Assembly (NCBI GenBank): GCA_030645235.1
Contig: JAUSMV010000030.1
Span: 1,608,988 to 1,672,987 of the forward strand
Direction of reading: 5' to 3'
From: Parvibaculum sp.
GTDB lineage: Bacteria; Pseudomonadota; Alphaproteobacteria; Parvibaculales; Parvibaculaceae
DNA: 64,000 bases
The position numbers and the translations under genes were made by a program. How positions within the stretch are numbered: the stretch's first letter is position 1; each line of letters starts with the position of its first letter. The notes beneath the pieces were generated by a model. It did not search any database and was not told where the DNA came from. It worked only from the letters and a program-made list of their open reading frames with translations. Shown one piece after another: positions 1 through 64,000 of the stretch.

Positions 1-1257
1 AAGGTTGAAGAGGCCCGAACCGTAGCGCAGTTCCTCCGGCCCCAGACTGTTCAAGGCCATGCCGACGGACGGCACGATGCAGAGAAGGAGCGCAAAGCCG
101 CGCAGGCCCTGCGGGATGAACAGCTCATCAAACCCCCATGACGAAGTGACAAAGGAAAACATCCAGAGCGAGATGGCAAAGAGCGAAAAGCCGACGCTGA
201 TGACCACGCGCTGATCAACAACCGTCGTCAGCCTTGCGGCAAGCGGCGCGCTGAACACCATGAAAATACCGGCAACAAAAACGGTCATGCCGATATCGAG
301 GCTTGAATAACCGCTGACACGCCCGAGAAAAACGGGTGTCAGATAAGTCGCTGAGTAAAGTCCAAAGCCGATCACGATGTTGAGGACGCAAGCGAGCGCA
401 AAGACCGGATTGCGAAAGGGCGTCAGTTTCAACACCGGCATGGTCGAATAGAAGGACCGCTCGAGGAACACCAGAAAGCCGATGAAGGAGACCCAGGCCA
501 CTGTGCGGATCGTCTCATCTTCAAACCACTGGTAACGCGGGCCTTCTTCCAAAATATATTGAAAGGCGCCTAGGAAGATCGCGAGCGATGCCACATGGAG
601 CCAGTCGATGCGCTTCAGCATGGACAAATTGGCTTCATCAACCTTGCCGAGTGTAGCGAGCGAAACCGCGATGATTGTGCCGGGGATGACGTTGATGAAA
701 AAGAGCCAGTGCCAGCTCCATGTCTCGGTGATGAGACCACCAAGCGTCGGGCCCAATGTGGGCGCGAGTGTTGAGACCATGCCGAGAACCGCCGGGATCA
801 TGGCGCGCTGCTTGCCGGTGAAAAGCGAAAAGCCCGTGGCAAAAACGGTCGGTACCATCGCGCCGCCGACAAAGCCTTGTATCGCGCGAAAGATGATCAT
901 CGATTCAATCGACCAAGCGAGACCGCAAAGAAGGCTCGCCAGCGTGAAGAGCACAGCGGAGCCGACAAAGAGCCAGCGCGTTGAAATGGCCTGAGAGAGA
1001 AAAGCGGCCAAAGGAATCATCACGATCTCGGCCATGAGATAGGAGGTTTGCACCCAGGCGATTTCGTCCGGTCCTGCCGAGAGGCCCGCCTGAATGGAAT
1101 TCAACGACGCCGCGACGATCTGAATGTCGAGGAGCGCCATGAACTGGCCGAAGGCCATGATTGCAAAAATCAGAAGCTTGCGTTTGTCGGACATGGACGC
1201 AACGGGATCGGCCGAGAGGGGGACGGGGTTGAGGGGGGCCGCGTCTGAAATACTCAT
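1..1257 (-). CDS. DHA2-family multidrug efflux MFS transporter, C-terminus cut off by window edge
   Basis: Inner-membrane drug:proton antiporter of the 14-helix EmrB/FarB type. I translated the minus strand from the ATG at 1257. The first 419 codons are open to the window edge, against about 510 in the family, so the last helices are missing. The visible protein has a short polar N-terminus, then a helix with the family signature FMALLDIQIVAASL, and a motif-C-like segment (TLAPTLGPTLGG) near residue 155, typical of antiporters. It is transcribed divergently from tetR; the HlyD adaptor that should partner it lies at the end of the opposite operon. Such pumps usually join HlyD/EmrA and an outer-membrane TolC-like channel; no channel gene is visible here. 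Substrates cannot be read from sequence. The shared intergenic palindrome suggests control by the TetR protein. Confidence 0.9.
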   Translation of the reverse strand, partial: MSISDAAPLNPVPLSADPVASMSDKRKLLIFAIMAFGQFMALLDIQIVAASLNSIQAGLSAGPDEIAWVQTSYLMAEIVMIPLAAFLSQAISTRWLFVGSAVLFTLASLLCGLAWSIESMIIFRAIQGFVGGAMVPTVFATGFSLFTGKQRAMIPAVLGMVSTLAPTLGPTLGGLITETWSWHWLFFINVIPGTIIAVSLATLGKVDEANLSMLKRIDWLHVASLAIFLGAFQYILEEGPRYQWFEDETIRTVAWVSFIGFLVFLERSFYSTMPVLKLTPFRNPVFALACVLNIVIGFGLYSATYLTPVFLGRVSGYSSLDIGMTVFVAGIFMVFSAPLAARLTTVVDQRVVISVGFSLFAISLWMFSFVTSSWGFDELFIPQGLRGFALLLCIVPSVGMALNSLGPEELRYGSGLFNL

Positions 1258-1300
1258 AGATGATCCCCTTCAGGCCCCGCTTTTCTCTTTCGGGGAGGTC

Positions 1301-1331
1301 TTGACTTATAGTATGATGATCATCATATAAA
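1301..1331. promoter_or_regulatory. Promoter with overlapping perfect 16-bp palindrome, probable TetR operator
   Basis: The sequence TATGATGATCATCATA at 1312-1327 is a perfect palindrome. It lies in the 99-bp gap between the divergent efflux pump and tetR genes. A -35-like TTGACT sits at 1301-1306, and a -10-like TATAAA at 1326-1331 (spacer 19) or CATATA at 1324-1329 (spacer 17), so the palindrome fills the spacer. Binding there would block RNA polymerase. TetR regulators normally bind such dyads beside their own gene; assignment to this TetR is inference. Confidence 0.7.
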
Positions 1332-1356
1332 CCTCACACGAGGAGATACAAGTCCC

Positions 1357-1938
1357 ATGCGTTACTCTGAAGAGCACAAAGCCGAGACCCATAAGCGCTT
1401 GCTTGGCGTCGCCAGTGCTGTCTTGCGCAAAAGCGGTCCTGACGGCTTGTCGGTCGCCGAGACGATGAAGGCGGCCGGTCTCACGCATGGCGGCTTTTAT
1501 GCGCATTTCAAATCGAAAGACGCGCTGCTGACCGAAACATTGACTTATGTGTTTGAAGAGATGCGTGAGCTTTGGGACCGGCGCACGGCGAGCCTTGCGC
1601 CCCGCGCGGGCTTAGAAAAATTCATCGACCAATATGTGTCTGAGCGTCACCGCGATCACGCCGCCGATGGCTGTCCTGTCGTTGCGCTGAATTCTGATCT
1701 GCCGCGCCAGTCCAAGAAATTCCGCAGCGCTTTCGACAAGGGTGTGAAGTCCATGCAGACGCGCCTCAGCGCGCGGCTTGAAGCGGCAGGCGTCAAAGAT
1801 CATGACACGCTTGCCCCTGCCCTTCTCGCCATGATGGTCGGGGCGGTCGCTCTGTCGCGCACGCTTTCTGACAAAGCCCAGTCTGACGCATTGCTCGCCA
1901 CCACGCGCGAAACCATTAAAGCGCGCCTTCTTTCCTGA
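1357..1938 (+). CDS. TetR/AcrR-family transcriptional regulator
   Basis: DNA-binding repressor of 193 residues, the usual TetR length. The N-terminal helix-turn-helix covers about residues 10-57, with the recognition-helix region AAGLTHGGFYAHFKSKDAL typical of the family (GGFYxHFxSK). The C-terminal half is a helical ligand-binding and dimerisation domain whose ligand is unknown. It is the first gene of a tightly spaced rightward set with a PaaI-type thioesterase and a HlyD adaptor, and is divergent from the efflux pump. A perfect palindrome overlaps its promoter, so it probably represses both itself and the pump until a toxic small molecule binds. The ATG start follows a GAGGAG-type ribosome site. 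Confidence 0.92.
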   Translation: MRYSEEHKAETHKRLLGVASAVLRKSGPDGLSVAETMKAAGLTHGGFYAHFKSKDALLTETLTYVFEEMRELWDRRTASLAPRAGLEKFIDQYVSERHRDHAADGCPVVALNSDLPRQSKKFRSAFDKGVKSMQTRLSARLEAAGVKDHDTLAPALLAMMVGAVALSRTLSDKAQSDALLATTRETIKARLLS

Positions 1939-1971
1939 CTAGCCCGCACTCCCCGAAGACGAGGTCATGCC

Positions 1972-2472
1972 ATGACAATTGCTCTCCCCAATGCAGATGC
2001 TCTTCCTAGTTCCGGCGCTCTTAACGTCGCCAAGGATTTCTCAACGCTGACCGGCCTTGAACAGTTGCTCGCAACCTTTGCCGGGAAGACCGGTTATAAT
2101 GGCATGGTGCAGACGATGGGCTTTGAGCCTGTCGGTGCGACCGAAGGCGAAGTCACGTTTGAAGGGGCACCGACGCGGGCGCATTTTAATCCGCTGGGCA
2201 ATGTGCATGGCGGCTATGCCGCGACGCTGCTCGACACCGTGATGGGCTGCTCGGTCCATTCGAGCCTCAAAGCGGGCGAAGGCTTCACGACGCTGGAAAT
2301 CAAGATCGCCTATCACCGCCCGATGAGCGAGACGAGCGGGCCTTTGCGCGCGACGGGAAAAATTATCTCGCGCGGCAAGCGCACGAGCTTTGCCGAAGGT
2401 CATGTCTATGACAATCAGGGCAGGCTTTGCGCCAGCGGCACAACCACCTGTCTCATTTTTCCGATTGCATAA
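1972..2472 (+). CDS. PaaI/YdiI-type hotdog-fold thioesterase
   Basis: Predicted acyl-CoA thioesterase of 166 residues with a single hotdog domain. The active-site segment HFNPLGNVHGG lies at residues 71-81, followed by the long central helix (GYAATLLDTVMGC). The family hydrolyses aryl- or acyl-CoA esters in the cytoplasm; the substrate here is not predictable. The gene starts 33 bp after tetR and ends 26 bp before the HlyD gene, so it is very likely co-transcribed with them. A thioesterase inside an efflux operon is uncommon; it may detoxify a CoA conjugate of the compound that the pump removes, but that is inference. Confidence 0.85.
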   Translation: MTIALPNADALPSSGALNVAKDFSTLTGLEQLLATFAGKTGYNGMVQTMGFEPVGATEGEVTFEGAPTRAHFNPLGNVHGGYAATLLDTVMGCSVHSSLKAGEGFTTLEIKIAYHRPMSETSGPLRATGKIISRGKRTSFAEGHVYDNQGRLCASGTTTCLIFPIA

Positions 2473-2498
2473 TTTTTTTAACGTGAAGGCTTACGCCC

Positions 2499-3590
2499 AT
2501 GAACGCCATTGATGTGACCGCCGATGTGCTCCCGCGTGCGAGCGGAGGATTGCAAGCAAAACTGAAGGCGCTGCCCGCCCGCGCGCTCATTGTTGCCGGT
2601 ACCGCCGCGCTTGTCATCACGCTCGGGGCGACCTGGATCGCGCTGCCCGCCTCATCCGTCTCAACGGATGATGCCTATCTCAAAGCTGACAACACAATTG
2701 TCGCGCCGAAAGTGCACGGACTGATTGCGCAAGTGCTGGTACGCGAAAACGAACATGTGAATGCGGGCGATGTGCTGGTGCGTATTGATGGCGATGAATA
2801 CACGCAGGCCGTCAATGTGGCGCGCGCGGAACTCACGTCTGCTGAGGCGCTGCTCGCGCAGCAATCGGCGCAGGAGCAATATGCGGCTGCCAATGTCGTG
2901 GCATCAGCCACAGCCATTCGCGCGGCGGATGCCGAACGCGAACGCGCAAGGGCTGATGCGATGCGCTACAATGCGCTGGTGGGGCAAGGCCATATTGCGC
3001 AGCGTGACGCTGAGCGTGTGCGCGCCACCGCGATTGCGGCGAGCGCGTCTGCCGAGAAATCCCGCGCTGATCTCACCGCCAGCGAAAGTCAGGCTGTGGT
3101 TGTGAGCCATACGCGCGCGCGGCTTGAGGCCGATGTGGCAAAGGCGAAAGCAGCGCTTGCCATTGCCGAGCTCGATCTCGACCACGCCACCGTGCGCGCG
3201 CCCGTTGCCGGCATTGTCGGTGACCGCGCGGCGCAGGTCGGCGCTTACGTGCAGCCCGGCACAAGCCTTATGCGCATCGTGCCGATGGAGACGATTTACG
3301 TCACCGCCAATTTCAAAGAAACGCAGATCGCGCGGATGAATGCGGGCCAGCCTGCGCGCGTCAAAGTCGATGCGGTGCCGGGCGAGACCTTTGCCGGTGA
3401 AGTTGAGAGTTTCTCGCCTGCATCAGGCTCTGAATTTGCCCTTTTGCCGTTTGAACCGGCGACCGGCAATTTCACCCGCATCGTTCAGCGTCTGCCCGTG
3501 CGGATCAGGATTCTGCCAAACCAGCCGCATGCCGAACGCCTGCGTCCGGGTCTGTCGGCAACGGTGAAAGTTGATTTGTCAGGGAGCTAA
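2499..3590 (+). CDS. HlyD-family periplasmic adaptor (membrane fusion protein, EmrA-like)
   Basis: Membrane fusion protein of 363 residues linking an inner-membrane pump to an outer-membrane channel. A single N-terminal membrane helix spans about residues 28-50 (ALIVAGTAALVITLGATWIAL). It is followed by a biotinyl-lipoyl half (DDAYLKADNTIVAPKVHG), a long alanine-rich coiled-coil hairpin (about residues 105-225), and the returning lipoyl half and beta-barrel (VRAPVAGIVGDR). This is the EmrA layout and matches the DHA2 pump encoded divergently at 1-1257. Its last four bases overlap the convergent yifB stop. Separation of the adaptor from its pump by a divergent promoter is less common than the emrA-emrB order. 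Confidence 0.9.
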   Translation: MNAIDVTADVLPRASGGLQAKLKALPARALIVAGTAALVITLGATWIALPASSVSTDDAYLKADNTIVAPKVHGLIAQVLVRENEHVNAGDVLVRIDGDEYTQAVNVARAELTSAEALLAQQSAQEQYAAANVVASATAIRAADAERERARADAMRYNALVGQGHIAQRDAERVRATAIAASASAEKSRADLTASESQAVVVSHTRARLEADVAKAKAALAIAELDLDHATVRAPVAGIVGDRAAQVGAYVQPGTSLMRIVPMETIYVTANFKETQIARMNAGQPARVKVDAVPGETFAGEVESFSPASGSEFALLPFEPATGNFTRIVQRLPVRIRILPNQPHAERLRPGLSATVKVDLSGS

Positions 3591-5164
3591 GCGACGGCGC
3601 CGATCGCCGTGCCCTGACGGCTTGCCACCGGCTCGCGATAGGCCAAAGCCTCTGCCACGTGCAGGCGCTGCACGCTGCCCGAGCCGTCGAGATCAGCCAG
3701 CGTGCGGGCCACCCGCATGACCCGGTGATAGCCGCGCGCGGTGAGGCGCATCCGTTCAGCTGCTTCCCTCAGCAGCCGCAACCCCGCCTCATCGAGCGCG
3801 GCGACTTCTTCCAGAAGTTCGCCTTCGACATGGGCATTCAGTTGCGGGGCGCTATCGCCCATATGCGCCGCAAGCCGCTCATAACGCGCGGTTTGAATAT
3901 CGCGCGCCACAGCGACGCGGGCGGCGACTTCGCGTGAGCCTTCGGCGGGCGGCGGCAATGACAGATCGGCTGGGGAAACGGGGGGGACTTCAATGTGAAT
4001 GTCGATGCGGTCAAGAAGCGGGCCGGACAGTTTTGCCTGATAGTCGCCGACGCAACGCGGCAGACGCGGGCAGGCGCGTGTGACATCGCCTGCATGACCG
4101 CAGCGGCAGGGATTCATGGCGGCGACAAGCTGAAAGCGCGCGGGGTATGTCACATGCGCATTGGCGCGGGCGACGACCGCCTCGCCCGTCTCAATCGGTT
4201 GACGCAGACTATCCAAAACCTGTCGCGGGAATTCCGGCAGTTCATCAAGGAACAAAACCCCGCGATGGGCAAGCGAGACTTCGCCGGGCTTGGCGCGCAG
4301 GCCGCCGCCGACAAGGGCGGCCATCGAAGCTGAATGATGCGGCGCACGGAAAGCACGCGCGCGACCCATGCCTGTTTGTTGGAGCACGCCGGCAATCGAT
4401 GCGATCATTGACACGTCGAGCATCTCGCGCGGGGAAAGCGGCGGTAAAATTCCCGGGAGGCGCGATGCGAGCATTGATTTACCGGAGCCGGGGGGCCCGA
4501 CCATCAGCATATTGTGACCACCGGCAGCGGCGACTTCGAGCGCGCGTTTCGCCGTCTCCTGTCCTTTGATGTCACGCAGATCGGCCACGGCGCGGGCTTC
4601 GCTTGTCTGCATCGGCTGCGGCTCGCTCAATACTTGCGTGCCTTTGAAATGATTGACGAGGGCGATGATGGAGCGCGGGGCCAAAATACCGCCTGGATTT
4701 TCCGCGCTCATGCCCGCCCATGCCGCTTCCGGTCCGCAGGCCGAGGGGCAGATCAGCCCCTTGCCGCGCGCGTTTGCCGCCATGGCCGCAGGGAGCGCGC
4801 CCGCCACCGCCTTGATCTGACCGTCCAAAGACAGTTCGCCGATCACGACGTAATTATCGAGGTCGGATTGCGACATCACGCCCATGACGACGAGGAGGCC
4901 GAGCGCAATCGGCAAATCATAATGGCTGCCCTCTTTGGGCATGTCGGCGGGGGCTAAATTGACTGTGATGCGTTTGGGCGGCAGACCCAGACCAATGGCC
5001 TGCAAGGCGGCACGCACGCGCTCGCGGCTTTCAGCCACCGCCTTGTCGCCCAGACCCACAATGGCAAAAGTCGGGATGGCCCCGCCCGCCGACATGTGAC
5101 ACTGCACATCGACAGGTCTTGCCTCAACGCCCTGAAACGCCACTGTTTCGACCCGCGCGACCAT
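3587..5164 (-). CDS. yifB: YifB family Mg-chelatase-like AAA+ ATPase
   Basis: ATPase of the YifB/ComM family, about 525 residues. ComM is a helicase promoting branch migration in natural transformation; the role outside transformable bacteria is unclear. Domains in order: an N-terminal Lon-protease-like ChlI domain (from MVARVETVAFQGVEARPVDV), a Mg-chelatase AAA+ core with Walker A GPPGSGKS (about residue 222) and Walker B (FLDELPEF), then a C-terminal Mg-chelatase domain with the CRCGH zinc-binding-like cysteines. I chose ATG 5164 because AGGGGG stands 6 bases upstream; a GTG 30 bases further upstream has no ribosome site. It ends against the HlyD gene and has no evident operon partner. Confidence 0.93.
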   Translation of the reverse strand: MVARVETVAFQGVEARPVDVQCHMSAGGAIPTFAIVGLGDKAVAESRERVRAALQAIGLGLPPKRITVNLAPADMPKEGSHYDLPIALGLLVVMGVMSQSDLDNYVVIGELSLDGQIKAVAGALPAAMAANARGKGLICPSACGPEAAWAGMSAENPGGILAPRSIIALVNHFKGTQVLSEPQPMQTSEARAVADLRDIKGQETAKRALEVAAAGGHNMLMVGPPGSGKSMLASRLPGILPPLSPREMLDVSMIASIAGVLQQTGMGRARAFRAPHHSASMAALVGGGLRAKPGEVSLAHRGVLFLDELPEFPRQVLDSLRQPIETGEAVVARANAHVTYPARFQLVAAMNPCRCGHAGDVTRACPRLPRCVGDYQAKLSGPLLDRIDIHIEVPPVSPADLSLPPPAEGSREVAARVAVARDIQTARYERLAAHMGDSAPQLNAHVEGELLEEVAALDEAGLRLLREAAERMRLTARGYHRVMRVARTLADLDGSGSVQRLHVAEALAYREPVASRQGTAIGAVA

Positions 5165-5366
5165 GTTTGCCCCCTTGATGGACGACACACTCACGCAACG
5201 GACAACAAGAGCCGCTTCAAAAGCTCTTGCGAAAGTTTGGGTGAAACAGAGAAGATCGTCAAGAACGAAATGGGAACATTCGGACTTTCGCGCCCCATAA
5301 TGACCATGTTTGAGGCCGAAAGTCCCTTCGAAGACCGGCTGGGGGTTTCACAAAGGGAGACCGATA

Positions 5367-5555
5367 ATGACCACTGACAGCACTTGGCGCAAAAGCCTGA
5401 CCGCTTTCCTTCTCATCTCAGCGCTTGCCGCCACATCGGCTTGTGTGGGCCGCTCGCAGCCCGATCACGGGCCGATGGGATCGACCGCCACAGGCGGCGA
5501 CGCCGATATTCCCGACCGCAATTCGGAATCGACACCGATTGAGAAGCCGCTTTAA
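5367..5555 (+). CDS. Small putative lipoprotein (62 aa), function unknown
   Basis: Short gene with a good ribosome site (AAAGGGAGA about 8 bases before the ATG). The product has a charged start (MTTDSTWRKS), a hydrophobic stretch TAFLLISALAATSA and a cysteine at residue 26, which resembles a lipoprotein signal with a weak lipobox (TSAC). The remaining 36 residues are polar, rich in G, D, E, S and P, and end KPL. I do not recognise a family. It stands alone between yifB and the convergent dipeptidase gene, whose stop codon overlaps its own. The 200 bp upstream hold no other feature I can support. Confidence 0.55.
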   Translation: MTTDSTWRKSLTAFLLISALAATSACVGRSQPDHGPMGSTATGGDADIPDRNSESTPIEKPL

Positions 5556-6808
5556 GGCGCGGGTCGCACTCTTCCGGCGGCGGCGACTTCATCCATCACG
5601 CGCATGAGGTTGCCGCCCCAGATTTTGCCGATGTCCTCGTCTGAATAGCCACGCCGGATCAGTTCTTCGGTAACGTGATGTGTTTCCGACGCATCCGCCC
5701 AGCCGTCAATACCGCCGCCGCCCTGAAAATCCGACGCGATGCCGACATGGTCAATACCGATCAGTTTCACCGCATAGTCGATGTGATCGACAAGAAGCTT
5801 CACGTCGGCGCGGGGATATTTTTTGTTGAGATCTGCGAGACCGTCGAAGAATTTTTTCTTGGTGGCGGCGTCGGCATCAAAGATCGCATCAAGGCTCGTA
5901 AATCCGAGCGACTTAGCCAGCTCACCGCGCAGCTTCTTTTTTTCCGGCGGCATGGGTTTCAGATATTCATCAAAAGCCACGATCTGAATGACCCCGCCTT
6001 TGGCGGCAAGCGCCTTCATCTCCTCGTCAGACATATTGCGCGGATGGGGATGGAGCGCGAAGACCGCCGAATGGGACGCGATGATCGGCGCGCGCGAGGT
6101 TTCAATGGCCTGCAATGTTGCTGATTTCGCCGCATGGCTCACATCGACCATGAGGCCGAGGTCATTTGCCCGCGCGATAGCCTTGCGACCAAAGTCTGAC
6201 AGGCCACCATGCTCACCGCCTTCATCATTGGTCTTATCACCCAAATCTTTTTTCGGCTGTGCACTATCAGCAATGTCATTGTGGCCGTTATGCACGAGAC
6301 CGAAATAACGCGCGCCCAATGCATAATAAGCATCAAGCAGATTGAGGTCACGGCCGATGGAGTAGCCGTTCTCGATGCCGATGAGCGCGACGCTTTTGCC
6401 TTCGGCGTGAATACGGCGAATGTCATCGGACGTAAGTGCGAGACCGACGTCTTTTGAATAAAGCTCATCTGTCATGCGGTGGATCGCGGCAAACTTTGCA
6501 AAGGCTTCAGATGCCGCTTCGGCATAGCCTGTCGCATCGCGTTTTGTCTGATCGACATAGGCGATGAAAAAAACCGCATCAAGCCCGCCTGCCTTCATGC
6601 GCGGCAGATCAACGAGTACCGGCGGCGGGTTTGATTTTGACGGATCGTAACGCTCGCTCGCAAAAAAGGTCGGAATATCCGTATGCGTATCAATCGTGAT
6701 GATTTTTGACTGAAGGTCTTTGGCGTGTGCTTCGGGCGTTTGCTCTGCGCCACAGGCTGATGTGGTGAGGGCCAGAGTCACGACGAGTAATGCAATCAGA
6801 TGTTTCAT
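5552..6808 (-). CDS. Lipoprotein membrane dipeptidase (peptidase family M19)
   Basis: Zinc dipeptidase of 418 residues, related to renal dipeptidase, which cleaves dipeptides including some with D-residues. The N-terminus MKHLIALLVVTLALTTSAC is a lipoprotein signal with modified cysteine at residue 19, so the enzyme is probably anchored in the periplasm. Metal ligands are visible: HTD at residues 42-44, the bridging glutamate in IGIENGYS, two histidines in VSHAAK and IASHSAVF, and an aspartate in IGIASDFQGG. It follows the L,D-transpeptidase gene by 26 bp and gshB, all leftward, so it may be co-transcribed. A periplasmic dipeptidase beside an L,D-transpeptidase suggests a cell-wall or peptide-recycling role, but this is inference. 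Confidence 0.92.
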   Translation of the reverse strand: MKHLIALLVVTLALTTSACGAEQTPEAHAKDLQSKIITIDTHTDIPTFFASERYDPSKSNPPPVLVDLPRMKAGGLDAVFFIAYVDQTKRDATGYAEAASEAFAKFAAIHRMTDELYSKDVGLALTSDDIRRIHAEGKSVALIGIENGYSIGRDLNLLDAYYALGARYFGLVHNGHNDIADSAQPKKDLGDKTNDEGGEHGGLSDFGRKAIARANDLGLMVDVSHAAKSATLQAIETSRAPIIASHSAVFALHPHPRNMSDEEMKALAAKGGVIQIVAFDEYLKPMPPEKKKLRGELAKSLGFTSLDAIFDADAATKKKFFDGLADLNKKYPRADVKLLVDHIDYAVKLIGIDHVGIASDFQGGGGIDGWADASETHHVTEELIRRGYSDEDIGKIWGGNLMRVMDEVAAAGRVRPAP

Positions 6809-6834
6809 TAGCCCCTCAGCCTTTCACACAAAAT

Positions 6835-7347
6835 TCAGTGCATAATATCAACGACCGTTCCGTTATCGACCATAGACCAGATTTCGTCGATCTCACCATT
6901 CGTGACTGCGATACAGCCATCGGTCCAATCGACCCAAGTGTTCATAAAGCCCAGAAAGCCCAATCCATTGCGCATTCCGTGAATCATAATATCGCCGCCT
7001 GCAGGGAGTCCCAGTTTTGCAGCGCGTTCTTTGTCTTCAGCATTGGGATAGGAAAGGCGCAGGGCGCGGTGAAAGGCGCTGTCTTCTTTGTGTTCAGTGA
7101 TCATGTATCGCCCCTCAGGGGTCCGCCCATCACCTTCGCGCGTCTTTGCTTCCGGCCCACCTTTGCCGAGCGCTACCGTGTAAGTCACCAGAAGCCGGTC
7201 GCCCTGATAAAGGCCCATTCGATGGTCTGATTTCTCAATAATGATACGGTCCGCTTTGCCGGTCGGCACCGGACCGGAACAGGCGCTGAGGCCAAGCGTC
7301 ACCATGAGCGCGATGACGGTAAGAAACTTTAACGGAGACACCGCCAA
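6835..7347 (-). CDS. L,D-transpeptidase (YkuD/ErfK family) lipoprotein
   Basis: Predicted peptidoglycan L,D-transpeptidase of 170 residues, close to a bare YkuD catalytic domain. The N-terminus (TVIALMVTLGLSAC) gives a lipoprotein signal with cysteine 23. The catalytic motif is IHG (His123) and TDGCIAV (Cys145); the usual SxGC is TDGC here. The likely start is TTG 7347, directly abutting the gshB stop codon, with GAGG 11 bases upstream; a GTG two codons later is possible. Translation is probably coupled to gshB. The family forms 3-3 cross-links or attaches lipoproteins; small single-domain members can also have other roles. Confidence 0.88.
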   Translation of the reverse strand: MAVSPLKFLTVIALMVTLGLSACSGPVPTGKADRIIIEKSDHRMGLYQGDRLLVTYTVALGKGGPEAKTREGDGRTPEGRYMITEHKEDSAFHRALRLSYPNAEDKERAAKLGLPAGGDIMIHGMRNGLGFLGFMNTWVDWTDGCIAVTNGEIDEIWSMVDNGTVVDIMH

Positions 7348-8286
7348 TTATCGGCGGGCCTCAATTGCATCCCAGACGAGTCCGGCCAAGTTCGAGCCGT
7401 TAAAGCGGTCAACTTCCTGAATGCCTGTGGGGGATGTCACATTGATCTCGGTGAGATAATCACCGATGACGTCGATGCCGACAAAGATCAATCCACGGCG
7501 TTTCAGTTCCGGTCCGATCATGTCGCAGATCTCCTGCTCACGTTTCGTCAGCAGGGATTTTTCAGCGCGGCCGCCGACATGCATGTTGGAGCGCGCCTCA
7601 CCTTCAGCAGGGACGCGGTTGATGGCACCGACGGGGACACCATCGACCAGAATGATGCGCTTGTCGCCCTTGCGCACCTCGGGCAGATATTTCTGCGCGA
7701 TGATCGGCTCGCGATTGATTGAGCCGAACATTTCCAGAAGCGAGGCAAGGTTTTCATCGCCCTCACGCAGACGAAAGACGCCGGCGCCGCCATTGCCGAA
7801 CAAGGGTTTCACGATGATGTCGCGGAACTCCTCGCGGAAGGCCTTGATCTCGGCGACATCGCGGCTGATGAGCGTCGGCGGCAACAGGCCCTGAAAGCGG
7901 GTGGCGAAAAGCTTTTCCGGCGCATTGCGGACTTCCGCCGGATCGTTGACCACCAGTGTTTTGGGGTGGATCACATCAAGCATATGTGTGGTGGTGATAT
8001 AGCTCATGTCGAAAGGCGGGTCCTGCCGCAGCAGCACCACATCGAATTCACCCAGATTGACCACCTCCTCCGCGCCGAGCGTGGCGTGATTGTCCAACTC
8101 GCGGCGGAAGGTCAGGGCCTGACCGCGGGCATAGACGCGACCATCGCGCATCGAGAGGTGTTTGGGCTCGTAATAGAACAGCGTGTGGCCGCGACGCTGC
8201 GCCTCAAGCCCTAAGGCAAAGGTTGAATCGCCGTGAATATTGATGGTCTGGACCGGGTCCATCTGGAGGGCAACTTTGAGGTTCAT
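7348..8286 (-). CDS. gshB: Glutathione synthetase
   Basis: ATP-grasp ligase joining gamma-glutamylcysteine and glycine in the last step of glutathione synthesis, in the cytoplasm. The 312-residue product begins with the conserved [20 protein letters not shown]. The ATP-grasp loop [16 protein letters not shown] and the C-terminal [14 protein letters not shown] are intact. I chose ATG 8286 because GGAG stands 5 bases upstream; an ATG 15 bases further upstream lacks a ribosome site. It heads a leftward set with the L,D-transpeptidase and dipeptidase genes. A gshB near yraN and rsmI is a frequent arrangement in Alphaproteobacteria. Confidence 0.96.
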
Positions 8287-8414
8287 GGGGACTCCGGTCA
8301 TTTCGTCAGATTTTACGTTTCGCAGAATGTGGGGGAGGCGGGCGGAAAAGACCAGAGGTGTGCTTGAACTTTCAGGCCGCCCAAGCGAGGCTGGGGGCCA
8401 GAGAGGTTTCCCCC

Positions 8415-9104
8415 ATGGTCCATGATCTCATTACCTTTGGCCTGACGACGCTGGCGGGTTATTTCGCCATTGCGAACCCTATCTCGGCCACCCCTATCTT
8501 CATTTCACTGACCCAGGGCGACCAGCCCGCCGTCAAACGCCAGATCGCCATCAATGCGGTTCTGACAGCCATTTTTGTCGTGGTGCTTTTCTCGGTTGCG
8601 GGCAAGCTTATCTTTGAACTCTTCGGCATCACCATGTCCGCCATGCGCATCGCGGGCGGCATTCTCGTGTCGATTGTGGGCTACCAGATGTTGCAGGGCC
8701 ATTCGTCCACCGTGCAGGTTCCCCTGCATGTCGATGGCGATGAGGCACGCGCCGATGTGATCGAGGCGCAGCTCTCGATTGCCATTTCGCCCTTGGGCAT
8801 GCCGATCATCGCCGGTCCCGGCACGATTGCGACCGCGGTCGGCTTTGCCGCCAATCCGGGCTTTGCCTACACCGCCGTCTCCATTGTGTCCTTCTGCGTC
8901 ATCGGCGCGCTCACCTACATCATGTTCATGCAGGCCGAACGCATTGTGCGGTTTCTCGGTGCAACCAATCTCACGGTCGTCACACGCCTGATGGGGCTTA
9001 TCGTTGCCACCGTCGGTGTTGAAATGATGCTGACGGGTTTCGGCGACACGATCCGCGAATTTGTCACGTCGCTACCGCCCGGCACGCTATCTATGCCTAA
9101 CTAA
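8415..9104 (+). CDS. MarC family integral membrane protein
   Basis: Inner-membrane protein of 229 residues with six predicted hydrophobic segments, e.g. [17 protein letters not shown] and [20 protein letters not shown]. The signature [13 protein letters not shown] and the second-half repeat [19 protein letters not shown] identify the MarC (UPF0056) family. Despite the name, MarC has no proven role in antibiotic resistance and its function is unknown. ATG 8415 has GAGAGG 8 bases upstream. The gene is divergent from gshB and convergent with the SirB1-like gene, so it is probably transcribed alone. Confidence 0.93.
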
Positions 9105-9112
9105 AAAGGGGC

Positions 9113-9982
9113 CTAATTGAGTTTGGCCTTCAGCCGCTTCAACGCCTCAGACGCCATATCGGCGACGCGCCTGTCGCCTGCATCAGATGCCATGTTCCGG
9201 CACGCTTCAAAGGCTGAAGCCGCCGCGCCCATATGGCCTGCGTGAATTTCAATACGGCCAAGCTCGAACTGAAGCCCGGCGCGGTCCGGCGCAAACCAGA
9301 TCATGCGGCTCACAACATCGCGTGCGCGGTCATACTCACCTGCTCCGAGCGCGCGGCTTAAAATATTATTCTGCAAGCGCAGCAAAATATCGCGTGGCGA
9401 AACGCTCACATGATGCTCCGGTATCAGGCGCGCCTGTTGTCCTTCAATCGAACGCAGCAGATTGAGCAGGTCCGCCGTCGTCAGCGTCTGACCGCGATTA
9501 AACGGATCAATAATTGTGGCCTCAGGACCCGCCTGCAAACGCAGGATGAAATGACCCGGAAAGTTTAGGCCCGCAAGATCGAGCCCCAAGGCGCGGCCCA
9601 CGTGAAGATACAGAATCCCAAGCGATACCGGCAGACCTTTGCGCCGGTCGATCACCGCCATCAGATCGGCATTTTTGGGATCATCATACGTTTCCGTATC
9701 ACCCCGATAGGAAAAACGCCCTGAGATGATATTGGCGAGCACCATGGCGATCATATCGGCGCCTGGGGCTTCAGCTTTGACGAGACTTTCGCGCACGGCA
9801 TCCGTCAGTGCCTCAAGCTCTGTGAGATAAGGCGTACGGTCTTTGCCGGGATTGTCCCATTGCGCGAGTGCGAGGGCGACCCCGCCAATATTCAACTCCT
9901 CATCAGCGAGTTCGCCCGCCGCGCGCAGTTCCGCTTCTATCGCGGCGCGCAGATCAGGCTCCTCTGATAATTTTTCATCCAT
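9113..9982 (-). CDS. SirB1-like transglutaminase-core and tetratricopeptide protein
   Basis: Protein of 289 residues combining a SirB1/transglutaminase-like domain (about residues 40-190; key segment RRKGLPVSLGILYLHVGRALGLDLAGLNFPGHF, split here by residues not listed) with C-terminal TPR-type helices (about 195-285). The papain-like catalytic cysteine is absent from the GLPVSLGIL segment, so the domain is probably not enzymatic. Members are conserved in Proteobacteria near core genes, but the biochemical role is unknown. It is followed on the same strand, 47 bp upstream in transcription, by the BON lipoprotein gene, with which it may share a transcript. Confidence 0.85.
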   Translation of the reverse strand: MDEKLSEEPDLRAAIEAELRAAGELADEELNIGGVALALAQWDNPGKDRTPYLTELEALTDAVRESLVKAEAPGADMIAMVLANIISGRFSYRGDTETYDDPKNADLMAVIDRRKGLPVSLGILYLHVGRALGLDLAGLNFPGHFILRLQAGPEATIIDPFNRGQTLTTADLLNLLRSIEGQQARLIPEHHVSVSPRDILLRLQNNILSRALGAGEYDRARDVVSRMIWFAPDRAGLQFELGRIEIHAGHMGAAASAFEACRNMASDAGDRRVADMASEALKRLKAKLN

Positions 9983-10029
9983 GCATAATCATGGCGCGAG
10001 GATACGCAACACAGCAAGAATTTTATCAC

Positions 10030-10632
10030 TCACTCGGAAGTGACAGATCCCGCCGCCTGTTTCACATCCACGTTTGAGACAACATTGCGCACGCCTTTGA
10101 TCTCGCGCGCATGGCCGATGACACGGGTGAGCTCTGCCTGATTTTTGGCAAGGCCGCTTAAATAAACCGTGCCGCGCACTGTCTTGATCGAATAGTTGAG
10201 GCTCTCAATTTTGCTATCGGCAAGGATCGCGGAACGCAGCTTTGTCGTGATGAGACTGTCATCAGCTTTCTCCGAAAAGCTTGTCGGGTTGCCGGTCTGC
10301 AATTCATTATCAACCTGACGCACGCCGCCAACGCTCCATGCAATCCTGGAGACCGTGGCGCTATCCTGCTCATTGGCCACAAAGCCTGTCAGCACAACGC
10401 GGCCCTGCCTCACTTGCGTTGAGACGCGCGCATAAAGATCGCTGCTTTTTGCGGCAAGCTTGCGGTTGATCTCAAAGGAAATCTCATTGTCGTTGATCCC
10501 CTGCTCCAGCCCGCGGTCCTGCGAGGCCATAGCGACGCCCGTCGCACCCGCGCCGACCGCCAAGGGCACGCAGCCCTGCAAAGCGATAGGGGCAAGCATG
10601 ATGAGAGCAAGAGAAGAGTTCAGATAGCGCAT
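10030..10632 (-). CDS. BON-domain outer-membrane lipoprotein (DolP/OsmY-like)
   Basis: Lipoprotein of 200 residues. The signal MRYLNSSLALIMLAPIALQGC has the lipobox LQGC at residue 21. Two BON domains follow, about residues 48-115 (NDNEISFEINRKL...GFVANEQDSATVSRIAWSVGGVRQVDNEL) and 120-190 (DDSLITTKLRSAIL...GLAKNQAELTRVIGHAREIKGVRNVVSNV), the dual arrangement of DolP (YraP). BON domains bind phospholipid and help keep the outer membrane intact. Its place beside yraN, rsmI and lppC mirrors the lpoA-yraN-yraP neighbourhood of enterobacteria. The protein is close in length to DolP (about 190). Confidence 0.88.
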   Translation of the reverse strand: MRYLNSSLALIMLAPIALQGCVPLAVGAGATGVAMASQDRGLEQGINDNEISFEINRKLAAKSSDLYARVSTQVRQGRVVLTGFVANEQDSATVSRIAWSVGGVRQVDNELQTGNPTSFSEKADDSLITTKLRSAILADSKIESLNYSIKTVRGTVYLSGLAKNQAELTRVIGHAREIKGVRNVVSNVDVKQAAGSVTSE

Positions 10633-10723
10633 GGATTTTCCTGCATATTCATAAGACCGACCGGTCCTGTTTCGCCTGCCGATGCGGCAAGATTATGGCC
10701 TCACTTCACCGTCGCCCTTTATT

Positions 10724-10783
10724 CACGGCCTTCGGCCTAAGGCCACTCTTTAGTGGTCGGCCCACGGCCTTCGGCCTAAGGCC
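10724..10783. repeat. Pair of 21-bp palindromic direct repeats at the 3' end of yraN
   Basis: Two identical 21-bp copies lie at 10724-10744 and 10763-10783, 18 bp apart. Each contains the inverted repeat GGCCTTCGGCC and ends CTAAGGCC, so each can fold alone and the two can also pair in other ways. The second copy includes the yraN stop codon. This resembles a REP-type element. It could stabilise the yraN mRNA end or terminate transcription, though no T-run follows. Confidence 0.75.
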
Positions 10784-11165
10784 TCCACGCATCGACCACA
10801 TGCCGTGGCAGATACCCGCGTGCCACCAGCACCATGTCAAAGCGTATGTCGAGATGCTGCAAGGCAGGCCGTGACGCCACATAAAGACTGGCGGCACGGG
10901 CCAGACGATCACGCTGATGCGGTCCCAAGGCCTCAATTGCCCTGTCGAAGCCGGCAGAGGCCTTCACCTCGACAAACACAAGCATCCGACCGCGCCGTGC
11001 AATGAGATCAATTTCGCCGCTGCGCGTTTTTACGCGCCGCCCCAATATGCGGTAAAATTTTAGCATCATGAAAAGCGTTGCCAGATTTTCCGCCCTGAGG
11101 CCCGCCTCATAGGACTTGCGTCCCCGCGTCTCGCGCAACTGGTTCACGGGACGCTTGTTGCTCAT
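10776..11165 (-). CDS. yraN: YraN family protein (UPF0102), putative endonuclease-fold
   Basis: Protein of 129 residues with the restriction-endonuclease-like fold of the UPF0102 family. The conserved pattern is visible: E at GLRAENLA, GEIDLIARRG, and the FVEVKA motif that matches the D-(D/E)xK nuclease signature. No activity is established for the family. It overlaps rsmI by 4 bases (ATGA), so translation is coupled. The order rsmI-yraN beside lppC is conserved in Alphaproteobacteria. Its stop codon falls within the second copy of a palindromic repeat, so the last codons (DAWRP) may have been set by that element. Confidence 0.92.
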   Translation of the reverse strand: MSNKRPVNQLRETRGRKSYEAGLRAENLATLFMMLKFYRILGRRVKTRSGEIDLIARRGRMLVFVEVKASAGFDRAIEALGPHQRDRLARAASLYVASRPALQHLDIRFDMVLVARGYLPRHVVDAWRP

Positions 11166-12091
11166 TCGCCGCCTTCGCTCAGTTCCAGCGCACGGGCGTA
11201 AATATCGCGCCGTTTGAGCCCCGTCATGGCAACCACTTCAGCCACCGCATCCTTGAGGCTCGTGCGTGTCAGTGCATTTTCAATCATGGCATCAACTTCA
11301 TGGGCACACAGAGGCGCTGCTTTTTGCGGCGGGCCGACAACGACGACAATCTCGCCCTTGGGTGCGCCCTCTTTGGCATAATATGCGGCGAGCACATCAA
11401 GGGGCCCCCGCTGAATATCCTCAAACCGTTTGGTGAGTTCGCGCGCCACGGCAGCTTCGCGCGACCCCAGTTGCGCGGCCATGTCGGCCAATGAGGCTGC
11501 AAGCCTTGGTGCGGATTCCAGAAAGACGAGCGTTGCGGGAACTGCGGAAAGTTCCGTGAGTTCGGTGCGCCGCGCTTCCTGTTTGGCTGACAAAAATCCC
11601 GCAAACAAAAACCGGTCGGTCGGTAATCCCGCAAGCGTCAGCGCCGCCATGACGGATGAGGCGCCGGGCAATGTCGTCACGTAATGGCCGGCGGCGACGG
11701 CCTCGCGCACGAGCTTATAGCCTGGGTCCGAAATCAAAGGCGTGCCCGCATCCGAGACAAGCGCGATCTTAGCCCCCGCGCTCAGGCGGTCGAGCACATA
11801 GGGGCGCATCTCGGCGGCATTGTGATCGTGGTAGGGCATCAGCCTTGTGGTGAGACCGTAAATGGCAAAAAGCTTGGCTGTGACACGGGTGTCTTCACAA
11901 AGCACAAGATCGGCGCCGCGCAGCACGTCGAGCGCGCGCAATGTCAGATCAGACGCATTGCCGATGGGAGTTGCTGTCACATAGAGACCGGCCGCCAGAG
12001 GCTTTGGGGGCCGGCGCAGATGCGGCTCGGCAATGCCCGCATCGTCCATGCCGCTCTCATCATCTGGATCAGGTGTTTCAGCATCCGGCAT
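11162..12091 (-). CDS. rsmI: 16S rRNA (cytidine-1402-2'-O)-methyltransferase
   Basis: SAM-dependent enzyme that 2'-O-methylates C1402 in the decoding centre of 16S rRNA. The 309-residue protein belongs to the tetrapyrrole-methylase fold: GLYVTATPIGNASDLTLRAL opens the domain, CEDTR follows, and VSDAGTPLISDPGYKLV and the TLPGASSVMAAL loop form the SAM site. An acidic, nonconserved N-terminus of about 35 residues (PDPDDESGMDD) precedes the domain, so a later start is possible. It is divergent from lppC and coupled to yraN by a 4-base overlap. Confidence 0.94.
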   Translation of the reverse strand: MPDAETPDPDDESGMDDAGIAEPHLRRPPKPLAAGLYVTATPIGNASDLTLRALDVLRGADLVLCEDTRVTAKLFAIYGLTTRLMPYHDHNAAEMRPYVLDRLSAGAKIALVSDAGTPLISDPGYKLVREAVAAGHYVTTLPGASSVMAALTLAGLPTDRFLFAGFLSAKQEARRTELTELSAVPATLVFLESAPRLAASLADMAAQLGSREAAVARELTKRFEDIQRGPLDVLAAYYAKEGAPKGEIVVVVGPPQKAAPLCAHEVDAMIENALTRTSLKDAVAEVVAMTGLKRRDIYARALELSEGGE

Positions 12092-12326
12092 GGTTTTGAC
12101 ACGATTTCGTGAAAAGGCTTATTTGCGAGCAGATTGGGCTCAGAAGAGGTCTGGTTCAGCCCTATTTGACAAGTTTGCACCAGTTTAGCAACAAGTGGCC
12201 GCCCTGGCCCGTTGAAGCCGGTGGCGGACGTTTACTTGAGGTTGGGGCCCCATTAGTGTCTGACAAGATTGCTTGTTTTAGAAAATCGCCCGTTTGCCTC
12301 GCCCCATTAGGAAGTGTTGCGCCTTG

Positions 12327-13730
12327 ATGTTGAATGTATCGAACGCTCTTGCCTCGGTTAAGTTTTCAAAACGCAATAAATCCGGGCGCGGCTCCTTTGG
12401 TCTGAAGGCTCTCACCTTCATTTGCCTTATGCCGCTGCTCGCCGCTTGCGGCTCTTTCGGCCAAAAGCCCGCCCCTGCACCGCGGCCCGTCGTGCAGGCT
12501 CCCTATATCCCCGCGCAACCCAAACCCGCCGCCGATCCCTCCAAGCGCGACGCCTCGCTCTTTTATTCGCCGAAACACATGCAGGGCCGCACTCTCATCC
12601 GCGTGGCGCTGCTGCTGCCGTTCAATTCCCCCAAGCCCGAAATCCGTGCGCTTGCTGCCTCGCTTTATAATTCGGCGCAGCTTGCTTTGTTCGAGTTCAA
12701 CAATCCCGACATTCTGCTTATCCCCAAAGCGACCGGCGGCGAAGCGGCCGCGCGCGAAGCCGCCTCCGAGGCCTTGCGCGAAGGCGCCGACCTGATCCTC
12801 GGTCCCCTCTTTGCCGAAGAGGTCCGTGCCATCACGCCGCTCGCACGCGCAGCCCGCGTGCCTGTGGTCGCGTTCTCGTCTGACAGCACGGTTGCAGGCG
12901 AAGGGGTCTATCTCCTTTCCTTCCCGCCTGAAGCGGACGTGATGCGTATAGTCGATTTTGCCGTGCTGAACGGCATGGTGAAATTTGCAAGCCTCACGCC
13001 GCAAGATGATTACGGTGCACGCGTCAGCGCTGCTTTTGCCAAAGCCGTCACCGATCACGGCTCCACACTCACCGACAGCGCCACCTATCCCACGACCTCG
13101 ATCGAAGCGATGAACGTGCCCGTGCAGCGCGTCGCCCATTACGGCGGGCGTCGCGCCGAACTCCTTGCCAAACGTGCCCAGCTCAAAGCCGCAGGCGATG
13201 CGGAAGGTCTGGCCGCTCTCGAAAATGTTGATGCGGTCGGCGATCTGCCGTTTCAGGCGATCTTCCTGCCGGAAGGCGGCGAACGCCTGCGCGCGCTTGC
13301 GCCGTTGCTGCCCTATTACGACATTGATCCGCGCAAGGTGAAATTTCTGGGCACCGGTCTCTGGGACGATAAAACGCTTCTGGGCGAACCCGCACTTGCC
13401 GGTGGCTGGTACACTGCCCCGCCGCCCGAAGCACATGCGCAATTTGTCGCCCGCTATATCGGCACCTATCACGCAACCCCGCCGCGCATCGCAAGCCTTG
13501 CCTATGACGGCGTAAGCCTTGCTGTCGCGCTCTCGCAGCAACCGGCTGAAACCCGCTTCATGCCCGAAGCGCTGACGCATCCCGACGGCTTTGCCGGTGT
13601 TGACGGTATCTTCCGCTTCCTGCCTGACGGACGCACCGAACGCGGGCTGGCCGTTTTGGAAATCCATCCCGAAGGGGCGGTCATTATCGACCCTGCGCCT
13701 GTGAGTTTCGGTGTGCCTGCGGCTTACTGA
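12327..13730 (+). CDS. Penicillin-binding protein activator LppC/LpoA-like lipoprotein
   Basis: Outer-membrane lipoprotein with a periplasmic-binding-protein fold (LppC family). LpoA of E. coli activates the peptidoglycan synthase PBP1a; alphaproteobacterial members are shorter, as here (467 residues). From ATG 12327 there is a basic leader, a hydrophobic stretch ALTFICLMPLLAA and lipid cysteine 41. The ligand-binding-like domain runs from about residue 95 (TLIRVALLLPFNSP) to the end, with ILGPLFAEEV typical of the family. AGGAAG lies 12 bases upstream; a TTG 33 bases earlier is less likely. Divergent from rsmI. The 235-bp gap holds no gene; it contains a TTGACA at about 12167 and a short dyad ACAAG/CTTGT near 12262. 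Confidence 0.9.
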   Translation: MLNVSNALASVKFSKRNKSGRGSFGLKALTFICLMPLLAACGSFGQKPAPAPRPVVQAPYIPAQPKPAADPSKRDASLFYSPKHMQGRTLIRVALLLPFNSPKPEIRALAASLYNSAQLALFEFNNPDILLIPKATGGEAAAREAASEALREGADLILGPLFAEEVRAITPLARAARVPVVAFSSDSTVAGEGVYLLSFPPEADVMRIVDFAVLNGMVKFASLTPQDDYGARVSAAFAKAVTDHGSTLTDSATYPTTSIEAMNVPVQRVAHYGGRRAELLAKRAQLKAAGDAEGLAALENVDAVGDLPFQAIFLPEGGERLRALAPLLPYYDIDPRKVKFLGTGLWDDKTLLGEPALAGGWYTAPPPEAHAQFVARYIGTYHATPPRIASLAYDGVSLAVALSQQPAETRFMPEALTHPDGFAGVDGIFRFLPDGRTERGLAVLEIHPEGAVIIDPAPVSFGVPAAY

Positions 13731-13745
13731 GGGGCAGGCTTTTTT
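13715..13745 (+). terminator. Intrinsic terminator of lppC
   Basis: A six-base stem, GCCTGC at 13715-13720 and GCAGGC at 13734-13739, is followed directly by six T residues. It starts inside the last codons of lppC. Convergent hemW ends 13 bp further on. Confidence 0.7.
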
Positions 13746-13757
13746 ATTTTTGGAACT

Positions 13758-14945
13758 TCACGCGAGCAAACGCCCCAGCACACCGTTCAATACCAAACGG
13801 CCATCGGGTGTTGTTGCAATCACATCGCCTTCGCGCGTGAGAAGTCCTTGTGCCACAAGGCCTGACAGCCTTGTTGCTTCCAAGGGTTGACCGGCGAGAC
13901 GTTCGAAGCGTGACAGTGATACGCCTTCGGTGAGGCGCAAGCCCATCAGCATCATTTCATCGCCCTGCTCGCTTGCGCTGACATTCTCGCGCGTTTCAAG
14001 TCCGTCGTCGCGGGCTTCAACGGAGGCAAGCCAGGCGCCCGGTGCTTTGAAGCCTGCGGTGGCGATGCGGCCTTCGCTCGTCGTGATGCGGCCATGGGCG
14101 CCCGGACCGACGCCGACATAATCGCCGTAGCGCCAGTAGACGAGATTGTGTCTGCACTCGGCGTCGGGCGCGGCGTAGTTCGAGACTTCATAGGCGCGCA
14201 TGTTTGATTGCGCGCAAATCTCGCCCGTCAGATTGTAGAGTGCCGCCGCATCATCTTCGTCGGGCAGTTTGAACGCGCCTTTTTCGTAGAGCTTGGCAAA
14301 CGCCGTGCCTTCTTCGATCGTCAATTGATAGAGCGAGAGATGATCGACCGTATGAGCGAGAGCGAGTTTCAATTCGCGCGCCCATGCTTCACGTGTTTGC
14401 CCCGGTCGCGCATAAATAAGATCAAACGAGAGACGTGGAAAAATTCCGCGCGCAAGGCCGATAGCTTTCAGCGCTTCGTCTGCTGAATGCAGCCGACCCA
14501 GAAACTTTAACTGCGCGTCGTCGAGTGATTGCACACCCAATGACAAGCGATTGACGCCCGCGGCACGGTAACCGAGAAAGCGTGTGGCCTCGACGCTGGT
14601 GGGATTGGCTTCCAGTGAAATTTCAACGTCATTATCGACATACCACAAGCGCTGGATCGCACCGATCACCGCCTCAACGGTTGAGACTTCCATCAGCGAG
14701 GGGGTGCCACCGCCAAAGAAAATAGACGAGACACGGCGCGGGCCGGTGAGGTCCCGCATAAATGTCAGTTCACGGACGAGTGCTGCTGCCCATCGGCTCT
14801 GGTCGACATTGGCGACGACATGAGAATTGAAATCGCAATAGGGGCATTTCGACAGGCAGAAGGGCCAATGGACATAAATGCCGAACCCGCCTTCGGTGGG
14901 CGAGGGCAAAGATATGCTTTGGGCTTCAGCCCCTGAAGCAGGCAT
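13758..14945 (-). CDS. hemW: Radical SAM heme chaperone HemW
   Basis: Radical-SAM protein related to coproporphyrinogen oxidase HemN; HemW binds haem and inserts it into respiratory enzymes. From ATG 14945 the protein has 395 residues. The [4Fe-4S] cysteines form CLSKCPYC at 30, 34 and 37, and the SAM-binding GGGTPSLM follows. The fourth cysteine found in true HemN (CxxxCxxCxC) is replaced (CDF), which marks HemW. The C-terminal HemN-type helical domain is present. GTG 14972 is an alternative start; neither has a good ribosome site. It overlaps rdgB by 20 bases, so the two are translationally linked. Confidence 0.92.
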   Translation of the reverse strand: MPASGAEAQSISLPSPTEGGFGIYVHWPFCLSKCPYCDFNSHVVANVDQSRWAAALVRELTFMRDLTGPRRVSSIFFGGGTPSLMEVSTVEAVIGAIQRLWYVDNDVEISLEANPTSVEATRFLGYRAAGVNRLSLGVQSLDDAQLKFLGRLHSADEALKAIGLARGIFPRLSFDLIYARPGQTREAWARELKLALAHTVDHLSLYQLTIEEGTAFAKLYEKGAFKLPDEDDAAALYNLTGEICAQSNMRAYEVSNYAAPDAECRHNLVYWRYGDYVGVGPGAHGRITTSEGRIATAGFKAPGAWLASVEARDDGLETRENVSASEQGDEMMLMGLRLTEGVSLSRFERLAGQPLEATRLSGLVAQGLLTREGDVIATTPDGRLVLNGVLGRLLA

Positions 14946-15531
14946 TGATGAGCTGACTAAACGCTTTGGCACGGTGCGACATGGCGTGTTTCTTTGCCGG
15001 TTCCATTTCGCCGAATGTCATGTCGTGACCATCGGGCACAAACATCGGGTCATAACCAAAGCCTTTGAGACCGCGCGGCGGCCAGACGAGATCGCCGTCA
15101 ATCCGGCCTTCAAAATATTCGACATGACCGTCGGGCCAGGCAAGCGCCAGACCGGCGATAAAATAGGCACGCGTGTTCAACGTACCCTCCTCGACGAGTC
15201 CCAAACGGACCTTCTCCATCGCGAAGTCGAAGTCCTTTTTCGGCCCCGCCCAGCGCGCGGAATAAATCCCCGGTTGACCATTCAAGGCCTCAACACAGAG
15301 ACCGCTATCATCGGCAAGGGCAACTTCGTTTGCGGCTTTTGCGGCGGCAAGCGCTTTCAGTTCAGCATTCGCACGGAATGTGTCGCCGGTTTCGTCCGGC
15401 TCGCGCAGACCTAGTTCAGCGGCCGAGCGCACACGGAAAGGAAGCCCCGCAAAGAGGTCGCGGAACTCGCGGACCTTGCCCTCATTATGGCTCGCGATGA
15501 TGAGGTCTTTAGCGTCGAACTTCCGGCTCAT
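14926..15531 (-). CDS. rdgB: dITP/XTP pyrophosphatase
   Basis: House-cleaning nucleotide pyrophosphatase (Ham1/RdgB) that hydrolyses dITP and XTP so that deaminated purines stay out of DNA. The 201-residue product has the family motifs: [13 protein letters not shown] at the N-terminus, [24 protein letters not shown], and [11 protein letters not shown]. It overlaps rph by 4 bases upstream and hemW by 20 bases downstream, forming the compact operon rph-rdgB-hemW, which is conserved in Alphaproteobacteria. Confidence 0.96.
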
Positions 15532-16244
15532 CCGCCAATCGCCTTCTTCTGGAGCGCGATCAATTCCTTGATTGAGACTTTAGCGAGCCCCATGAGCTTA
15601 TTGAGTTCTTCTTCGCTGAAGGGCTCTGCTTCCGCCGTGCCCTGAATCTCGCAAATGCCACCTTTGCCGGTCATAACGAAATTCGCGTCCGTGTCGGCGG
15701 TTGAATCTTCGTCATAATCAAGGTCCGCGACGGGAACACCCTGATAGATGCCGCAAGAAATGGCCGCGACATGATCTTTGATTGGCGAGGCGGTGATGAT
15801 ATTGCGCTTCATCATCCAATCGATGCAGTCATGGAGCGCGATCCAGGCACCAGTGATCGACGCCGTGCGTGTGCCGCCATCGGCCTGAAGAACGTCGCAA
15901 TCGAGTGAAATCTGGCGCTCGCCGAGCACTTTCATATCCACAACGGAACGCAGCGAACGACCAATAAGCCGTTGAATTTCCTGTGTTCTTCCCGATTGCT
16001 TGCCCTGGGCCGCTTCGCGGCGCATGCGATCATGGGTCGAGCGCGGCAGCATGCCGTATTCCGCCGTCACCCAGCCCGCGCCCTTACCTTTGAGGAAAGG
16101 GGGCACGCGTTCTTCAAGGCTCGCGGTGCAAAGGACATGTGTGTCGCCGAATTTAATCAGGCAGGAGCCTTCCGCGTGCTTCGTTACAGCGCGCTCAATG
16201 CTCACAGCCCGGATTTGATGGGGTTCACGACCGGATGGACGCAT
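15528..16244 (-). CDS. rph: Ribonuclease PH
   Basis: Phosphorolytic 3'-5' exoribonuclease that trims tRNA 3' ends and helps degrade structured RNA. The 238-residue protein begins [20 protein letters not shown] and contains the RNase PH signatures [31 protein letters not shown] and [19 protein letters not shown], all intact. It is the first gene of rph-rdgB-hemW and is divergent from hrcA across 171 bp. That gap shows no CIRCE element (TTAGCACTC-N9-GAGTGCTAA). Confidence 0.97.
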
Positions 16245-16415
16245 GGAAGGCCTCGTTTCTGTCAGTTGCTTTTGTTGAACACTTCTCGCGTCTTAGTAGC
16301 CTGTGACAGATCAATATGGAAGGCGGGCTCCCTGTGTCATTTGACGCGGGCAGCAGGGCTACCTAAATTTGTGGTCAGTTTCAAATATTTAGCCCCTGAG
16401 AGACACAAAACACAG

Positions 16416-17477
16416 ATGGTTGCCGTCAAGGATCTCAATGAGCGTTCGCGCGAGATATTGCGCCGTGTCGTCGAGACCTATCTTGAGACAGGCGATCCCG
16501 TGGGCTCCCGCTTCCTCTCGCGCCACTTGCCGATATCACTATCAGCCGCCTCGATCCGCAATGTCATGTCGGATCTTGAGGCCTTGGGTCTTATTTTCTC
16601 GCCGCATACAAGCGCCGGACGTGTGCCGACGGAAGCGGGATTGCGCATGTTTGTTGATGGTCTGCTGGAAATCGGCGACCTCTCTGAAGACGAGCGCGGC
16701 CAGATTGAGCGCCAGATTGCAGGCTCGCCCAAAAGCGTCGAGGACGTACTCGACGAGGCGTCCAAAATGCTCTCGGGTCTTAGCCATGCTGCGGGTTTTG
16801 TCGTCGCACCGAAGTTTGATGCCGCACTGAAACATATCGAATTTGTGGCGATGGATCCCGGGCGAGCGCTTGTCGTCATCGTGACCGAAGGCGGCGAGGT
16901 TGAAAACCGCGTCATTGAAGTGCCGATGGGGCTTACACCTTCGGCGCTGACAGAAGCGACGAACTATCTCAACCAACGCCTGCGCGGCAAAACATTTGAA
17001 GAAGCCAAAACCATTCTGGCGAGCGAAATGGAGCATCAGAAGATGGAGCTTAACGAGCTCACATCGCGCGTGATCTCGTCGGGCCTTGCCACATGGTCCG
17101 GCGCAAAACCCGCTGACCGCGATGATCCGCTGACAAAATCGCTGATCGTGCGGGGCCGCTCGCGACTCCTCAATGACGTACACGCGATGGAAGATCTTGA
17201 ACGTGTGCGACTACTTTTTGATGATCTGGAAAACAAGCGCGATCTCGTGCAACTTTTAGGTCTTGCAGAAAATGCCGATGGTGTGCGCATTTTCATCGGC
17301 TCTGAAAACAAACTTTTTTCAATGTCGGGTTCATCGCTCGTCATTTCACCCTATATGGATAGCCGCCAGCAGGTCGTGGGTGTGCTGGGCGTTATCGGGC
17401 CAACGCGGCTCAACTACGCGCGCATCATTCCGATGGTTGATTACACGGCAAAACTGGTCGGACGCCTTATCAATTAG
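16416..17477 (+). CDS. hrcA: Heat-inducible transcription repressor HrcA
   Basis: Repressor of class I heat-shock genes; it binds CIRCE dyads and depends on GroEL for folding. From ATG 16416 it has 353 residues: winged helix at about 1-75 ([29 protein letters not shown], listed in two parts: [14 protein letters not shown] and [12 protein letters not shown]), [16 protein letters not shown] as recognition region, then the GAF-like domain ending in [19 protein letters not shown]. The frame is open 444 bases further upstream, but this overlaps divergent rph and does not look like HrcA. grpE follows 136 bp downstream. No CIRCE site is visible near hrcA, grpE or dnaK, so its targets (usually groESL) lie elsewhere. 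Confidence 0.95.
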
Positions 17478-17613
17478 GGCGCAGAAATGCTGATGATTTC
17501 AGGTGCCCGGTTGACTTTGGCGGCCGGGGCGCGCAAATCGATGCCATCAATGAGCCATCCCCCCCCTCCTGCAAATTCAAGGGCGGGCTTTTGTAAAATA
17601 ACGGATTGATGTG

Positions 17614-20023
<2,410 letters not shown>

Positions 20024-20047
20024 TAGTGGCAAAAGGGGGAGGCATAA

Positions 20048-20752
20048 GTGCTCAATCTGATCGCAGCTTCGGGGGTTTTTTTAGGCCTCCATCTTCTCAT
20101 CTCAGGCACGGCTCTCAGAGGCCGGATCGTCTCAGCCATCGGCGAGACGCCGTATCTCGGTGCCTTCTCTCTCGCCTCTATCGGCGGCATCACCTGGCTC
20201 TGCATGGCTTACAATGCGACCGACGCGGTGCCAAACCGGCTTTACTGGGTTGCACCTGAATGGGTCATCCATGTCGCGCCCGTCGTCATGCTTGTCGCTT
20301 TCCTCCTAGCACTCATTGGGCTCACAACGCCCAATCCGACGGCGGTGAAGGCCGAAGCGCTGGTCGACAAACCAGATGCCGCGACCGGTATTTTGCGGGT
20401 CACGCGTCATCCGTTCCTCTGGTCGGTGATCCTTTGGTCCGGATTGCATCTTGTTTTGAACGGCGACCGCGCGTCGGTCATTTTCTTTGGGACATACCTT
20501 TTACTGGCAGCACTCGGCACGCTGTCCATCGACGCAAAACGGCGTGCGCAGCTCGGAGAGCGTTGGACGGGCTTTGCCGCCCAGACATCGAATCTCCCTT
20601 TTGCCGCCATCTTCGCTGGTCGCAACAAGCTCGCCCTTAGTGAACTTGGGCTTTGGCGAATCCTTTTGGGGCTTTTGGCCTTCGGCGCAATGTTTTACGC
20701 CCATCTCTGGCTCTTCAGTGTCCCGCCGGTGCCGGGCTGGACGCCTTATTGA
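20048..20752 (+). CDS. NnrU family integral membrane protein
   Basis: Inner-membrane protein of 234 residues with six or more hydrophobic segments, starting LIAASGVFLGLHLLISGTAL. The NnrU features are present: an N-terminal HLLISGT segment and the central LRVTRHPFLWSVILWSGLHL, a pattern shared with isoprenylcysteine methyltransferase-like membrane proteins. NnrU was named from the nitric-oxide reductase region of Rhodobacter; its function is unknown and there are no denitrification genes here. The start is GTG 20048 with a strong AGGGGGAGG site. It is convergent with alkB; a perfect 15-bp palindrome lies just upstream. Confidence 0.87.
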   Translation: MLNLIAASGVFLGLHLLISGTALRGRIVSAIGETPYLGAFSLASIGGITWLCMAYNATDAVPNRLYWVAPEWVIHVAPVVMLVAFLLALIGLTTPNPTAVKAEALVDKPDAATGILRVTRHPFLWSVILWSGLHLVLNGDRASVIFFGTYLLLAALGTLSIDAKRRAQLGERWTGFAAQTSNLPFAAIFAGRNKLALSELGLWRILLGLLAFGAMFYAHLWLFSVPPVPGWTPY

Positions 20753-20775
20753 TGTCCCCCGCCCCATTTTTTGAG

Positions 20776-21429
20776 TCAGGGCTTGGGCTTTGTGACCCGT
20801 CGCAACGTTAGATTGATCCTGCCGCCACCAAGGCTATAAGTGTCTAATAATTGTGACGATGCCGGAATGATCCGGTCCACCCCGTGAAAACGCAGACGCG
20901 ACGGACCTCCGAGAACCAAAACGTCGCCTGAGGCGAGTCTGAAGCTTTTGGTAGGGTCGCTGCGAGCGAATCCGCCGATGCGAAAGACACAGGTATCACC
21001 GAGCGAGACGGACAGAACGGGTGCATCAAGCGCGTCTTCATCGTAATCGCGATGAAGCCCCATCCGCGCTTTCGCGCCCTGATAAAAATTGACGAGACAA
21101 CATTCGGGCGGCGCATCAAAACCGGATAAGTCCGACCAAAGTGTGAGTAGGGCTGGTGGTATGGCTGGCCAAAGCGCATCTGTTAACGGGTGTCTGGCTC
21201 CATAGAGATAGTTCTCTTTACCCGACAGCCACCCGAGCGAACCGAGATTGGTTTGCCGGATCGACCATGGTTTTTGCGTCCTCGGCATCAAAGGCCGGTA
21301 GAGCGGGGCGGTCTCAAGAGCAGGCATCAAGGCTGCGAGGAGCGCACCCTGTTCTGCAACATCCAAGGCACCGGAATAAAATCTTATACCGTCAAATCCG
21401 ACGTCTATGGATCTGCGCTCACACGCCAT
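20776..21429 (-). CDS. alkB: AlkB-type DNA oxidative demethylase
   Basis: Fe(II)/2-oxoglutarate dioxygenase that removes methyl groups from 1-methyladenine and 3-methylcytosine in DNA or RNA. The 217-residue protein, the usual AlkB length, has the iron ligands H126, D128 (GLHRDYDED) and H182 (RFHGVDR), plus 2-oxoglutarate arginines R204 and R210 (RINLTLRR). LGDTCVFRIGG is the jelly-roll core. It is a single gene with no ada or other alkylation-repair gene nearby. No LexA-like GTTC-N7-GTTC site is seen upstream. Confidence 0.93.
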   Translation of the reverse strand: MACERRSIDVGFDGIRFYSGALDVAEQGALLAALMPALETAPLYRPLMPRTQKPWSIRQTNLGSLGWLSGKENYLYGARHPLTDALWPAIPPALLTLWSDLSGFDAPPECCLVNFYQGAKARMGLHRDYDEDALDAPVLSVSLGDTCVFRIGGFARSDPTKSFRLASGDVLVLGGPSRLRFHGVDRIIPASSQLLDTYSLGGGRINLTLRRVTKPKP

Positions 21430-21565
21430 TGGGTCTCTCTAACGCGCTTGATCCGATATTCATTACCAGCGAGACATGAAATCTCATTTTTAGATACGCA
21501 ATTGTGCTAAATTAATGAGATTAATTAGATGCTGGGGGTCATCCTCAGTAACAAGGGGGAGCTCT

Positions 21566-22108
21566 ATGAACAAGTTTCTGGTTATTGCCACTATTCTCAC
21601 AATGCTTAGCGGTTGTGCCACCGCCGCTATCCAAGGCGCATCCCGCGCGAGCGATCAGGCGACAATTCTTGTAAATGAAAATGATGCCGAAAAAGGCGAC
21701 CCCATCGCTCAATATAAACTGGGCATGGCGCATTGTTGCACCATTGCCGGTTCAATGGGGGTTCTAAACAATCAAAAAGCCACCCAATGGTTCTGTAAAG
21801 CCGCCCGCCAGGACAATGCCGATGCTCAGTATGAACTAGGACGCATCTATTCGGGCGATCTTGTGCGCGGCATGAACGGTCCGGCCAAAATCGGCGCTCT
21901 CCTTACAGAGCAGCCTGAAAATAAGCCCCTAGCCCTCATGTGGTTTCGTCTCGCCGACGCTCATGGCAACGCCGATGCAGCGGATAAGGCAAAAGACTTG
22001 CGCGAGGACATGACACCGGCGGAAATTGCCCAAGCCCTTATCCGCGAAAAATCATCGCAGGCGCAGCCTTGCGAATGGAATGATGTGTACCCAGACCGCA
22101 AGATTTAA
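21566..22108 (+). CDS. Sel1-like repeat lipoprotein
   Basis: Secreted lipoprotein of 180 residues. MNKFLVIATILTMLSGC is a clear signal with lipobox LSGC at residue 17, and AAGGGGGAG supports ATG 21566. Sel1-type repeats are visible at about 49-75 (AEKGDPIAQYKLGMAHCC) and 83-110 (KAARQDNADAQYELGRIYSG), with a degenerate third (ALMWFRLADAHGNADAADKAKD) near 135-155. Sel1 repeats mediate protein contacts; the partner is unknown. It lies alone between alkB and dnaK. The 136 bp upstream is AT-rich and carries TTAA-N5-TTAA at 21512-21524. Confidence 0.8.
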   Translation: MNKFLVIATILTMLSGCATAAIQGASRASDQATILVNENDAEKGDPIAQYKLGMAHCCTIAGSMGVLNNQKATQWFCKAARQDNADAQYELGRIYSGDLVRGMNGPAKIGALLTEQPENKPLALMWFRLADAHGNADAADKAKDLREDMTPAEIAQALIREKSSQAQPCEWNDVYPDRKI

Positions 22109-22164
22109 CGACAAATCAACCAAATTGCGGCCCGGAGCCGCTCTCGGCGTATGTGATTCATGGT

Positions 22165-22190
22165 GTCTGGCCCCGGTTTAAGGGCCAGAC
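22165..22190 (+). terminator. Probable terminator hairpin between the Sel1 gene and dnaK
   Basis: GTCTGGCCC at 22165-22173 pairs perfectly with GGGCCAGAC at 22182-22190 around an 8-base loop. The downstream sequence (CATTAGCTCTTTATT) has only a weak T-run. It lies 57 bases after the Sel1 gene and before the dnaK promoter. Confidence 0.6.
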
Positions 22191-22235
22191 CATTAGCTCT
22201 TTATTGAATCGCTGTGGCCCAAATGCCGCATGACG

Positions 22236-22264
22236 CTTGCGGCCATCGACAGCCAAACCTATAT
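22236..22264 (+). promoter_or_regulatory. RpoH (sigma-32)-type heat-shock promoter of dnaK
   Basis: CTTGCG at 22236-22241 and CCTATAT at 22258-22264 are separated by 16 bases. This resembles the alphaproteobacterial RpoH consensus CTTGAC-N16/17-CYTATNT. It would start transcription about 140 bases before the dnaK ATG. Confidence 0.65.
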
Positions 22265-22348
22265 AGAGCGCAACATGTTCAACCCCTAACGGACCCCTAT
22301 GGGGGCCGGATCAGGTACGGGCGTCCGGAAAACGCCTGTCGCTGAATT

Positions 22349-22376
22349 GCGGGTGCCCCGTCACAGAGGGGCCCGC
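22349..22376 (+). other. Stable hairpin in the dnaK 5' leader
   Basis: GCGG-GT-GCCCC pairs with GGGGCCCGC (22368-22376) over an 8-base loop, giving a nine-pair GC-rich stem with a two-base bulge. It ends 32 bases before the ATG and leaves the ribosome site (AGAGGA) free. Any role in translation or mRNA stability is unproven. Confidence 0.5.
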
Positions 22377-22408
22377 CCGGCCAGCCGCAGAGAAAGAGGA
22401 CCATTTCT

Positions 22409-24343
22409 ATGGGAAAAGTAATCGGCATCGACCTTGGCACAACCAATTCTTGTGTAGCCGTGATGGACGGCGCGACGCCAAAAGTGATTGAGAATTCCGA
22501 AGGCCTGCGTACCACGCCGTCGATTGTGGCCTTCTCCAATGATCAGGAACGCCTGGTCGGTCAGTCAGCCAAACGTCAGGCTGTGACAAACCCCACGAAT
22601 ACGCTCTTTGCAATCAAACGCCTGATCGGTCGCGGTTACTCCGATCCGACGACACAAAAAGACAAAGGCATGGTGCCTTACAACATCGTCAAAGCTGACA
22701 ATGGCGATGCTTGGGTTGAGGCACAGGGCGAAAAATACTCCCCCTCGCAAATTTCCGCTTTCATCCTGCAAAAGATGAAAGAGACCGCCGAAAGCTATCT
22801 CGGCGAGAAAGTGACGCAAGCCGTCATTACCGTCCCCGCCTATTTCAATGACGCCCAGCGTCAAGCCACCAAAGACGCAGGCAAGATTGCCGGTCTCGAA
22901 GTGTTGCGCATCATCAACGAGCCGACAGCTGCCGCGCTCGCTTATGGTCTCGACAAGAAGGACGGTCAGATCATTGCCGTTTACGACTTGGGCGGTGGCA
23001 CGTTTGATATTTCTATTCTGGAAATCGGCGACGGCGTCTTTGAAGTCAAAGCCACAAACGGCGATACGTTCCTCGGCGGTGAAGACTTTGACATGCGTTT
23101 GGTCTCCTACCTCGCCGATGAATTCAAAAAGGAATCCGGCATCGACCTCAAAGGCGACAAACTCGCGTTGCAGCGCCTGAAGGAAGCCGCTGAAAAAGCC
23201 AAGATCGAACTTTCATCTGCGCAGCAGACGGAAGTGAACCTGCCCTTCATCACGGCAGATGCGTCCGGTCCGAAACATCTCACAATGAAGCTCACGCGCG
23301 CCAAGCTCGAAGCTTTGGTCGATGACCTCATCCAGCGCACCATCGAGCCTTGCAAAAAGGCTTTGAAGGACGCGGGCATCACAGCGGCTCAGATCGACGA
23401 AGTCGTGCTTGTCGGCGGTCAAATCCGCATGCCGAAAATTCAGGACGTGGTGAAACAGTTCTTCGGCAAGGAGCCTAACAAGTCAGTGAACCCTGACGAA
23501 GTGGTTGCCATGGGCGCGGCCATTCAAGCCGGTGTGTTGCAAGGCGACGTCAAAGACGTGCTGCTCCTCGACGTGACGCCGCTGTCACTTGGCATTGAAA
23601 CACTCGGCGGCGTGTTCACACGCCTCATCGACCGCAACACAACAATCCCGACCAAGAAGTCGCAGACTTTCTCGACCGCTGACGATAATCAGAACGCCGT
23701 CACGATCCGCGTCTTCCAGGGTGAGCGTGAAATGGCCGCCGACAATAAAATCCTCGGCCAGTTCGATCTCGTCGGCATTCCGCCGGCGCCACGCGGTATG
23801 CCGCAGATCGAAGTCACGTTCGACATTGACGCCAACGGCATTGTGAACGTGGCCGCCAAAGATAAGGCGACCAACAAGGAACAGACGATCCGCATTGAGG
23901 CCTCAGGCGGCCTGTCTGAAAAAGACATTGAGCAGATGGTCAAAGACGCTGAAGCGCATGCGGCTGAAGACAAGCTGAAACGCGAAGAAGTCGAAGCCCG
24001 CAATCACGCTGATGCGCTGATCAACTCAACGGAAAAATCTCTGGCGGAACATGCGGACGCGGTTCCCGCCGAGGTGAAGGCCGAAATTGAAAAAGGCGTT
24101 GAAGACCTCAAGGCCGCACTCAAAGACGGTTCTGCAGACGATGTGAAAACAAAAACGGCAGCGCTCACACAGACGGCGATGAAACTCGGTGAAGCGATCT
24201 ATAAGGCAACGCAAGAGGCGTCTGCCAGCGCTGACGCTGCCGCTGATGCACGCTCTGACAAGTCGGACCAAGGCGATGACGTCGTGGATGCCGATTTCGA
24301 AGAAGTGGACGAAGCGGACCGCGACAAGGGACCGAAAGCGTAA
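22409..24343 (+). CDS. dnaK: Molecular chaperone DnaK (Hsp70)
   Basis: ATP-driven cytosolic chaperone of 644 residues, full length. The N-terminal ATPase domain (1-385) has [40 protein letters not shown] and GGEDFD; the substrate-binding domain begins at [14 protein letters not shown], followed by the helical lid and a charged tail ending [18 protein letters not shown]. One odd residue: the nucleotide-binding GGQTR is GGQIR here, with Ile where Thr or Ser is usual. A strong AGAGGA site precedes ATG 22409. It is expressed from an RpoH-type promoter and followed by a hairpin, then dnaJ. Confidence 0.98.
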
Positions 24344-24395
24344 AGCCTCCAAAGGCGCGTCACCCATGTCGTTCAATTTCAAACACGCATGACAG

Positions 24396-24433
24396 CGCCC
24401 CGGTGAGGACAACTCGCCGGGGCGTCTGATTTT
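24396..24433 (+). terminator. Hairpin between dnaK and dnaJ, probable partial terminator
   Basis: CGCCCCGG at 24396-24403 pairs with CCGGGGCG at 24417-24424 around a 13-base loop, followed by TCTGATTTT. It sits 53 bases after dnaK and 28 before dnaJ. It probably lowers read-through so that DnaJ is made at a lower level than DnaK. Confidence 0.6.
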
Positions 24434-24451
24434 GCGAGAGACCTAAGTCCG

Positions 24452-25597
24452 ATGTCCAAACGTGATTTTTATGATGTGCTAGGCGTCGCCCGCGGGGCGA
24501 GCGCGGATGAACTGAAGAAAGCCTATCGCAATCAGGCGAAGATCCTTCATCCCGACCGCAATCCCGGCGATGCAGCCGCTGAACAAAAATTCAAAGAACT
24601 CAATGAAGCCTATGACATTCTGAAGGATGAACAGTCGCGCGCGGCTTACGACCAATACGGACATTCGGCCTTTGAAGGTGGTGGCCCGCGCGGTGGCGGT
24701 CATCCCGGTTTCAGCGGTGATTTCGGCGCGTCGATGTCGGGCATTTTCGATGATCTCTTTGGCGAGTTTATGGGGGGGCGCGGCGGACGGCGTTCAGATG
24801 GTGGTCGCTCGCGCGGCCAGGATCTGCGCTACAATATGGAAATCTCACTTGAAGAAGCTTACGAAGGTAAGAAAGCGCAAGTGCGCGTGCCTTCATCGGT
24901 TGCCTGCGAGACCTGCCACGGGACGGGAGCAGAACCCGGTTCCAAGCCTATCACGTGCACAACCTGCGCCGGACACGGCAAGGTGCGCGCGAGCCAAGGT
25001 TTCTTCACCGTTGAGCGCACCTGTCCGACCTGCCACGGCCGTGGCCAGATCATCGAGAAGCCGTGCAAGACCTGCCACGGCGCGGGCCGCACACAAAAAG
25101 AACGTACCTTATCCGTGAACATTCCTGCGGGTGTCGAGGACGGCACCCGCATCCGCCTCTCCGGCGAGGGCGATGCCGGAATGCATGGCGGCCCTGCGGG
25201 TGATCTTTATATTTTCCTGTCACTGCGCCCACATGAAATTTTCCAACGCGACGGAGCTGATCTTTTTTGCCGTGTGCCGATTTCAATGACCTCTGCCGCT
25301 TTAGGCGGCGAGATCGAAGTCCCGACGCTCAACGGCAAGCGCGTGAAACTCAAAATCCCCGAAGGCACGCAGACAGGTCGCCAGTTCCGCCTCAAGGACA
25401 AGGGCATGCCGGTTCTCAATTCACGCGAGATCGGCGATCTTTATATCCAGACCACGGTCGAGACGCCGATCAAGCTTTCCAAAAAGCAAAAAGAATTACT
25501 ACGCGAGTTTGACGGGATGTCGGACACGAGCACCAACCCTGAAAGCTCCGGCTTCTTCGCCAAAGTGAAAGATTTCTGGGACGGGTTTCAGTCCTGA
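24452..25597 (+). CDS. dnaJ: Molecular chaperone DnaJ (Hsp40)
   Basis: Class A J-protein co-chaperone of 381 residues that delivers substrates to DnaK and triggers its ATPase. The J-domain (1-70) has the HPD motif ([10 protein letters not shown]); a Gly/Phe-rich linker runs to about 130. Four CxxCxGxG-type zinc repeats follow, at about 150-215 ([32 protein letters not shown]), then the two beta-barrel C-terminal domains. All key residues are intact. It lies 108 bp behind dnaK with a hairpin between, and ends at an intrinsic terminator. Confidence 0.97.
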
Positions 25598-25615
25598 CGG
25601 TCAGACAGTTAGAAT

Positions 25616-25650
25616 AAAAGGGCTCCCGCGATAAACGCAGGGGCCTTTTT
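25616..25650 (+). terminator. Intrinsic terminator of dnaJ
   Basis: AAAAGGGCTCCC (25616-25627) pairs imperfectly with GGGGCCTTTTT (25640-25650) and ends in a T-run. It lies about 20 bases after the dnaJ stop. Confidence 0.65.
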
Positions 25651-25664
25651 CATGTGGGCTCCCC

Positions 25665-26009
25665 ATGCCGCTCAATTCCTATCTCTACCCGCTCGGCCTT
25701 CTCGTTTTGTCCAATATCTTTATGACCACCGCCTGGTATTGGCATCTCAAGTATAAGGGCGTACCGATTTTCACGGTGATCCTTGTGAGCTGGGGTCTGG
25801 CTTTTATCGAATATTGCTTTGCGGTTCCAGCCAACCGCATGGGAAGCGAGGTTTATTCCGCGGCCCAACTTAAGACCGCGCAGGAAGTTATCACGCTCAT
25901 CGTCTTTGCCGGTTTTTCCACTTTTTATCTCGGCCAGCCGCTCACATGGAACACGGCAATAGGCTTTACGTTCATCGCCTTTGGCGCGTTTTTCATTTTC
26001 CGCGGCTAG
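25665..26009 (+). CDS. DMT-like small membrane protein (DUF486)
   Basis: Integral membrane protein of 114 residues with four hydrophobic segments (PLGLLVLSNIFMTTAWYWHL, FTVILVSWGLAFIEYCFAV, EVITLIVFAGFSTFYLG and AIGFTFIAFGAFFIF). The N-terminal TTAWYWHLK and central IEYCFAVPANRMG identify the DUF486 family, which is related to small drug/metabolite transporters but has no proven substrate. The ATG is 15 bases after the dnaJ terminator, with GGGCTCCCC rather than a clear ribosome site before it. It is probably transcribed by itself. Confidence 0.85.
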   Translation: MPLNSYLYPLGLLVLSNIFMTTAWYWHLKYKGVPIFTVILVSWGLAFIEYCFAVPANRMGSEVYSAAQLKTAQEVITLIVFAGFSTFYLGQPLTWNTAIGFTFIAFGAFFIFRG

Positions 26010-26135
26010 CTTCCGGCGGCATCATTCTTTCCAAAGCGTAAACAACTTCATTTGTGACAGTTCGCTAAAACCTTATGCATTTCCGTCAATGTGCCTCTCA
26101 ACGTCGCAATTCACGCGCGAAGCAAGAGGCATATG

Positions 26136-27446
26136 ATGACCAATCTCAAGAAATGCGTTTTAACACTGGCGACCATCGCCTCCCTGACCCTTGGCGCGAC
26201 AACCGCTTCTTTTGCGAGCGATGATGTCAACGCCCGTATCGAAGCGCTTGAAGCGGCTCTGAAAGAACTCCGCGGTGAAGTGAAGGCCCGCGATGAAAAA
26301 ATCGCTGCCATGGAAGTCAAAACCGCCGAAATCGACAAGATGCCGATTTTTAGCGACACCAAGCTCGAAATGGAAAGTCGCGATGGTAATTTCTCAATGG
26401 GCATTGCAGGCCGCATTCAGGTCGATGCCTATGCGATCGATGACGGCAGCTCAGCCAAAAACCCGATGGGCAATGGCATGGAACTGCGCCGCGCCCGTCT
26501 CGGCGCCTATGGCAAAATGTACGGCGACTGGAAATATAAGTTTGAAGTCGAGTATGCGGGCGACAAAGTGACCGTCAAAGACGCCTTTGTCGAAACGAAA
26601 CTGGCCAAAAACCTTGGTATCCGCGTCGGCCACTTCAAAGAATATTATGGTATCGACAACCTGACATCCGACAATTCCGTGACCTTCATGGAACGCTCCA
26701 TTTCGAGTGTCTATTGGCCGGAAGAAGCCATGGGCGCGGGTCTTGCCTATACAGATGGCAAGCTCTACGGCGTACAGGGCGGCTTCTTCACACCCGGCGT
26801 CGTCAATGGCGGACCTGGTGATGACAGCGACTGGTCAGTCACCGGTCGCGCCTATGTGGCTCCGGAAGTTGCGGGTGGTATTGTCCATATGGGTGCCAAT
26901 GCCAGCTATCGTGGCTATGCCAACAGCGCCACGACCACAACGAAGTTCGAACAGCGCCCCGAAAGCCATATTGCCGAAAAAGTACTCCGCACCGGCAATA
27001 TCTCAAATCCGGCCAGCGAGACCCGTTTCGGTCCGGAAGTGGCCGCCACTTTCGGTGCTTTCACGGTTCAGGCCCAGTATGACTGGTCAACCATTGACCG
27101 TCTGAACGGCGCCCCCTCTGTCTCAACCGAGGGCGGTTATGCCGAAGCCTCATGGTTCGTCACCGGCGAAGAGCGCAATTACTCGGTCAAAACCGGCTCA
27201 TTCGGCCGTACCGATGCCACCAACGCGATCCAGCTTGCAGCCCGTATCAGCCACCTCGACTTCTCCGATCCGGTGCTGACTGACACACGCCGCGGCATTG
27301 AAGACAACATCACTTTAGGCGCGAATTACTACTTCAACCCCAATGTCCGCGTAATGCTCAACTACGTTCTTGCCGATGTCGATTACACGGTTGGTGCGGA
27401 TGAAACCTACAACATCGTCCAGTCCCGCGTTCAGCTCGACTGGTAA
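26136..27446 (+). CDS. OprO/OprP-type (phosphate-selective) outer-membrane porin
   Basis: Outer-membrane porin of 436 residues. The signal peptide CVLTLATIASLTLGATTASFA is followed by a coiled-coil segment (about 30-60, VNARIEALEAALKELRGEVK), which in this family trimerises in the periplasm. The rest is a beta-barrel with alternating aromatic residues, beginning GRIQVDAYAIDD and FKYKFEVEYAGDKVTVKDAFV-like strands, and ending with aromatic W in VQSRVQLDW. It fits the phosphate-selective porin O/P family, which has broad specificity, so phosphate selectivity is not certain. ATG 26136 sits 6 bases after AGAGG. One TGACAG half of a Pho box lies at 26055-26060, too little to claim PhoB control. 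Confidence 0.88.
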   Translation: MTNLKKCVLTLATIASLTLGATTASFASDDVNARIEALEAALKELRGEVKARDEKIAAMEVKTAEIDKMPIFSDTKLEMESRDGNFSMGIAGRIQVDAYAIDDGSSAKNPMGNGMELRRARLGAYGKMYGDWKYKFEVEYAGDKVTVKDAFVETKLAKNLGIRVGHFKEYYGIDNLTSDNSVTFMERSISSVYWPEEAMGAGLAYTDGKLYGVQGGFFTPGVVNGGPGDDSDWSVTGRAYVAPEVAGGIVHMGANASYRGYANSATTTTKFEQRPESHIAEKVLRTGNISNPASETRFGPEVAATFGAFTVQAQYDWSTIDRLNGAPSVSTEGGYAEASWFVTGEERNYSVKTGSFGRTDATNAIQLAARISHLDFSDPVLTDTRRGIEDNITLGANYYFNPNVRVMLNYVLADVDYTVGADETYNIVQSRVQLDW

Positions 27447-27480
27447 CTTTGAAACGTCCTCGCAGACGTCCTCCAAACTT

Positions 27481-27514
27481 AAGCCCGCTTCTCAAAAGGA
27501 AGCGGGCTTTTTTT
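27481..27514 (+). terminator. Strong intrinsic terminator of the porin gene
   Basis: AAGCCCGCTTC (27481-27491) and GAAGCGGGCTT (27499-27509) form a perfect 11-bp stem with a 7-base loop, followed by a T-run to 27514. Confidence 0.93.
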
Positions 27515-27591
27515 GCGTGTCTGCCCCTGCTATACCCCCAAAGCTAAAGGCAAAGTGAACCATCAGCCCCAACCGGGCGGGACATGTGAAC

Positions 27592-28407
27592 ATGAGCGCA
27601 GATGTAAAGATCGCGGTGACGGGAGCAGGCGGACGCATGGGCCGTACACTGATCCGTCTCATTCACGAAACGCCAGGTGCCGTTGTCTCGGGCGGCATCG
27701 AAGCCAAGGGCTCGCCGCATGTGGGCACTGATCTGGGTTTGCTGGCAGGCCTTGCCGAGCCGCTTGGTCTCTTAGCCAGCGACGATGCGTTGAGCGTCAT
27801 CAGGGACACAGACGTGCTTATCGACTTCACAGTGCCCGCAGCGTCGGTGGAATTTGCCGGCCTCTGCGCACAGGCCCGCATTGTTCATGTGATCGGTACG
27901 ACCGGCATGTCGGAAGATGACGAAGCGCGCGTCGCAGCAGCGGCACGTCATGCCACGATCATCAAATCCGGCAATATGAGCCTTGGGGTCAATCTCCTCG
28001 CAAGTCTCGTGCGCAAGGCCGCGCGGGCGCTTGATCCGTCATGGGATATTGAAATCGTCGAAATGCATCATCGTCACAAAGTCGACGCACCGTCGGGCAC
28101 CGCTTTGCTGCTCGGTGAGGCCGCTGCCGAGGGTCGCGGCATTTCGCTCAAAGATAACTCTGAACGCGGTCGCGACGGACAGACGGGCGCGCGCGCTGAG
28201 GGTGCGATCGGCTTTGCCGCATTGCGTGGCGGTAGCGTCGTCGGCGATCATCAGGTGATACTCGCCGGTCCTTCCGAGCGTATCACGCTTGGTCATATTG
28301 CCGAGGACCGCGCGATCTTTGCGCGTGGTGCAATCCGCGCGGCGCTTTGGGGCAAGGGTAAGGGTCCCGGGCTCTTCAGCATGGCCGATGTACTCGGCAT
28401 TGAATAA
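27592..28407 (+). CDS. dapB: 4-hydroxy-tetrahydrodipicolinate reductase
   Basis: NAD(P)H-dependent enzyme of the diaminopimelate/lysine pathway, supplying peptidoglycan and lysine. The 271-residue product has the Rossmann motif [10 protein letters not shown] at the N-terminus, [10 protein letters not shown], the IGTTGM loop, and the catalytic [14 protein letters not shown] with its conserved His and Lys. I prefer ATG 27592 (GGCGGGA 9 bases upstream) over GTG 27586. gpmA follows after 27 bp, so the two are probably co-transcribed. Confidence 0.96.
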
Positions 28408-28434
28408 TCTATCTCCGCAATAAGGAACGTTCAC

Positions 28435-29067
28435 GTGTCAAATCTGCTGGTGCTCGTCCGTCACGGACAAAGCGAATGGAATGAAAAAAATCTTTTCACG
28501 GGCTGGCGCGATCCGGCGCTGACCAATCAGGGCATTGCCGAAGGCCGCGAGGCCGGACAAGCACTGAAGGCGGCGGGTTATCAGTTCGATGTCGCCTATA
28601 CATCTGTTCTGTCACGCGCACAGGAAACAAACCGCCTTTTACTTGAAGAGCTCGGCCAGCCAAACCTGCCGGTCATCAAAGATCAGGCTCTTAATGAACG
28701 CGACTATGGTGATCTCTCAGGCCTCAACAAAGATGATGCGCGCAAAAAATGGGGCGAAGAACAGGTTCACATCTGGCGTCGCTCCTATGACATTCCGCCA
28801 CCGGGCGGCGAGAGCCTGAAAGACACAGCCGCACGTGTACTGCCCTATTTTGAAAAAGAAATCATGCCGCGCGTGCTTAAAGGTGAACGTGTGCTGGTTG
28901 CAGCCCACGGCAACTCGCTTCGCGCGCTTGTGATGGTGCTCGACAAGCTCAATGAAAAAGAAATCCTCGAAGTGAATATCGCGACAGGCGCGCCCATCGT
29001 TTACAAGCTCGATAACAAGGGCAATGTGTTGTCCAAGCAATTGCTCATCGAGCGCGAAGCGCACTGA
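28435..29067 (+). CDS. gpmA: 2,3-bisphosphoglycerate-dependent phosphoglycerate mutase
   Basis: Cofactor-dependent glycolytic mutase interconverting 3- and 2-phosphoglycerate. The 210-residue protein starts at GTG 28435 with AAGGAA 8 bases upstream. [10 protein letters not shown] contains the phosphohistidine (His10), [12 protein letters not shown] the proton-donor glutamate, and [10 protein letters not shown] the second histidine. The length is that of the shorter alphaproteobacterial form rather than the roughly 250-residue enterobacterial one. It follows dapB in a probable operon and ends 7 bp before the convergent DUF2244 gene. Confidence 0.95.
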
Positions 29068-29074
29068 AAGCATT

Positions 29075-29587
29075 TCACGCCAGCGGTTTCGATTTCATTT
29101 CAATCAAGGCCAAACGGAGCGCATAAGCAAAACTCATGCGCTCTTTTGGTGAGAGCTCACGTGCCACTTCATAGCTTTTTCCGTGCGAGCGCAAATAAAG
29201 ATGCGTTGCGCCGTCCGGCTCTTCCTCCATATCTACACGCAACCAATAAGGCTGAAGACGGATCGCCCGCACACGGCCATATTGATCGACGCGGCGAAGG
29301 AGCAAAAGATCATCTGAGACCTGCACGGTTTCATGCGCGGCGGCCGCGCGGTAATTTGCCCGAAAGGCCCACCAGACGAGCGCCAAATCAAGTCCGCAAT
29401 AGAAAAAGACAGGCCATGCGCCAAGTGCAATGAATGCAGCACCGGCACCGAAATTGATCGCAACCAGAATCCCCATCACTATCAGAAAACCGCGCTTCGA
29501 CAGCGAGCGATGCGGGCGTACCAGCGCATTGAAATGAAGCGGGCCGTTAAGCGGCGTGTCTTGTTCTTCGATCATGGCGCTAAGCAT
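29075..29587 (-). CDS. DUF2244 membrane protein
   Basis: Protein of 170 residues with two adjacent membrane helices (about 38-58, FLIVMGILVAINFGAGAAFI, and 60-80, WPVFFYCGLDLALVWWAFR), then a cytoplasmic C-terminus. The pattern NYRAAAAHETVQVSDDLLLLRRVD is typical of DUF2244. The function is unknown; some members lie near cytochrome oxidase or endonuclease III genes in Alphaproteobacteria. Here it is divergent from nth across 36 bp, so the two may share a control region. Confidence 0.85.
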   Translation of the reverse strand: MLSAMIEEQDTPLNGPLHFNALVRPHRSLSKRGFLIVMGILVAINFGAGAAFIALGAWPVFFYCGLDLALVWWAFRANYRAAAAHETVQVSDDLLLLRRVDQYGRVRAIRLQPYWLRVDMEEEPDGATHLYLRSHGKSYEVARELSPKERMSFAYALRLALIEMKSKPLA

Positions 29588-29623
29588 CTTGCCTCAGATT
29601 TAAAACTTGCGCATCTTCTCTGT

Positions 29624-30292
29624 ATGCCCGTGAGTACCAAGCCAACACCGAATATGAAGAAACCTGAAATCGAAGCGTTCTTTGAGCGCTTGTCGGCAGC
29701 CGATCCCCATCCGCAAACCGAACTTAAATACGTTAATGATTATACGCTCCTCGTGGCTGTCGTTCTATCGGCGCAGGCAACAGATAAAGGCGTCAACAAA
29801 GCAACAGAAAAACTGTTCAAAGTCGCTGACACGCCCGACAAGATGCTGAAGCTCGGGATCGGTCGTCTTACGGATTATATCAAGACCATCGGTCTTTTCC
29901 GCACCAAGGCGAAAAATGTGATGGAATTATCGCGCCTTCTCATTGAGCGACACGGGGGTGAAGTACCGCGTACTCAAGAAGAGCTTGAAGCACTGCCCGG
30001 GGTCGGACGCAAGACCGCCAATGTCGTGCGCAATGTTGCGTTTGGCGAAGCGACCATTGCGGTAGATACGCATATATTCCGCGTCAGCAATCGTACAGGT
30101 TTGGCTGCCGGCAAGAATGTTGTCGAGGTCGAAGAACGCTTGTTGAAAGTGGTGCCAGAAGCCTATCGCATGCATGCTCATCACTGGCTCATCCTGCACG
30201 GGCGCTATGTCTGTATCGCACGCAAGCCGTTGTGCTTTGAATGCAAAGTTGCCGATCTATGCCGCTACAAGGCAAAAACAACCGCAGCCTGA
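29624..30292 (+). CDS. nth: Endonuclease III (DNA glycosylase/AP lyase)
   Basis: Base-excision repair enzyme that removes oxidised pyrimidines and nicks at abasic sites. From ATG 29624 it has 222 residues. The helix-hairpin-helix LPGVGRKTANVV carries catalytic Lys130, and AVDTHIFR carries Asp148. The [4Fe-4S] loop CIARKPLCFECKVADLC has Cys197, 204, 207 and 213 in the standard C-x6-C-x2-C-x5-C spacing. The frame remains open to 29333, but those residues overlap the divergent DUF2244 gene and are not Nth-like. ATG 29654 is another possible start. Confidence 0.96.
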   Translation: MPVSTKPTPNMKKPEIEAFFERLSAADPHPQTELKYVNDYTLLVAVVLSAQATDKGVNKATEKLFKVADTPDKMLKLGIGRLTDYIKTIGLFRTKAKNVMELSRLLIERHGGEVPRTQEELEALPGVGRKTANVVRNVAFGEATIAVDTHIFRVSNRTGLAAGKNVVEVEERLLKVVPEAYRMHAHHWLILHGRYVCIARKPLCFECKVADLCRYKAKTTAA

Positions 30293-30709
30293 CTACGAAA
30301 CCGGCGGACCCTGTGCTTTGATGACGTCGGCGAGACAGGCTTCAGTGCTGGCAGCACCACCTGATTTTTTACGCGCATCAACATAGGTAGAGGCAAACGC
30401 ACCGTGACCCGTCTTGTAAAAATAGACAAAGAGCGCGCAATCGCCGCCGCTATATTGCCAGACCTCAGCATCAGGCTCCGTACGCTTCAAAGCGGGGGCA
30501 CCTAAACGCGCCGACAAAGCCGATGGCGTAACACCAAGCAGGGACTGCGGTTTCAATGGTCCGCCGCCAATAGCCGGTGCCGGCTCAAGCGCCGCATATT
30601 GGCTCGCATTGACGCCAACACCCGTTGACAATGCGCCGCTACCGCCTGCGCAACCGGCAAGGGCAAGCATCAAAACCAGAAGCGGAAAAAAGCGGACAAT
30701 CATTGTCAT
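30293..30709 (-). CDS. Hypothetical lipoprotein (138 aa)
   Basis: Lipoprotein with a clear signal, FFPLLVLMLALAGC, cysteine at residue 20. The mature part has a Gly/Ala-rich linker, then a compact domain with LLGVTPSALSARLGAPALKRTEPDAEVW, listed here only in outline, and QYSGGDCALFVYFYK. This layout recalls SmpA/BamE-like folds, in which LxGxTxxxVxxxLGxP is typical, but the match is partial and I give no symbol. It overlaps the EI24-type gene by 4 bases (ATGA), so it is co-translated with it. The stop abuts convergent nth. Confidence 0.75.
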   Translation of the reverse strand: MTMIVRFFPLLVLMLALAGCAGGSGALSTGVGVNASQYAALEPAPAIGGGPLKPQSLLGVTPSALSARLGAPALKRTEPDAEVWQYSGGDCALFVYFYKTGHGAFASTYVDARKKSGGAASTEACLADVIKAQGPPVS

Positions 30710-31365
30710 TTGAGGCCGATCCGTTTGGTCGTATGCACCATATAGGCGGTGGCAAAAAGCGGTGTCAGAAGATTGAGGAAAGGTACAGTGGCAAAAGCCG
30801 CGATGACAATTCCCGCAAGGAAGACACGCAGCATTTGTTGCTTACGCAACGCGCGCGCCTCCTGGATAGGCAGATGGCGCAGCGCCACAAGTTCAAAATA
30901 TTCGCGACCCAGCAAATAGCCGTTCACCACCCAAAAGAGGATGAGATTGATGCCCGGCAGAAGATAGAAGGGCAGAGCAATAATGTTGACGACAATGAGC
31001 ACGAGTGTGAAGCGCAATGAAACAAGAAGCGATTGTGCAAAAGGCTGATCACGACCTGCAGGATCAGCGGGATAATCGCTGGCCTCAACCTTGGCGGCGA
31101 TGCGTTCCAGAAATAATCCAGCAACAAGCGAAACCACAGGATGAACGAGCGGGATCAGAACGATAATTGCAAAAAACCGTGCGACCCATTCAATCATTGT
31201 GTCAGCCCATGTCGCCCCGAAAGTGGGAAGAGCCGCCAGAGCCCATTGAGCACCGGTGCCAAAGAGCCCCAGCACAACAATAGTACTAAGCAGCGAGAGC
31301 CAAAGGACCTGACGGAACGGTTGTGAAAAAACCTGAGCTAAAGCCCTGAATGCATCGGACAACAT
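30706..31365 (-). CDS. EI24/CysZ-like integral membrane protein
   Basis: Membrane protein of 219 residues with about four to five hydrophobic helices. The motif QPFRQVLWLSLLSTIVVLG near the N-terminus, LVAGLFLERIAAKVE in the middle and NLILFWVVNGYLLGREYFELVALRH (in outline) towards the C-terminus match the EI24 family, which includes the sulfate permease-like CysZ. Whether this member transports sulfate is unknown; there are no cysteine-biosynthesis genes nearby. It heads a two-gene unit with the lipoprotein gene and is divergent from the methyltransferase-like gene at 31464. Confidence 0.85.
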   Translation of the reverse strand: MLSDAFRALAQVFSQPFRQVLWLSLLSTIVVLGLFGTGAQWALAALPTFGATWADTMIEWVARFFAIIVLIPLVHPVVSLVAGLFLERIAAKVEASDYPADPAGRDQPFAQSLLVSLRFTLVLIVVNIIALPFYLLPGINLILFWVVNGYLLGREYFELVALRHLPIQEARALRKQQMLRVFLAGIVIAAFATVPFLNLLTPLFATAYMVHTTKRIGLK

Positions 31366-31463
31366 GAGCGGAACCCGCCTTCATTGAGAAAATTCTCTCT
31401 TGCAACCTAGTGGGCGCTTGGCCAAATCTCAAGGAAGGGGAATGAGATCGGGAGGATGAGCTT

Positions 31464-31913
31464 ATGCAACAAAATCTGTTACCGCCGCGCTTGTTTCAAA
31501 TCGGCCTTATTTTGATGGTCGTCCTTGACCTGATGTTGGGCGGAAGACCTGTCTTTGCGGGCGGTATTTCGCTGGTGGCGGGTATCATCCTCATTTTGGC
31601 CGGCATCGGCATCACCATCGGCGGCGCGGGCCAGTTCAGCCGGGTTAAAACGAATATCAATACATTCTACAAGCCTGATCATCTCGTCACCGATGGATTC
31701 TTTCGCTGGTCGCGCAATCCCATGTATCTGGGCTTTGCAATGGTGCTCACCGGCGCTGCCTTGGTGCTTAACAGTTGGGAAGGTCTCATCATCGCCACAG
31801 GCTTCGTCATCATTGCCGACCGCTGGTATATCGGCTTTGAGGAGGCTGTGATGACAGAAACCTTTGGCGAGGCTTACAAGGCCTATTGCCGGACAACGCG
31901 GCGTTGGCTTTGA
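31464..31913 (+). CDS. Isoprenylcysteine methyltransferase-like membrane protein
   Basis: Small membrane methyltransferase-like protein of 149 residues. Three hydrophobic helices fill the first half (LFQIGLILMVVLDLML, GGISLVAGIILILAGIGITI). The C-terminal half has the ICMT/PEMT signature: LVTDGFFRWSRNPMYLGF, then the helix and FGEAYKAYCRTTRRW. Family enzymes transfer methyl from SAM to lipids or lipid-linked substrates. The bacterial substrate is unknown. It is transcribed alone, 60 bp ahead of the adenosine kinase gene. Confidence 0.88.
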   Translation: MQQNLLPPRLFQIGLILMVVLDLMLGGRPVFAGGISLVAGIILILAGIGITIGGAGQFSRVKTNINTFYKPDHLVTDGFFRWSRNPMYLGFAMVLTGAALVLNSWEGLIIATGFVIIADRWYIGFEEAVMTETFGEAYKAYCRTTRRWL

Positions 31914-31973
31914 GAGCGGGCCTGCTTATACTCCGCCCGTTATTTTGACGCCCAACCAGCAGAGCCAATCCAT

Positions 31974-32969
31974 ATGAGCCTCCCCAAATTCGATGTTGCC
32001 GGTATCGGCAATGCGCTTGTCGACGTGATCGCCAATGCCGACGATGCGTTTCTCGCCAGCGAAGGCATCCAGAAGGGCTCGATGACCCTCATTGATGCCG
32101 CGCGCGCCGATGCGCTTTACGGCCGCATGGGTGAGGCGATTGAAAGCTCAGGTGGCTCCTGTGGCAATACAATCGCGGGTCTTGCGTCATTAGGCGGTAC
32201 GGGCGCATTTTTCGGCAAAGTGAAAAATGATCAGCTTGGCGATGTCTATGTCCATGACATTAAAACGCTGGGCGTCGCATTTCCTGCAAAGATCGCGACC
32301 GATGGCGCGCCGACGGGCCGCTGCCTTGTGCTTGTGACGCCTGATGCTGAACGCTCAATGAGCACGTATCTTGGTGCGGCTCAGAGCCTCACGCCCGACG
32401 ACATTGACGCCGATGTGATCAAGGCCTCCGCGATCACCTATATGGAAGGTTATCTCTGGGATCAGCAGAGCGCGAAAGACGCGTTTCTGAAAGCAGCAAA
32501 AATCTCACGCGATGCAGGGCGCATTGTCTCACTTACCTTGTCCGATAGTTTTTGCGTAGGCCGCTTCCGCGCTGAATTCCGCAATCTCGTTAAAAACGAG
32601 GTTGATCTCCTCTTCGCCAATGAAAGCGAGTTGCTGTCGCTCTATGAGACGACATCTTTTGATGAAGCGCTTACGCAATTGCGCCGAGAATGCAAACACG
32701 CTGCTGTCACGCGCTCGGAAGAAGGTGCCATCATTATCGCTAATGGCGAGGCGCATAAAATTGCCGCCGATAAGATCGACAAAGTGGTTGATACAACCGG
32801 CGCGGGTGATCTTTTTTCCGCCGGATTCCTTTACGGATTGGCGCGGAATATGGGCCCCGTGAAATCCGGCCAGCTTGGCGCAATGGCGGCGGCTGAAATC
32901 ATCAGCCACTACGGACCGCGTCCGCTTGTCTCTCTCAAAAAACTTGCCGTTCAAAAAGGCTTACTTTGA
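31974..32969 (+). CDS. Adenosine kinase (PfkB/ribokinase family)
   Basis: Sugar/nucleoside kinase of 331 residues of the PfkB family, closest by pattern to alphaproteobacterial adenosine kinases. GIGNALVDVIANADD opens the domain; GGSCGNTIAGLASLGG is the first PfkB signature, and DTTGAGDLFSAGFLYGLA the second, with the catalytic Asp of the GAGD anion hole. Adenosine salvage to AMP is the expected reaction, though other nucleosides or sugars cannot be excluded. It ends 34 bp before convergent coaA. Confidence 0.88.
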   Translation: MSLPKFDVAGIGNALVDVIANADDAFLASEGIQKGSMTLIDAARADALYGRMGEAIESSGGSCGNTIAGLASLGGTGAFFGKVKNDQLGDVYVHDIKTLGVAFPAKIATDGAPTGRCLVLVTPDAERSMSTYLGAAQSLTPDDIDADVIKASAITYMEGYLWDQQSAKDAFLKAAKISRDAGRIVSLTLSDSFCVGRFRAEFRNLVKNEVDLLFANESELLSLYETTSFDEALTQLRRECKHAAVTRSEEGAIIIANGEAHKIAADKIDKVVDTTGAGDLFSAGFLYGLARNMGPVKSGQLGAMAAAEIISHYGPRPLVSLKKLAVQKGLL

Positions 32970-33003
32970 AAAAACATGTTTCTCAAAAAAGTCTGAAGAG
33001 CTT

Positions 33004-33999
33004 TCAGAGCTTCCTGAGCATGACGTCGCGGATGCGATGATCCTCGCCTTTTTTGAGGATCGCCTGCGCTCGCTGACGCGTCGGTAAAATATTTTTGTTC
33101 AGGTTAGCAAGATTAATAGACGTCCAGATTCCGTCTGCCGTCGCCACTGCCTCTTCATCTGACAATTTGGCGAAGCGATGAAAGAAAGCGTCCGGGTCTT
33201 TGAACGAAGTTGAGCGCAGGCTCAAAAAGCGTTCGATATACCAGCGCCGGATTGAAGCTTCGTCTGCATCAAGATAAATCGAAAAATCAAAAAAGTCTGA
33301 AACAAAAGGCTGTGGTGCTTCGCCTTCAGCAGGCTTCCATGGCTGCAGCACGTTGAGACCCTCAACGATTAGAATATCAGGCTGATCAACGATGATCATT
33401 TCACCCGGTAAAATATCATATGTGAAATGCGAATAGACCGGCGCTTCAACATTACGCACACCTGCTTTCACATCCGACAAAAATTGAATGAGACGACGCG
33501 CATCAAAACTTTCGGGGAAACCTTTGCGCCCCATAAGATTGCGCTCTTCAAGAACGCGATTGGGATAGAGAAACCCGTCTGTCGTGATGAGATCGACTTT
33601 GGGATGGTTCGGCCAGCGGGCGAGCAATGTGCGCATGATGCGCGCTGAAGTACTCTTACCCACTGCGACTGAACCGGCAATGCCGATGATGTAAGGCACC
33701 TTGTCCTGAGAGCGACCTAGGAAATCGGACGTAACGCGGTAAAGCTCCTGCGTCTCGCGCACATAGAGATTGATAAGGCGCGAGAGTGGCAAATAAATTT
33801 CACTCACTTCATCAAGCGAAACGCGCTCACCAAAACCGCGCAGCTCTTCAAGTTCGGCTTCGCTCAAAGGCAGTGGCGTATCTTTGCGCAGCTTGCCCCA
33901 TTCAGCGGCCGTGAAATGGCGATAGGGGGAGGCCGCATCTTCCGCATTGGTGACGGGCTTAGCATCAGCCTTTGATGGCAACTCACTGGCTTTCGTCAT
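33004..33999 (-). CDS. coaA: Type I pantothenate kinase
   Basis: First enzyme of coenzyme A synthesis, phosphorylating pantothenate; usually feedback-inhibited by CoA. The 331-residue product has the P-loop [12 protein letters not shown] (about residues 108-119), a Walker-B-like DGFLYPN segment, the [16 protein letters not shown] core and the C-terminal [17 protein letters not shown]. It overlaps hisE by 4 bases (ATGA) and is therefore translated with it. Linkage of coaA to the his cluster is conserved in Rhizobiales and related orders. Confidence 0.96.
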
Positions 34000-34334
34000 A
34001 CGCCTGTTTCCTTGCCACGTGCCGCTTTTTCATCAATGCCGGAGCGGCCTTCACGGCGCGCAAGTTCGGCATAGACTTCAGACGGGCTTACATCGACAGC
34101 AGCAAGCGTCACAAGCCAATGATAAAGAAGATCGGCACTTTCCGAGATCACCGCATTGCGATCTTTGCCCAGTGCCGCGATAATGGTTTCGATGGCCTCT
34201 TCGCCGAGCTTGCGGGCGCAGAGAGCAGGACCGCCAGCCATGAGTTTGGCGGAGTAGGACGCAGACGCCTCCCCGCCCTTGCGTGACGCAATGACCTCAA
34301 AAAGCCGGTCTAACTCTGTTGCATCGAGTGCCAT
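33996..34334 (-). CDS. hisE: Phosphoribosyl-ATP pyrophosphatase
   Basis: Second step of histidine synthesis, converting phosphoribosyl-ATP to phosphoribosyl-AMP. The 112-residue protein has the MazG-like helices with [14 protein letters not shown] and [15 protein letters not shown] (metal-binding Glu and Asp). ATG 34334 has GAGG 8 bases upstream; an in-frame start at 34388 gives a non-conserved extension. The 140-bp gap behind it separates it from a pentapeptide-repeat gene, not from hisF as in related genomes. It is coupled to coaA. Confidence 0.94.
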
Positions 34335-34474
34335 TGGGGCAACCTCGTCGTAGAAAAGCCGCCCAATTGGGACCCTCACAGACCCCACTACGGCGGCTTT
34401 GACTAGCAGATTTGATGCTGCGATGCCAGAGAAGCGTCACAAACCGGTAAATCACCAGTTTTTGAGGCGTTCCC

Positions 34475-35551
34475 TCAGGTACGGGTGGCGAGCTTGATGC
34501 CGGACATTTCGCCCATCTTGGTACCTGTCGTAACGGCACCCTTCATGTTTGCGCCGCGTAAATCAGCACCGCGCAGGTCCGTGTTGGCAAGGTTGGCACG
34601 GAGCAGGATCGTATCGCGCATGTCGGCGGCGGCAAGAATGGCATTTTCAAAATTGGAATCTGCAAGGATGCAACCTTTGAAAACAGCACTGGCCAGAACC
34701 GAGCCACGGAAATTGACGCGGCTTAAATCCATATCGGTAAAATCGGCACGGTGCCCCTGACGCTGGCTGGTCTGAATCCATAGTAAATGCTGCTGCAGCA
34801 TTTTGGACATGCGTTCGGGACCGGGCGCGGTGCGGGCTTTGGTGGCGCGCATCATATCGCCTTTGCTTGTCGTCGCTTCGTCCATAACGGCACGGCGGAA
34901 ATCAGCATCCGACAAATTCGCACCTGTGAGTTCCACGCCGGTGAGTTCAGCGCCGTTGAAACTGGCGCCGCGCAAATCAGCGCCTTGCAAACTGACGCCA
35001 CTCAACGCAGCCCCTTCAAAATCAGCACCATGTAGCTTGCATTCGGCAAGTTTGGTGCCGCGCATCTTGGCGTTACGAAAGCTCGATGTTTCGCGGTTGG
35101 ATTGGATACCATCGGCACGGATCACCACGCCGCGACGCAGATCGGCACCGTTGAGTTGGGCATCCATAAGTTCGGCATTTTCAAAACAGGCACCGCGCAA
35201 ATCGGCCTGTGAAAAGTCGGTACGGGTGAGATTGGCGCCGTCAAAATTGGCGCTGAAGAGATTGGTACCGATAAAGCGAGCGTCTTCGAGACTGGCTCCC
35301 TCAAATGAGCAGGCAATGAAATGTGCGCCGCTGAAGTTCAACCCGCGAAAATCCAAACCCGACAGATCGCAATCCTTCATCACCACACACCAGCCGTTTG
35401 GTATGCCTTTGAGAAAGCGATTATTCAGCTCACAGAGTTTGACGATCGCTTCCTGACTCAGACGGCGACCGATAATAGCCTGAGGTTCTTTCTGGGAATC
35501 CGGCCGTTGCTTGGTCGCGGGCGGGCGTGCGGAGGCAGGATTTGCGGACAT
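34475..35551 (-). CDS. Pentapeptide-repeat protein
   Basis: Cytoplasmic protein of 358 residues built largely of A(D/N)LXX repeats, from about residue 65 to the C-terminus, with a break at about 225-265 containing ERMSKMLQQHLLWIQTSQRQG. Examples are SGLDFRGLNFSGAHF, ANFDGANLTRTDFSQADLRG and TDLRGADLRGANMKGA. Such repeats form a right-handed quadrilateral beta-helix; some members (Qnr, MfpA) mimic DNA and protect gyrase, but most have no known function. A conserved N-terminal helix, RLSQEAIVKLCELNNRFLKG, precedes them. It starts at ATG 35551 with GAAAGG 8 bases upstream. It stands between hisF and hisE. The 233 bp behind it are AT-rich with two copies of TAGGGGCTTA. Confidence 0.92.
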   Translation of the reverse strand: MSANPASARPPATKQRPDSQKEPQAIIGRRLSQEAIVKLCELNNRFLKGIPNGWCVVMKDCDLSGLDFRGLNFSGAHFIACSFEGASLEDARFIGTNLFSANFDGANLTRTDFSQADLRGACFENAELMDAQLNGADLRRGVVIRADGIQSNRETSSFRNAKMRGTKLAECKLHGADFEGAALSGVSLQGADLRGASFNGAELTGVELTGANLSDADFRRAVMDEATTSKGDMMRATKARTAPGPERMSKMLQQHLLWIQTSQRQGHRADFTDMDLSRVNFRGSVLASAVFKGCILADSNFENAILAAADMRDTILLRANLANTDLRGADLRGANMKGAVTTGTKMGEMSGIKLATRT

Positions 35552-35784
35552 AGATATACCTTTCGAGGATAGTTCCCCTCGTTACAGGAGCCGTGATATT
35601 TTAATTTTAGGGGCTTATGCCTTCAAAATTTATTAAGGAGCCCAAATAATTGTTTAGCCATAGGGGCTTAGCTGGAGGCATTTAATGCCCGCCATTTGAG
35701 CGGCTCTAAATTGACCGACAAAATGATGTTTCTTCATAATTTTTCGATCACATCAAACCGAGAGCGGGCTTTTAGCCACAGAGT

Positions 35785-36543
35785 TCAGAGCCGCATGGGA
35801 ATGCCTGCAGCCGCCATATGGGCCTTAGCCTCGCCTACGGAATATGTGCCGAAATGAAAAATAGAGGCAGCAAGTACAGCGCTGGCGTGACCTTCTTTAA
35901 TACCTGCCACCAGATCATCAAGCGAGCCGACACCGCCGGACGCGATGACGGGAATTGTCACGGCGTCTGAGACCGCCCGGGTCAGCGGAATATTATAACC
36001 CGCTTTGGAGCCGTCGCGATCCATGGAGGTGAGGAGAATTTCACCCGCCCCCAAAGATGTCACTTGCCGCGCAAAATCGACCGCTTTGATGCCGGTGCGG
36101 TTGCGACCGCCATGGGTGAAAATCTCCCAATCATTCGGACCGACTTCTTTGGCATCAATCGCCACAACGATACATTGATTACCGAATTTCTCTGCCGCCT
36201 CTCGGACAAAGTTGGGTCGTTCGACGGCCGCTGTGTTGATCGAAACTTTGTCGGCACCGGCGAGAAGAAGCTTGCGCACATCGTCAACGGTGCGCACACC
36301 ACCGCCCACGGTGAGCGGCATGAAACATTGTTCAGCCGTTTGGGCGACAACATCAAAAATGATCGCGCGTTCTTCATGACTTGCCGTGATATCGAGGAAG
36401 CATAGCTCATCGGCACCCGCCGCATCATAAGCGCGCGCCGCCTGCACAGGATCACCCGCATCAATGAGGTCCACAAAATTGACGCCTTTGACGACACGTC
36501 CGTCTTTGACATCGAGACAGGGGATGACGCGGGCCTTGAGCAT
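35785..36543 (-). CDS. hisF: Imidazole glycerol phosphate synthase cyclase subunit
   Basis: TIM-barrel subunit that uses ammonia from HisH to form imidazole glycerol phosphate and AICAR. The 252-residue product begins [20 protein letters not shown], with the catalytic Asp11 and the [13 protein letters not shown] phosphate-binding loop; the second catalytic aspartate is in [14 protein letters not shown]. It overlaps hisA by one base (TGATG). It is the last gene of the main hisB-H-A-F block; hisE lies beyond a pentapeptide gene. Confidence 0.98.
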
Positions 36544-37274
36544 CAGGCAGCCTCACGCAGCAGGCGCAAGGCTTCAGCGGGATCAACGCGGCCATCGTAA
36601 AGTGCACGGCCTGAAATCGCACCTTCAAGGCGTTTGCAATTAGCAGCAATAAGACGGTGAATATCATCGATCGATGAAAAGCCGCCCGACGCAATCACCG
36701 GAATGGAAATTGCGTTCGCGAGCGCTACAGTTGCTTCAATGTTGAGGCCTTCGAGCACACCATCGCGCGCGATGTCTGTGTAGATAATCGCCGAAACGCC
36801 GGCGTCCTGAAAACGGTTAGCCATTTCCAACACTGTGAGGTCGGAGACTTCCGCCCAACCTTCAACCGCGACACGTCCGTCTTTGGCATCGAGACCCACG
36901 GCGATGCGGCCGGGAAATTTTTTGCACGCTTCGATCACGAGAGCGGGATTTTTTACCGCCGCTGTACCGATGATAACGCGCGTGATGCCTTTCGTGAGCC
37001 ACGTCTCAATCGTCGCAAGGTCGCGGATACCGCCGCCAAGCTGAACTGGAATTTTGATCGCCTTGAGAATGGCATCAACAGCCGCAGCGTTGACGGGACG
37101 ACCTTCAAACGCGCCGTTCAGATCGACGAGATGCAAATATTGAAAACCCTGCGCCACGAAAGAGCGCGCTTGCGCTGCCGGATCATCATTGAACACAGTC
37201 GCCTCTTCCATTAGCCCGCGCACAAGGCGCACGCATTTGCCGTCTTTGAGGTCGATTGCGGGAAAGAGGATCAT
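36543..37274 (-). CDS. hisA: ProFAR isomerase (phosphoribosylformimino AICAR ribotide isomerase)
   Basis: TIM-barrel isomerase that opens the ribose of ProFAR in histidine synthesis. The 243-residue product begins [20 protein letters not shown], with the general-base Asp8, and has [10 protein letters not shown] and the general-acid Asp in [12 protein letters not shown]. It is a homologue of HisF with both half-barrel phosphate sites retained. It overlaps hisF by one base and lies one base after hisH, so hisH-hisA-hisF are translated together, matching the need for a HisH-HisF complex. Confidence 0.98.
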
Positions 37275-37275
37275 A

Positions 37276-37929
37276 TCAGGGACGCCAGTTCAAAAAATTG
37301 CCGATAAGTTTCAGGCCAAGCGCCTGACTCTTTTCAGGGTGGAATTGTGTGCCTACCATATTGTCGCGCCCGACCATCGCGGTGACGGGGCCGCCATAAT
37401 CGGTGCGCGCAACGACATCGCTCTCGTTGTGAGCTTGCATCGCATAAGAGTGAACGAAATAGGCGTGAAGGCCTTTCTCGCCGAGCTTGATACCATCGAG
37501 CAGCACATGAGGCCTCAAGGCCGTCAGTGTGTTCCAACCCATATGGGGAATTTTCAATGCGGGGTCGAGCGGCGTGATCGCGCTCACATCACCTTCAAGC
37601 CAGCCGAGACCTTTATGCACGCCGTATTCGATACCGCGTGTCGCCATGAGTTGCATACCGACGCAAATGCCGAAAAAAGGTTTGGCCTTGGCGCGCACAC
37701 AATCGTTGAGCGTCTCGACCATGCCGTCAATCGCATCTAGCCCCGCGCGGCAATCGCCAAATGCACCTACACCCGGCAGCACGATACGGTCAGCACCGCG
37801 CACGGTTTTGGGCGATCCTGTTACTTCGATGCGCATGTTGGCACCCACCTCGCGCGCCGCACGCTCGAAAGCCTTAGCGGCGGAACGGAGGTTGCCCGAC
37901 CCGTAATCGATGATCGTCACAAGCTGCAT
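37276..37929 (-). CDS. hisH: Imidazole glycerol phosphate synthase glutamine amidotransferase subunit
   Basis: Class I glutamine amidotransferase that passes ammonia to HisF. The 217-residue protein has the nucleophile elbow [12 protein letters not shown] with catalytic cysteine, and the His-x-Glu pair in [27 protein letters not shown] at the start and [10 protein letters not shown] complete the family pattern. It lies between DUF2628 and hisA with gaps of 3 and 1 bases, clearly one operon. Confidence 0.97.
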
Positions 37930-37932
37930 GGT

Positions 37933-38409
37933 TCAATTCCCCGCATGGGGAAAGAGACCAAGCGGCACACGCTCTTCGCGATGCGGCCAGACGGGTGCTG
38001 TGATGCTTTTGGCTTTGACAGGCGCGGCGGCCGTTACCGGCGCCGTCCAATGACGGAAGAAATCGCGCTCCGCTTCATTGAGATCACTGCCCGATGCCAC
38101 GCCGATTTCCTTGTAACCATTGCGCGCGAGCGTCCAGCGTTCAATGTCATGAGCGATGATGGCGACAGAACCCTGCAACAAAAAGAAGACAACCGTAATC
38201 AGTTCTTCCGCGATGCCGACGATATCAGCCACCCAGACAAGCGTGACGGAAAGAGCAAACCAGAATGAGGCAGCAATCCAAAGACGTTTGGTCAGGAGCC
38301 AGAGCAGTGTAAAAAATGCGGCAGGCCAGCAGAAGCCCTCACGCACAAAGACGAAGCCCTTACCGTCGGCCGGAGCACCGCTCAATTCGTGAACCGTATA
38401 AAAGCGCAT
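37933..38409 (-). CDS. DUF2628 membrane protein of the his operon
   Basis: Protein of 158 residues with a soluble N-terminus (MRFYTVHELSGAPADGKGFV), then FCWPAAFFTLLWLLTKRLW and two or three further hydrophobic helices, which is the DUF2628 pattern. A conserved ERWTLARNGYKEIG segment follows the membrane region. It lies between hisB and hisH in many Alphaproteobacteria, so its place here is conserved, but no role in histidine synthesis has been shown. It is 3 bp from hisH and 116 bp from hisB. Confidence 0.88.
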   Translation of the reverse strand: MRFYTVHELSGAPADGKGFVFVREGFCWPAAFFTLLWLLTKRLWIAASFWFALSVTLVWVADIVGIAEELITVVFFLLQGSVAIIAHDIERWTLARNGYKEIGVASGSDLNEAERDFFRHWTAPVTAAAPVKAKSITAPVWPHREERVPLGLFPHAGN

Positions 38410-38525
38410 CAGACTGAATCCTTGGGATCCTTAGCCGCGCAGACCTTAAGCTCTGCATTCCTGCTCTATCTAGGCCAAGCACGCCAAAAAGGCCAGCCTC
38501 GGACGCTGAGACGCGATAGCGCGGT

Positions 38526-39137
38526 TCAACTGCCGAGTTTGCCTTTGGTCGAGGGAATACGGTCGGCCATGCGCGGGTCAATCTCAATGGCCTCGCGAAG
38601 CGCGCGCGCCAGTCCCTTAAAACAGCTTTCGACAATGTGATGGTTGTTCTCGCCATACATATTTTCGATATGTAGCGTGATACCTGCATTCTGCGCGAAG
38701 GCCTGAAACCACTCTTTGAAGAGTTCGGTATCCATGTCGCCGAGCTTAGGCTTTGTAAAGTTGACTTTCCAGATCAGGTAAGGACGCTGGGAGACGTCGA
38801 TGGAGACGCGCGTGCAGGTCTCATCCATTGGAATGATGGCACTTGCATAACGGCGGATACCTTTGAAATCACCCAAGGCTTGGCGCACAGCTTCGCCGAT
38901 GACGATGCCGCTATCCTCGGTCGTATGGTGAAAATCAATGTGCAGGTCTCCGACGGCGCGCACCTTAAGGTCGATCAGCGAATGGCGCGACAGCTGTTCA
39001 AGCATATGGTCGAGAAACCCGATGCCCGTATCAACGTCATATTCACCCGTTCCATCGAGATCGAGAGAGACAAAAATCTCTGTCTCTTTCGTTTTACGTT
39101 CAATGGTGGCTACGCGGCCTTCGCTTAGATCGTTCAT
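38526..39137 (-). CDS. hisB: Imidazoleglycerol-phosphate dehydratase
   Basis: Manganese enzyme removing water from imidazole glycerol phosphate. The 203-residue, monofunctional form has the duplicated metal motifs [14 protein letters not shown] plus [18 protein letters not shown] in the first half, and [24 protein letters not shown] in the second (shown in outline). It starts the leftward his block. No his leader peptide or T-box is seen in the 615-bp gap upstream. Confidence 0.97.
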
Positions 39138-39752
39138 GTGTTTTGCTCAAATTCGCTCAAGATTTCGTTCCCGTGCGGGCGAGTATTAGCGCAGGCCCCG
39201 ACGGGCAACCAGTCCCATTTAGAAGAATCCGATTTGCCTCAAACCGCCAAGCCATAAATCTTATGGCATTCCAGCAGCTTGCAAGGCGTTAACCAATCCT
39301 CTTAAGAGATGCTCAGATTTTACTTCAAGACCTGAAGAACAGAAATGATCTTTTGCTTTTAAGTCTTTGTATTTTAGACACCAGACGCGAAGAGCATAGT
39401 AATCGGTTGGCCCGCTACCACTATATAAGGCAGCCGGGGATGAGGAAAATTTTCTTCGCAGTTGCGAAATGAAATTGTCGCTTTTCGGCTTATACTGTTA
39501 GACTTCAGACGGGCGGAGAACTTGCTTTGGGAATGATGGCATGGCGCATCTTTCATTATGGCGACGTCTTTTTAGGATCGGCCCCAAACGCCAGTCCTTT
39601 TATGAAAGCCAGCACGCGTTTCGGTCCGTGATCGATCTGGACGTCGAGCGTCTACCGCGGCCCGAACTGAAGAAACCTGCACTAAACCCCCAAGATCAGC
39701 CAAAATTTTAAGTCTCAGATTCGTAATGCAAGTCCCGCTTGCGTTAGTCTGT
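39138..39752. other. Long intergenic gap between hisB and hslV
   Basis: About 615 bp before the hslV promoter, AT-rich in its left two-thirds. It contains a short dyad (CTTCA 39323-39327, TGAAG 39333-39337) and a 56-codon open frame at 39541-39711. No RNA gene, riboswitch or repeat is recognisable. Confidence 0.5.
39541..39711 (+). CDS. Possible small protein (56 aa), unrecognised
   Basis: Short open frame with ATG 39541 and stop TAA 39709. The product starts MAHLSLWRRLFRIGPKRQ and ends NPQDQPKF; it is basic at the N-terminus and rich in proline and charged residues at the C-terminus, with no signal or membrane segment. GGGAA stands about 11 bases upstream, a weak ribosome site. It could be chance, though nothing else explains this gap. 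I recognise no family. Confidence 0.25.
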   Translation: MAHLSLWRRLFRIGPKRQSFYESQHAFRSVIDLDVERLPRPELKKPALNPQDQPKF

Positions 39753-39781
39753 CTTGACCGGAACCGATAAAGTCGCCACAT
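39753..39781 (+). promoter_or_regulatory. RpoH-type promoter of hslVU
   Basis: CTTGAC at 39753-39758 exactly matches the alphaproteobacterial RpoH -35 element; 17 bases on, CCACAT (39776-39781) partly fits the -10 (CCCATNT/CYTATNT). Transcription would begin near 39788. That places the ATG at 39780 outside the mRNA and supports the hslV start at 39822. Confidence 0.55.
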
Positions 39782-39821
39782 GAAGGGTCATACACCCTTT
39801 GCCCTTATCGGAACCTCCCTC

Positions 39822-40388
39822 ATGTCTAACCCGGAAGCCCACGGCCTTGTTTCATGGCACGGCACAACCATTCTGACCGTCCGTAAGGGCGGCAAGGTCG
39901 TTATTGCCGGCGACGGACAGGTTTCTATGGGTAATACGATTATGAAAGGCAATGCGCGCAAGGTTCGCCCTCTTGGCTCAGGTCAGGTGATCGCGGGCTT
40001 TGCCGGTGCAACGGCTGACGCCATGACGCTCTTTGAGCGGCTCGAGGCCAAGCTTGAACAATATCCAGGCCAGTTGACGCGCGCAGCCGTTGAACTAGCC
40101 AAAGACTGGCGCACTGACCGTTATTTGCGTCGCCTTGAAGCCCTGATGATTGTGGCGGACGCCACGACAAGTCTTGTACTGACGGGCAATGGTGATGTGC
40201 TTGAGCCTGAAAGCGGCATAGTCGGGATCGGATCGGGCGGGAATTATGCGCTCGCAGCCGCCCGCGCCCTTGCTGACAGTGACCTCTCGGCGGAAGAGGT
40301 CGCCCGCAAGGCCATGAGGATCGCCGCCGAAATCTGTGTCTTTACCAATGGCAATCTCACTGTGGAGATACTTGATGCCGTTTCCTGA
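39822..40388 (+). CDS. hslV: ATP-dependent protease subunit HslV (ClpQ)
   Basis: Proteasome-like peptidase of the heat-shock protease HslUV. The 188-residue protein has [24 protein letters not shown] in outline, where Thr15 becomes the N-terminal nucleophile after a 14-residue propeptide is removed. [14 protein letters not shown] towards the C-terminus is also typical. ATG 39822 is preferred over ATG 39780 because of the promoter position and family alignment. hslU follows after 66 bp. The protease degrades misfolded and regulatory proteins in the cytoplasm. Confidence 0.97.
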
Positions 40389-40454
40389 TGGGTTGGCAGC
40401 CGCCTCCTTCTTCTCCCCCGCCCGCCGTTTCCCGCCTTCCGGATTGTAAGAGTG

Positions 40455-41759
40455 ATGACCAGTTTTTCTCCCCGTGAGATCGTTTCCGAACTCGACCGCT
40501 ATATTATCGGCCAGAATGACGCCAAACGTGCCGTCGCTATTGCCTTGCGCAACCGCTGGCGGCGTCAGCAACTCCCCGACACGTTGCGCGACGAGGTGCT
40601 TCCCAAAAACATTCTGATGATCGGACCCACCGGCGTCGGCAAGACGGAAATCTCACGTCGTCTTGCCCGTTTGGCTGAAGCACCTTTTATCAAGGTGGAA
40701 GCAACAAAATTCACCGAAGTCGGTTATGTCGGCCGCGACGTTGAACAGATTATCCGCGATCTCGTCGAAATCGGCATTTCTCTCTTACGCGACAAGAAGC
40801 GCAAAGACGTGCAGGCCAAAGCCCATCTGCAGGCCGAAGCCCGCGTGCTTGACGCGCTGGTCGGCAAGGGCTCATCGGAGGCAACCCGCGAGAGCTTCCG
40901 CCGCAAGCTGCGCGATGGCGAAATGGACGACAAGGAAATCGAAGTCGAAGTCGCCGATCAGGGCGGCATGCCGAACTTTGATATTCCCGGCATGCCGGGC
41001 GGTCAGATCAGTATGGTCAATCTCAGCGAAATGTTCGGCAAAGCGCTCGGTGGCCGGACTAAGACCCGCAAGATGACTGTGCGCGAGAGCCATACGCTTC
41101 TGCTCACAGAGGAATCTGACAAACTCCTCGATCAGGAACAGCTCACTCAGGAAGCGATCCATCTCGTTGAGCAATCAGGTATCGTCTTTCTCGATGAGAT
41201 CGACAAGATCTGCGCGCGCGCTGAACGCCAGGGCGGCGATGTCAGCCGTGAAGGTGTGCAGCGCGATTTGCTGCCGCTTATCGAAGGTACGACGGTTTCA
41301 ACGAAATACGGCGCTGTCAAAACTGACCATATTCTCTTCATCGCGTCAGGCGCCTTCCATATTGCCAAGCCGTCTGACCTTCTGCCGGAGCTTCAGGGAC
41401 GTTTACCAATCCGTGTGGAACTTAAAGCCCTGACGCGCGACGATTTTGTGCGAATTCTGACCGAGCCGGAAGCGAGCCTCATTAAGCAATATGTGGCCCT
41501 ACTTTTAACCGAAGGGGTGACCCTTGAGTTCAAACCGGACGGGATCGAGGCCATTGCAAGCATCGCCGCCGACGTCAATGCGAGTGTTGAAAATATCGGG
41601 GCCCGACGCCTGCACACGGTGATAGAGCGCGTGCTTGATGAGATTTCTTTTGCGGCGACCGATCGCTCGGGTCAGGTGATCGAAATCACAGCGGACTATG
41701 TGCAGAGCCGGATCGGCGACCTGTCAAAAAATGTGGATCTGTCCAAGTTTATTTTGTGA
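40455..41759 (+). CDS. hslU: ATP-dependent protease ATPase subunit HslU (ClpY)
   Basis: Hexameric AAA+ unfoldase that feeds HslV. The 434-residue product begins with [22 protein letters not shown] in outline, Walker [10 protein letters not shown] at about 57-65, an intermediate (I) domain at about 110-240, and Walker [12 protein letters not shown]. The C-terminus DLSKFIL carries the hydrophobic tail that docks into HslV. A GTG immediately before the ATG is an alternative start. It is co-transcribed with hslV. The 172 bp after it contain no clear terminator. Confidence 0.97.
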
Positions 41760-41931
41760 GTTTTGATGTCTGACTATTTGCCCTAAGCGATTCATTTGAT
41801 TGATGTTTCTTAGCAGAGGGCGAGTCGCAAATCAGGCCTTAAGGGACCAGATTTCAGATTAGCCATTTGTGAATCTGCGATGATAGTTTTTATTCGCATG
41901 AGGCGAGTCGAAAAACCCACGAAAACGGCCC

Positions 41932-42333
41932 TTATCTGGGCTTTCTCGACGTTGCAGGCCTGCGTGTCGGGTGATTTTGCAGGATACTATCGAGCAAGGC
42001 ATTCAATTCACCGAGTTCCGCTTCCGTCAGATGCGCCACTTCTTCCGACAACCGGTTAGCGAGTTCAGTGGCTGACGGATTGAGACCTGACGTGTCGATC
42101 GTGACACGCGGATGGGACAGGCGGGCCAGACGCTCGATCTCGGCGGCTTCGTCCCAGATCACATTAAAATAGCCAATAATGGCCTGCACCTGCGCCCAGT
42201 TCGGGCGACCCCGTCGGCCATGTTCGAGCGCCGACAGATAAGCAGGGCTGACACGCAAGGCAGCCGCCATATCCTTCAGTGTCACGCCGCGCACGGCGCG
42301 AAGGTTTCTGATTTTCTCGCCGAAGGGCGTCAC
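41932..42333 (-). CDS. XRE-family helix-turn-helix regulator
   Basis: DNA-binding protein of 133 residues. The Cro/CI-type HTH spans about residues 5-60 (EKIRNLRAVRGVTLKDMAAA, then LRVSPAYLSALEHGRRGRP). A C-terminal helical part (RLSEEVAHLTEAELGELNALL) probably dimerises; no metal or ligand site is apparent. It begins directly after the smr stop, with smr-mltA-Tim44 upstream on the same strand, so it is probably the last gene of that unit. A regulator at this place is conserved in several Alphaproteobacteria, but its targets are unknown. Confidence 0.87.
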   Translation of the reverse strand: MTPFGEKIRNLRAVRGVTLKDMAAALRVSPAYLSALEHGRRGRPNWAQVQAIIGYFNVIWDEAAEIERLARLSHPRVTIDTSGLNPSATELANRLSEEVAHLTEAELGELNALLDSILQNHPTRRPATSRKPR

Positions 42334-43011
42334 CTAGCGCTTCCTCAGCCAGATATAAAAAGCCCCACCCCCGCCATGACGCGGATGGGCGGGTTGGAAG
42401 CCAGCCACTTCGGTACGGAAACGCGTGGAACTCAGCCAATTTGGCAGGGCCGAACGCAAGATACCCGAATGATCGGAGCCGCTGTGAAAGTGTACCGAAT
42501 GGAGCGTATGGCGGGCAAAAGGGCTTTCACCTTTGCCGGTAATCACCAAGACACAGCGCAAACCCTCATGACGTGAGCGACTGACAAAGCGATAGAGCGT
42601 CGCTTCGGCCTCGTCTTGCCGCAACCCGTGCAAATCAATCCGCGCATCGGCCTCAATCTGACCGCGCGAGAGCTTTTGCGCCGTGCGCCGATCAAGGCCG
42701 GAAAGGGGTGGCGGCTCAACACTGGGTGCTTGATGGGCCGCTAAGAGTTCAGAATTGCGCCTTGCACGCGGTATCGAGGATAATGGTTTCGGTTTCGAAA
42801 TGTTCTTTTTGCGAACAATGCTATCGACCTCGTCTGAGGTTTCGGATGCCAAGGAGTGCGACAGCATCAGCTCCGGTTCCGCAACAATCTGGCCGCCCGA
42901 CAGGGGCCGGGCATCAGACACAACCTTGCGCCAGAGCTGACGCTCGTCCGCACTCAAAGTGCGGGATTTTCGCCATTTCGGTCCCGTTTTGATGGGAGGC
43001 TCGTCGCTCAT
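42334..43011 (-). CDS. smr: Smr/MutS2-type domain protein
   Basis: Protein of 225 residues with a disordered, basic N-terminal half and a C-terminal Smr domain at about 135-225: IDLHGLRQDEAEATLYRFV carries the HGxxxxEA core and VLVITGKGES the GKG motif. Smr domains are nucleases or nucleic-acid-binding modules; stand-alone proteins of this type include ribosome-rescue nuclease SmrB, but the match to that role is uncertain. ATG 43011 lies 13 bp after the mltA stop; a longer frame to 43056 would overlap mltA. It is followed directly by the HTH gene. Confidence 0.88.
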   Translation of the reverse strand: MSDEPPIKTGPKWRKSRTLSADERQLWRKVVSDARPLSGGQIVAEPELMLSHSLASETSDEVDSIVRKKNISKPKPLSSIPRARRNSELLAAHQAPSVEPPPLSGLDRRTAQKLSRGQIEADARIDLHGLRQDEAEATLYRFVSRSRHEGLRCVLVITGKGESPFARHTLHSVHFHSGSDHSGILRSALPNWLSSTRFRTEVAGFQPAHPRHGGGGAFYIWLRKR

Positions 43012-43024
43012 CGCCGGCCGCTCT

Positions 43025-44227
43025 TCACGGTGCGAGCGCGCGCGGCAGAAGCGCAATCAGGCGACCGGGTTGTTTCATGCGTCCTGCAATTTCGGCTGCA
43101 TCTCGCCCTGGTCCCCAAAAGACGTCACCACGCTGGACACCACGAATGGCCGTGCCCGTATCCTGCGCCACAACGAGATGGCGGAAGGGCTCAACGCCCT
43201 CCGAATGGGGAACGGGCGAAGTCGTTTCGAGCCAGAAAAGACTTCCCGTCGGGTGGATCGAGCGGTCCACGGCAAGAGAGCGCTGAGGCGTCAGGCTCAC
43301 CCCTTCGGCACCGGGCGGACCAAGATGGTCGTCGGCCTGTATCACCTTGAAAAATATATAAGAATCATTCTGAAGCAACAGCGGCTCGACCTCAGCTGGA
43401 TGGGCTGCCAGCCAAGCGCGGATCGTCTGCATCGAGACTTCGTCGCGCGGTATAGCTCCTTTTTCGATGAGCAGTTTGCCGATAGAGGTGTAGGGCCGCT
43501 GATTTTTGGCCGCAAAGCCGACGCGTAATGTCTCACCATTGTCGAGGCTGACACGACCTGAGCCCTGCACGTGGAGAAAAAACGCGTCTACCGGATCGGC
43601 AAGCCAGACGACTGCCGACCGGTCGGCGTCAATTTCACCACTTTTGATGTCGTCTTCGATTTCGGCACGCGTCGGTAGCGTCCTGCCCGATGCCTGCGCA
43701 GAGGAAAAATCGGCGGGAAAGCTCAAGATTGGTGTTTTGAACTTGCCTTTGCGGCTCAGGGAGCCTTCCATTTCGGGTTCGTAATAACCTGTGAAAAGAC
43801 CAGCCTCATCGGCGCTGAAACGCACCGGCACGAAGTAAGTCTCGAAATAGTCTCGTGCAGCACCGTCATTAGAGCTCACAGAACCCACCGCACGGCAAGC
43901 TTCGAACCAATCACCGGCGCGCCCGTAGAGCGCATTATCGTTTTTCTTGTCGAGCGGCGCGTCAGGGTTAAGTTTCAGTATACGGGCGCAGGAACGTTTA
44001 AAGGCGCCCAAAGCCAAAGTCTGACTGTCGTCCGACCAGCCTTCCAACTCATTGAAACTTAAAGTCTCTTTTGGCCCTACCATGCTGGTCACACCGGGCT
44101 CACTGGCATTTGTGGCACTCGCGCAACCCAACAATGCAAGGCAGGCGAGACCTGAAAGACCGCCGACAAAGCCTCCCGGCCGGTGCCTGACCCCATCTGA
44201 TTTTTGCACCTTTTCCCCCGCGCTCAA
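43025..44227 (-). CDS. mltA: Membrane-bound lytic murein transglycosylase A
   Basis: Lytic transglycosylase that cleaves peptidoglycan glycan strands leaving 1,6-anhydro ends. The 400-residue protein is a lipoprotein with FVGGLSGLACLALLGC and cysteine 35. The MltA beta-barrel domain contains LFTGYYEPEMEGSLSR; the C-terminal 3D domain VVAQDTGTAIRGVQRGDVFW and GRDAAEIAGRM holds the three aspartates, including the catalytic one. The start is TTG 44227 (GGAAG 8 bases upstream) or GTG 44209. It is 2 bp from the Tim44-like gene. Confidence 0.94.
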   Translation of the reverse strand: MSAGEKVQKSDGVRHRPGGFVGGLSGLACLALLGCASATNASEPGVTSMVGPKETLSFNELEGWSDDSQTLALGAFKRSCARILKLNPDAPLDKKNDNALYGRAGDWFEACRAVGSVSSNDGAARDYFETYFVPVRFSADEAGLFTGYYEPEMEGSLSRKGKFKTPILSFPADFSSAQASGRTLPTRAEIEDDIKSGEIDADRSAVVWLADPVDAFFLHVQGSGRVSLDNGETLRVGFAAKNQRPYTSIGKLLIEKGAIPRDEVSMQTIRAWLAAHPAEVEPLLLQNDSYIFFKVIQADDHLGPPGAEGVSLTPQRSLAVDRSIHPTGSLFWLETTSPVPHSEGVEPFRHLVVAQDTGTAIRGVQRGDVFWGPGRDAAEIAGRMKQPGRLIALLPRALAP

Positions 44228-44229
44228 GC

Positions 44230-44970
44230 TCAGTCTTCCGAGCCGGTGGCGACCAGGCGCCAGTTCGGGTCGCTGGCTTTCACATCGCGTTCAAAGGTCC
44301 AAAGATCCGTGACTTTACGGATGGTCACGGGATCCCCTTCAATCACCTTGCCCTCACGGTCTTTCGTGCAGGCGGTCAGTTCGCTAACGAAACGAATGGT
44401 CAGACGAGCACGACGATCAACCAGCGAGCCATCATGGAGCTCGGCTTTCGTGATGCCGATGAAAGTCTGGTCTATGGTCTCTCCACGGGCTTCGCGCTCG
44501 GCGATGACGCTTTCAAAACTTGCATAGACATGCGGATCAAGAAGCGGTTTCAGCGTCGCACGCTCACCCTTGGCAAAGGCGGTGACGATCATTTCATAAG
44601 CGAGCTTGGCGCCGGACACGAAAGCGGGCGCATCGAAGCGACGATCGGCAACAGCAATCTCGGTGAGCGTGCCGGCTAGCGGTGAGCCTTCCTTTGCCAG
44701 ACCCGCCCAGCGATCCTTCACCACATAAGGCTCGGTCTGAGGATAGGCGTCAAAGCTGCTTTCATCTTCATCCTTGGCGGGCTGTTGACCACGCGGGCGC
44801 GGCAGTTGCACCACTTTGTCATTCGGGCGCGCCTTATCCTCGGCTGAATAAGGATCAAAAGGCGGCCTCTCTTCGCCGGTACGGCGGCCCAGAACACTGC
44901 GCAATTTGAAAAAAACACCAACAGCAATGGCCAGCAATATGAGATTGATCAAAGAGGATGCTTCGCCCAT
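44230..44970 (-). CDS. Tim44-like (TimA) inner-membrane protein
   Basis: Protein of 246 residues with one N-terminal membrane helix (about 7-23, LINLILLAIAVGVFFKL), a polar linker, and a C-terminal Tim44-like alpha/beta domain (about 95-240: FVSGAKLAYEMIVTAFAKGERATLKPLL in outline, then TFIGITKAELHDG). In mitochondria Tim44 tethers Hsp70 to the import channel; bacterial TimA function is unknown. ATG 44970 has GAAAGG 8 bases upstream. It heads the Tim44-mltA-smr-HTH unit and is divergent from fxsA-secB, a conserved alphaproteobacterial arrangement. Confidence 0.9.
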   Translation of the reverse strand: MGEASSLINLILLAIAVGVFFKLRSVLGRRTGEERPPFDPYSAEDKARPNDKVVQLPRPRGQQPAKDEDESSFDAYPQTEPYVVKDRWAGLAKEGSPLAGTLTEIAVADRRFDAPAFVSGAKLAYEMIVTAFAKGERATLKPLLDPHVYASFESVIAEREARGETIDQTFIGITKAELHDGSLVDRRARLTIRFVSELTACTKDREGKVIEGDPVTIRKVTDLWTFERDVKASDPNWRLVATGSED

Positions 44971-45172
44971 GCGGGCCACCTTTCAACGAACGACAGGCGC
45001 GGAACAATATGGCGAGAAACCGCAGTTGCCACAGGCCACGCGTGAACCGCTTTAGCGCGGTCCGAGATTTCTTCCAAGGTTAAGCCAATCGCTCGCTTAT
45101 TGCTATATGTGGGTGCAGATTAGCGTGCGCTTTGCTGCTTTTGCAGCATCCAATTTCTCAAAGGTGAGAGCC

Positions 45173-45664
45173 TTGCGTCTTTTGATCCTCCTTTTGCTTA
45201 TTGGATTACCGGTAATTGAAATCACCCTCTTCATTAAGGTGGGCGGCCTCCTCGGCGTCTTACCCACCATTCTGCTCATCTTTGGCATGTCGGTGCTGGG
45301 CACATGGCTGCTGCGCCAACAAGGTTTGCAAAGCCTCGGCAAAATGCAAAGCGCGATGGCACGTGGCGAAATGCCTATGGGTGACATGCTTGATGGTTTT
45401 ATTCTCGTCCTCGCCGGCCTCCTCTTCATTCTGCCGGGCTTCTTCACCGACATTCTGGGCTTTGCGCTCCTCCTACCGCCGATCCGCAAAGCATTCGGTG
45501 CGGTGGCAGCACGCTGGCTTGCCGCGCGCAGCGTGAAAACCTCTTTTTATGCAGCCAATTCTTATCAGAGCCACAAAGACACGGGCGGGCCGATCATTGA
45601 AGGTGAGGCCACTGAAGTAGACCCCGACACCGAAAACAGGCACCGATTGCCACCACGCCGCTAA
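45173..45664 (+). CDS. fxsA: FxsA family membrane protein
   Basis: Cytoplasmic-membrane protein of about 163 residues. LLILLLLIGLPVIEITLFI and IKVGGLLGVLPTILLIFGMS are the first helices, then GMSVLGTWLLRQQG and LLFILPGFFTDILGFALLLPP, the FxsA signature. E. coli FxsA overproduction relieves exclusion of phage T7 by the F plasmid; the normal role is unknown. I prefer TTG 45173, with AAAGG 8 bases upstream; GTG 45164 and ATG 45107 are alternatives. secB follows 85 bp downstream. The polar C-terminus is variable. Confidence 0.87.
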   Translation: MRLLILLLLIGLPVIEITLFIKVGGLLGVLPTILLIFGMSVLGTWLLRQQGLQSLGKMQSAMARGEMPMGDMLDGFILVLAGLLFILPGFFTDILGFALLLPPIRKAFGAVAARWLAARSVKTSFYAANSYQSHKDTGGPIIEGEATEVDPDTENRHRLPPRR

Positions 45665-45749
45665 CATAGTCTGATGGCCGAGATATCTTGTGAGACCTGC
45701 CTATCCATGTTAGCCAGCATGACCACCACGCTGACGGGACAAGACAAAA

Positions 45750-46241
45750 ATGGCTGACGAAAAACTATCCGGCGCAAGCAATGAGACAGCGCCGCAATTT
45801 CGCGTGCTGACGCAATATGTCAAAGACCTGTCCTTTGAAAACCCGAATGCGCCCCAGTCGCTCGGACCGCTTACCGATCAGCCGCAAATCGACGTTCGCG
45901 TTGATGTTGGCGTCGCCCGTCTCAATGAAACCGATTATGAAGTCAAGCTCTCGGTCGGCATCGATGCGAAAGCCAAGCAAGGCGTTATGTTTCTCGTTGA
46001 GCTGCAATATTGCGGATTGTTCCGCCTTGCCAATATCCCCGCTGACAATCTTGAACCGATGCTGCTCATCGAGTGCCCGCGCCAGATATTTCCCTTCGCA
46101 CGCCGTGTCATTGCTGACGTCACGCGCGATGGTGGCTTCCCGCCTCTGATGATTGACCCAATCGATTTTGTCGGTCTCTATCAACAGCGCCGCGCCGACG
46201 GTCAGCCTTCCGGCATGCCTGAAGGCACTGTCCCGAATTAA
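45750..46241 (+). CDS. secB: Protein-export chaperone SecB
   Basis: Tetrameric cytosolic chaperone that holds preproteins unfolded and hands them to SecA. The 163-residue product has YVKDLSFENPNAPQSL, the canonical QYVKDLSFENP signature, and the C-terminal portion PPLMIDPIDFVGLYQQR, which contains the substrate-groove and SecA-contact region. It lies downstream of fxsA. A weak ATTAG/CTAAT stem with T-run separates it from convergent dnaQ. Confidence 0.97.
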   Translation: MADEKLSGASNETAPQFRVLTQYVKDLSFENPNAPQSLGPLTDQPQIDVRVDVGVARLNETDYEVKLSVGIDAKAKQGVMFLVELQYCGLFRLANIPADNLEPMLLIECPRQIFPFARRVIADVTRDGGFPPLMIDPIDFVGLYQQRRADGQPSGMPEGTVPN

Positions 46242-46262
46242 TTATTAGCCCGTACTAATTTT

Positions 46263-46949
46263 TTACGGTTTAGACCAAAGCCCGCCATCAGCCAGTAAAC
46301 CTACAAAGGCACCGTGCGCCTCACGCTCACCATCGGTAAGGCGAGGCGACAGAGGTATCACACGTGGTGCACGACGCTCGACCGGTGCCACATCGCTTTT
46401 GCGCCGGTCGAGATTGGCGTCGAGCACGAGACCTGGCTGACGGCCACCCATCAATTCCAGATAAACATCTGCCAGCAATTCCGCGTCGAGTAATGCACCA
46501 TGTTTAATGCGGTTGGAATTATCGATGCCAAAGCGACGGCAAAGCGCATCAAGGCTGTTTTGCGCACCGGGAAAACGTTTACGTGCGATGAGTAAAGTAT
46601 CAACCGCACGTGCCGCTTCAATGAAGGAGCGCCCCGTCATTTGCAGCTCATTATTGATGAAGCTCATGTCGAAGGACGCATTGTGAATGATGAGCGGCGC
46701 ATCACCGATAAATTCCAGAAACTCATCAACGATTTCGACAAATCTCGGTTCGCTTGCGAGACGCTCTGCTGACAGGCCATGGACGTTAAAGGCCTCAATA
46801 GGCACATCACGTTCGGGATTAATATATTTGTGAAATGTCTCGCCGGTTGGCATCTGGTTGATGATCTCAAGGCAACCAATTTCGACAAGTCTGTCGCCAC
46901 TTTGCGGTGAGAGACCTGTTGTTTCGGTATCAAGAACGATCTGGCGCAT
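46263..46949 (-). CDS. dnaQ: DNA polymerase III epsilon subunit
   Basis: 3'-5' proofreading exonuclease of the replicative polymerase. The 228-residue protein has the DEDDh exonuclease motifs: Exo I VLDTETTGL with Asp7 and Glu9, Exo II HNASFDMSFINNEL, and Exo III HGALLDAELLADVYLEL. The C-terminal part, which binds the alpha subunit, is present. It lies 2 bp after coaE in the leftward run ppsR-maf-aroE-coaE-dnaQ, an order typical of Alphaproteobacteria near the replication origin. Confidence 0.97.
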   Translation of the reverse strand: MRQIVLDTETTGLSPQSGDRLVEIGCLEIINQMPTGETFHKYINPERDVPIEAFNVHGLSAERLASEPRFVEIVDEFLEFIGDAPLIIHNASFDMSFINNELQMTGRSFIEAARAVDTLLIARKRFPGAQNSLDALCRRFGIDNSNRIKHGALLDAELLADVYLELMGGRQPGLVLDANLDRRKSDVAPVERRAPRVIPLSPRLTDGEREAHGAFVGLLADGGLWSKP

Positions 46950-46951
46950 CT

Positions 46952-47584
46952 TTACTTTCCGATCTCAGCCAAGCGGGCTTTCAGAACATTACCTTCACGA
47001 CCCTCTAGCGCCGCCACTACAGCTTTCACGCTCTCAAAAGCATGATCCAGGCCTCTGTCTGTGTCGATAACGAAATCAGCCCGCGCGCGTTTTTCAGCGT
47101 CCGGCACCTGCTTAGCGTGGATAGCTGCGAACTTGGCCATATCCATATTGGGCCGTGCCATAACGCGTTGCTCCTGAATATGATAAGGCGCACTCACGAC
47201 AACAACCACATCAACACGTGTCTCGCCACCCGTCTCATAGAGAAGCGGAATATCCAGCAATACCGCTTTGTAGCCTTCAGCCATTTTGGCTTTCAGAAAT
47301 TCAAGCTGCGCCTGACCCACGAGCGGATGCACGATGGCTTCGAGTTTCTTCATCTCATCAGGCAAACCGAGAACCGCACGCGCCAAAGCCTGACGATCCA
47401 CCGCGCCGTCAACAATCACGTTTGGAAAGGCTTGTCCCATCGGTTTAACCGCCGCACCACCTTTGGCATAGAGCGCATGAACGGCGGCGTCGGCGTCATA
47501 GACCGGTACACCAAGACGGGCAAACATCTTAGCCGTTTCCGATTTGCCCATACCGATTGAACCGGTGAGACCAATGAGCAGCAT
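46952..47584 (-). CDS. coaE: Dephospho-CoA kinase
   Basis: Last enzyme of coenzyme A synthesis, phosphorylating the 3'-hydroxyl of dephospho-CoA. The 210-residue product starts [16 protein letters not shown] with P-loop at residues 8-15; [14 protein letters not shown] and [12 protein letters not shown] are the substrate-site motifs. ATG 47584 overlaps the aroE stop by one base (TGATG), so the longer in-frame extension to 47668 is unlikely. Part of the leftward aroE-coaE-dnaQ operon. Confidence 0.96.
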
Positions 47585-48435
47585 CACGATTTGTCCTCTG
47601 TTATTCCCATGTCGGCGAGTACCAACGTACGCAACTCTGATGTCACTTGCGGACGGGCGCCAAACCAAGCTTCAAATCCCGGCACGGCCTGATGCAGCAA
47701 CATACCAAGCCCGTCAACCGTTTGGAGACCACGCAAGCGGGCGGCTTTGAGCAAGCCGGTTTCAAGCGGTGTATAGACAATATCGGTGACAAGCGCGGTC
47801 GCCGGGAGCGACGTCAGATCAATCTCTATATCGCGTTCGCCCTTCATGCCGAGTGTCGTTGTATTGACAACAAGATTGGCATCTTTGAGCGCCGCATCCA
47901 TCTGCTCCCAAGTGAAAACACGTGCGCGCTTCAATGCAAGATCAGAAATGAGCGCGTCGGCACGATCGCGTGTCCGGTTGACGATGCGCAATTCCATAAC
48001 GCCGGCATCGTCCAAGGCGGCCGCCACCGCCCGCGCGGCACCGCCTGCGCCGAGTATTACAGCAGGGCCTGCCGACGCGCGCCAATCTGGTGCGCGGTCT
48101 TTGAGGTTTGCTATAAAACCATAGCCATCCGTGTTGCGGCCTTCGAAACCATTATCTGTCAACACAATCGTATTGACGGCTTTAAGCCGCATCGCCAAAG
48201 CATCATGGCGCAAAAGGCTTTTGAAGACCTCTTCCTTATGCGGCACTGTGACGTTCGCTCCGATAAATCCCAGTTCTCGCAAATTACGCAATGTCTCGTT
48301 GAGGTCTTCGGGCGCTACGGCAAGACGCTCATAGATGGCATCCTTGATCCCTAATTGTCTGATCCAAAAATTATGAATAAGCGGTGAGCGCGAATGCGCA
48401 ATCGGCCAGCCCATAACACACACTTTTTTTATCAT
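47584..48435 (-). CDS. aroE: Shikimate dehydrogenase (NADP+)
   Basis: Fourth step of the shikimate pathway, reducing 3-dehydroshikimate. The 283-residue protein has the substrate site [14 protein letters not shown], the catalytic pair Lys67 ([11 protein letters not shown]) and Asp103 (GRNTDGYGF), and NADP-binding [15 protein letters not shown] followed by [10 protein letters not shown]. It overlaps maf by 4 bases and coaE by one, so the three are translationally coupled. Confidence 0.97.
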
Positions 48436-49028
48436 ACCTGAACCGCCTGACGGGCCCGCAACTCATCAAGGAGTGGCAAAAGCGGAAGACCAAGAATTGT
48501 AAAATAGTCACCGTCGATTTTCTCAAAAAGCTGAATGCCCGGTCCTTCAAGTTGATAACAACCAACACTTGTCATCACCTTATTGCCCACTGTTTGCAGA
48601 TAATGATCAAGATAAACGTCAGAAAAAGTACGCATTGTGAGATCGGCATGATCTGAATGACGCCAAATTATTTCAGCTCCCTGCGCGAGCACGATACCAC
48701 TATGGAGACGATGAACACGCCCACGAAACTTTTGTAAATTGGCACGCGCCTCCGCCATGTCACGCGGTTTATCAAACCGTTCACCTGCACAGGACAGAAT
48801 TTGATCGGCGCCGATAACCAGCGCATGAGGATATTGTGTACTCACGGCTTTTGCTTTGGCTTCAGCCAACAGGATCGCCAAGACATCAATGTCATTTTGA
48901 TCTGATCGGGTTTTGATCGCATCTTCATCGACGTACGAATTGCGCACGTCAAATGTTAGCCCAGCCTGATGCAAAAGCGTGGCGCGAACTGCACTGCCGG
49001 AGGCGAGAATGAGAACAGGATGAGACAT
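48432..49028 (-). CDS. maf: Maf family nucleotide pyrophosphatase
   Basis: House-cleaning pyrophosphatase that hydrolyses modified or canonical nucleoside triphosphates. From ATG 49028 it has 198 residues. [19 protein letters not shown] is the N-terminal Maf signature, [10 protein letters not shown] holds the active-site Asp, and [18 protein letters not shown] the C-terminal motif. The residues do not allow me to choose between the dTTP/UTP (YhdE) and m7GTP (YceF) subfamilies. A TTG at 49043, overlapping ppsR, is an alternative start. Confidence 0.93.
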
Positions 49029-49039
49029 ATCAAATATTG

Positions 49040-49864
49040 TCAATTCGTCTTTTGACGTTCATTGTAGAGATTGAGAATGGCAGCCGCTGTCTCTTCAATT
49101 GAGCGGCGTGTCACGTCGATAACCGGCCAACCATGACGGGCGCAAAGTTTGCGCGCAACGGCCACTTCTTCTTCCACGGCATCCTGATCGACATAACTTG
49201 TCTGTGTGTTTTCGTGCAGTGACAAAAGCCTGTTTTTGCGGATCAGAATAAGACGGTCCGGGCTTGTCGTGAGACCAACAATAAGCGGGTGCTGTGCTGT
49301 TTCAAGATCTGGCGGAAGAACGACCCCCGGCACGATCGGAATATTAGCAGCTTTAATGCCGCGATTGGCGAGATAAATGCAAGTTGGTGTTTTTGATGTA
49401 CGGCTAACGCCGACCAAAATCACATCGGCTTCATTCAGATCACCTGCCGACTGTCCGTCATCATGCGACATCGTATAATTGAGCGCTTCGATACGACCGA
49501 AATATTCGGCATTCATCGTGTGTTGCGAGCCGGGCTTGTGTGAACTTTCTTTGCCAAGATAACGACCTAGTGCACCCATCACCGGATCGAGAACCGAGAT
49601 ACATGGTGTTTGCAATTCAAGGCAACGTGCTTCGAGGCGTTGGCGCAGTTCATCATTCACCATCGTGAACATAACAATGCCGGGCGAACTTTCTATTTCG
49701 CCCAGGACGCGATCAAGCTGTTTGGGTCCACGCACCAACGCATAAACATGCTCAATAGGCTGCGCGTCTTCATATTGGGCACAGGCTGCACGCGCCACCG
49801 CATTCAGTGTTTCACCGGTTGCGTCTGAGACGAGATGGAGATGAAAGACGCGTCTCGATGCCAT
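49040..49864 (-). CDS. ppsR: Pyruvate, water/phosphate dikinase regulatory protein (DUF299)
   Basis: Bifunctional ADP-dependent kinase and pyrophosphorylase that switches PEP synthase or pyruvate phosphate dikinase off and on. From ATG 49864 (AGGA 5 bases upstream) the protein has 274 residues. It starts [20 protein letters not shown] and has the P-loop-like [15 protein letters not shown]-type motif with [16 protein letters not shown]. Its orthologue in Rickettsia is RP001, which borders the replication origin together with hemE; hemE is the divergent neighbour here as well, across 524 bp. Confidence 0.95.
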
Positions 49865-50228
49865 GCGGATCCTGAAGTTCCAAACAAATGAATTGGCCGC
49901 CAAGCTAACGAGCGGGCCTCATGCATGCCAGTCTTTTTGGTTCGCACGAACATATGGTTTGGGCTGTGGAAAGATGTGAGGAATGGGGAGAAGTCGCTTG
50001 TTTTGAGGAAGGGTCAAAATTTCATGCACCTCATTCGTTTTCCGTGAACCGAACCATCAGGCGGTTGAGAAAAAAAGAGTGCGGTTTGGAAATATGGGGA
50101 TCATTTGAAATGAAAGAGACACGCCGTGATATATCCACGTTGTTGTTTTTGTCCCCAGATTTTCTACAAACATAAGCAAACGGCTTCGAGATTGATGTTT
50201 GTCGGAAATGCACCAATAAGCGCCGTGT

Positions 50229-50237
50229 TTTTGCACA
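50229..50237 (+). promoter_or_regulatory. DnaA box
   Basis: TTTTGCACA matches the consensus TTWTNCACA at every position. It lies in the predicted origin, downstream of its AT-rich segment. Confidence 0.65.
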
Positions 50238-50270
50238 GGCTATGAGATAGAAAGAGGGCCGCACGAGCTT

Positions 50271-50279
50271 TGTGTATAA
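50271..50279 (-). promoter_or_regulatory. DnaA box
   Basis: TTATACACA on the minus strand matches TTWTNCACA exactly. It lies 34 bases from the plus-strand box, in the opposite orientation. Confidence 0.68.
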
Positions 50280-50388
50280 GGGATCGGTGCGTGTGGATGG
50301 TTCGGGTCCGCCTTTTAATCCCCGTGACGCACAGCCATCCTCAACTACCACCACCTAGATTCTAAGATTTATTGAAGAGAGAAAATCT

Positions 50389-51441
50389 GTGAGTACAAAA
50401 CCCGGAGCACCGCAGAAAAGACTCCTTCAGGTCTTAGATGGAAATAAGGCAGACCGGACACCGATCTGGCTTATGCGACAGGCGGGTCGTTATTTGCCGG
50501 AGTATCGTGAGACACGAGCAAAAGCGGGAAGTTTTCTTAATTTATGCTATTCGCCAGCGCTGGCCGAGGAAGTGACTCTGCAACCTATTCGTCGTTATGG
50601 CTTTGATGCGTCTATTCTTTTTTCGGATATTCTGGTTGTACCGGATGGGTTGGGGCAGACAGTAGGGTTCAAGGAGGGGGAGGGTCCGGTTCTTGATCCC
50701 ATCACGACGCCGGAAGGTTTGGACAAATTAGATTTGTCCCGTGTCGTCAAACACTTAGAGCCTGTTTATGAGACGGTGAAGAGGCTTACCAAATCGCTGC
50801 CGGAAGAAACAACGCTTATCGGATTTGCGGGGGCGCCGTGGACGGTTGCGACCTATATGGTGGGTGGACGCGGGTCGCCGGATCAGGGTGCAGCCAAGGC
50901 CTGGGCTTACAAAGAACCGCAAGAGTTTCAAAGACTTATTGATATTCTGACTGATGCGACGATCCTGCATTTGAGCGCGCAAGTTGATGCCGGCGTTGAG
51001 GTTTTGCAGATTTTTGATACCTGGGCGGGGTCACTTCCTGAAACTCAGTTCCGGAAATTTGCGATTGAGCCGGTGAAACGGATTGTTTCTTCGCTGAAAG
51101 CTAAGTATCCGCATGTACCGGTGATCGGTTTTCCGCGTGGAGCTGGTCCGTTAGTCCTTGATTATATTAAAGAAACAGGTATTCAGGGCGTAAGCCTTGA
51201 TACGGGAATGTCGCTTACCTGGGCGGCGGATGAGGTGCAAAAGCTTGCTTGTGTGCAGGGAAATCTTGATCCGTTGCTGCTTGTGGCGGGCGGCGGTGAG
51301 ATGCGAAATGCGATCAATAACATATTGAAAACATTAGAAAAAAGACCATTTATCTTTAATCTTGGTCATGGCATTGTGCCGCAAACACCGCCCGAGCATG
51401 TGGCAGAGTTGGTGAAACTTGTGAGGAATTACGGCAAGTGA
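50389..51441 (+). CDS. hemE: Uroporphyrinogen decarboxylase
   Basis: Cytoplasmic haem-pathway enzyme that removes four carboxyl groups from uroporphyrinogen III. The 350-residue product has TPIWLMRQAGRYLPEYRETR (the substrate-binding signature, in two parts TPIWLMRQAGRY and LPEYRETR), the active-site aspartate in LFSDILVVPDGLG, and GFAGAPWTVATYMVGG. GTG 50389 follows a GAAGAGAG site. It overlaps hemH by 4 bases and begins the hemE-hemH-hemJ-rho run on the right side of the predicted origin. Confidence 0.97.
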   Translation: MSTKPGAPQKRLLQVLDGNKADRTPIWLMRQAGRYLPEYRETRAKAGSFLNLCYSPALAEEVTLQPIRRYGFDASILFSDILVVPDGLGQTVGFKEGEGPVLDPITTPEGLDKLDLSRVVKHLEPVYETVKRLTKSLPEETTLIGFAGAPWTVATYMVGGRGSPDQGAAKAWAYKEPQEFQRLIDILTDATILHLSAQVDAGVEVLQIFDTWAGSLPETQFRKFAIEPVKRIVSSLKAKYPHVPVIGFPRGAGPLVLDYIKETGIQGVSLDTGMSLTWAADEVQKLACVQGNLDPLLLVAGGGEMRNAINNILKTLEKRPFIFNLGHGIVPQTPPEHVAELVKLVRNYGK

Positions 51442-52475
51442 AGCGCGCGCGAAAGGTTGCGGTGGTACTTTTCAATCTCGGCGGGCCGGATAGTCCTGAC
51501 GCGGTTGAGCCCTTCCTTATGAATTTGTTCAGCGATTCCGCCATTATTCGCCTGCCGCAGCCGCTCCGTTGGCTGGTTGCGAAGCTTATTTCGAGCCGTC
51601 GTGCTCCGGTTGCCAGAGAGATTTATGCCCAGATTGGGGGGCGTTCGCCCATCCTGCCACTCACGGAAGAACAGGCACGCGCACTCGAAATCTTGTGCGA
51701 GATCGAGCCTTTCCATGTCGAGTTTCGAGCTTTTCCTGTGATGCGCTATTGGCATCCTTTTGCTGATGAAACTGCCCGCGCTGTCAAAAATTTCGCGCCG
51801 GACGAACTTATCCTCCTGCCGCTTTATCCCCAGTATTCGACGACAACAACTGAATCATCGTTCAAAGATTGGGACCGTGCCGCTAAGGTAGCCGGACTTC
51901 ACACACGCGCAAAAAAGATATGCTGCTATCCGGTGGATGAGAAATTCATCGCCGCGCATGTGGCGCTGGTGCGCGATGCGATTGCACAATTTGCAACGCG
52001 CGATGAGTTCAGAATCTTATTCTCGGCGCACGGACTGCCTAAAAAAGTCATTACCTCAGGCGACCCTTATCAGACGCAGGTTGAGGCTACCTGTGCGGCT
52101 GTGATGGCCGGTGTGGGCGGCGGACCTTTTGACTGGGCGACGAGCTATCAGAGCCGCGTCGGACCGATGGAATGGATCGGGCCCGCGACCGATCATGAGA
52201 TCGAGCGGGCGGGCGCTGACGGCAAGAGTCTCATCGTGGTGCCGATTGCCTTTGTTTCGGAACATTCAGAAACACTTGTCGAGCTTGATCTTGAATATGG
52301 CAAGCTCGCCGCCGAGAAGGGCGTGCCGCGTTATTTGCGTGTGCCAGCGCTCGGAACGCATCCTTTATTCATCGAATGTCTGGCCGGACTTGTGAAAGCT
52401 GCGCGCGAGACCACGGGTGTTTATTGCCCTGAGGAAGCGGCGGGCCGGTCTTGCGGTGAGGTTTTACAACCATGA
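51438..52475 (+). CDS. hemH: Ferrochelatase
   Basis: Inserts ferrous iron into protoporphyrin IX as the last step of haem synthesis. The 345-residue protein has VVLFNLGGPDSPDAVEPFL at the start and LFSAHGLPKKVI, which contains the metal-binding His, plus PIAFVSEHSETLVELD with the catalytic Glu region. GTG 51438 overlaps the hemE stop (GTGA). It is adjacent to hemJ, so the last three haem steps are nearly complete here; coproporphyrinogen oxidase is not in the window. Confidence 0.96.
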   Translation: MKRARKVAVVLFNLGGPDSPDAVEPFLMNLFSDSAIIRLPQPLRWLVAKLISSRRAPVAREIYAQIGGRSPILPLTEEQARALEILCEIEPFHVEFRAFPVMRYWHPFADETARAVKNFAPDELILLPLYPQYSTTTTESSFKDWDRAAKVAGLHTRAKKICCYPVDEKFIAAHVALVRDAIAQFATRDEFRILFSAHGLPKKVITSGDPYQTQVEATCAAVMAGVGGGPFDWATSYQSRVGPMEWIGPATDHEIERAGADGKSLIVVPIAFVSEHSETLVELDLEYGKLAAEKGVPRYLRVPALGTHPLFIECLAGLVKAARETTGVYCPEEAAGRSCGEVLQP

Positions 52476-52918
52476 GTGATTTCCTCGCCAATCACTACCT
52501 CTGGATCAAAGCGCTGCATGTGATTTCGGTGATTTTCTGGATGGCAGGTATGGCTTATCTGCCGCGTCTTTACGTCTATCATGCTGAAGCGGAAGCCGGC
52601 TCTGACAAGTCTGAAACCTTCAAGGGCATGGAGCGCCGCCTTCTCAGAGGCATTATCAATCCGGCGATGATTGCGACTTTTATCTTTGGCGGACTGATGA
52701 TCTGGGCGAATCCTGATCTGATGAAGCAGGGCTGGTTTCACGCCAAGCTCGGTCTCGTTTTTGTGATGGCCGGGGCGCATGGCGCTTTTTCCAAATGGCG
52801 CAAAGAGTTTGAGGCGGACCGGAACAGGCGTCCGGCGCGGTTTTACCGGATCGTCAATGAGATCCCGCCGGTTCTGGTCGTCTTCATCGTTATTCTGGTC
52901 ATTGTGAAGCCTTTTTAA
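52472..52918 (+). CDS. hemJ: Protoporphyrinogen IX oxidase HemJ
   Basis: Membrane protein of 148 residues replacing HemG/HemY in many bacteria: it oxidises protoporphyrinogen IX to protoporphyrin IX. Four hydrophobic helices are visible; the first, YLWIKALHVISVIFWMAGM, carries a conserved His proposed as haem ligand, followed by YLPRLYVYHAEA. LMKQGWFHAKLGLVFVM holds another conserved His and Lys. It overlaps hemH by 4 bases (ATGA). HemJ rather than HemY is usual in Alphaproteobacteria. Confidence 0.95.
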   Translation: MSDFLANHYLWIKALHVISVIFWMAGMAYLPRLYVYHAEAEAGSDKSETFKGMERRLLRGIINPAMIATFIFGGLMIWANPDLMKQGWFHAKLGLVFVMAGAHGAFSKWRKEFEADRNRRPARFYRIVNEIPPVLVVFIVILVIVKPF

Positions 52919-53261
52919 GCTTCTTAAATTCCATTTGCCTGATCGGTCCCCAGGGACTATAGATTTTCTCAAGCCGGAGTTCTTCCGGCGGTCTTGTTCG
53001 TTGCCTGCCTTTGCCACGACCCAAAAGGGTTCAGATGCGTGAGGTTGTGCGGCACCCGATACGGCGTTCTTTCACAGGAATACCCGTAGCGAGGCTGACA
53101 GGCCCAATAAACTTCCCCGGTTAGAACTTCTCCTCGACTGCATCCTTTCCAACAATCCCTTCCACAGATTTTCTCGCCATCGCTCCTGTTGTCCGCTTTC
53201 TTTGATCCTGTTTCTTTGATCTTGGGGCGCGAGCGTTCTTCCAGAAAGATAAAAATAAGTC
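52919..53261 (+). other. Long leader/intergenic region upstream of rho
   Basis: 343 bp between hemJ and rho with no gene I can support. It holds one perfect short hairpin (GCCGGA 52973-52978, TCCGGC 52984-52989) without a T-run. Long rho leaders in other bacteria mediate autogenous Rho-dependent attenuation; the same may hold here. Confidence 0.45.
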
Positions 53262-54527
53262 ATGCCGCAGATCAAACTGCAGGACCTCAAGGCCAAAGGG
53301 CCGACCGAACTTCTCGCCATTGCCGAGGAGCTCGAAGTCGAGAACGCTTCGACGCTGCGCACACAAGACATGATGTTTGCGATCCTTAAGCAATATGCTG
53401 AACAAGGGATCGATATTATCGGCGAAGGTGTCGTTGAAGTGCTTTCTGACGGTTTCGGTTTCCTGCGCTCACCCGAAGCAAACTATCTGCCCGGTCCCGA
53501 CGATATTTATGTTTCACCCTCGCAGATCCGGCGCTTCTCATTGCGCACCGGCGATACGGTCGAAGGTGAAATCCGCAGCCCCAAAGACGGCGAGCGCTAT
53601 TTCGCGCTTCTGAAAGTTTCCACCGTCAATTTCGAAAGCCCTGAAAAGGCGCGCCATAAGGTGCATTTTGATAATCTGACGCCGCTCTATCCTGATGAAA
53701 AGCTTGAAATGGAAGTGGCTGATCCGACGCTGAAGGATCGCTCATCGCGCCTGATTGATATTGTCGCGCCCTTGGGCAAAGGCCAGCGCGGCCTGATCGT
53801 CGCGCCGCCGCGTACCGGCAAAACGGTTCTCTTGCAGAACATCGCCCATTCGATCACGACCAATCATCCTGAATGTTATCTGATCGTGCTGCTGATTGAT
53901 GAGCGTCCCGAAGAAGTCACTGATATGCAGCGTTCGGTGAAGGGCGAAGTCATCTCGTCCACATTCGACGAGCCGGCAGTCCGTCACGTGCAAGTGGCTG
54001 AAATGGTCATCGAGAAGGCCAAGCGCCTGGTCGAGCATGGCCGCGATGTGGTGATCCTGCTCGATTCAATCACACGCCTTGGTCGCGCTTACAACACGGT
54101 TGTCCCGTCGTCGGGTAAAGTGCTGACAGGCGGCGTGGACGCCAATGCGCTCCAGCGCCCCAAGCGCTTCTTTGGTGCGGCCCGTAATATCGAAGAGGGC
54201 GGTTCGCTCACGATCATTGCCACCGCGCTCATTGATACCGGTTCGCGCATGGACGAAGTGATCTTTGAAGAATTCAAAGGCACGGGTAACTCGGAAATCG
54301 TGCTCGATCGCAAGATCGCTGATAAGCGCGTCTTCCCCGCGATGGACATTCTCAAATCCGGTACGCGTAAAGAAGAGCTGCTTGTCGAAAAAGGCACGCT
54401 GTCGAAAATGTACGTGTTGCGCCGTATCCTCAATCCGATGGGCACCGTTGATGCGGTCGAGTTCCTGCTTGATAAGCTCAAGCAGACGAAGAGCAACAGC
54501 GAGTTCTTTGACAGTATGAATACGTGA
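53262..54527 (+). CDS. rho: Transcription termination factor Rho
   Basis: Hexameric RNA-dependent ATPase that ends transcription at Rho-dependent sites. The 421-residue product, the usual length, has an N-terminal helix bundle ([21 protein letters not shown], shown in part), the cold-shock-like RNA-binding domain with [20 protein letters not shown]-type RNP motifs, Walker [13 protein letters not shown], Walker [17 protein letters not shown], and the R/Q loops. ATG 53262 is the family start. An intrinsic terminator follows. Confidence 0.98.
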
Positions 54528-54548
54528 TTTTTTCACGGAAATAAATTG

Positions 54549-54581
54549 AAAAGGGCGGCACTTTAGGGTGCTGCCTTTTTT
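54549..54581 (+). terminator. Intrinsic terminator of rho
   Basis: GGCGGCAC (54554-54561) pairs with GTGCTGCC (54568-54575), eight pairs with one G-T wobble, then six T residues. A-T pairs extend the stem. Confidence 0.9.
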
Positions 54582-54668
54582 ATTTGTGTTGTCGAAAATA
54601 AATATATCAAAAGTTCTATTTTGACCGTTAGACTCGTGTCACTTGTGATGGAGTAATCGGGTCATTGT

Positions 54669-55337
54669 ATGAGCATGGAAAACGTAGAAGACGGCCGCAG
54701 CGCCTGGGTGCTGCCGGTCATGTCCTGGGCAGCCATTAACAAGGCCAAGGCGCGGTTGCGCGGCAGTGTGGAAGATGTGCCGTCGCATGTTGATGACATT
54801 GAACTCAGGCCTCTGAGCCGTCAGTTGCTCGCCTGGTGGCTCGAAGCGCAGGCCGGTCGCACTATGCCGGAGCCGGAAGATGTGGACCCCAAGGCGCTTA
54901 TCGAGCTGCTTCCTTATTTCCGCATGATGCGTTGGGAGAATGAAGAACGTCTTGAATTCCGCATCTATGGTAGCGCGCTTGTCGAGGCTACGGGCATGGA
55001 TCTCACCGGCATGAATTGCATCGCGCCTTTTGATTATGGCGGCAAGGACGATGATGTGGCGCGGCTCAAACTCATTCATGCGCATCCTTGCGGGCTGTTG
55101 TTGCAGCGTGATCTGATGCGTCCTGACGGTTCCAGCTATACGTGCGAATTTATGACGCTGCCGGTCAGCGGCGGTGCGGACGGACGCAACCGGATTGTGG
55201 GAACCGTAGTGCCCTGTGAGGAAATTGATGAGCGTCGTCTCGATTTCTCGCTCAAATCGCCGCTCATTGTACGCCGTGCTGTTTTTTTTGATACCGGCAA
55301 CGGTCTGCCCGACGCAGCCAAGGCGCTGAGCATTTAA
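54669..55337 (+). CDS. PAS-domain protein (PAS_5 family)
   Basis: Cytoplasmic protein of 222 residues with a single PAS_5-type domain, about residues 45-190. LSRQLLAWWLEAQAGRTMPEPEDVDP opens it in outline, LLPYFRMMRWENEERLEFRIYGSALVE is the core (in outline), and GTVVPCEE closes the sheet. The family is common in Alphaproteobacteria in several copies; it lacks output domains and its partners are mostly unknown. The N-terminal 40 residues are not conserved. It starts the accessory block between rho and mnmE, and is ended by a perfect terminator hairpin. Confidence 0.85.
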   Translation: MSMENVEDGRSAWVLPVMSWAAINKAKARLRGSVEDVPSHVDDIELRPLSRQLLAWWLEAQAGRTMPEPEDVDPKALIELLPYFRMMRWENEERLEFRIYGSALVEATGMDLTGMNCIAPFDYGGKDDDVARLKLIHAHPCGLLLQRDLMRPDGSSYTCEFMTLPVSGGADGRNRIVGTVVPCEEIDERRLDFSLKSPLIVRRAVFFDTGNGLPDAAKALSI

Positions 55338-55340
55338 GGC

Positions 55341-55760
55341 TTATGGATTCAATTTGTTCCAATCGGGAAAAGCGCCCCCAAATTGCGGGGCGCTTTTCTC
55401 ATTCTCGTGCCAACGGATTTTGCTTTGCAGATGTTCAGCGGCGATGACAGATGGTCCGATATCTGTGTCCAACAGATTTGCCGCCAGAATAATTGTGCCA
55501 TCACCCGGCGTCAGATTGGCGCCGGTGACGGCGCTGCCGCAATGCGCACAAAATGAGCGCGTCAGATTGTCGGAACTTTGATATTGCGTGAGTGCCGTTT
55601 CGCCCTGCCAGAGAATATCGGCACGGTGCGCGACAAAATAGGCGCCGAAAGCGCCGCCGCTTGTTTTGCGGCACATGCTGCAATGACATTCGACAATGCC
55701 GCTGATGGTGCCGTTGATACGGAAGCGCACTGTGCCGCAGAGACAACTTCCTGTGATCAT
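55341..55760 (-). CDS. GFA (glutathione-dependent formaldehyde-activating-like) zinc protein
   Basis: Protein of 139 residues with the CENP-V/GFA fold. Zinc-binding cysteines are visible: CLC at 6-8, CHCSMC at 25-30 and FCAHCG near 72-75, with RKTSGGAFGAYF between. Gfa catalyses glutathione-formaldehyde condensation in Paracoccus, although this activity is disputed and most small members have no known substrate. The 3' end of the gene encodes, on the other strand, the terminator of the PAS gene. It is probably transcribed with the adjacent quinone reductase, 24 bp upstream. Confidence 0.9.
   Translation of the reverse strand: MITGSCLCGTVRFRINGTISGIVECHCSMCRKTSGGAFGAYFVAHRADILWQGETALTQYQSSDNLTRSFCAHCGSAVTGANLTPGDGTIILAANLLDTDIGPSVIAAEHLQSKIRWHENEKSAPQFGGAFPDWNKLNP
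55367..55402 (+). terminator. Terminator of the PAS gene, embedded in the GFA coding region
   Basis: GAAAAGCGCCCC (55367-55378) and GGGGCGCTTTTC (55387-55398) form a perfect 12-bp stem with an 8-base loop. It lies 30 bases after the PAS stop and overlaps codons near the GFA C-terminus on the other strand. Confidence 0.82.
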
Positions 55761-55784
55761 CTGCGTTATCTCCGATGTCAGAGT

Positions 55785-56756
55785 TTAAGGAATCAGCACC
55801 GTTGCGCCGGTGGTCTTGCGGCCTTCGAGATCAGCATGCGCCTTGGCCGCGTCGGCAAGCTTATATCTCTGGCCGATTTCAATTTTGACATGGCCGCCTG
55901 CCACAACATCAAACAGGTCTTTGGCAACCGCCTGAAAATCGGCGTCGGTGAGCGCGTAGTGGAACATGGTCGGGCGCGTCACATAGAGCGAGCCTTTGGC
56001 CGCCAGAATACCGAGATCAACGCCTGTAACGGGACCGGACGCATTGCCGAAACTCACCAGCAATCCGCGGGGTGCAAGACAGTCGAGCGACATAACAAAC
56101 GTGTCCTTGCCGACGCCGTCATAGACGACGGGCAATTTTTTGCCGTTGGTGATTTCTTTCACGCGCTCCGGCACATTTTCGGTGCGGTAGTTGATGACAT
56201 GATCGCAGCCATGCGCGCGTGCGATGGCTGCCTTTTCGTCAGAGCCGACCGTGCCGATGACTGTGGCGCCGAGGTGCTTTGCCCATTGTGTTGCGATCAG
56301 GCCGACGCCGCCTGCGGCCGCGTGGTAGAGGATTGTGTCGCCGGGTTTTACGACGAAAGTCTGGCGCAACAGGAACTGGGCGGTCATGCCTTTGAGCATC
56401 ATCGCAGCGGCGGCTTCGTCGGACACGCCGTCCGGTAATTTGACAGCGCGGGCAGCTGCCACATTGTTGGCTTCGGCATAGGCCCCGACGGGACCGGAGC
56501 CATAAGCGGCGCGGTCGCCGACCTTGAATGTGGTGACGCCGGAGCCTATGGCTTCAACAACGCCTGCTGCTTCCATGCCGAGACCGGAGGGGAGCTTCAC
56601 CGGATAGAGACCCGAGCGGTGATAGGTGTCGATGTAATTGATGCCGATGGCTTTGTGGCGGATGGTGATTTCATGTGGTGCGGGCGCGGGCAGTTCCACG
56701 TCCTGCAGCTTCATCACATCGGGTGTGCCCTGTGCTTCAATCCGGATGGCTTTCAT
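55785..56756 (-). CDS. qor: NADPH:quinone oxidoreductase (zinc-independent MDR family)
   Basis: Medium-chain dehydrogenase/reductase of 323 residues acting as NAD(P)H:quinone reductase. IGINYIDTYHRSGLYPV replaces the catalytic zinc ligands of alcohol dehydrogenases, and the zinc-binding Cys pair is absent. The NADPH site is AAAGGVGLIATQWAKHLGA. The C-terminal HADLEGRKTTGATVLIP is the usual QOR ending. It is followed by GFA downstream and preceded by the LysE gene after 14 bp; the three leftward genes plus dienelactone hydrolase form a probable operon with a detoxification theme. Confidence 0.93.
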   Translation of the reverse strand: MKAIRIEAQGTPDVMKLQDVELPAPAPHEITIRHKAIGINYIDTYHRSGLYPVKLPSGLGMEAAGVVEAIGSGVTTFKVGDRAAYGSGPVGAYAEANNVAAARAVKLPDGVSDEAAAAMMLKGMTAQFLLRQTFVVKPGDTILYHAAAGGVGLIATQWAKHLGATVIGTVGSDEKAAIARAHGCDHVINYRTENVPERVKEITNGKKLPVVYDGVGKDTFVMSLDCLAPRGLLVSFGNASGPVTGVDLGILAAKGSLYVTRPTMFHYALTDADFQAVAKDLFDVVAGGHVKIEIGQRYKLADAAKAHADLEGRKTTGATVLIP

Positions 56757-56770
56757 TTCTTTGTTCCTTT

Positions 56771-57391
56771 TTAACGGCGGGCAAATGCGAGGCCGAGGCC
56801 TGCTGCGGCGAGAACGAGCCCTGTTATGCGGTTACGGATTTTCTGTGCGCGCAGGCTTTTCAGATAGGGCGCGAGCTTGCCTGCGGCAACGCCGTAAATG
56901 CCGTCTGAAATCGCGCCGAGAGACACGAAGGTGACAGCAAGGAGGAGTGATTGTGGCAGAGCGGGTTTTGATGTGTCGATAAATTGCGGGAAGAAGGCCG
57001 CGTAGAAGACGAGCGTTTTGGGATTGGTGAGCGAAATCAGCAGACCACGCGTGTAGAGTTTTTTCGCTGACAATTTTGGTGCGGTTTCGATGCCTGATCT
57101 GACAAGCGGCATGCGCCAGGCTTGTACGCCAAGCCAGATGAGATAGAGCGCGCCAATGAGTTTGAGTAGCTCAGCCCAATGGCCCAAAGCGTTGAGCAAG
57201 GGTGCGAGACCCGCAACGACGAGGACCATGTGAATGGTGAGGGCGGAGGACGAGCCGGCAAGCCCTGTCAGCGCCGCGCGCGGGCCCTGCGCGATGCCGG
57301 TGGCGACGAGATATGTCACGACCGGTCCCGGCACGATGCAAAGCACGAGCGTGGCGATGATGAAGGCGAGATAGAGGCTGATGTCCATCAA
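56771..57391 (-). CDS. LysE family amino-acid/metabolite exporter
   Basis: Inner-membrane exporter of 206 residues with six hydrophobic helices. YLAFIIATLVLCIVPGPVVT is the N-terminal LysE/RhtB signature; LISLTNPKTLVFYAAFFPQF is the second half-motif. Family members export lysine, threonine, homoserine or other small solutes; the substrate cannot be read. It lies between dienelactone hydrolase (6 bp) and quinone reductase (14 bp) genes on the same strand. Confidence 0.92.
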   Translation of the reverse strand: MMDISLYLAFIIATLVLCIVPGPVVTYLVATGIAQGPRAALTGLAGSSSALTIHMVLVVAGLAPLLNALGHWAELLKLIGALYLIWLGVQAWRMPLVRSGIETAPKLSAKKLYTRGLLISLTNPKTLVFYAAFFPQFIDTSKPALPQSLLLAVTFVSLGAISDGIYGVAAGKLAPYLKSLRAQKIRNRITGLVLAAAGLGLAFARR

Positions 57392-57397
57392 GAGATG

Positions 57398-58102
57398 TTA
57401 CGCCAGATGTTTTTTGAAGAAGGCGAGTGTGCGGGCATTGGCGTCGGTGGCGGCTTGTTTGTCATAGTGTTTGCCACCCACGCGCGCGAAGGCGTGGTCG
57501 CAGTCGGGGTAGTCATGCAGCGTTACATGGGCGTTGGATGAGAGACCCGTATGCATTTCTTTTTGCGCGTCGGCGTTGACGAATTCGTCTTTGCCCGCAA
57601 TGTGCAACATCAATGGTTTTTTGATTGAGGCGGCGTCAGCAAGCCGCGTATTGATGGCGACGCCGTAGAAGCCGACAGAGGCGTCCGCATTGGTGTGGCA
57701 GGCCGTGAGATAGGCCATGAAGCCGCCGAGGCAATAGCCGACCGCGCCGACTTTGCCATTGGTCAGCGGGCGCAATGTGTCGATGGTGGTCTGGATATCT
57801 TCCAGACCTTTCACGGACCCCGTGGCGGTCATGAACTTGCCGAAAAGCTCAAAGGCTTTGGCCCATTCGGCGTCGGTCTGGTCGGTGATGTCGATGCCGG
57901 GCTCGATGCGCCAGAAGAGGTCGGGGGCCAGCGCGATAAAGCCCTGGGCGGCCAAGTCATCACACACGTCGCGCATGACTTTGTTGACGCCGAAAATTTC
58001 CTGAATGACGACGATTCCCGGACCCGTGCCTGAGGCCGGTGTCGCGAGATAGCCGGTGAAGGTGCCGTCCGGGCTTTTGATGCTGATGGTTTTGCCGCTC
58101 AT
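57398..58102 (-). CDS. Dienelactone hydrolase family protein
   Basis: Alpha/beta hydrolase of 234 residues resembling carboxymethylenebutenolidase. The nucleophile is cysteine in GAVGYCLGGFMA, with Asp in LHIAGKDEFVN and His in YPDCDHAFAR, the Cys-His-Asp triad of dienelactone hydrolases. It may act on a different lactone or ester, since no other aromatic-degradation gene is present. It leads the leftward unit followed by LysE, quinone reductase and GFA genes. Confidence 0.92.
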   Translation of the reverse strand: MSGKTISIKSPDGTFTGYLATPASGTGPGIVVIQEIFGVNKVMRDVCDDLAAQGFIALAPDLFWRIEPGIDITDQTDAEWAKAFELFGKFMTATGSVKGLEDIQTTIDTLRPLTNGKVGAVGYCLGGFMAYLTACHTNADASVGFYGVAINTRLADAASIKKPLMLHIAGKDEFVNADAQKEMHTGLSSNAHVTLHDYPDCDHAFARVGGKHYDKQAATDANARTLAFFKKHLA

Positions 58103-58264
58103 GGAAGTCGTCCCCTGCTGATTTGATTTGCGGGGACTTTAGCGGCGCACTCGCTTTGAAGCGAGGCGGGAAGTTAAGGGAGGCGAGACTTTGAAGAGTT
58201 GGGGGGAACTCTAGGCCTCCGGGGGGATGGAGGGTCTCGCCTCAAACCAGTTGGTTGTTTAGGT

Positions 58265-58304
58265 AGCCAAGCTTTAGCTTAAGCAGCCAAGTTCTAGCTT
58301 AAGC
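58265..58304. repeat. Tandem 20-bp duplication after a small gene
   Basis: AGCCAAGCTTTAGCTTAAGC (58265-58284) is followed at once by AGCCAAGTTCTAGCTTAAGC (58285-58304), with two differences. Each ends in the palindrome GCTTAAGC. The second copy includes the stop codon of the small gene at 58299. Confidence 0.8.
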
Positions 58305-58469
58305 GGCTCTGGCGAGGCGGCTGGATTTCAGTTCGGCGCGTTCGGTTTTGGCGGCCGGTGTGTTCGGACGGGCCGAGGCTGAGGCTTGCGATGCGGGAGC
58401 AAAAGCAATTGTCAGAGCGTCGATATAGGAGCGGGCATAAAAGCCGATTGTGTTCATTTTAGTCACCAT
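58299..58469 (-). CDS. Small protein of 56 aa divergent from the LysR regulator, unrecognised
   Basis: Short frame from ATG 58469 (GAGAAACA before it) to a TAA in the downstream repeat. The product starts MVTKMNTIGFYARSYIDAL and continues with TIAFAPASQASASARPNT and a basic, Ala-rich end (LKSSRLARAA). A hydrophobic or amphipathic helix covers about residues 8-24. Upstream codons to 58616 overlap the LysR gene and are probably not translated. It resembles no family I can name. The divergent position suggests that the LysR protein may control it. Confidence 0.45.
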   Translation of the reverse strand: MVTKMNTIGFYARSYIDALTIAFAPASQASASARPNTPAAKTERAELKSSRLARAA

Positions 58470-58553
58470 TGTTTCTCGTGACTGTGAGATAGGGGCTTTA
58501 ATCAGCCATATCAAATGATGACTTTTCACAGCAGATGTGAGAATATCTAACAT

Positions 58554-59525
58554 ATGAGCATCAGACGTCTTCCTCCCCTGAATGCGCTTCGGGCCTTCGA
58601 AGCCGCAGCGCGCCACGGGAATTTCTCAAAAGCCGCTGCCGAATTGCATGTCACCCACGCTGCCATCAGCCATCAGGTGCGGGCGCTGGAGGAAGAGGCG
58701 GGGGTTGCGCTATTTCACCGCACGGGGCGGGCCGTGGTGCTGACCGATGCCGGTCTTTCATTGTTACCCGTGTTATCGCTCGCTTTTGACCAAATGGCCG
58801 AGGGCTGGGCGCAGACGCGGGGCGAGACGGGCGGGCCGGTGACGGTGTCGGTCGAACCCTCTTTCGCGGCACGCTGGCTGGTGCTGCGTTTGGGCAAGTT
58901 CAATCGCGCGCATCCTGAGGTGAGTTTGCGTCTGATGCCGTCGGGCGAGGTCATTGATTTTGACCGGCAGGATGTTGATCTGGGCATTCGCTACGGGCAT
59001 GGCGACTGGGAAAATGTAACCTGCGAGCGGTTGTTTGAAGCGACGGTTTATCCCGTTTGCGCGCCGTCGTTTTTGGCGGCTGCTGACGCGGCGGGAAAAC
59101 CTATTCGCGCGGCATCCGATTTGCGGTTTCACACGCTGCTGCATGAAGAGACGGTGGAGCACTGGCAGGACTGGTTGCAGGCGGCGGGTGTTGCGTCTGA
59201 GCCCTGGACGGAACGCGGGCCGATGTTTGAGGAAGCATCGCTTGCGTTGCAGGCTGCAGCCGCAGGGCAGGGCGTGGCGCTCGGCAATGATCCGCTGGCG
59301 ATGGCGGATTTGTCTGAAGGTCGTCTTATCAGGCTTTTTGATCTGGAAACGCCGGATGATGAAGCCTATTGGCTCGTCTATCCCGAACGCTCGGCGCGCA
59401 AAGCAAAGGTGCAGGCTTTTCGCAATTGGATCCGTGAAGAGGCGGGACTGTTGCCTGCTGAAATTGCGACGCTGAAAGATCAGCGTGCGCGGCTTAAATC
59501 GCTCACAGTGCCTGCGAAGAAATAG
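58554..59525 (+). CDS. LysR-type transcriptional regulator (GcvA-like)
   Basis: LysR regulator of 323 residues. The N-terminal winged HTH (1-62) has LPPLNALRAFEAAARHGNFSKAA in outline, ELHVTHAAISHQVRALEEE and GVALFHRTGR, the GcvA subgroup pattern. The C-terminal substrate-binding domain covers about 90-300 with the GcvA-like WEDVDLGIRYGHGDW-type segment (here VDLGIRYGHGDW). GcvA itself controls glycine cleavage; GcvA-like regulators have many targets, so the ligand is unknown. A TCACA-N5-TGTGA dyad lies at 58526-58540, just before the start, and may be its own site. Confidence 0.92.
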   Translation: MSIRRLPPLNALRAFEAAARHGNFSKAAAELHVTHAAISHQVRALEEEAGVALFHRTGRAVVLTDAGLSLLPVLSLAFDQMAEGWAQTRGETGGPVTVSVEPSFAARWLVLRLGKFNRAHPEVSLRLMPSGEVIDFDRQDVDLGIRYGHGDWENVTCERLFEATVYPVCAPSFLAAADAAGKPIRAASDLRFHTLLHEETVEHWQDWLQAAGVASEPWTERGPMFEEASLALQAAAAGQGVALGNDPLAMADLSEGRLIRLFDLETPDDEAYWLVYPERSARKAKVQAFRNWIREEAGLLPAEIATLKDQRARLKSLTVPAKK

Positions 59526-59529
59526 TCAG

Positions 59530-60096
59530 TCAGCGTTGGCGCAGAACGGCCACGAGATAGCGACAGGGCGTTGATCCGTCATTGCGGAAGGCGCAATCGG
59601 CAGGCGGGCCGAATTCGAGTCGGTCGCCTGTGGCGAGTTTGGTTTCGCGGTCGCCTTCGACAATGGTGAGCTGACCTTCGATGACCCAGACGACCTGACG
59701 GATGAAGACATAGGACGAAGCCGGGATCGCGACAGTGGTCTTTGCGGGGAGCACAACTTCGACGAGCTCGAGCGGCAGACGTGAAGTGAGATAAACCTGG
59801 CGGCGGAAATAGTCCGTAGCCGGATCAGTCCAGGCGGGTTGATCGGCGGCGCGTTGGTAATGCGCTTCGGCGCTCGCGTCGGTCAGAAGTTCGGCGAGTG
59901 TGATGTTGAAGGCCGTCGCGATGCGCATCAGCACGGAGGCTGTGGGGCTCACTTCGCAGCGTTCGATTTTGCTCAGCATGGCTTTCGAGACGCCAGAGCG
60001 GGTGGCCAAATCAGCCAATGACCAGCCATGTGTTTTGCGCCCGCCTGAAAGGCGCTGAGAAAGCCGGGTGCTGGTATCGTCCATGATATTTGACAT
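59530..60096 (-). CDS. XRE-family regulator with C-terminal cupin sensor domain
   Basis: Regulator of 188 residues. The HTH is at about 12-68 (RKTHGWSLADLATRSGVSKA and MLSKIERCEVSPTASVL), followed by a cupin barrel at about 105-185 (ETKLATGDRLEFGPPADCAF). Such proteins sense small molecules, e.g. PuuR and SutR. ATG 60096 or ATG 60084 may be the start; both lie in a 35-bp dyad that overlaps a minus-strand -10-like TATAAG (60102-60107), which suggests autoregulation and a very short leader. It is divergent from the GNAT gene. Confidence 0.9.
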   Translation of the reverse strand: MSNIMDDTSTRLSQRLSGGRKTHGWSLADLATRSGVSKAMLSKIERCEVSPTASVLMRIATAFNITLAELLTDASAEAHYQRAADQPAWTDPATDYFRRQVYLTSRLPLELVEVVLPAKTTVAIPASSYVFIRQVVWVIEGQLTIVEGDRETKLATGDRLEFGPPADCAFRNDGSTPCRYLVAVLRQR

Positions 60097-60114
60097 GTTG
60101 TCTTATATCATGGA
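60080..60114. promoter_or_regulatory. 35-bp dyad operator between the XRE-cupin and GNAT genes
   Basis: TCCATGATAT (60080-60089) and ATATCATGGA (60105-60114) are perfect inverted arms. Inside, GACA (60092-60095) and TGTC (60099-60102) share the same centre, base 60097. A plus-strand TTGACA -35 (60090-60095) with a -10-like element about 17-19 bases on lies across the dyad. The XRE-cupin protein is the likely ligand. Confidence 0.75.
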
Positions 60115-60159
60115 TATATGCTGTCCTGTCAATTATCGAATGGGACGGAGACGGTTTTG

Positions 60160-60753
60160 GTGCAGGGAATTGAACATGTCCGTATTGCGGGCCTCAAGGA
60201 TGCGAAAGCGATTTCCGAAATTTACGCACCTTATGTCCGCGACACGGTGATCTCGTTTGAATATATGCCGCCTGATGAAGCGGAGATGGCAGCGCGGATT
60301 GCCAAAGTGCTGATGCGTCTGCCCTGGCTCGTTTTTGAGGAGCAAGGCGAGGTTTTGGGTTACGCCTATGCCAGCCCGCATCGTGAACGCGCGGCGTATC
60401 AATGGGCCGTTGATGCCGGCATTTATATCGGACCCAAGGCGCATCGGCGCGGTGTGGGCCGCGCGCTTTACGCGGTGCTTTTTGCGGCCCTTACGCGACA
60501 GGGCTATCACCGCGCCTATGGCGGCATCACGTTGCCCAATGCGGCGAGCATCGGTTTGCACGAGGCTTGCGGATTCAAGCCGATCGGCACCTATCCCGAA
60601 GTCGGATTCAAATTCGGTAAGTGGCATGGCGTTGGCTGGTGGGGGCTTGATCTCAGCGCTTCGGTTGCGCCGGAACCGCCTTTGCATTTTACGCCCGAAA
60701 TTTTTGAGGCTGCCAAGGCCTCGCTTAAAGCGGATGCGAGCGGAAGCTCTTAA
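60160..60753 (+). CDS. GNAT acetyltransferase, phosphinothricin acetyltransferase-like
   Basis: N-acetyltransferase of about 197 residues, closest to the Pat/MddA type, which acetylates phosphinothricin, methionine sulfoximine or methionine sulfone. [20 protein letters not shown] is the N-terminal signature, [21 protein letters not shown] follows (in outline), and the acetyl-CoA site is [14 protein letters not shown]. The end [17 protein letters not shown] is typical of Pat. I choose GTG 60160, with GGAG upstream; the ATG at 60118 falls within the predicted -10 region. It overlaps convergent DUF255 by 29 bases. Confidence 0.9.
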
Positions 60754-62755
60754 GTGCTGCGGTAAACGCATCTATATCAGTCAGGGGCAGTGAGCAGGTT
60801 GTGCCGTGGCAGATATAGGCCGTTGGCTTATCCCCGATTTTCGTTTTGCCATAGGCCGGGTGGTCTTTGGGCAAAGTCACGCCGTCATTAACGCGCATCA
60901 GGACGCGGGCGGGGAGTGCCAGTTTGAGCGCAGCATTGGCGAGTGCTTCCGTTTCGATATTTGTGCCGATCAGGATGATTTGCAGCGCGCCCAGACGTGT
61001 CTCGAAGCCTGAGAGATAAGATCCCAATGGAAAAATATTGTGGCTGAGTTCACCGGCGAATGAGCGGATCAGCTCGTCGGCACGGGCGAGCCATTGCGCG
61101 TTGCCGGTGATGAGACCCAATCGCGTGAAATGGCCGATCAGGGTGCCGTTAGCGGCGGGCGTTGCGTTATCAGAAACGCTTCGTGTACGGACGATAAGGG
61201 CTTCGGCGTCGTCGGCGGTGAAGAAATAACCACCCAGTGCGTCGTCGTGGTAATGCGCATCGAGATCGGCGGCAAAACGTATGGCCGTTATCAGGTAAGT
61301 GCTTTTGCCGGTGACTTCGGCAAGCGTGAGCGCTGCATCGAGCATATTGGCCAGATCATCGGCCATGGCTTTGTGCTGGAGCTTTTTGGCACGGAAAGCG
61401 TGATGAAGGCGGCCTTGTTTCATCATGGAAGTGGTAACGAAGCCGAAGGCTTTTTCAGCCGCTGCGACCCATGTCGGTTCGCCCATGGCGGCACCGGCAT
61501 CGGCCAAGGCCGCGATCATCAAGCCGTTCCAGTCGGCGAGCACTTTGTCGTCGAAACCTGGCCGGATGCGTGGTTTGCGGGCGGCAAAGAGCTTGGCGCG
61601 GAGTGGCGCCAGTTTTTCCTCTTCGGCGTCGGACACGGGATCATCGGCGCGGGCGAGGCGGTTCAGGATATTGGTTTCTTCCCAATTGCCATGGGCCGAG
61701 ACGTCATAGAGTGATTTGAAGAGGAGGCTGTCTGCGCCAAGGAGCTCATCGATTTCTGCCTCAGACCAGACATAGAATTTGCCCTCGATGCCTTCGCTGT
61801 CGGCATCGAGTGACGCTGCAAAGCCGCCTTCGGGTGCCATCATTTCGCGGAGCAGCCAGTCGACGGTTTCGCGGGCGCGGCGTGCATAGAGCGCTTTGCC
61901 GGTTTCGGCATAGGCGGCCGCTAAAAGCCGCAGAAGCTGGGCGTTATCGTAGAGCATTTTTTCAAAATGCGGGGCGAGCCAGCGGTCGTCGACGGCATAG
62001 CGGGCAAAGCCGCCGCCCAGATGATCGTAGATGCCGCCTTCGCACATATGGTCGAGCGCCTTTAACACCGCATCACCGAAGGGCTGGTTTTTGGTTCTGA
62101 GATAGGTGCGCCAGAGAAAATTGATGAGCGGTGTCTGCGGAAATTTTGGTGCGCCGCGAATGCCGCCATGATCCGGATCCATGAGGCTCAGAAGTTTATC
62201 CGCAACCGTGTCGAGCATATCCGGGGCCGGTTCGCCCGGATGATTATGCGCAGCCTGAGCGGCGAGGGCATTCAGCAAGCCTTTGCGGTTCTGCTCGATC
62301 TTGTCGGGTTCGTCCTGAAAAAGACGCGCGATTTCCTGCATCAGGGGAATGAAGCCGGGCCGGCCGAATTTTGCTTCCTTGGGGAAGTAGGTGCCGCCCC
62401 AAAAGGGTTCGCCATCCGGTGTTAAAAACATGGTGAGCGGCCAACCGCCCTGTTCGCCGAGGAGGTGGAGCGCGTTCATATAGATCGTGTCGATGTCGGG
62501 ACGTTCCTCGCGATCGACTTTGACGGGGATAAAATGCGCGTTCATCACGCCTGCGACTTCATCATCCTCAAAACTCTCATGCGCCATGACATGGCACCAA
62601 TGGCAGGCGGCATAGCCGATGGAGAGGAGGATCGGTTTGTTTTGGGCGCGGGCTTCGGCAAGAGCCGCTTCACCCCATGGTCGCCAATGGACCGGATTGT
62701 CCTTGTGCTGGAGGAGATAGGGGCTTGTTTCGTCGGCGAGGAAATTGCGTGACAT
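60725..62755 (-). CDS. Thioredoxin-domain protein of the YyaL/DUF255 family
   Basis: Large protein of 676 residues with an N-terminal thioredoxin-like domain ([21 protein letters not shown] opens it, in outline) carrying CHWC at 51-54, and a long (alpha/alpha)6-barrel, related to N-acylglucosamine 2-epimerases, from about 200 on. LRRLNILNRLA-type segments and a late CHGTTC are also present. Human SPATA20 is an orthologue; the function in bacteria is not settled. ATG 62755 is the family start; GTG 62776 is also possible. It ends convergently inside the GNAT gene. Confidence 0.9.
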
Positions 62756-62829
62756 TGCTGCGGCTCGGCGGTTCACTTCGGGAACAGATTTGAATTGTCT
62801 AGCATAGACAGCAGAGAAGAGATCAGGCC

Positions 62830-63102
62830 ATGAAAGTCACGTTTGATATTGACCTCACACCGGAAGAGGCCCGTAAACTGATGGGCCTGCCTGATGTCGA
62901 GCCGATGCAGCAGCGCCTTCTCGCCCAGCTTGAAAAACAGATTGCTTCGAACCTCTCCTATATGGATCCCGAGCAGCTCGTGAAATCGGTGCTGCCGGTC
63001 GGCGCGCAAGGGTTTGAGCAGTTTCAGAACCTGCTTTGGGGTTTGGCAAAGAGCGCGACGGGCGGGGCGAAGGCGACAAAGAAATCCGGCAAATCAGAGT
63101 AG
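62830..63102 (+). CDS. DUF6489 family protein
   Basis: Small cytoplasmic protein of 90 residues starting [20 protein letters not shown], then [18 protein letters not shown] and a basic tail [10 protein letters not shown]. The pattern fits DUF6489, found in Alphaproteobacteria, often next to mnmE, as here (102 bp). The function is unknown. The N-terminal part resembles the phasin-like alphaproteobacterial proteins only superficially. Confidence 0.85.
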
Positions 63103-63204
63103 GATGCGCTAAAGCTCTGCGTTCAAAGAGTTCAACTGCCGCAGCACTCTTTTGAATCGTGGCATTGAATCGGATGCAGAATTTTAAGCGGGGAATGAAT
63201 CGGT

Positions 63205-64000
63205 TTGGAAACGATCTATGCGTTGTCGAGCGCGGGTGGTCGCGCCGGCGTGGCGGTTATCCGCGTGTCGGGCGCAAAGACGCGTTTTGTCATTGAAGTG
63301 CTGACGGGGAGGGCTGTGCCGGGGCCGCGGCAGGCCGTGTTGCGCCGACTGCAAGATCCGAAATCCAATGTGGCGCTCGACAGGGCGCTGGTTCTCTATT
63401 TTGATGGCCCCCAAAGTTTCACCGGTGAGGACGTGGCCGAGTTCCATGTCCATGGCGGGCGGGCTGTCGTCGGCTCTGTCCTTAAGGCGCTTTCGGGCAT
63501 TGAGGGCTTGCGGACGGCGGAGGCCGGAGAGTTCACGCGGCGGGCTTTTGAAAACGATAAACTCGATCTCACTGAAGCCGAGGGTCTGGCCGATCTCATT
63601 GATGCCGACACCGAGGCCCAACGCCGTCAGGCTTTGCGCCAGATGGAGGGGGCGCTTGGTCAAATCTATGAGGGCTGGCGGGCGCGGCTTTTGCGGATTT
63701 TGGCCTATGCGGAAGCCGACATTGATTTTGCCGATGAAGATCTGCCGGACGATCTGATGGCGCGGCTCGGGCCGCAGATTGAAGGGCTTGCGGGTGAGAT
63801 TCAAACGCATCTTGAAGACGGGCATCGGGGCGAACGTTTGCGTGACGGGGTGGAAGTCGCGATTGTCGGTCCGCCCAATGTCGGCAAGTCGAGCCTCTTG
63901 AACCGTCTTGCCGGACGTGACGCCGCCATTGTGTCGGACGAAGCAGGGACAACGCGGGACGTTCTGGAGGTGCGGCTGGATCTGGGCGGTGTGCCCGTGA
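63205..64000 (+). CDS. mnmE: tRNA modification GTPase MnmE, C-terminus beyond the window
   Basis: GTPase that, with MnmG, adds the carboxymethylaminomethyl group to wobble uridine 34. I translated from TTG 63205 to the edge: 265 codons of about 440. The N-terminal folate-binding domain has [21 protein letters not shown] and [20 protein letters not shown]; the G domain begins with G1 [12 protein letters not shown] near residue 220 and GTTRDV as G2. The rest of the G domain and the C-terminal CIGK motif lie outside. There is no in-frame ATG at this place. In Alphaproteobacteria mnmE usually follows rho closely; here about 8.7 kb intervene. Confidence 0.95.

Follow-up and report, generated by a model that had tools for sequence, protein, structure and literature searches.

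The question raised by this locus is whether a short intergenic gap serves as the chromosomal origin of replication (oriC) of Parvibaculum species. The gap, 524 bp long (49865-50388), lies within the window, which here means the whole 64-kb stretch of DNA analysed (64,000 nucleotides; G000:C58:1608988-1672987), taken from a genome assembled in 86 contigs. The closest named locus is from Parvibaculum, with 95% identity of PpsR in L005. To the left of the gap is ppsR (COG1806/DUF299; 49040-49864, minus strand), identified by NCBIfam PRK05339 at E 5e-104. To the right is hemE (50389-51441, plus strand, with a GTG start at 50389), identified by TIGR01464 at E 1e-123 and by its neighbour genes hemH, hemJ and rho. 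The minus strand carries dnaQ-coaE-aroE-maf-ppsR in this order, the plus strand hemE-hemH-hemJ-rho, and synteny extends from coaE-aroE-maf-ppsR across the gap to hemE-hemH-hemJ-rho. These gene identities confirm the flanks given in the preliminary description of the gap. Its reference to the Caulobacter and Rickettsia origins, which sit between the same two genes, hemE and COG1806/ppsR, is borne out by PMC1914354. The gap thus occupies the hemE-COG1806/ppsR location by which alphaproteobacterial origins are recognised.

The answer supported here is that the gap is very probably oriC, as had been proposed, since a skew minimum, synteny, DnaA-box blocks conserved across 26 gaps and a hemE-tied module found across alphaproteobacteria all point to it. 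It is an ordinary alphaproteobacterial origin in the usual gene neighbourhood. The gap has a G+C content of 46.6% (53.4% AT) against 56.0% for the 64-kb window, and so combines an AT content above the average of the window with a stretch of weak DNA. It had been called gene-free; it is indeed intergenic, but an open reading frame of 107 aa lies inside it (50031-50354, minus strand). Matches to this frame by tblastn at E up to 1 occur in the gaps of 9 of 25 relatives, the best, in L005, being 37% identical across 113 aa. The frame is poorly conserved overall and is probably not a gene. An Rfam scan of the window, which also served as the check for an origin RNA like CcnA of Caulobacter (PMC8959179), returned nothing at gathering score.

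The GC skew turns from about -0.10 just left of the gap to about +0.10 just right of it, the means over 10 kb being -0.033 and +0.105, respectively. The cumulative analysis called for in the preliminary description was run on a 360-kb part of the contig (1,431,001-1,790,991), and its minimum falls at window position 48966, 0.9 kb from the gap and not far from 50 kb. To the right, all 10-kb bins are positive up to the contig end, a distance of 130 kb. Within the 360 kb the bins to the left are weak and mixed in sign, and the sign also varies among eight 20-kb samples taken farther left. The switch is seen on 360 kb of one contig of the 86. For a complete relative (G002), a skew fit to 40 sampled 20-kb stretches, which alternate in sign, placed the origin at 1.265 Mb. 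The fit is broad, with positions scoring 95% of the best spanning 1.215-1.70 Mb. Its best score was reached by 2% of 2000 shuffles and the score at 1.388 Mb by none, although the grid for the shuffles was coarser than that for the observed best, a difference slightly in favour of the fit. Within one 20-kb stretch of G002, a local skew minimum lies at 1,386,901 and the module described below at 1,388,650 (about 1.3887 Mb). Skew supports the gap as the place of the origin, yet is not sharp genome-wide. An origin at dnaA (C58:1538164) was rejected, as the skew minimum is absent there.

Words matching the DnaA-box pattern TTWTNCACA occur in the gap as TTTTGCACA (50229-50237, plus) and TTATACACA (50271-50279, minus). 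One base off the pattern are CTTTCCACA (49965-49973, minus) and TTTTCTACA (50160-50168, plus), all four being present as first described. Two of the four exact words of the 64-kb window fall in the gap, for which our own arithmetic gives a chance of about 4e-4. Genome-wide, however, there are 146 such words against 118 for a reversed control word, and further close pairs stand among the 100 matches listed, such as C58:223584/223660 and C55:105589/105640. For these reasons consensus words were rejected as sole evidence for an origin. The full consensus TTATCCACA was not found in the gap, which contains one site within one mismatch of it. Three places in the 360 kb hold two near-consensus boxes (up to one mismatch) within 600 bp and are thus denser than the gap, and the region upstream of dnaB (TIGR00665) has a better pair, C58:223584/223660. 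Box pairs at C55:430017/430414 and C58:1707450/1707482 were likewise confirmed. A denser cluster elsewhere had been named as grounds for abandoning the gap. Such clusters exist in the literal sense; they are not counted as a refutation, because the one place among them with its genes identified, that upstream of dnaB, has no skew minimum, and because the genome contains no second match to the module at E up to 1. The dnaB pair was rejected as a rival origin for want of that minimum. Exact boxes stand upstream of dnaB (C58:223584-223668, L184; second box 76 bp off), gcrA (C58:1089037-1089045, L181) and, in the same genome, ctrA; this suggests that the dnaB and gcrA promoters may be regulated by DnaA.

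Clustering of DnaA boxes is clearer in the clade than in the window, where the boxes are mainly degenerate and no denser than at some other places. Across 26 Parvibaculum-clade gaps, 43 boxes lie within one mismatch of TTATCCACA (2.2 expected from a first-order Markov model); they occur in 24 of the gaps, and the window supplies one of the 43. The set leaves aside L029 and L041-L043, where hemE was not found upstream, and 12 gaps from the G-numbered genomes, each with a 100-bp stretch in common with a named locus. This comparison among related genomes, which had also been proposed, revealed conserved DnaA-box blocks. In 10-bp bins, conservation peaks at 49965-49984 and 50315-50324 and is also high at 50095-50104, 50135-50144, 50235-50244 and 50325-50354. 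Among the boxes first listed, the one at 49965 is well conserved, but the stretch around 50271-50279 is among the least conserved of the gap.

The first block (49965-49990, minus strand) carries TGTGGAAAGATGTG and contains TGTGGA in all 26 gaps; TTAACGG stands inside it in 22 and is absent from the window. The second (50131-50151, plus strand) is box-like, with ATATCCACG followed in the window by the T-rich TTGTTGTTTTTG; in 18 of the 26 gaps TTAAC follows the box instead. A third conserved element, TTTTGCACAGGCTATGAGATAGAA (50229-50252, plus strand), keeps CACAGGC..TG..ATAGAA in most of the 26. The box-like CCATCCACA (50292-50300, minus strand) has TGTGGA in 25 gaps and TGGGGA in L014.

The block of highest information lies beside hemE, where the boxes TAATCCCCG and TGACGCACA stand head to tail at 50316-50333 (plus strand). 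Each differs from TTATCCACA at three of nine positions, which makes them non-consensus boxes, and the alignments bring them out as a tandem. They are followed at 50334-50355 by an 11-nt spacer, by CTA at 50345-50347 (3'-GAT-5' on the opposite strand) and by CCACCACC, and then by weak DNA. CTA stands at spacer 11 in 23 of the 26 gaps. The whole module (50313-50362, plus strand) was made into a profile, R1, from 21 of the 26 clade gaps, with five near copies omitted, together with L032, L036 and L037. Among 27 Parvibaculum genomes, R1 gives a single strong match in each of 26, the next best having E 0.058; this count is partly circular, as most of the matched sequences built the profile. The remaining genome is 57% complete. 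In the genome of the window, the profile matches once, at the ppsR-hemE gap, and nowhere else at E up to 1.

A search of the class is less affected by this circularity. At E 0.01 under stricter filters, R1 matched 31 of 192 genomes, including that of the window and two of its family, and left 161 without a match, so that the module may not be universal among alphaproteobacteria. Of the 30 matches outside the genome of the window, 29 were examined (the match in G202 was left out). In 28 of these 29 loci the module lies 41-384 bp upstream of the hemE start on the same strand. ppsR is also present within 3 kb in 23 of the 29; L153 has neither gene. A description of the module was not found among the titles of the matches listed for DnaA-trios in Alphaproteobacteria or Caulobacter, and the supplement of PMC8287927 might contain one.

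Such findings bear on the idea that DnaA acts in the gap solely as a transcription factor, on a divergent promoter region between ppsR and hemE, and that the origin lies elsewhere, near dnaA or another box pair. The density of consensus boxes, no greater here than at some other places, and the better pair upstream of dnaB would fit this. Neither dnaA nor the dnaB pair has a skew minimum, though, while the boxes of the gap are conserved across the 26 gaps and the single R1 match of the genome is found there, and the promoter-only explanation is accordingly held to be very improbable.

The preferred reading, that of the gap as oriC, is considered probable in its full mechanistic form as well. 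DnaA would bind several weak boxes, near 49965-49984 and at 50131-50139, 50230-50236 and 50292-50300, and also the tandem boxes at 50316-50333 beside hemE. A DnaA filament would extend to the right from the tandem boxes and separate the strands of the weak DNA around 50345-50388. DnaB would be loaded there, and forks would depart in both directions.

Strand opening is most likely at 50345-50388, since the tandem boxes of the module, the 11-nt spacer and CTA lead into DNA less stable than any other in the gap. This predicted site is 65.9% AT, and its positions 50356-50385 form the weakest 30 bp of the gap; only 0.05% of the positions of the window are as weak. The weakest 30 bp fall within the last 80 bp in all 26 clade gaps, with 2.6 expected for independent gaps; the gaps are in fact not independent. 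The weak DNA coincides with the ribosome-binding region of hemE, so that part of its AT-richness has that other cause.

The arrangement recalls the BUS elements of Bacillus subtilis and others. By the published rule, three or more 3'-NAN-5' trios must stand no farther than 16 bp from a DnaA box; a spacer peak around 10-13 bp is reported, in a survey which, according to a figure legend, includes alphaproteobacteria (PMC8287927). The likeness consists of the tandem boxes, a spacer of 11 nt in 23 of the 26 gaps, which is inside the 10-13 bp range, a first trio of 3'-GAT-5' and the weak DNA beyond. The module departs from the rule in having one NAN trio rather than at least three in a row, as 50334-50355 reads CTA-CCA-CCA-CCT, and in that both boxes carry three mismatches. 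Among the 29 class loci, three 3'-NAN-5' trios in a row were found by automatic parsing in four (L138, L141, L146 and L159), and L036 carries CTACTACTACTACTAC. A loose form of the rule, admitting boxes of up to two mismatches (a guessed cut-off, from which the published one may differ), gave seven overlapping matches in the gap of the window, all outside the module. The mean for shuffled gaps was 0.54, and none of 1000 shuffles reached seven. Four of the matches run from 50131 (plus) into TTGTTGTTTTTG, with one each at 50271, 50095 and 49965 (minus). In the relatives, any loose match occurs in 10 of 25 gaps, seven of these having it at the hemE end, inside the final 82 bp. The loose-rule sites elsewhere in the gap, unlike the module, lack any conserved 3'-GAT-5'. 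The module may therefore work like BUS in a reduced form at most, and it is not classed as a BUS member.

It may also be asked whether the gap is oriC but opens in the middle, in the AT-rich segment first noted at 50075-50215, for example rightwards from ATATCCACG (50131-50139) into TTGTTGTTTTTG. In the window four 3'-NAN-5' trios come immediately after ATATCCACG, a box that gives four of the seven loose matches, and conserved blocks lie in the segment at 50085-50104, 50135-50144 and 50165-50174. The segment is richer in AT than the gap as a whole (58.9% against 53.4%), and to that extent the original observation stands; it is nevertheless less weak than 50345-50388, the weakest DNA being at 50356-50385. 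The four trios do not include 3'-GAT-5'. Of the 26 gaps, only those of the window and L005 have the T-rich run, with TTAAC at this place in 18 and TTCACA or TCCACA in six, and conservation is poor at 50105-50134, 50155-50164 and 50185-50204. Opening in the middle is thus judged less likely than opening beside hemE, and is an unlikely though not negligible alternative.

With the origin placed beside hemE, the question of its control by CtrA follows. The double site TTAA-N7-TTAA had been reported as missing, and it is absent from the gap of the window even allowing one mismatch. The absence is clade-wide, as TTAA-N5..8-TTAA does not occur in any of the 26 gaps and an N7 double site with one mismatch occurs once in all 26 (2.55 expected), not in the window. 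An IHF site of the form WATCAN5WTR was not found in the gap of the window either; among the 25 relatives, two gaps have one each. The regulators themselves are present. The genome encodes a CtrA 83% identical to a Caulobacter query sequence and above the cut-off of NF045991, as well as GcrA. A RAMA-domain protein fits CcrM over its matched part of 100 aa, and scored below the whole-protein cut-off because only this part was scanned. As a control, the ctrA promoter keeps TTAACCTTT[GA]TTAACC in 18 of 19 clade upstream regions, which shows that sites of the CtrA type can be recognised in these genomes. These regions come from 19 of 22 loci (L178-L180, with partial matches, were omitted), and L166, whose flank is misplaced, is omitted in the 18.

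The gaps of Methylobacterium and Microvirga (L020-L028, L030, L031, L034 and L038) share the same gene pair, and all 13 carry a DnaA box with no more than one mismatch. They differ in that every one contains at least one full TTAA-N7-TTAA (14 sites over the 13 gaps), against none of the 26 Parvibaculum-clade gaps. In the 11 Methylobacterium gaps, 197-198 bp separate the start of the double site from that of the DnaA box. Cori of Caulobacter crescentus, compared by description only, resembles the present gap in lying between hemE and COG1806 (ppsR) and in having several DnaA boxes along with a region rich in AT. Cori is described, however, as carrying CtrA double sites, five in number, and also a site for IHF (PMC1914354, PMC8959179), none of which was found here. 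The chromosomal origin of Sinorhizobium meliloti, also compared by description, is reported to lack CtrA motifs and not to be bound by CtrA, even though the protein itself is conserved (PMC4433202). The Rickettsiales origins (Rickettsia, Wolbachia, Ehrlichia) have hemE as a boundary gene, and some lack CtrA sites while retaining ctrA; they are mostly far more AT-rich, and IHF sites are reported for them (PMC1914354), whereas none was found here. CtrA of Brucella abortus reportedly does not bind the origin (PMC2877005), and that of Hyphomonas binds beside the origin (PMC7200025). Since the gap has no CtrA double sites, initiation is probably not blocked through them. The preliminary inference of a different control of initiation is reasonable but not new, CtrA-free origins being known in Sinorhizobium and some Rickettsiales; its novelty is small, as the absence is clade-wide and known in other lineages.

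The relatives of the window carry further elements in this region. In 18 of the 26 gaps, that of the window not among them, two TTAAC elements lie 163-164 bp apart, each adjoining a DnaA box (blocks 1 and 2), at places that correspond to about 49980-49985 and 50143-50147 of the window. The first is present in 22 gaps, which also include L005-L008, and the second in 18; neither the window nor L005 has TTAAC, TTCACA or TCCACA at the second place. In the middle of the origin, the pair flanks an inverted repeat, GGTCATACCCGT...ACGGGTATGACC, which is nearly invariant and encloses a loop of about 63 bp (L009, L010, L013, L015-L019, L039, L040, L079, L093, L098-L100, L102, L105 and L106). These 18 loci form one side of a branch in the PpsR tree, with modest support (69/76). 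An exact 11-mer search of five repeat-bearing genomes found both arms at the origin in four, with a single arm in G012 owing to a mismatch, and scattered single copies elsewhere at about the control level. An RNA stem is disfavoured, as the arms are nearly invariant and one pair has changed on both sides, in L013, where the changes in GGTCATACCCGT and ACGGGTATGACC match. A dyad bound by protein seems likelier.

The TTAAC elements raise the alternative that replication starts in the gap with CtrA acting through single half-sites instead of double sites. Half motifs are reported to function at Caulobacter promoters (PMC4287350), and the position of TTAAC beside DnaA boxes, at a nearly fixed distance, would suit such a role. 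The gap of the window, however, is itself without TTAAC, and this alternative is regarded as the least probable of those considered.

Upstream of ctrA in the genome of the window, an exact TTATCCACA stands 51-59 bp before the gene (G000:C55:308888-308896, L002), with one mismatch in the nearest relative, L160. Twelve of the 19 ctrA upstream regions have GGATTAAC at that position instead. A conserved DnaA box before ctrA was rejected as a clade feature, as a box near -60 within one mismatch occurs in two of the 19 (L002 and L160). Further DnaA sites lie at -235 to -296 in L160, L164 and L177.

A broader reading joins these elements and is offered as speculative and unlikely as a whole. Many alphaproteobacteria would share a hemE-proximal opening module, ATCCCCG-n2-ATCCACAG-GCATCCA-CTA plus weak DNA, working with a single or a few DnaA-trios. 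The control of the origin in the Parvibaculum clade would have been rewired, with CtrA double sites absent and, in most species, a TTAAC pair and the dyad GGTCATACCCGT/ACGGGTATGACC between DnaA boxes. The lineage of the window would have lost these and gained the exact DnaA box in the ctrA promoter. If this is true, the origin may no longer be timed by CtrA, and DnaA may set the timing of ctrA.

The finding fixes a testable origin for Parvibaculum, in a clade that retains ctrA, gcrA and a CcrM-like gene yet has no CtrA double sites at its origin. The contrast with the Methylobacteriaceae, where the site is present, opens the gain or loss of direct CtrA control to comparison. The 50-bp module can also locate hemE-linked origins in some alphaproteobacterial draft genomes in which skew and consensus boxes are weak.
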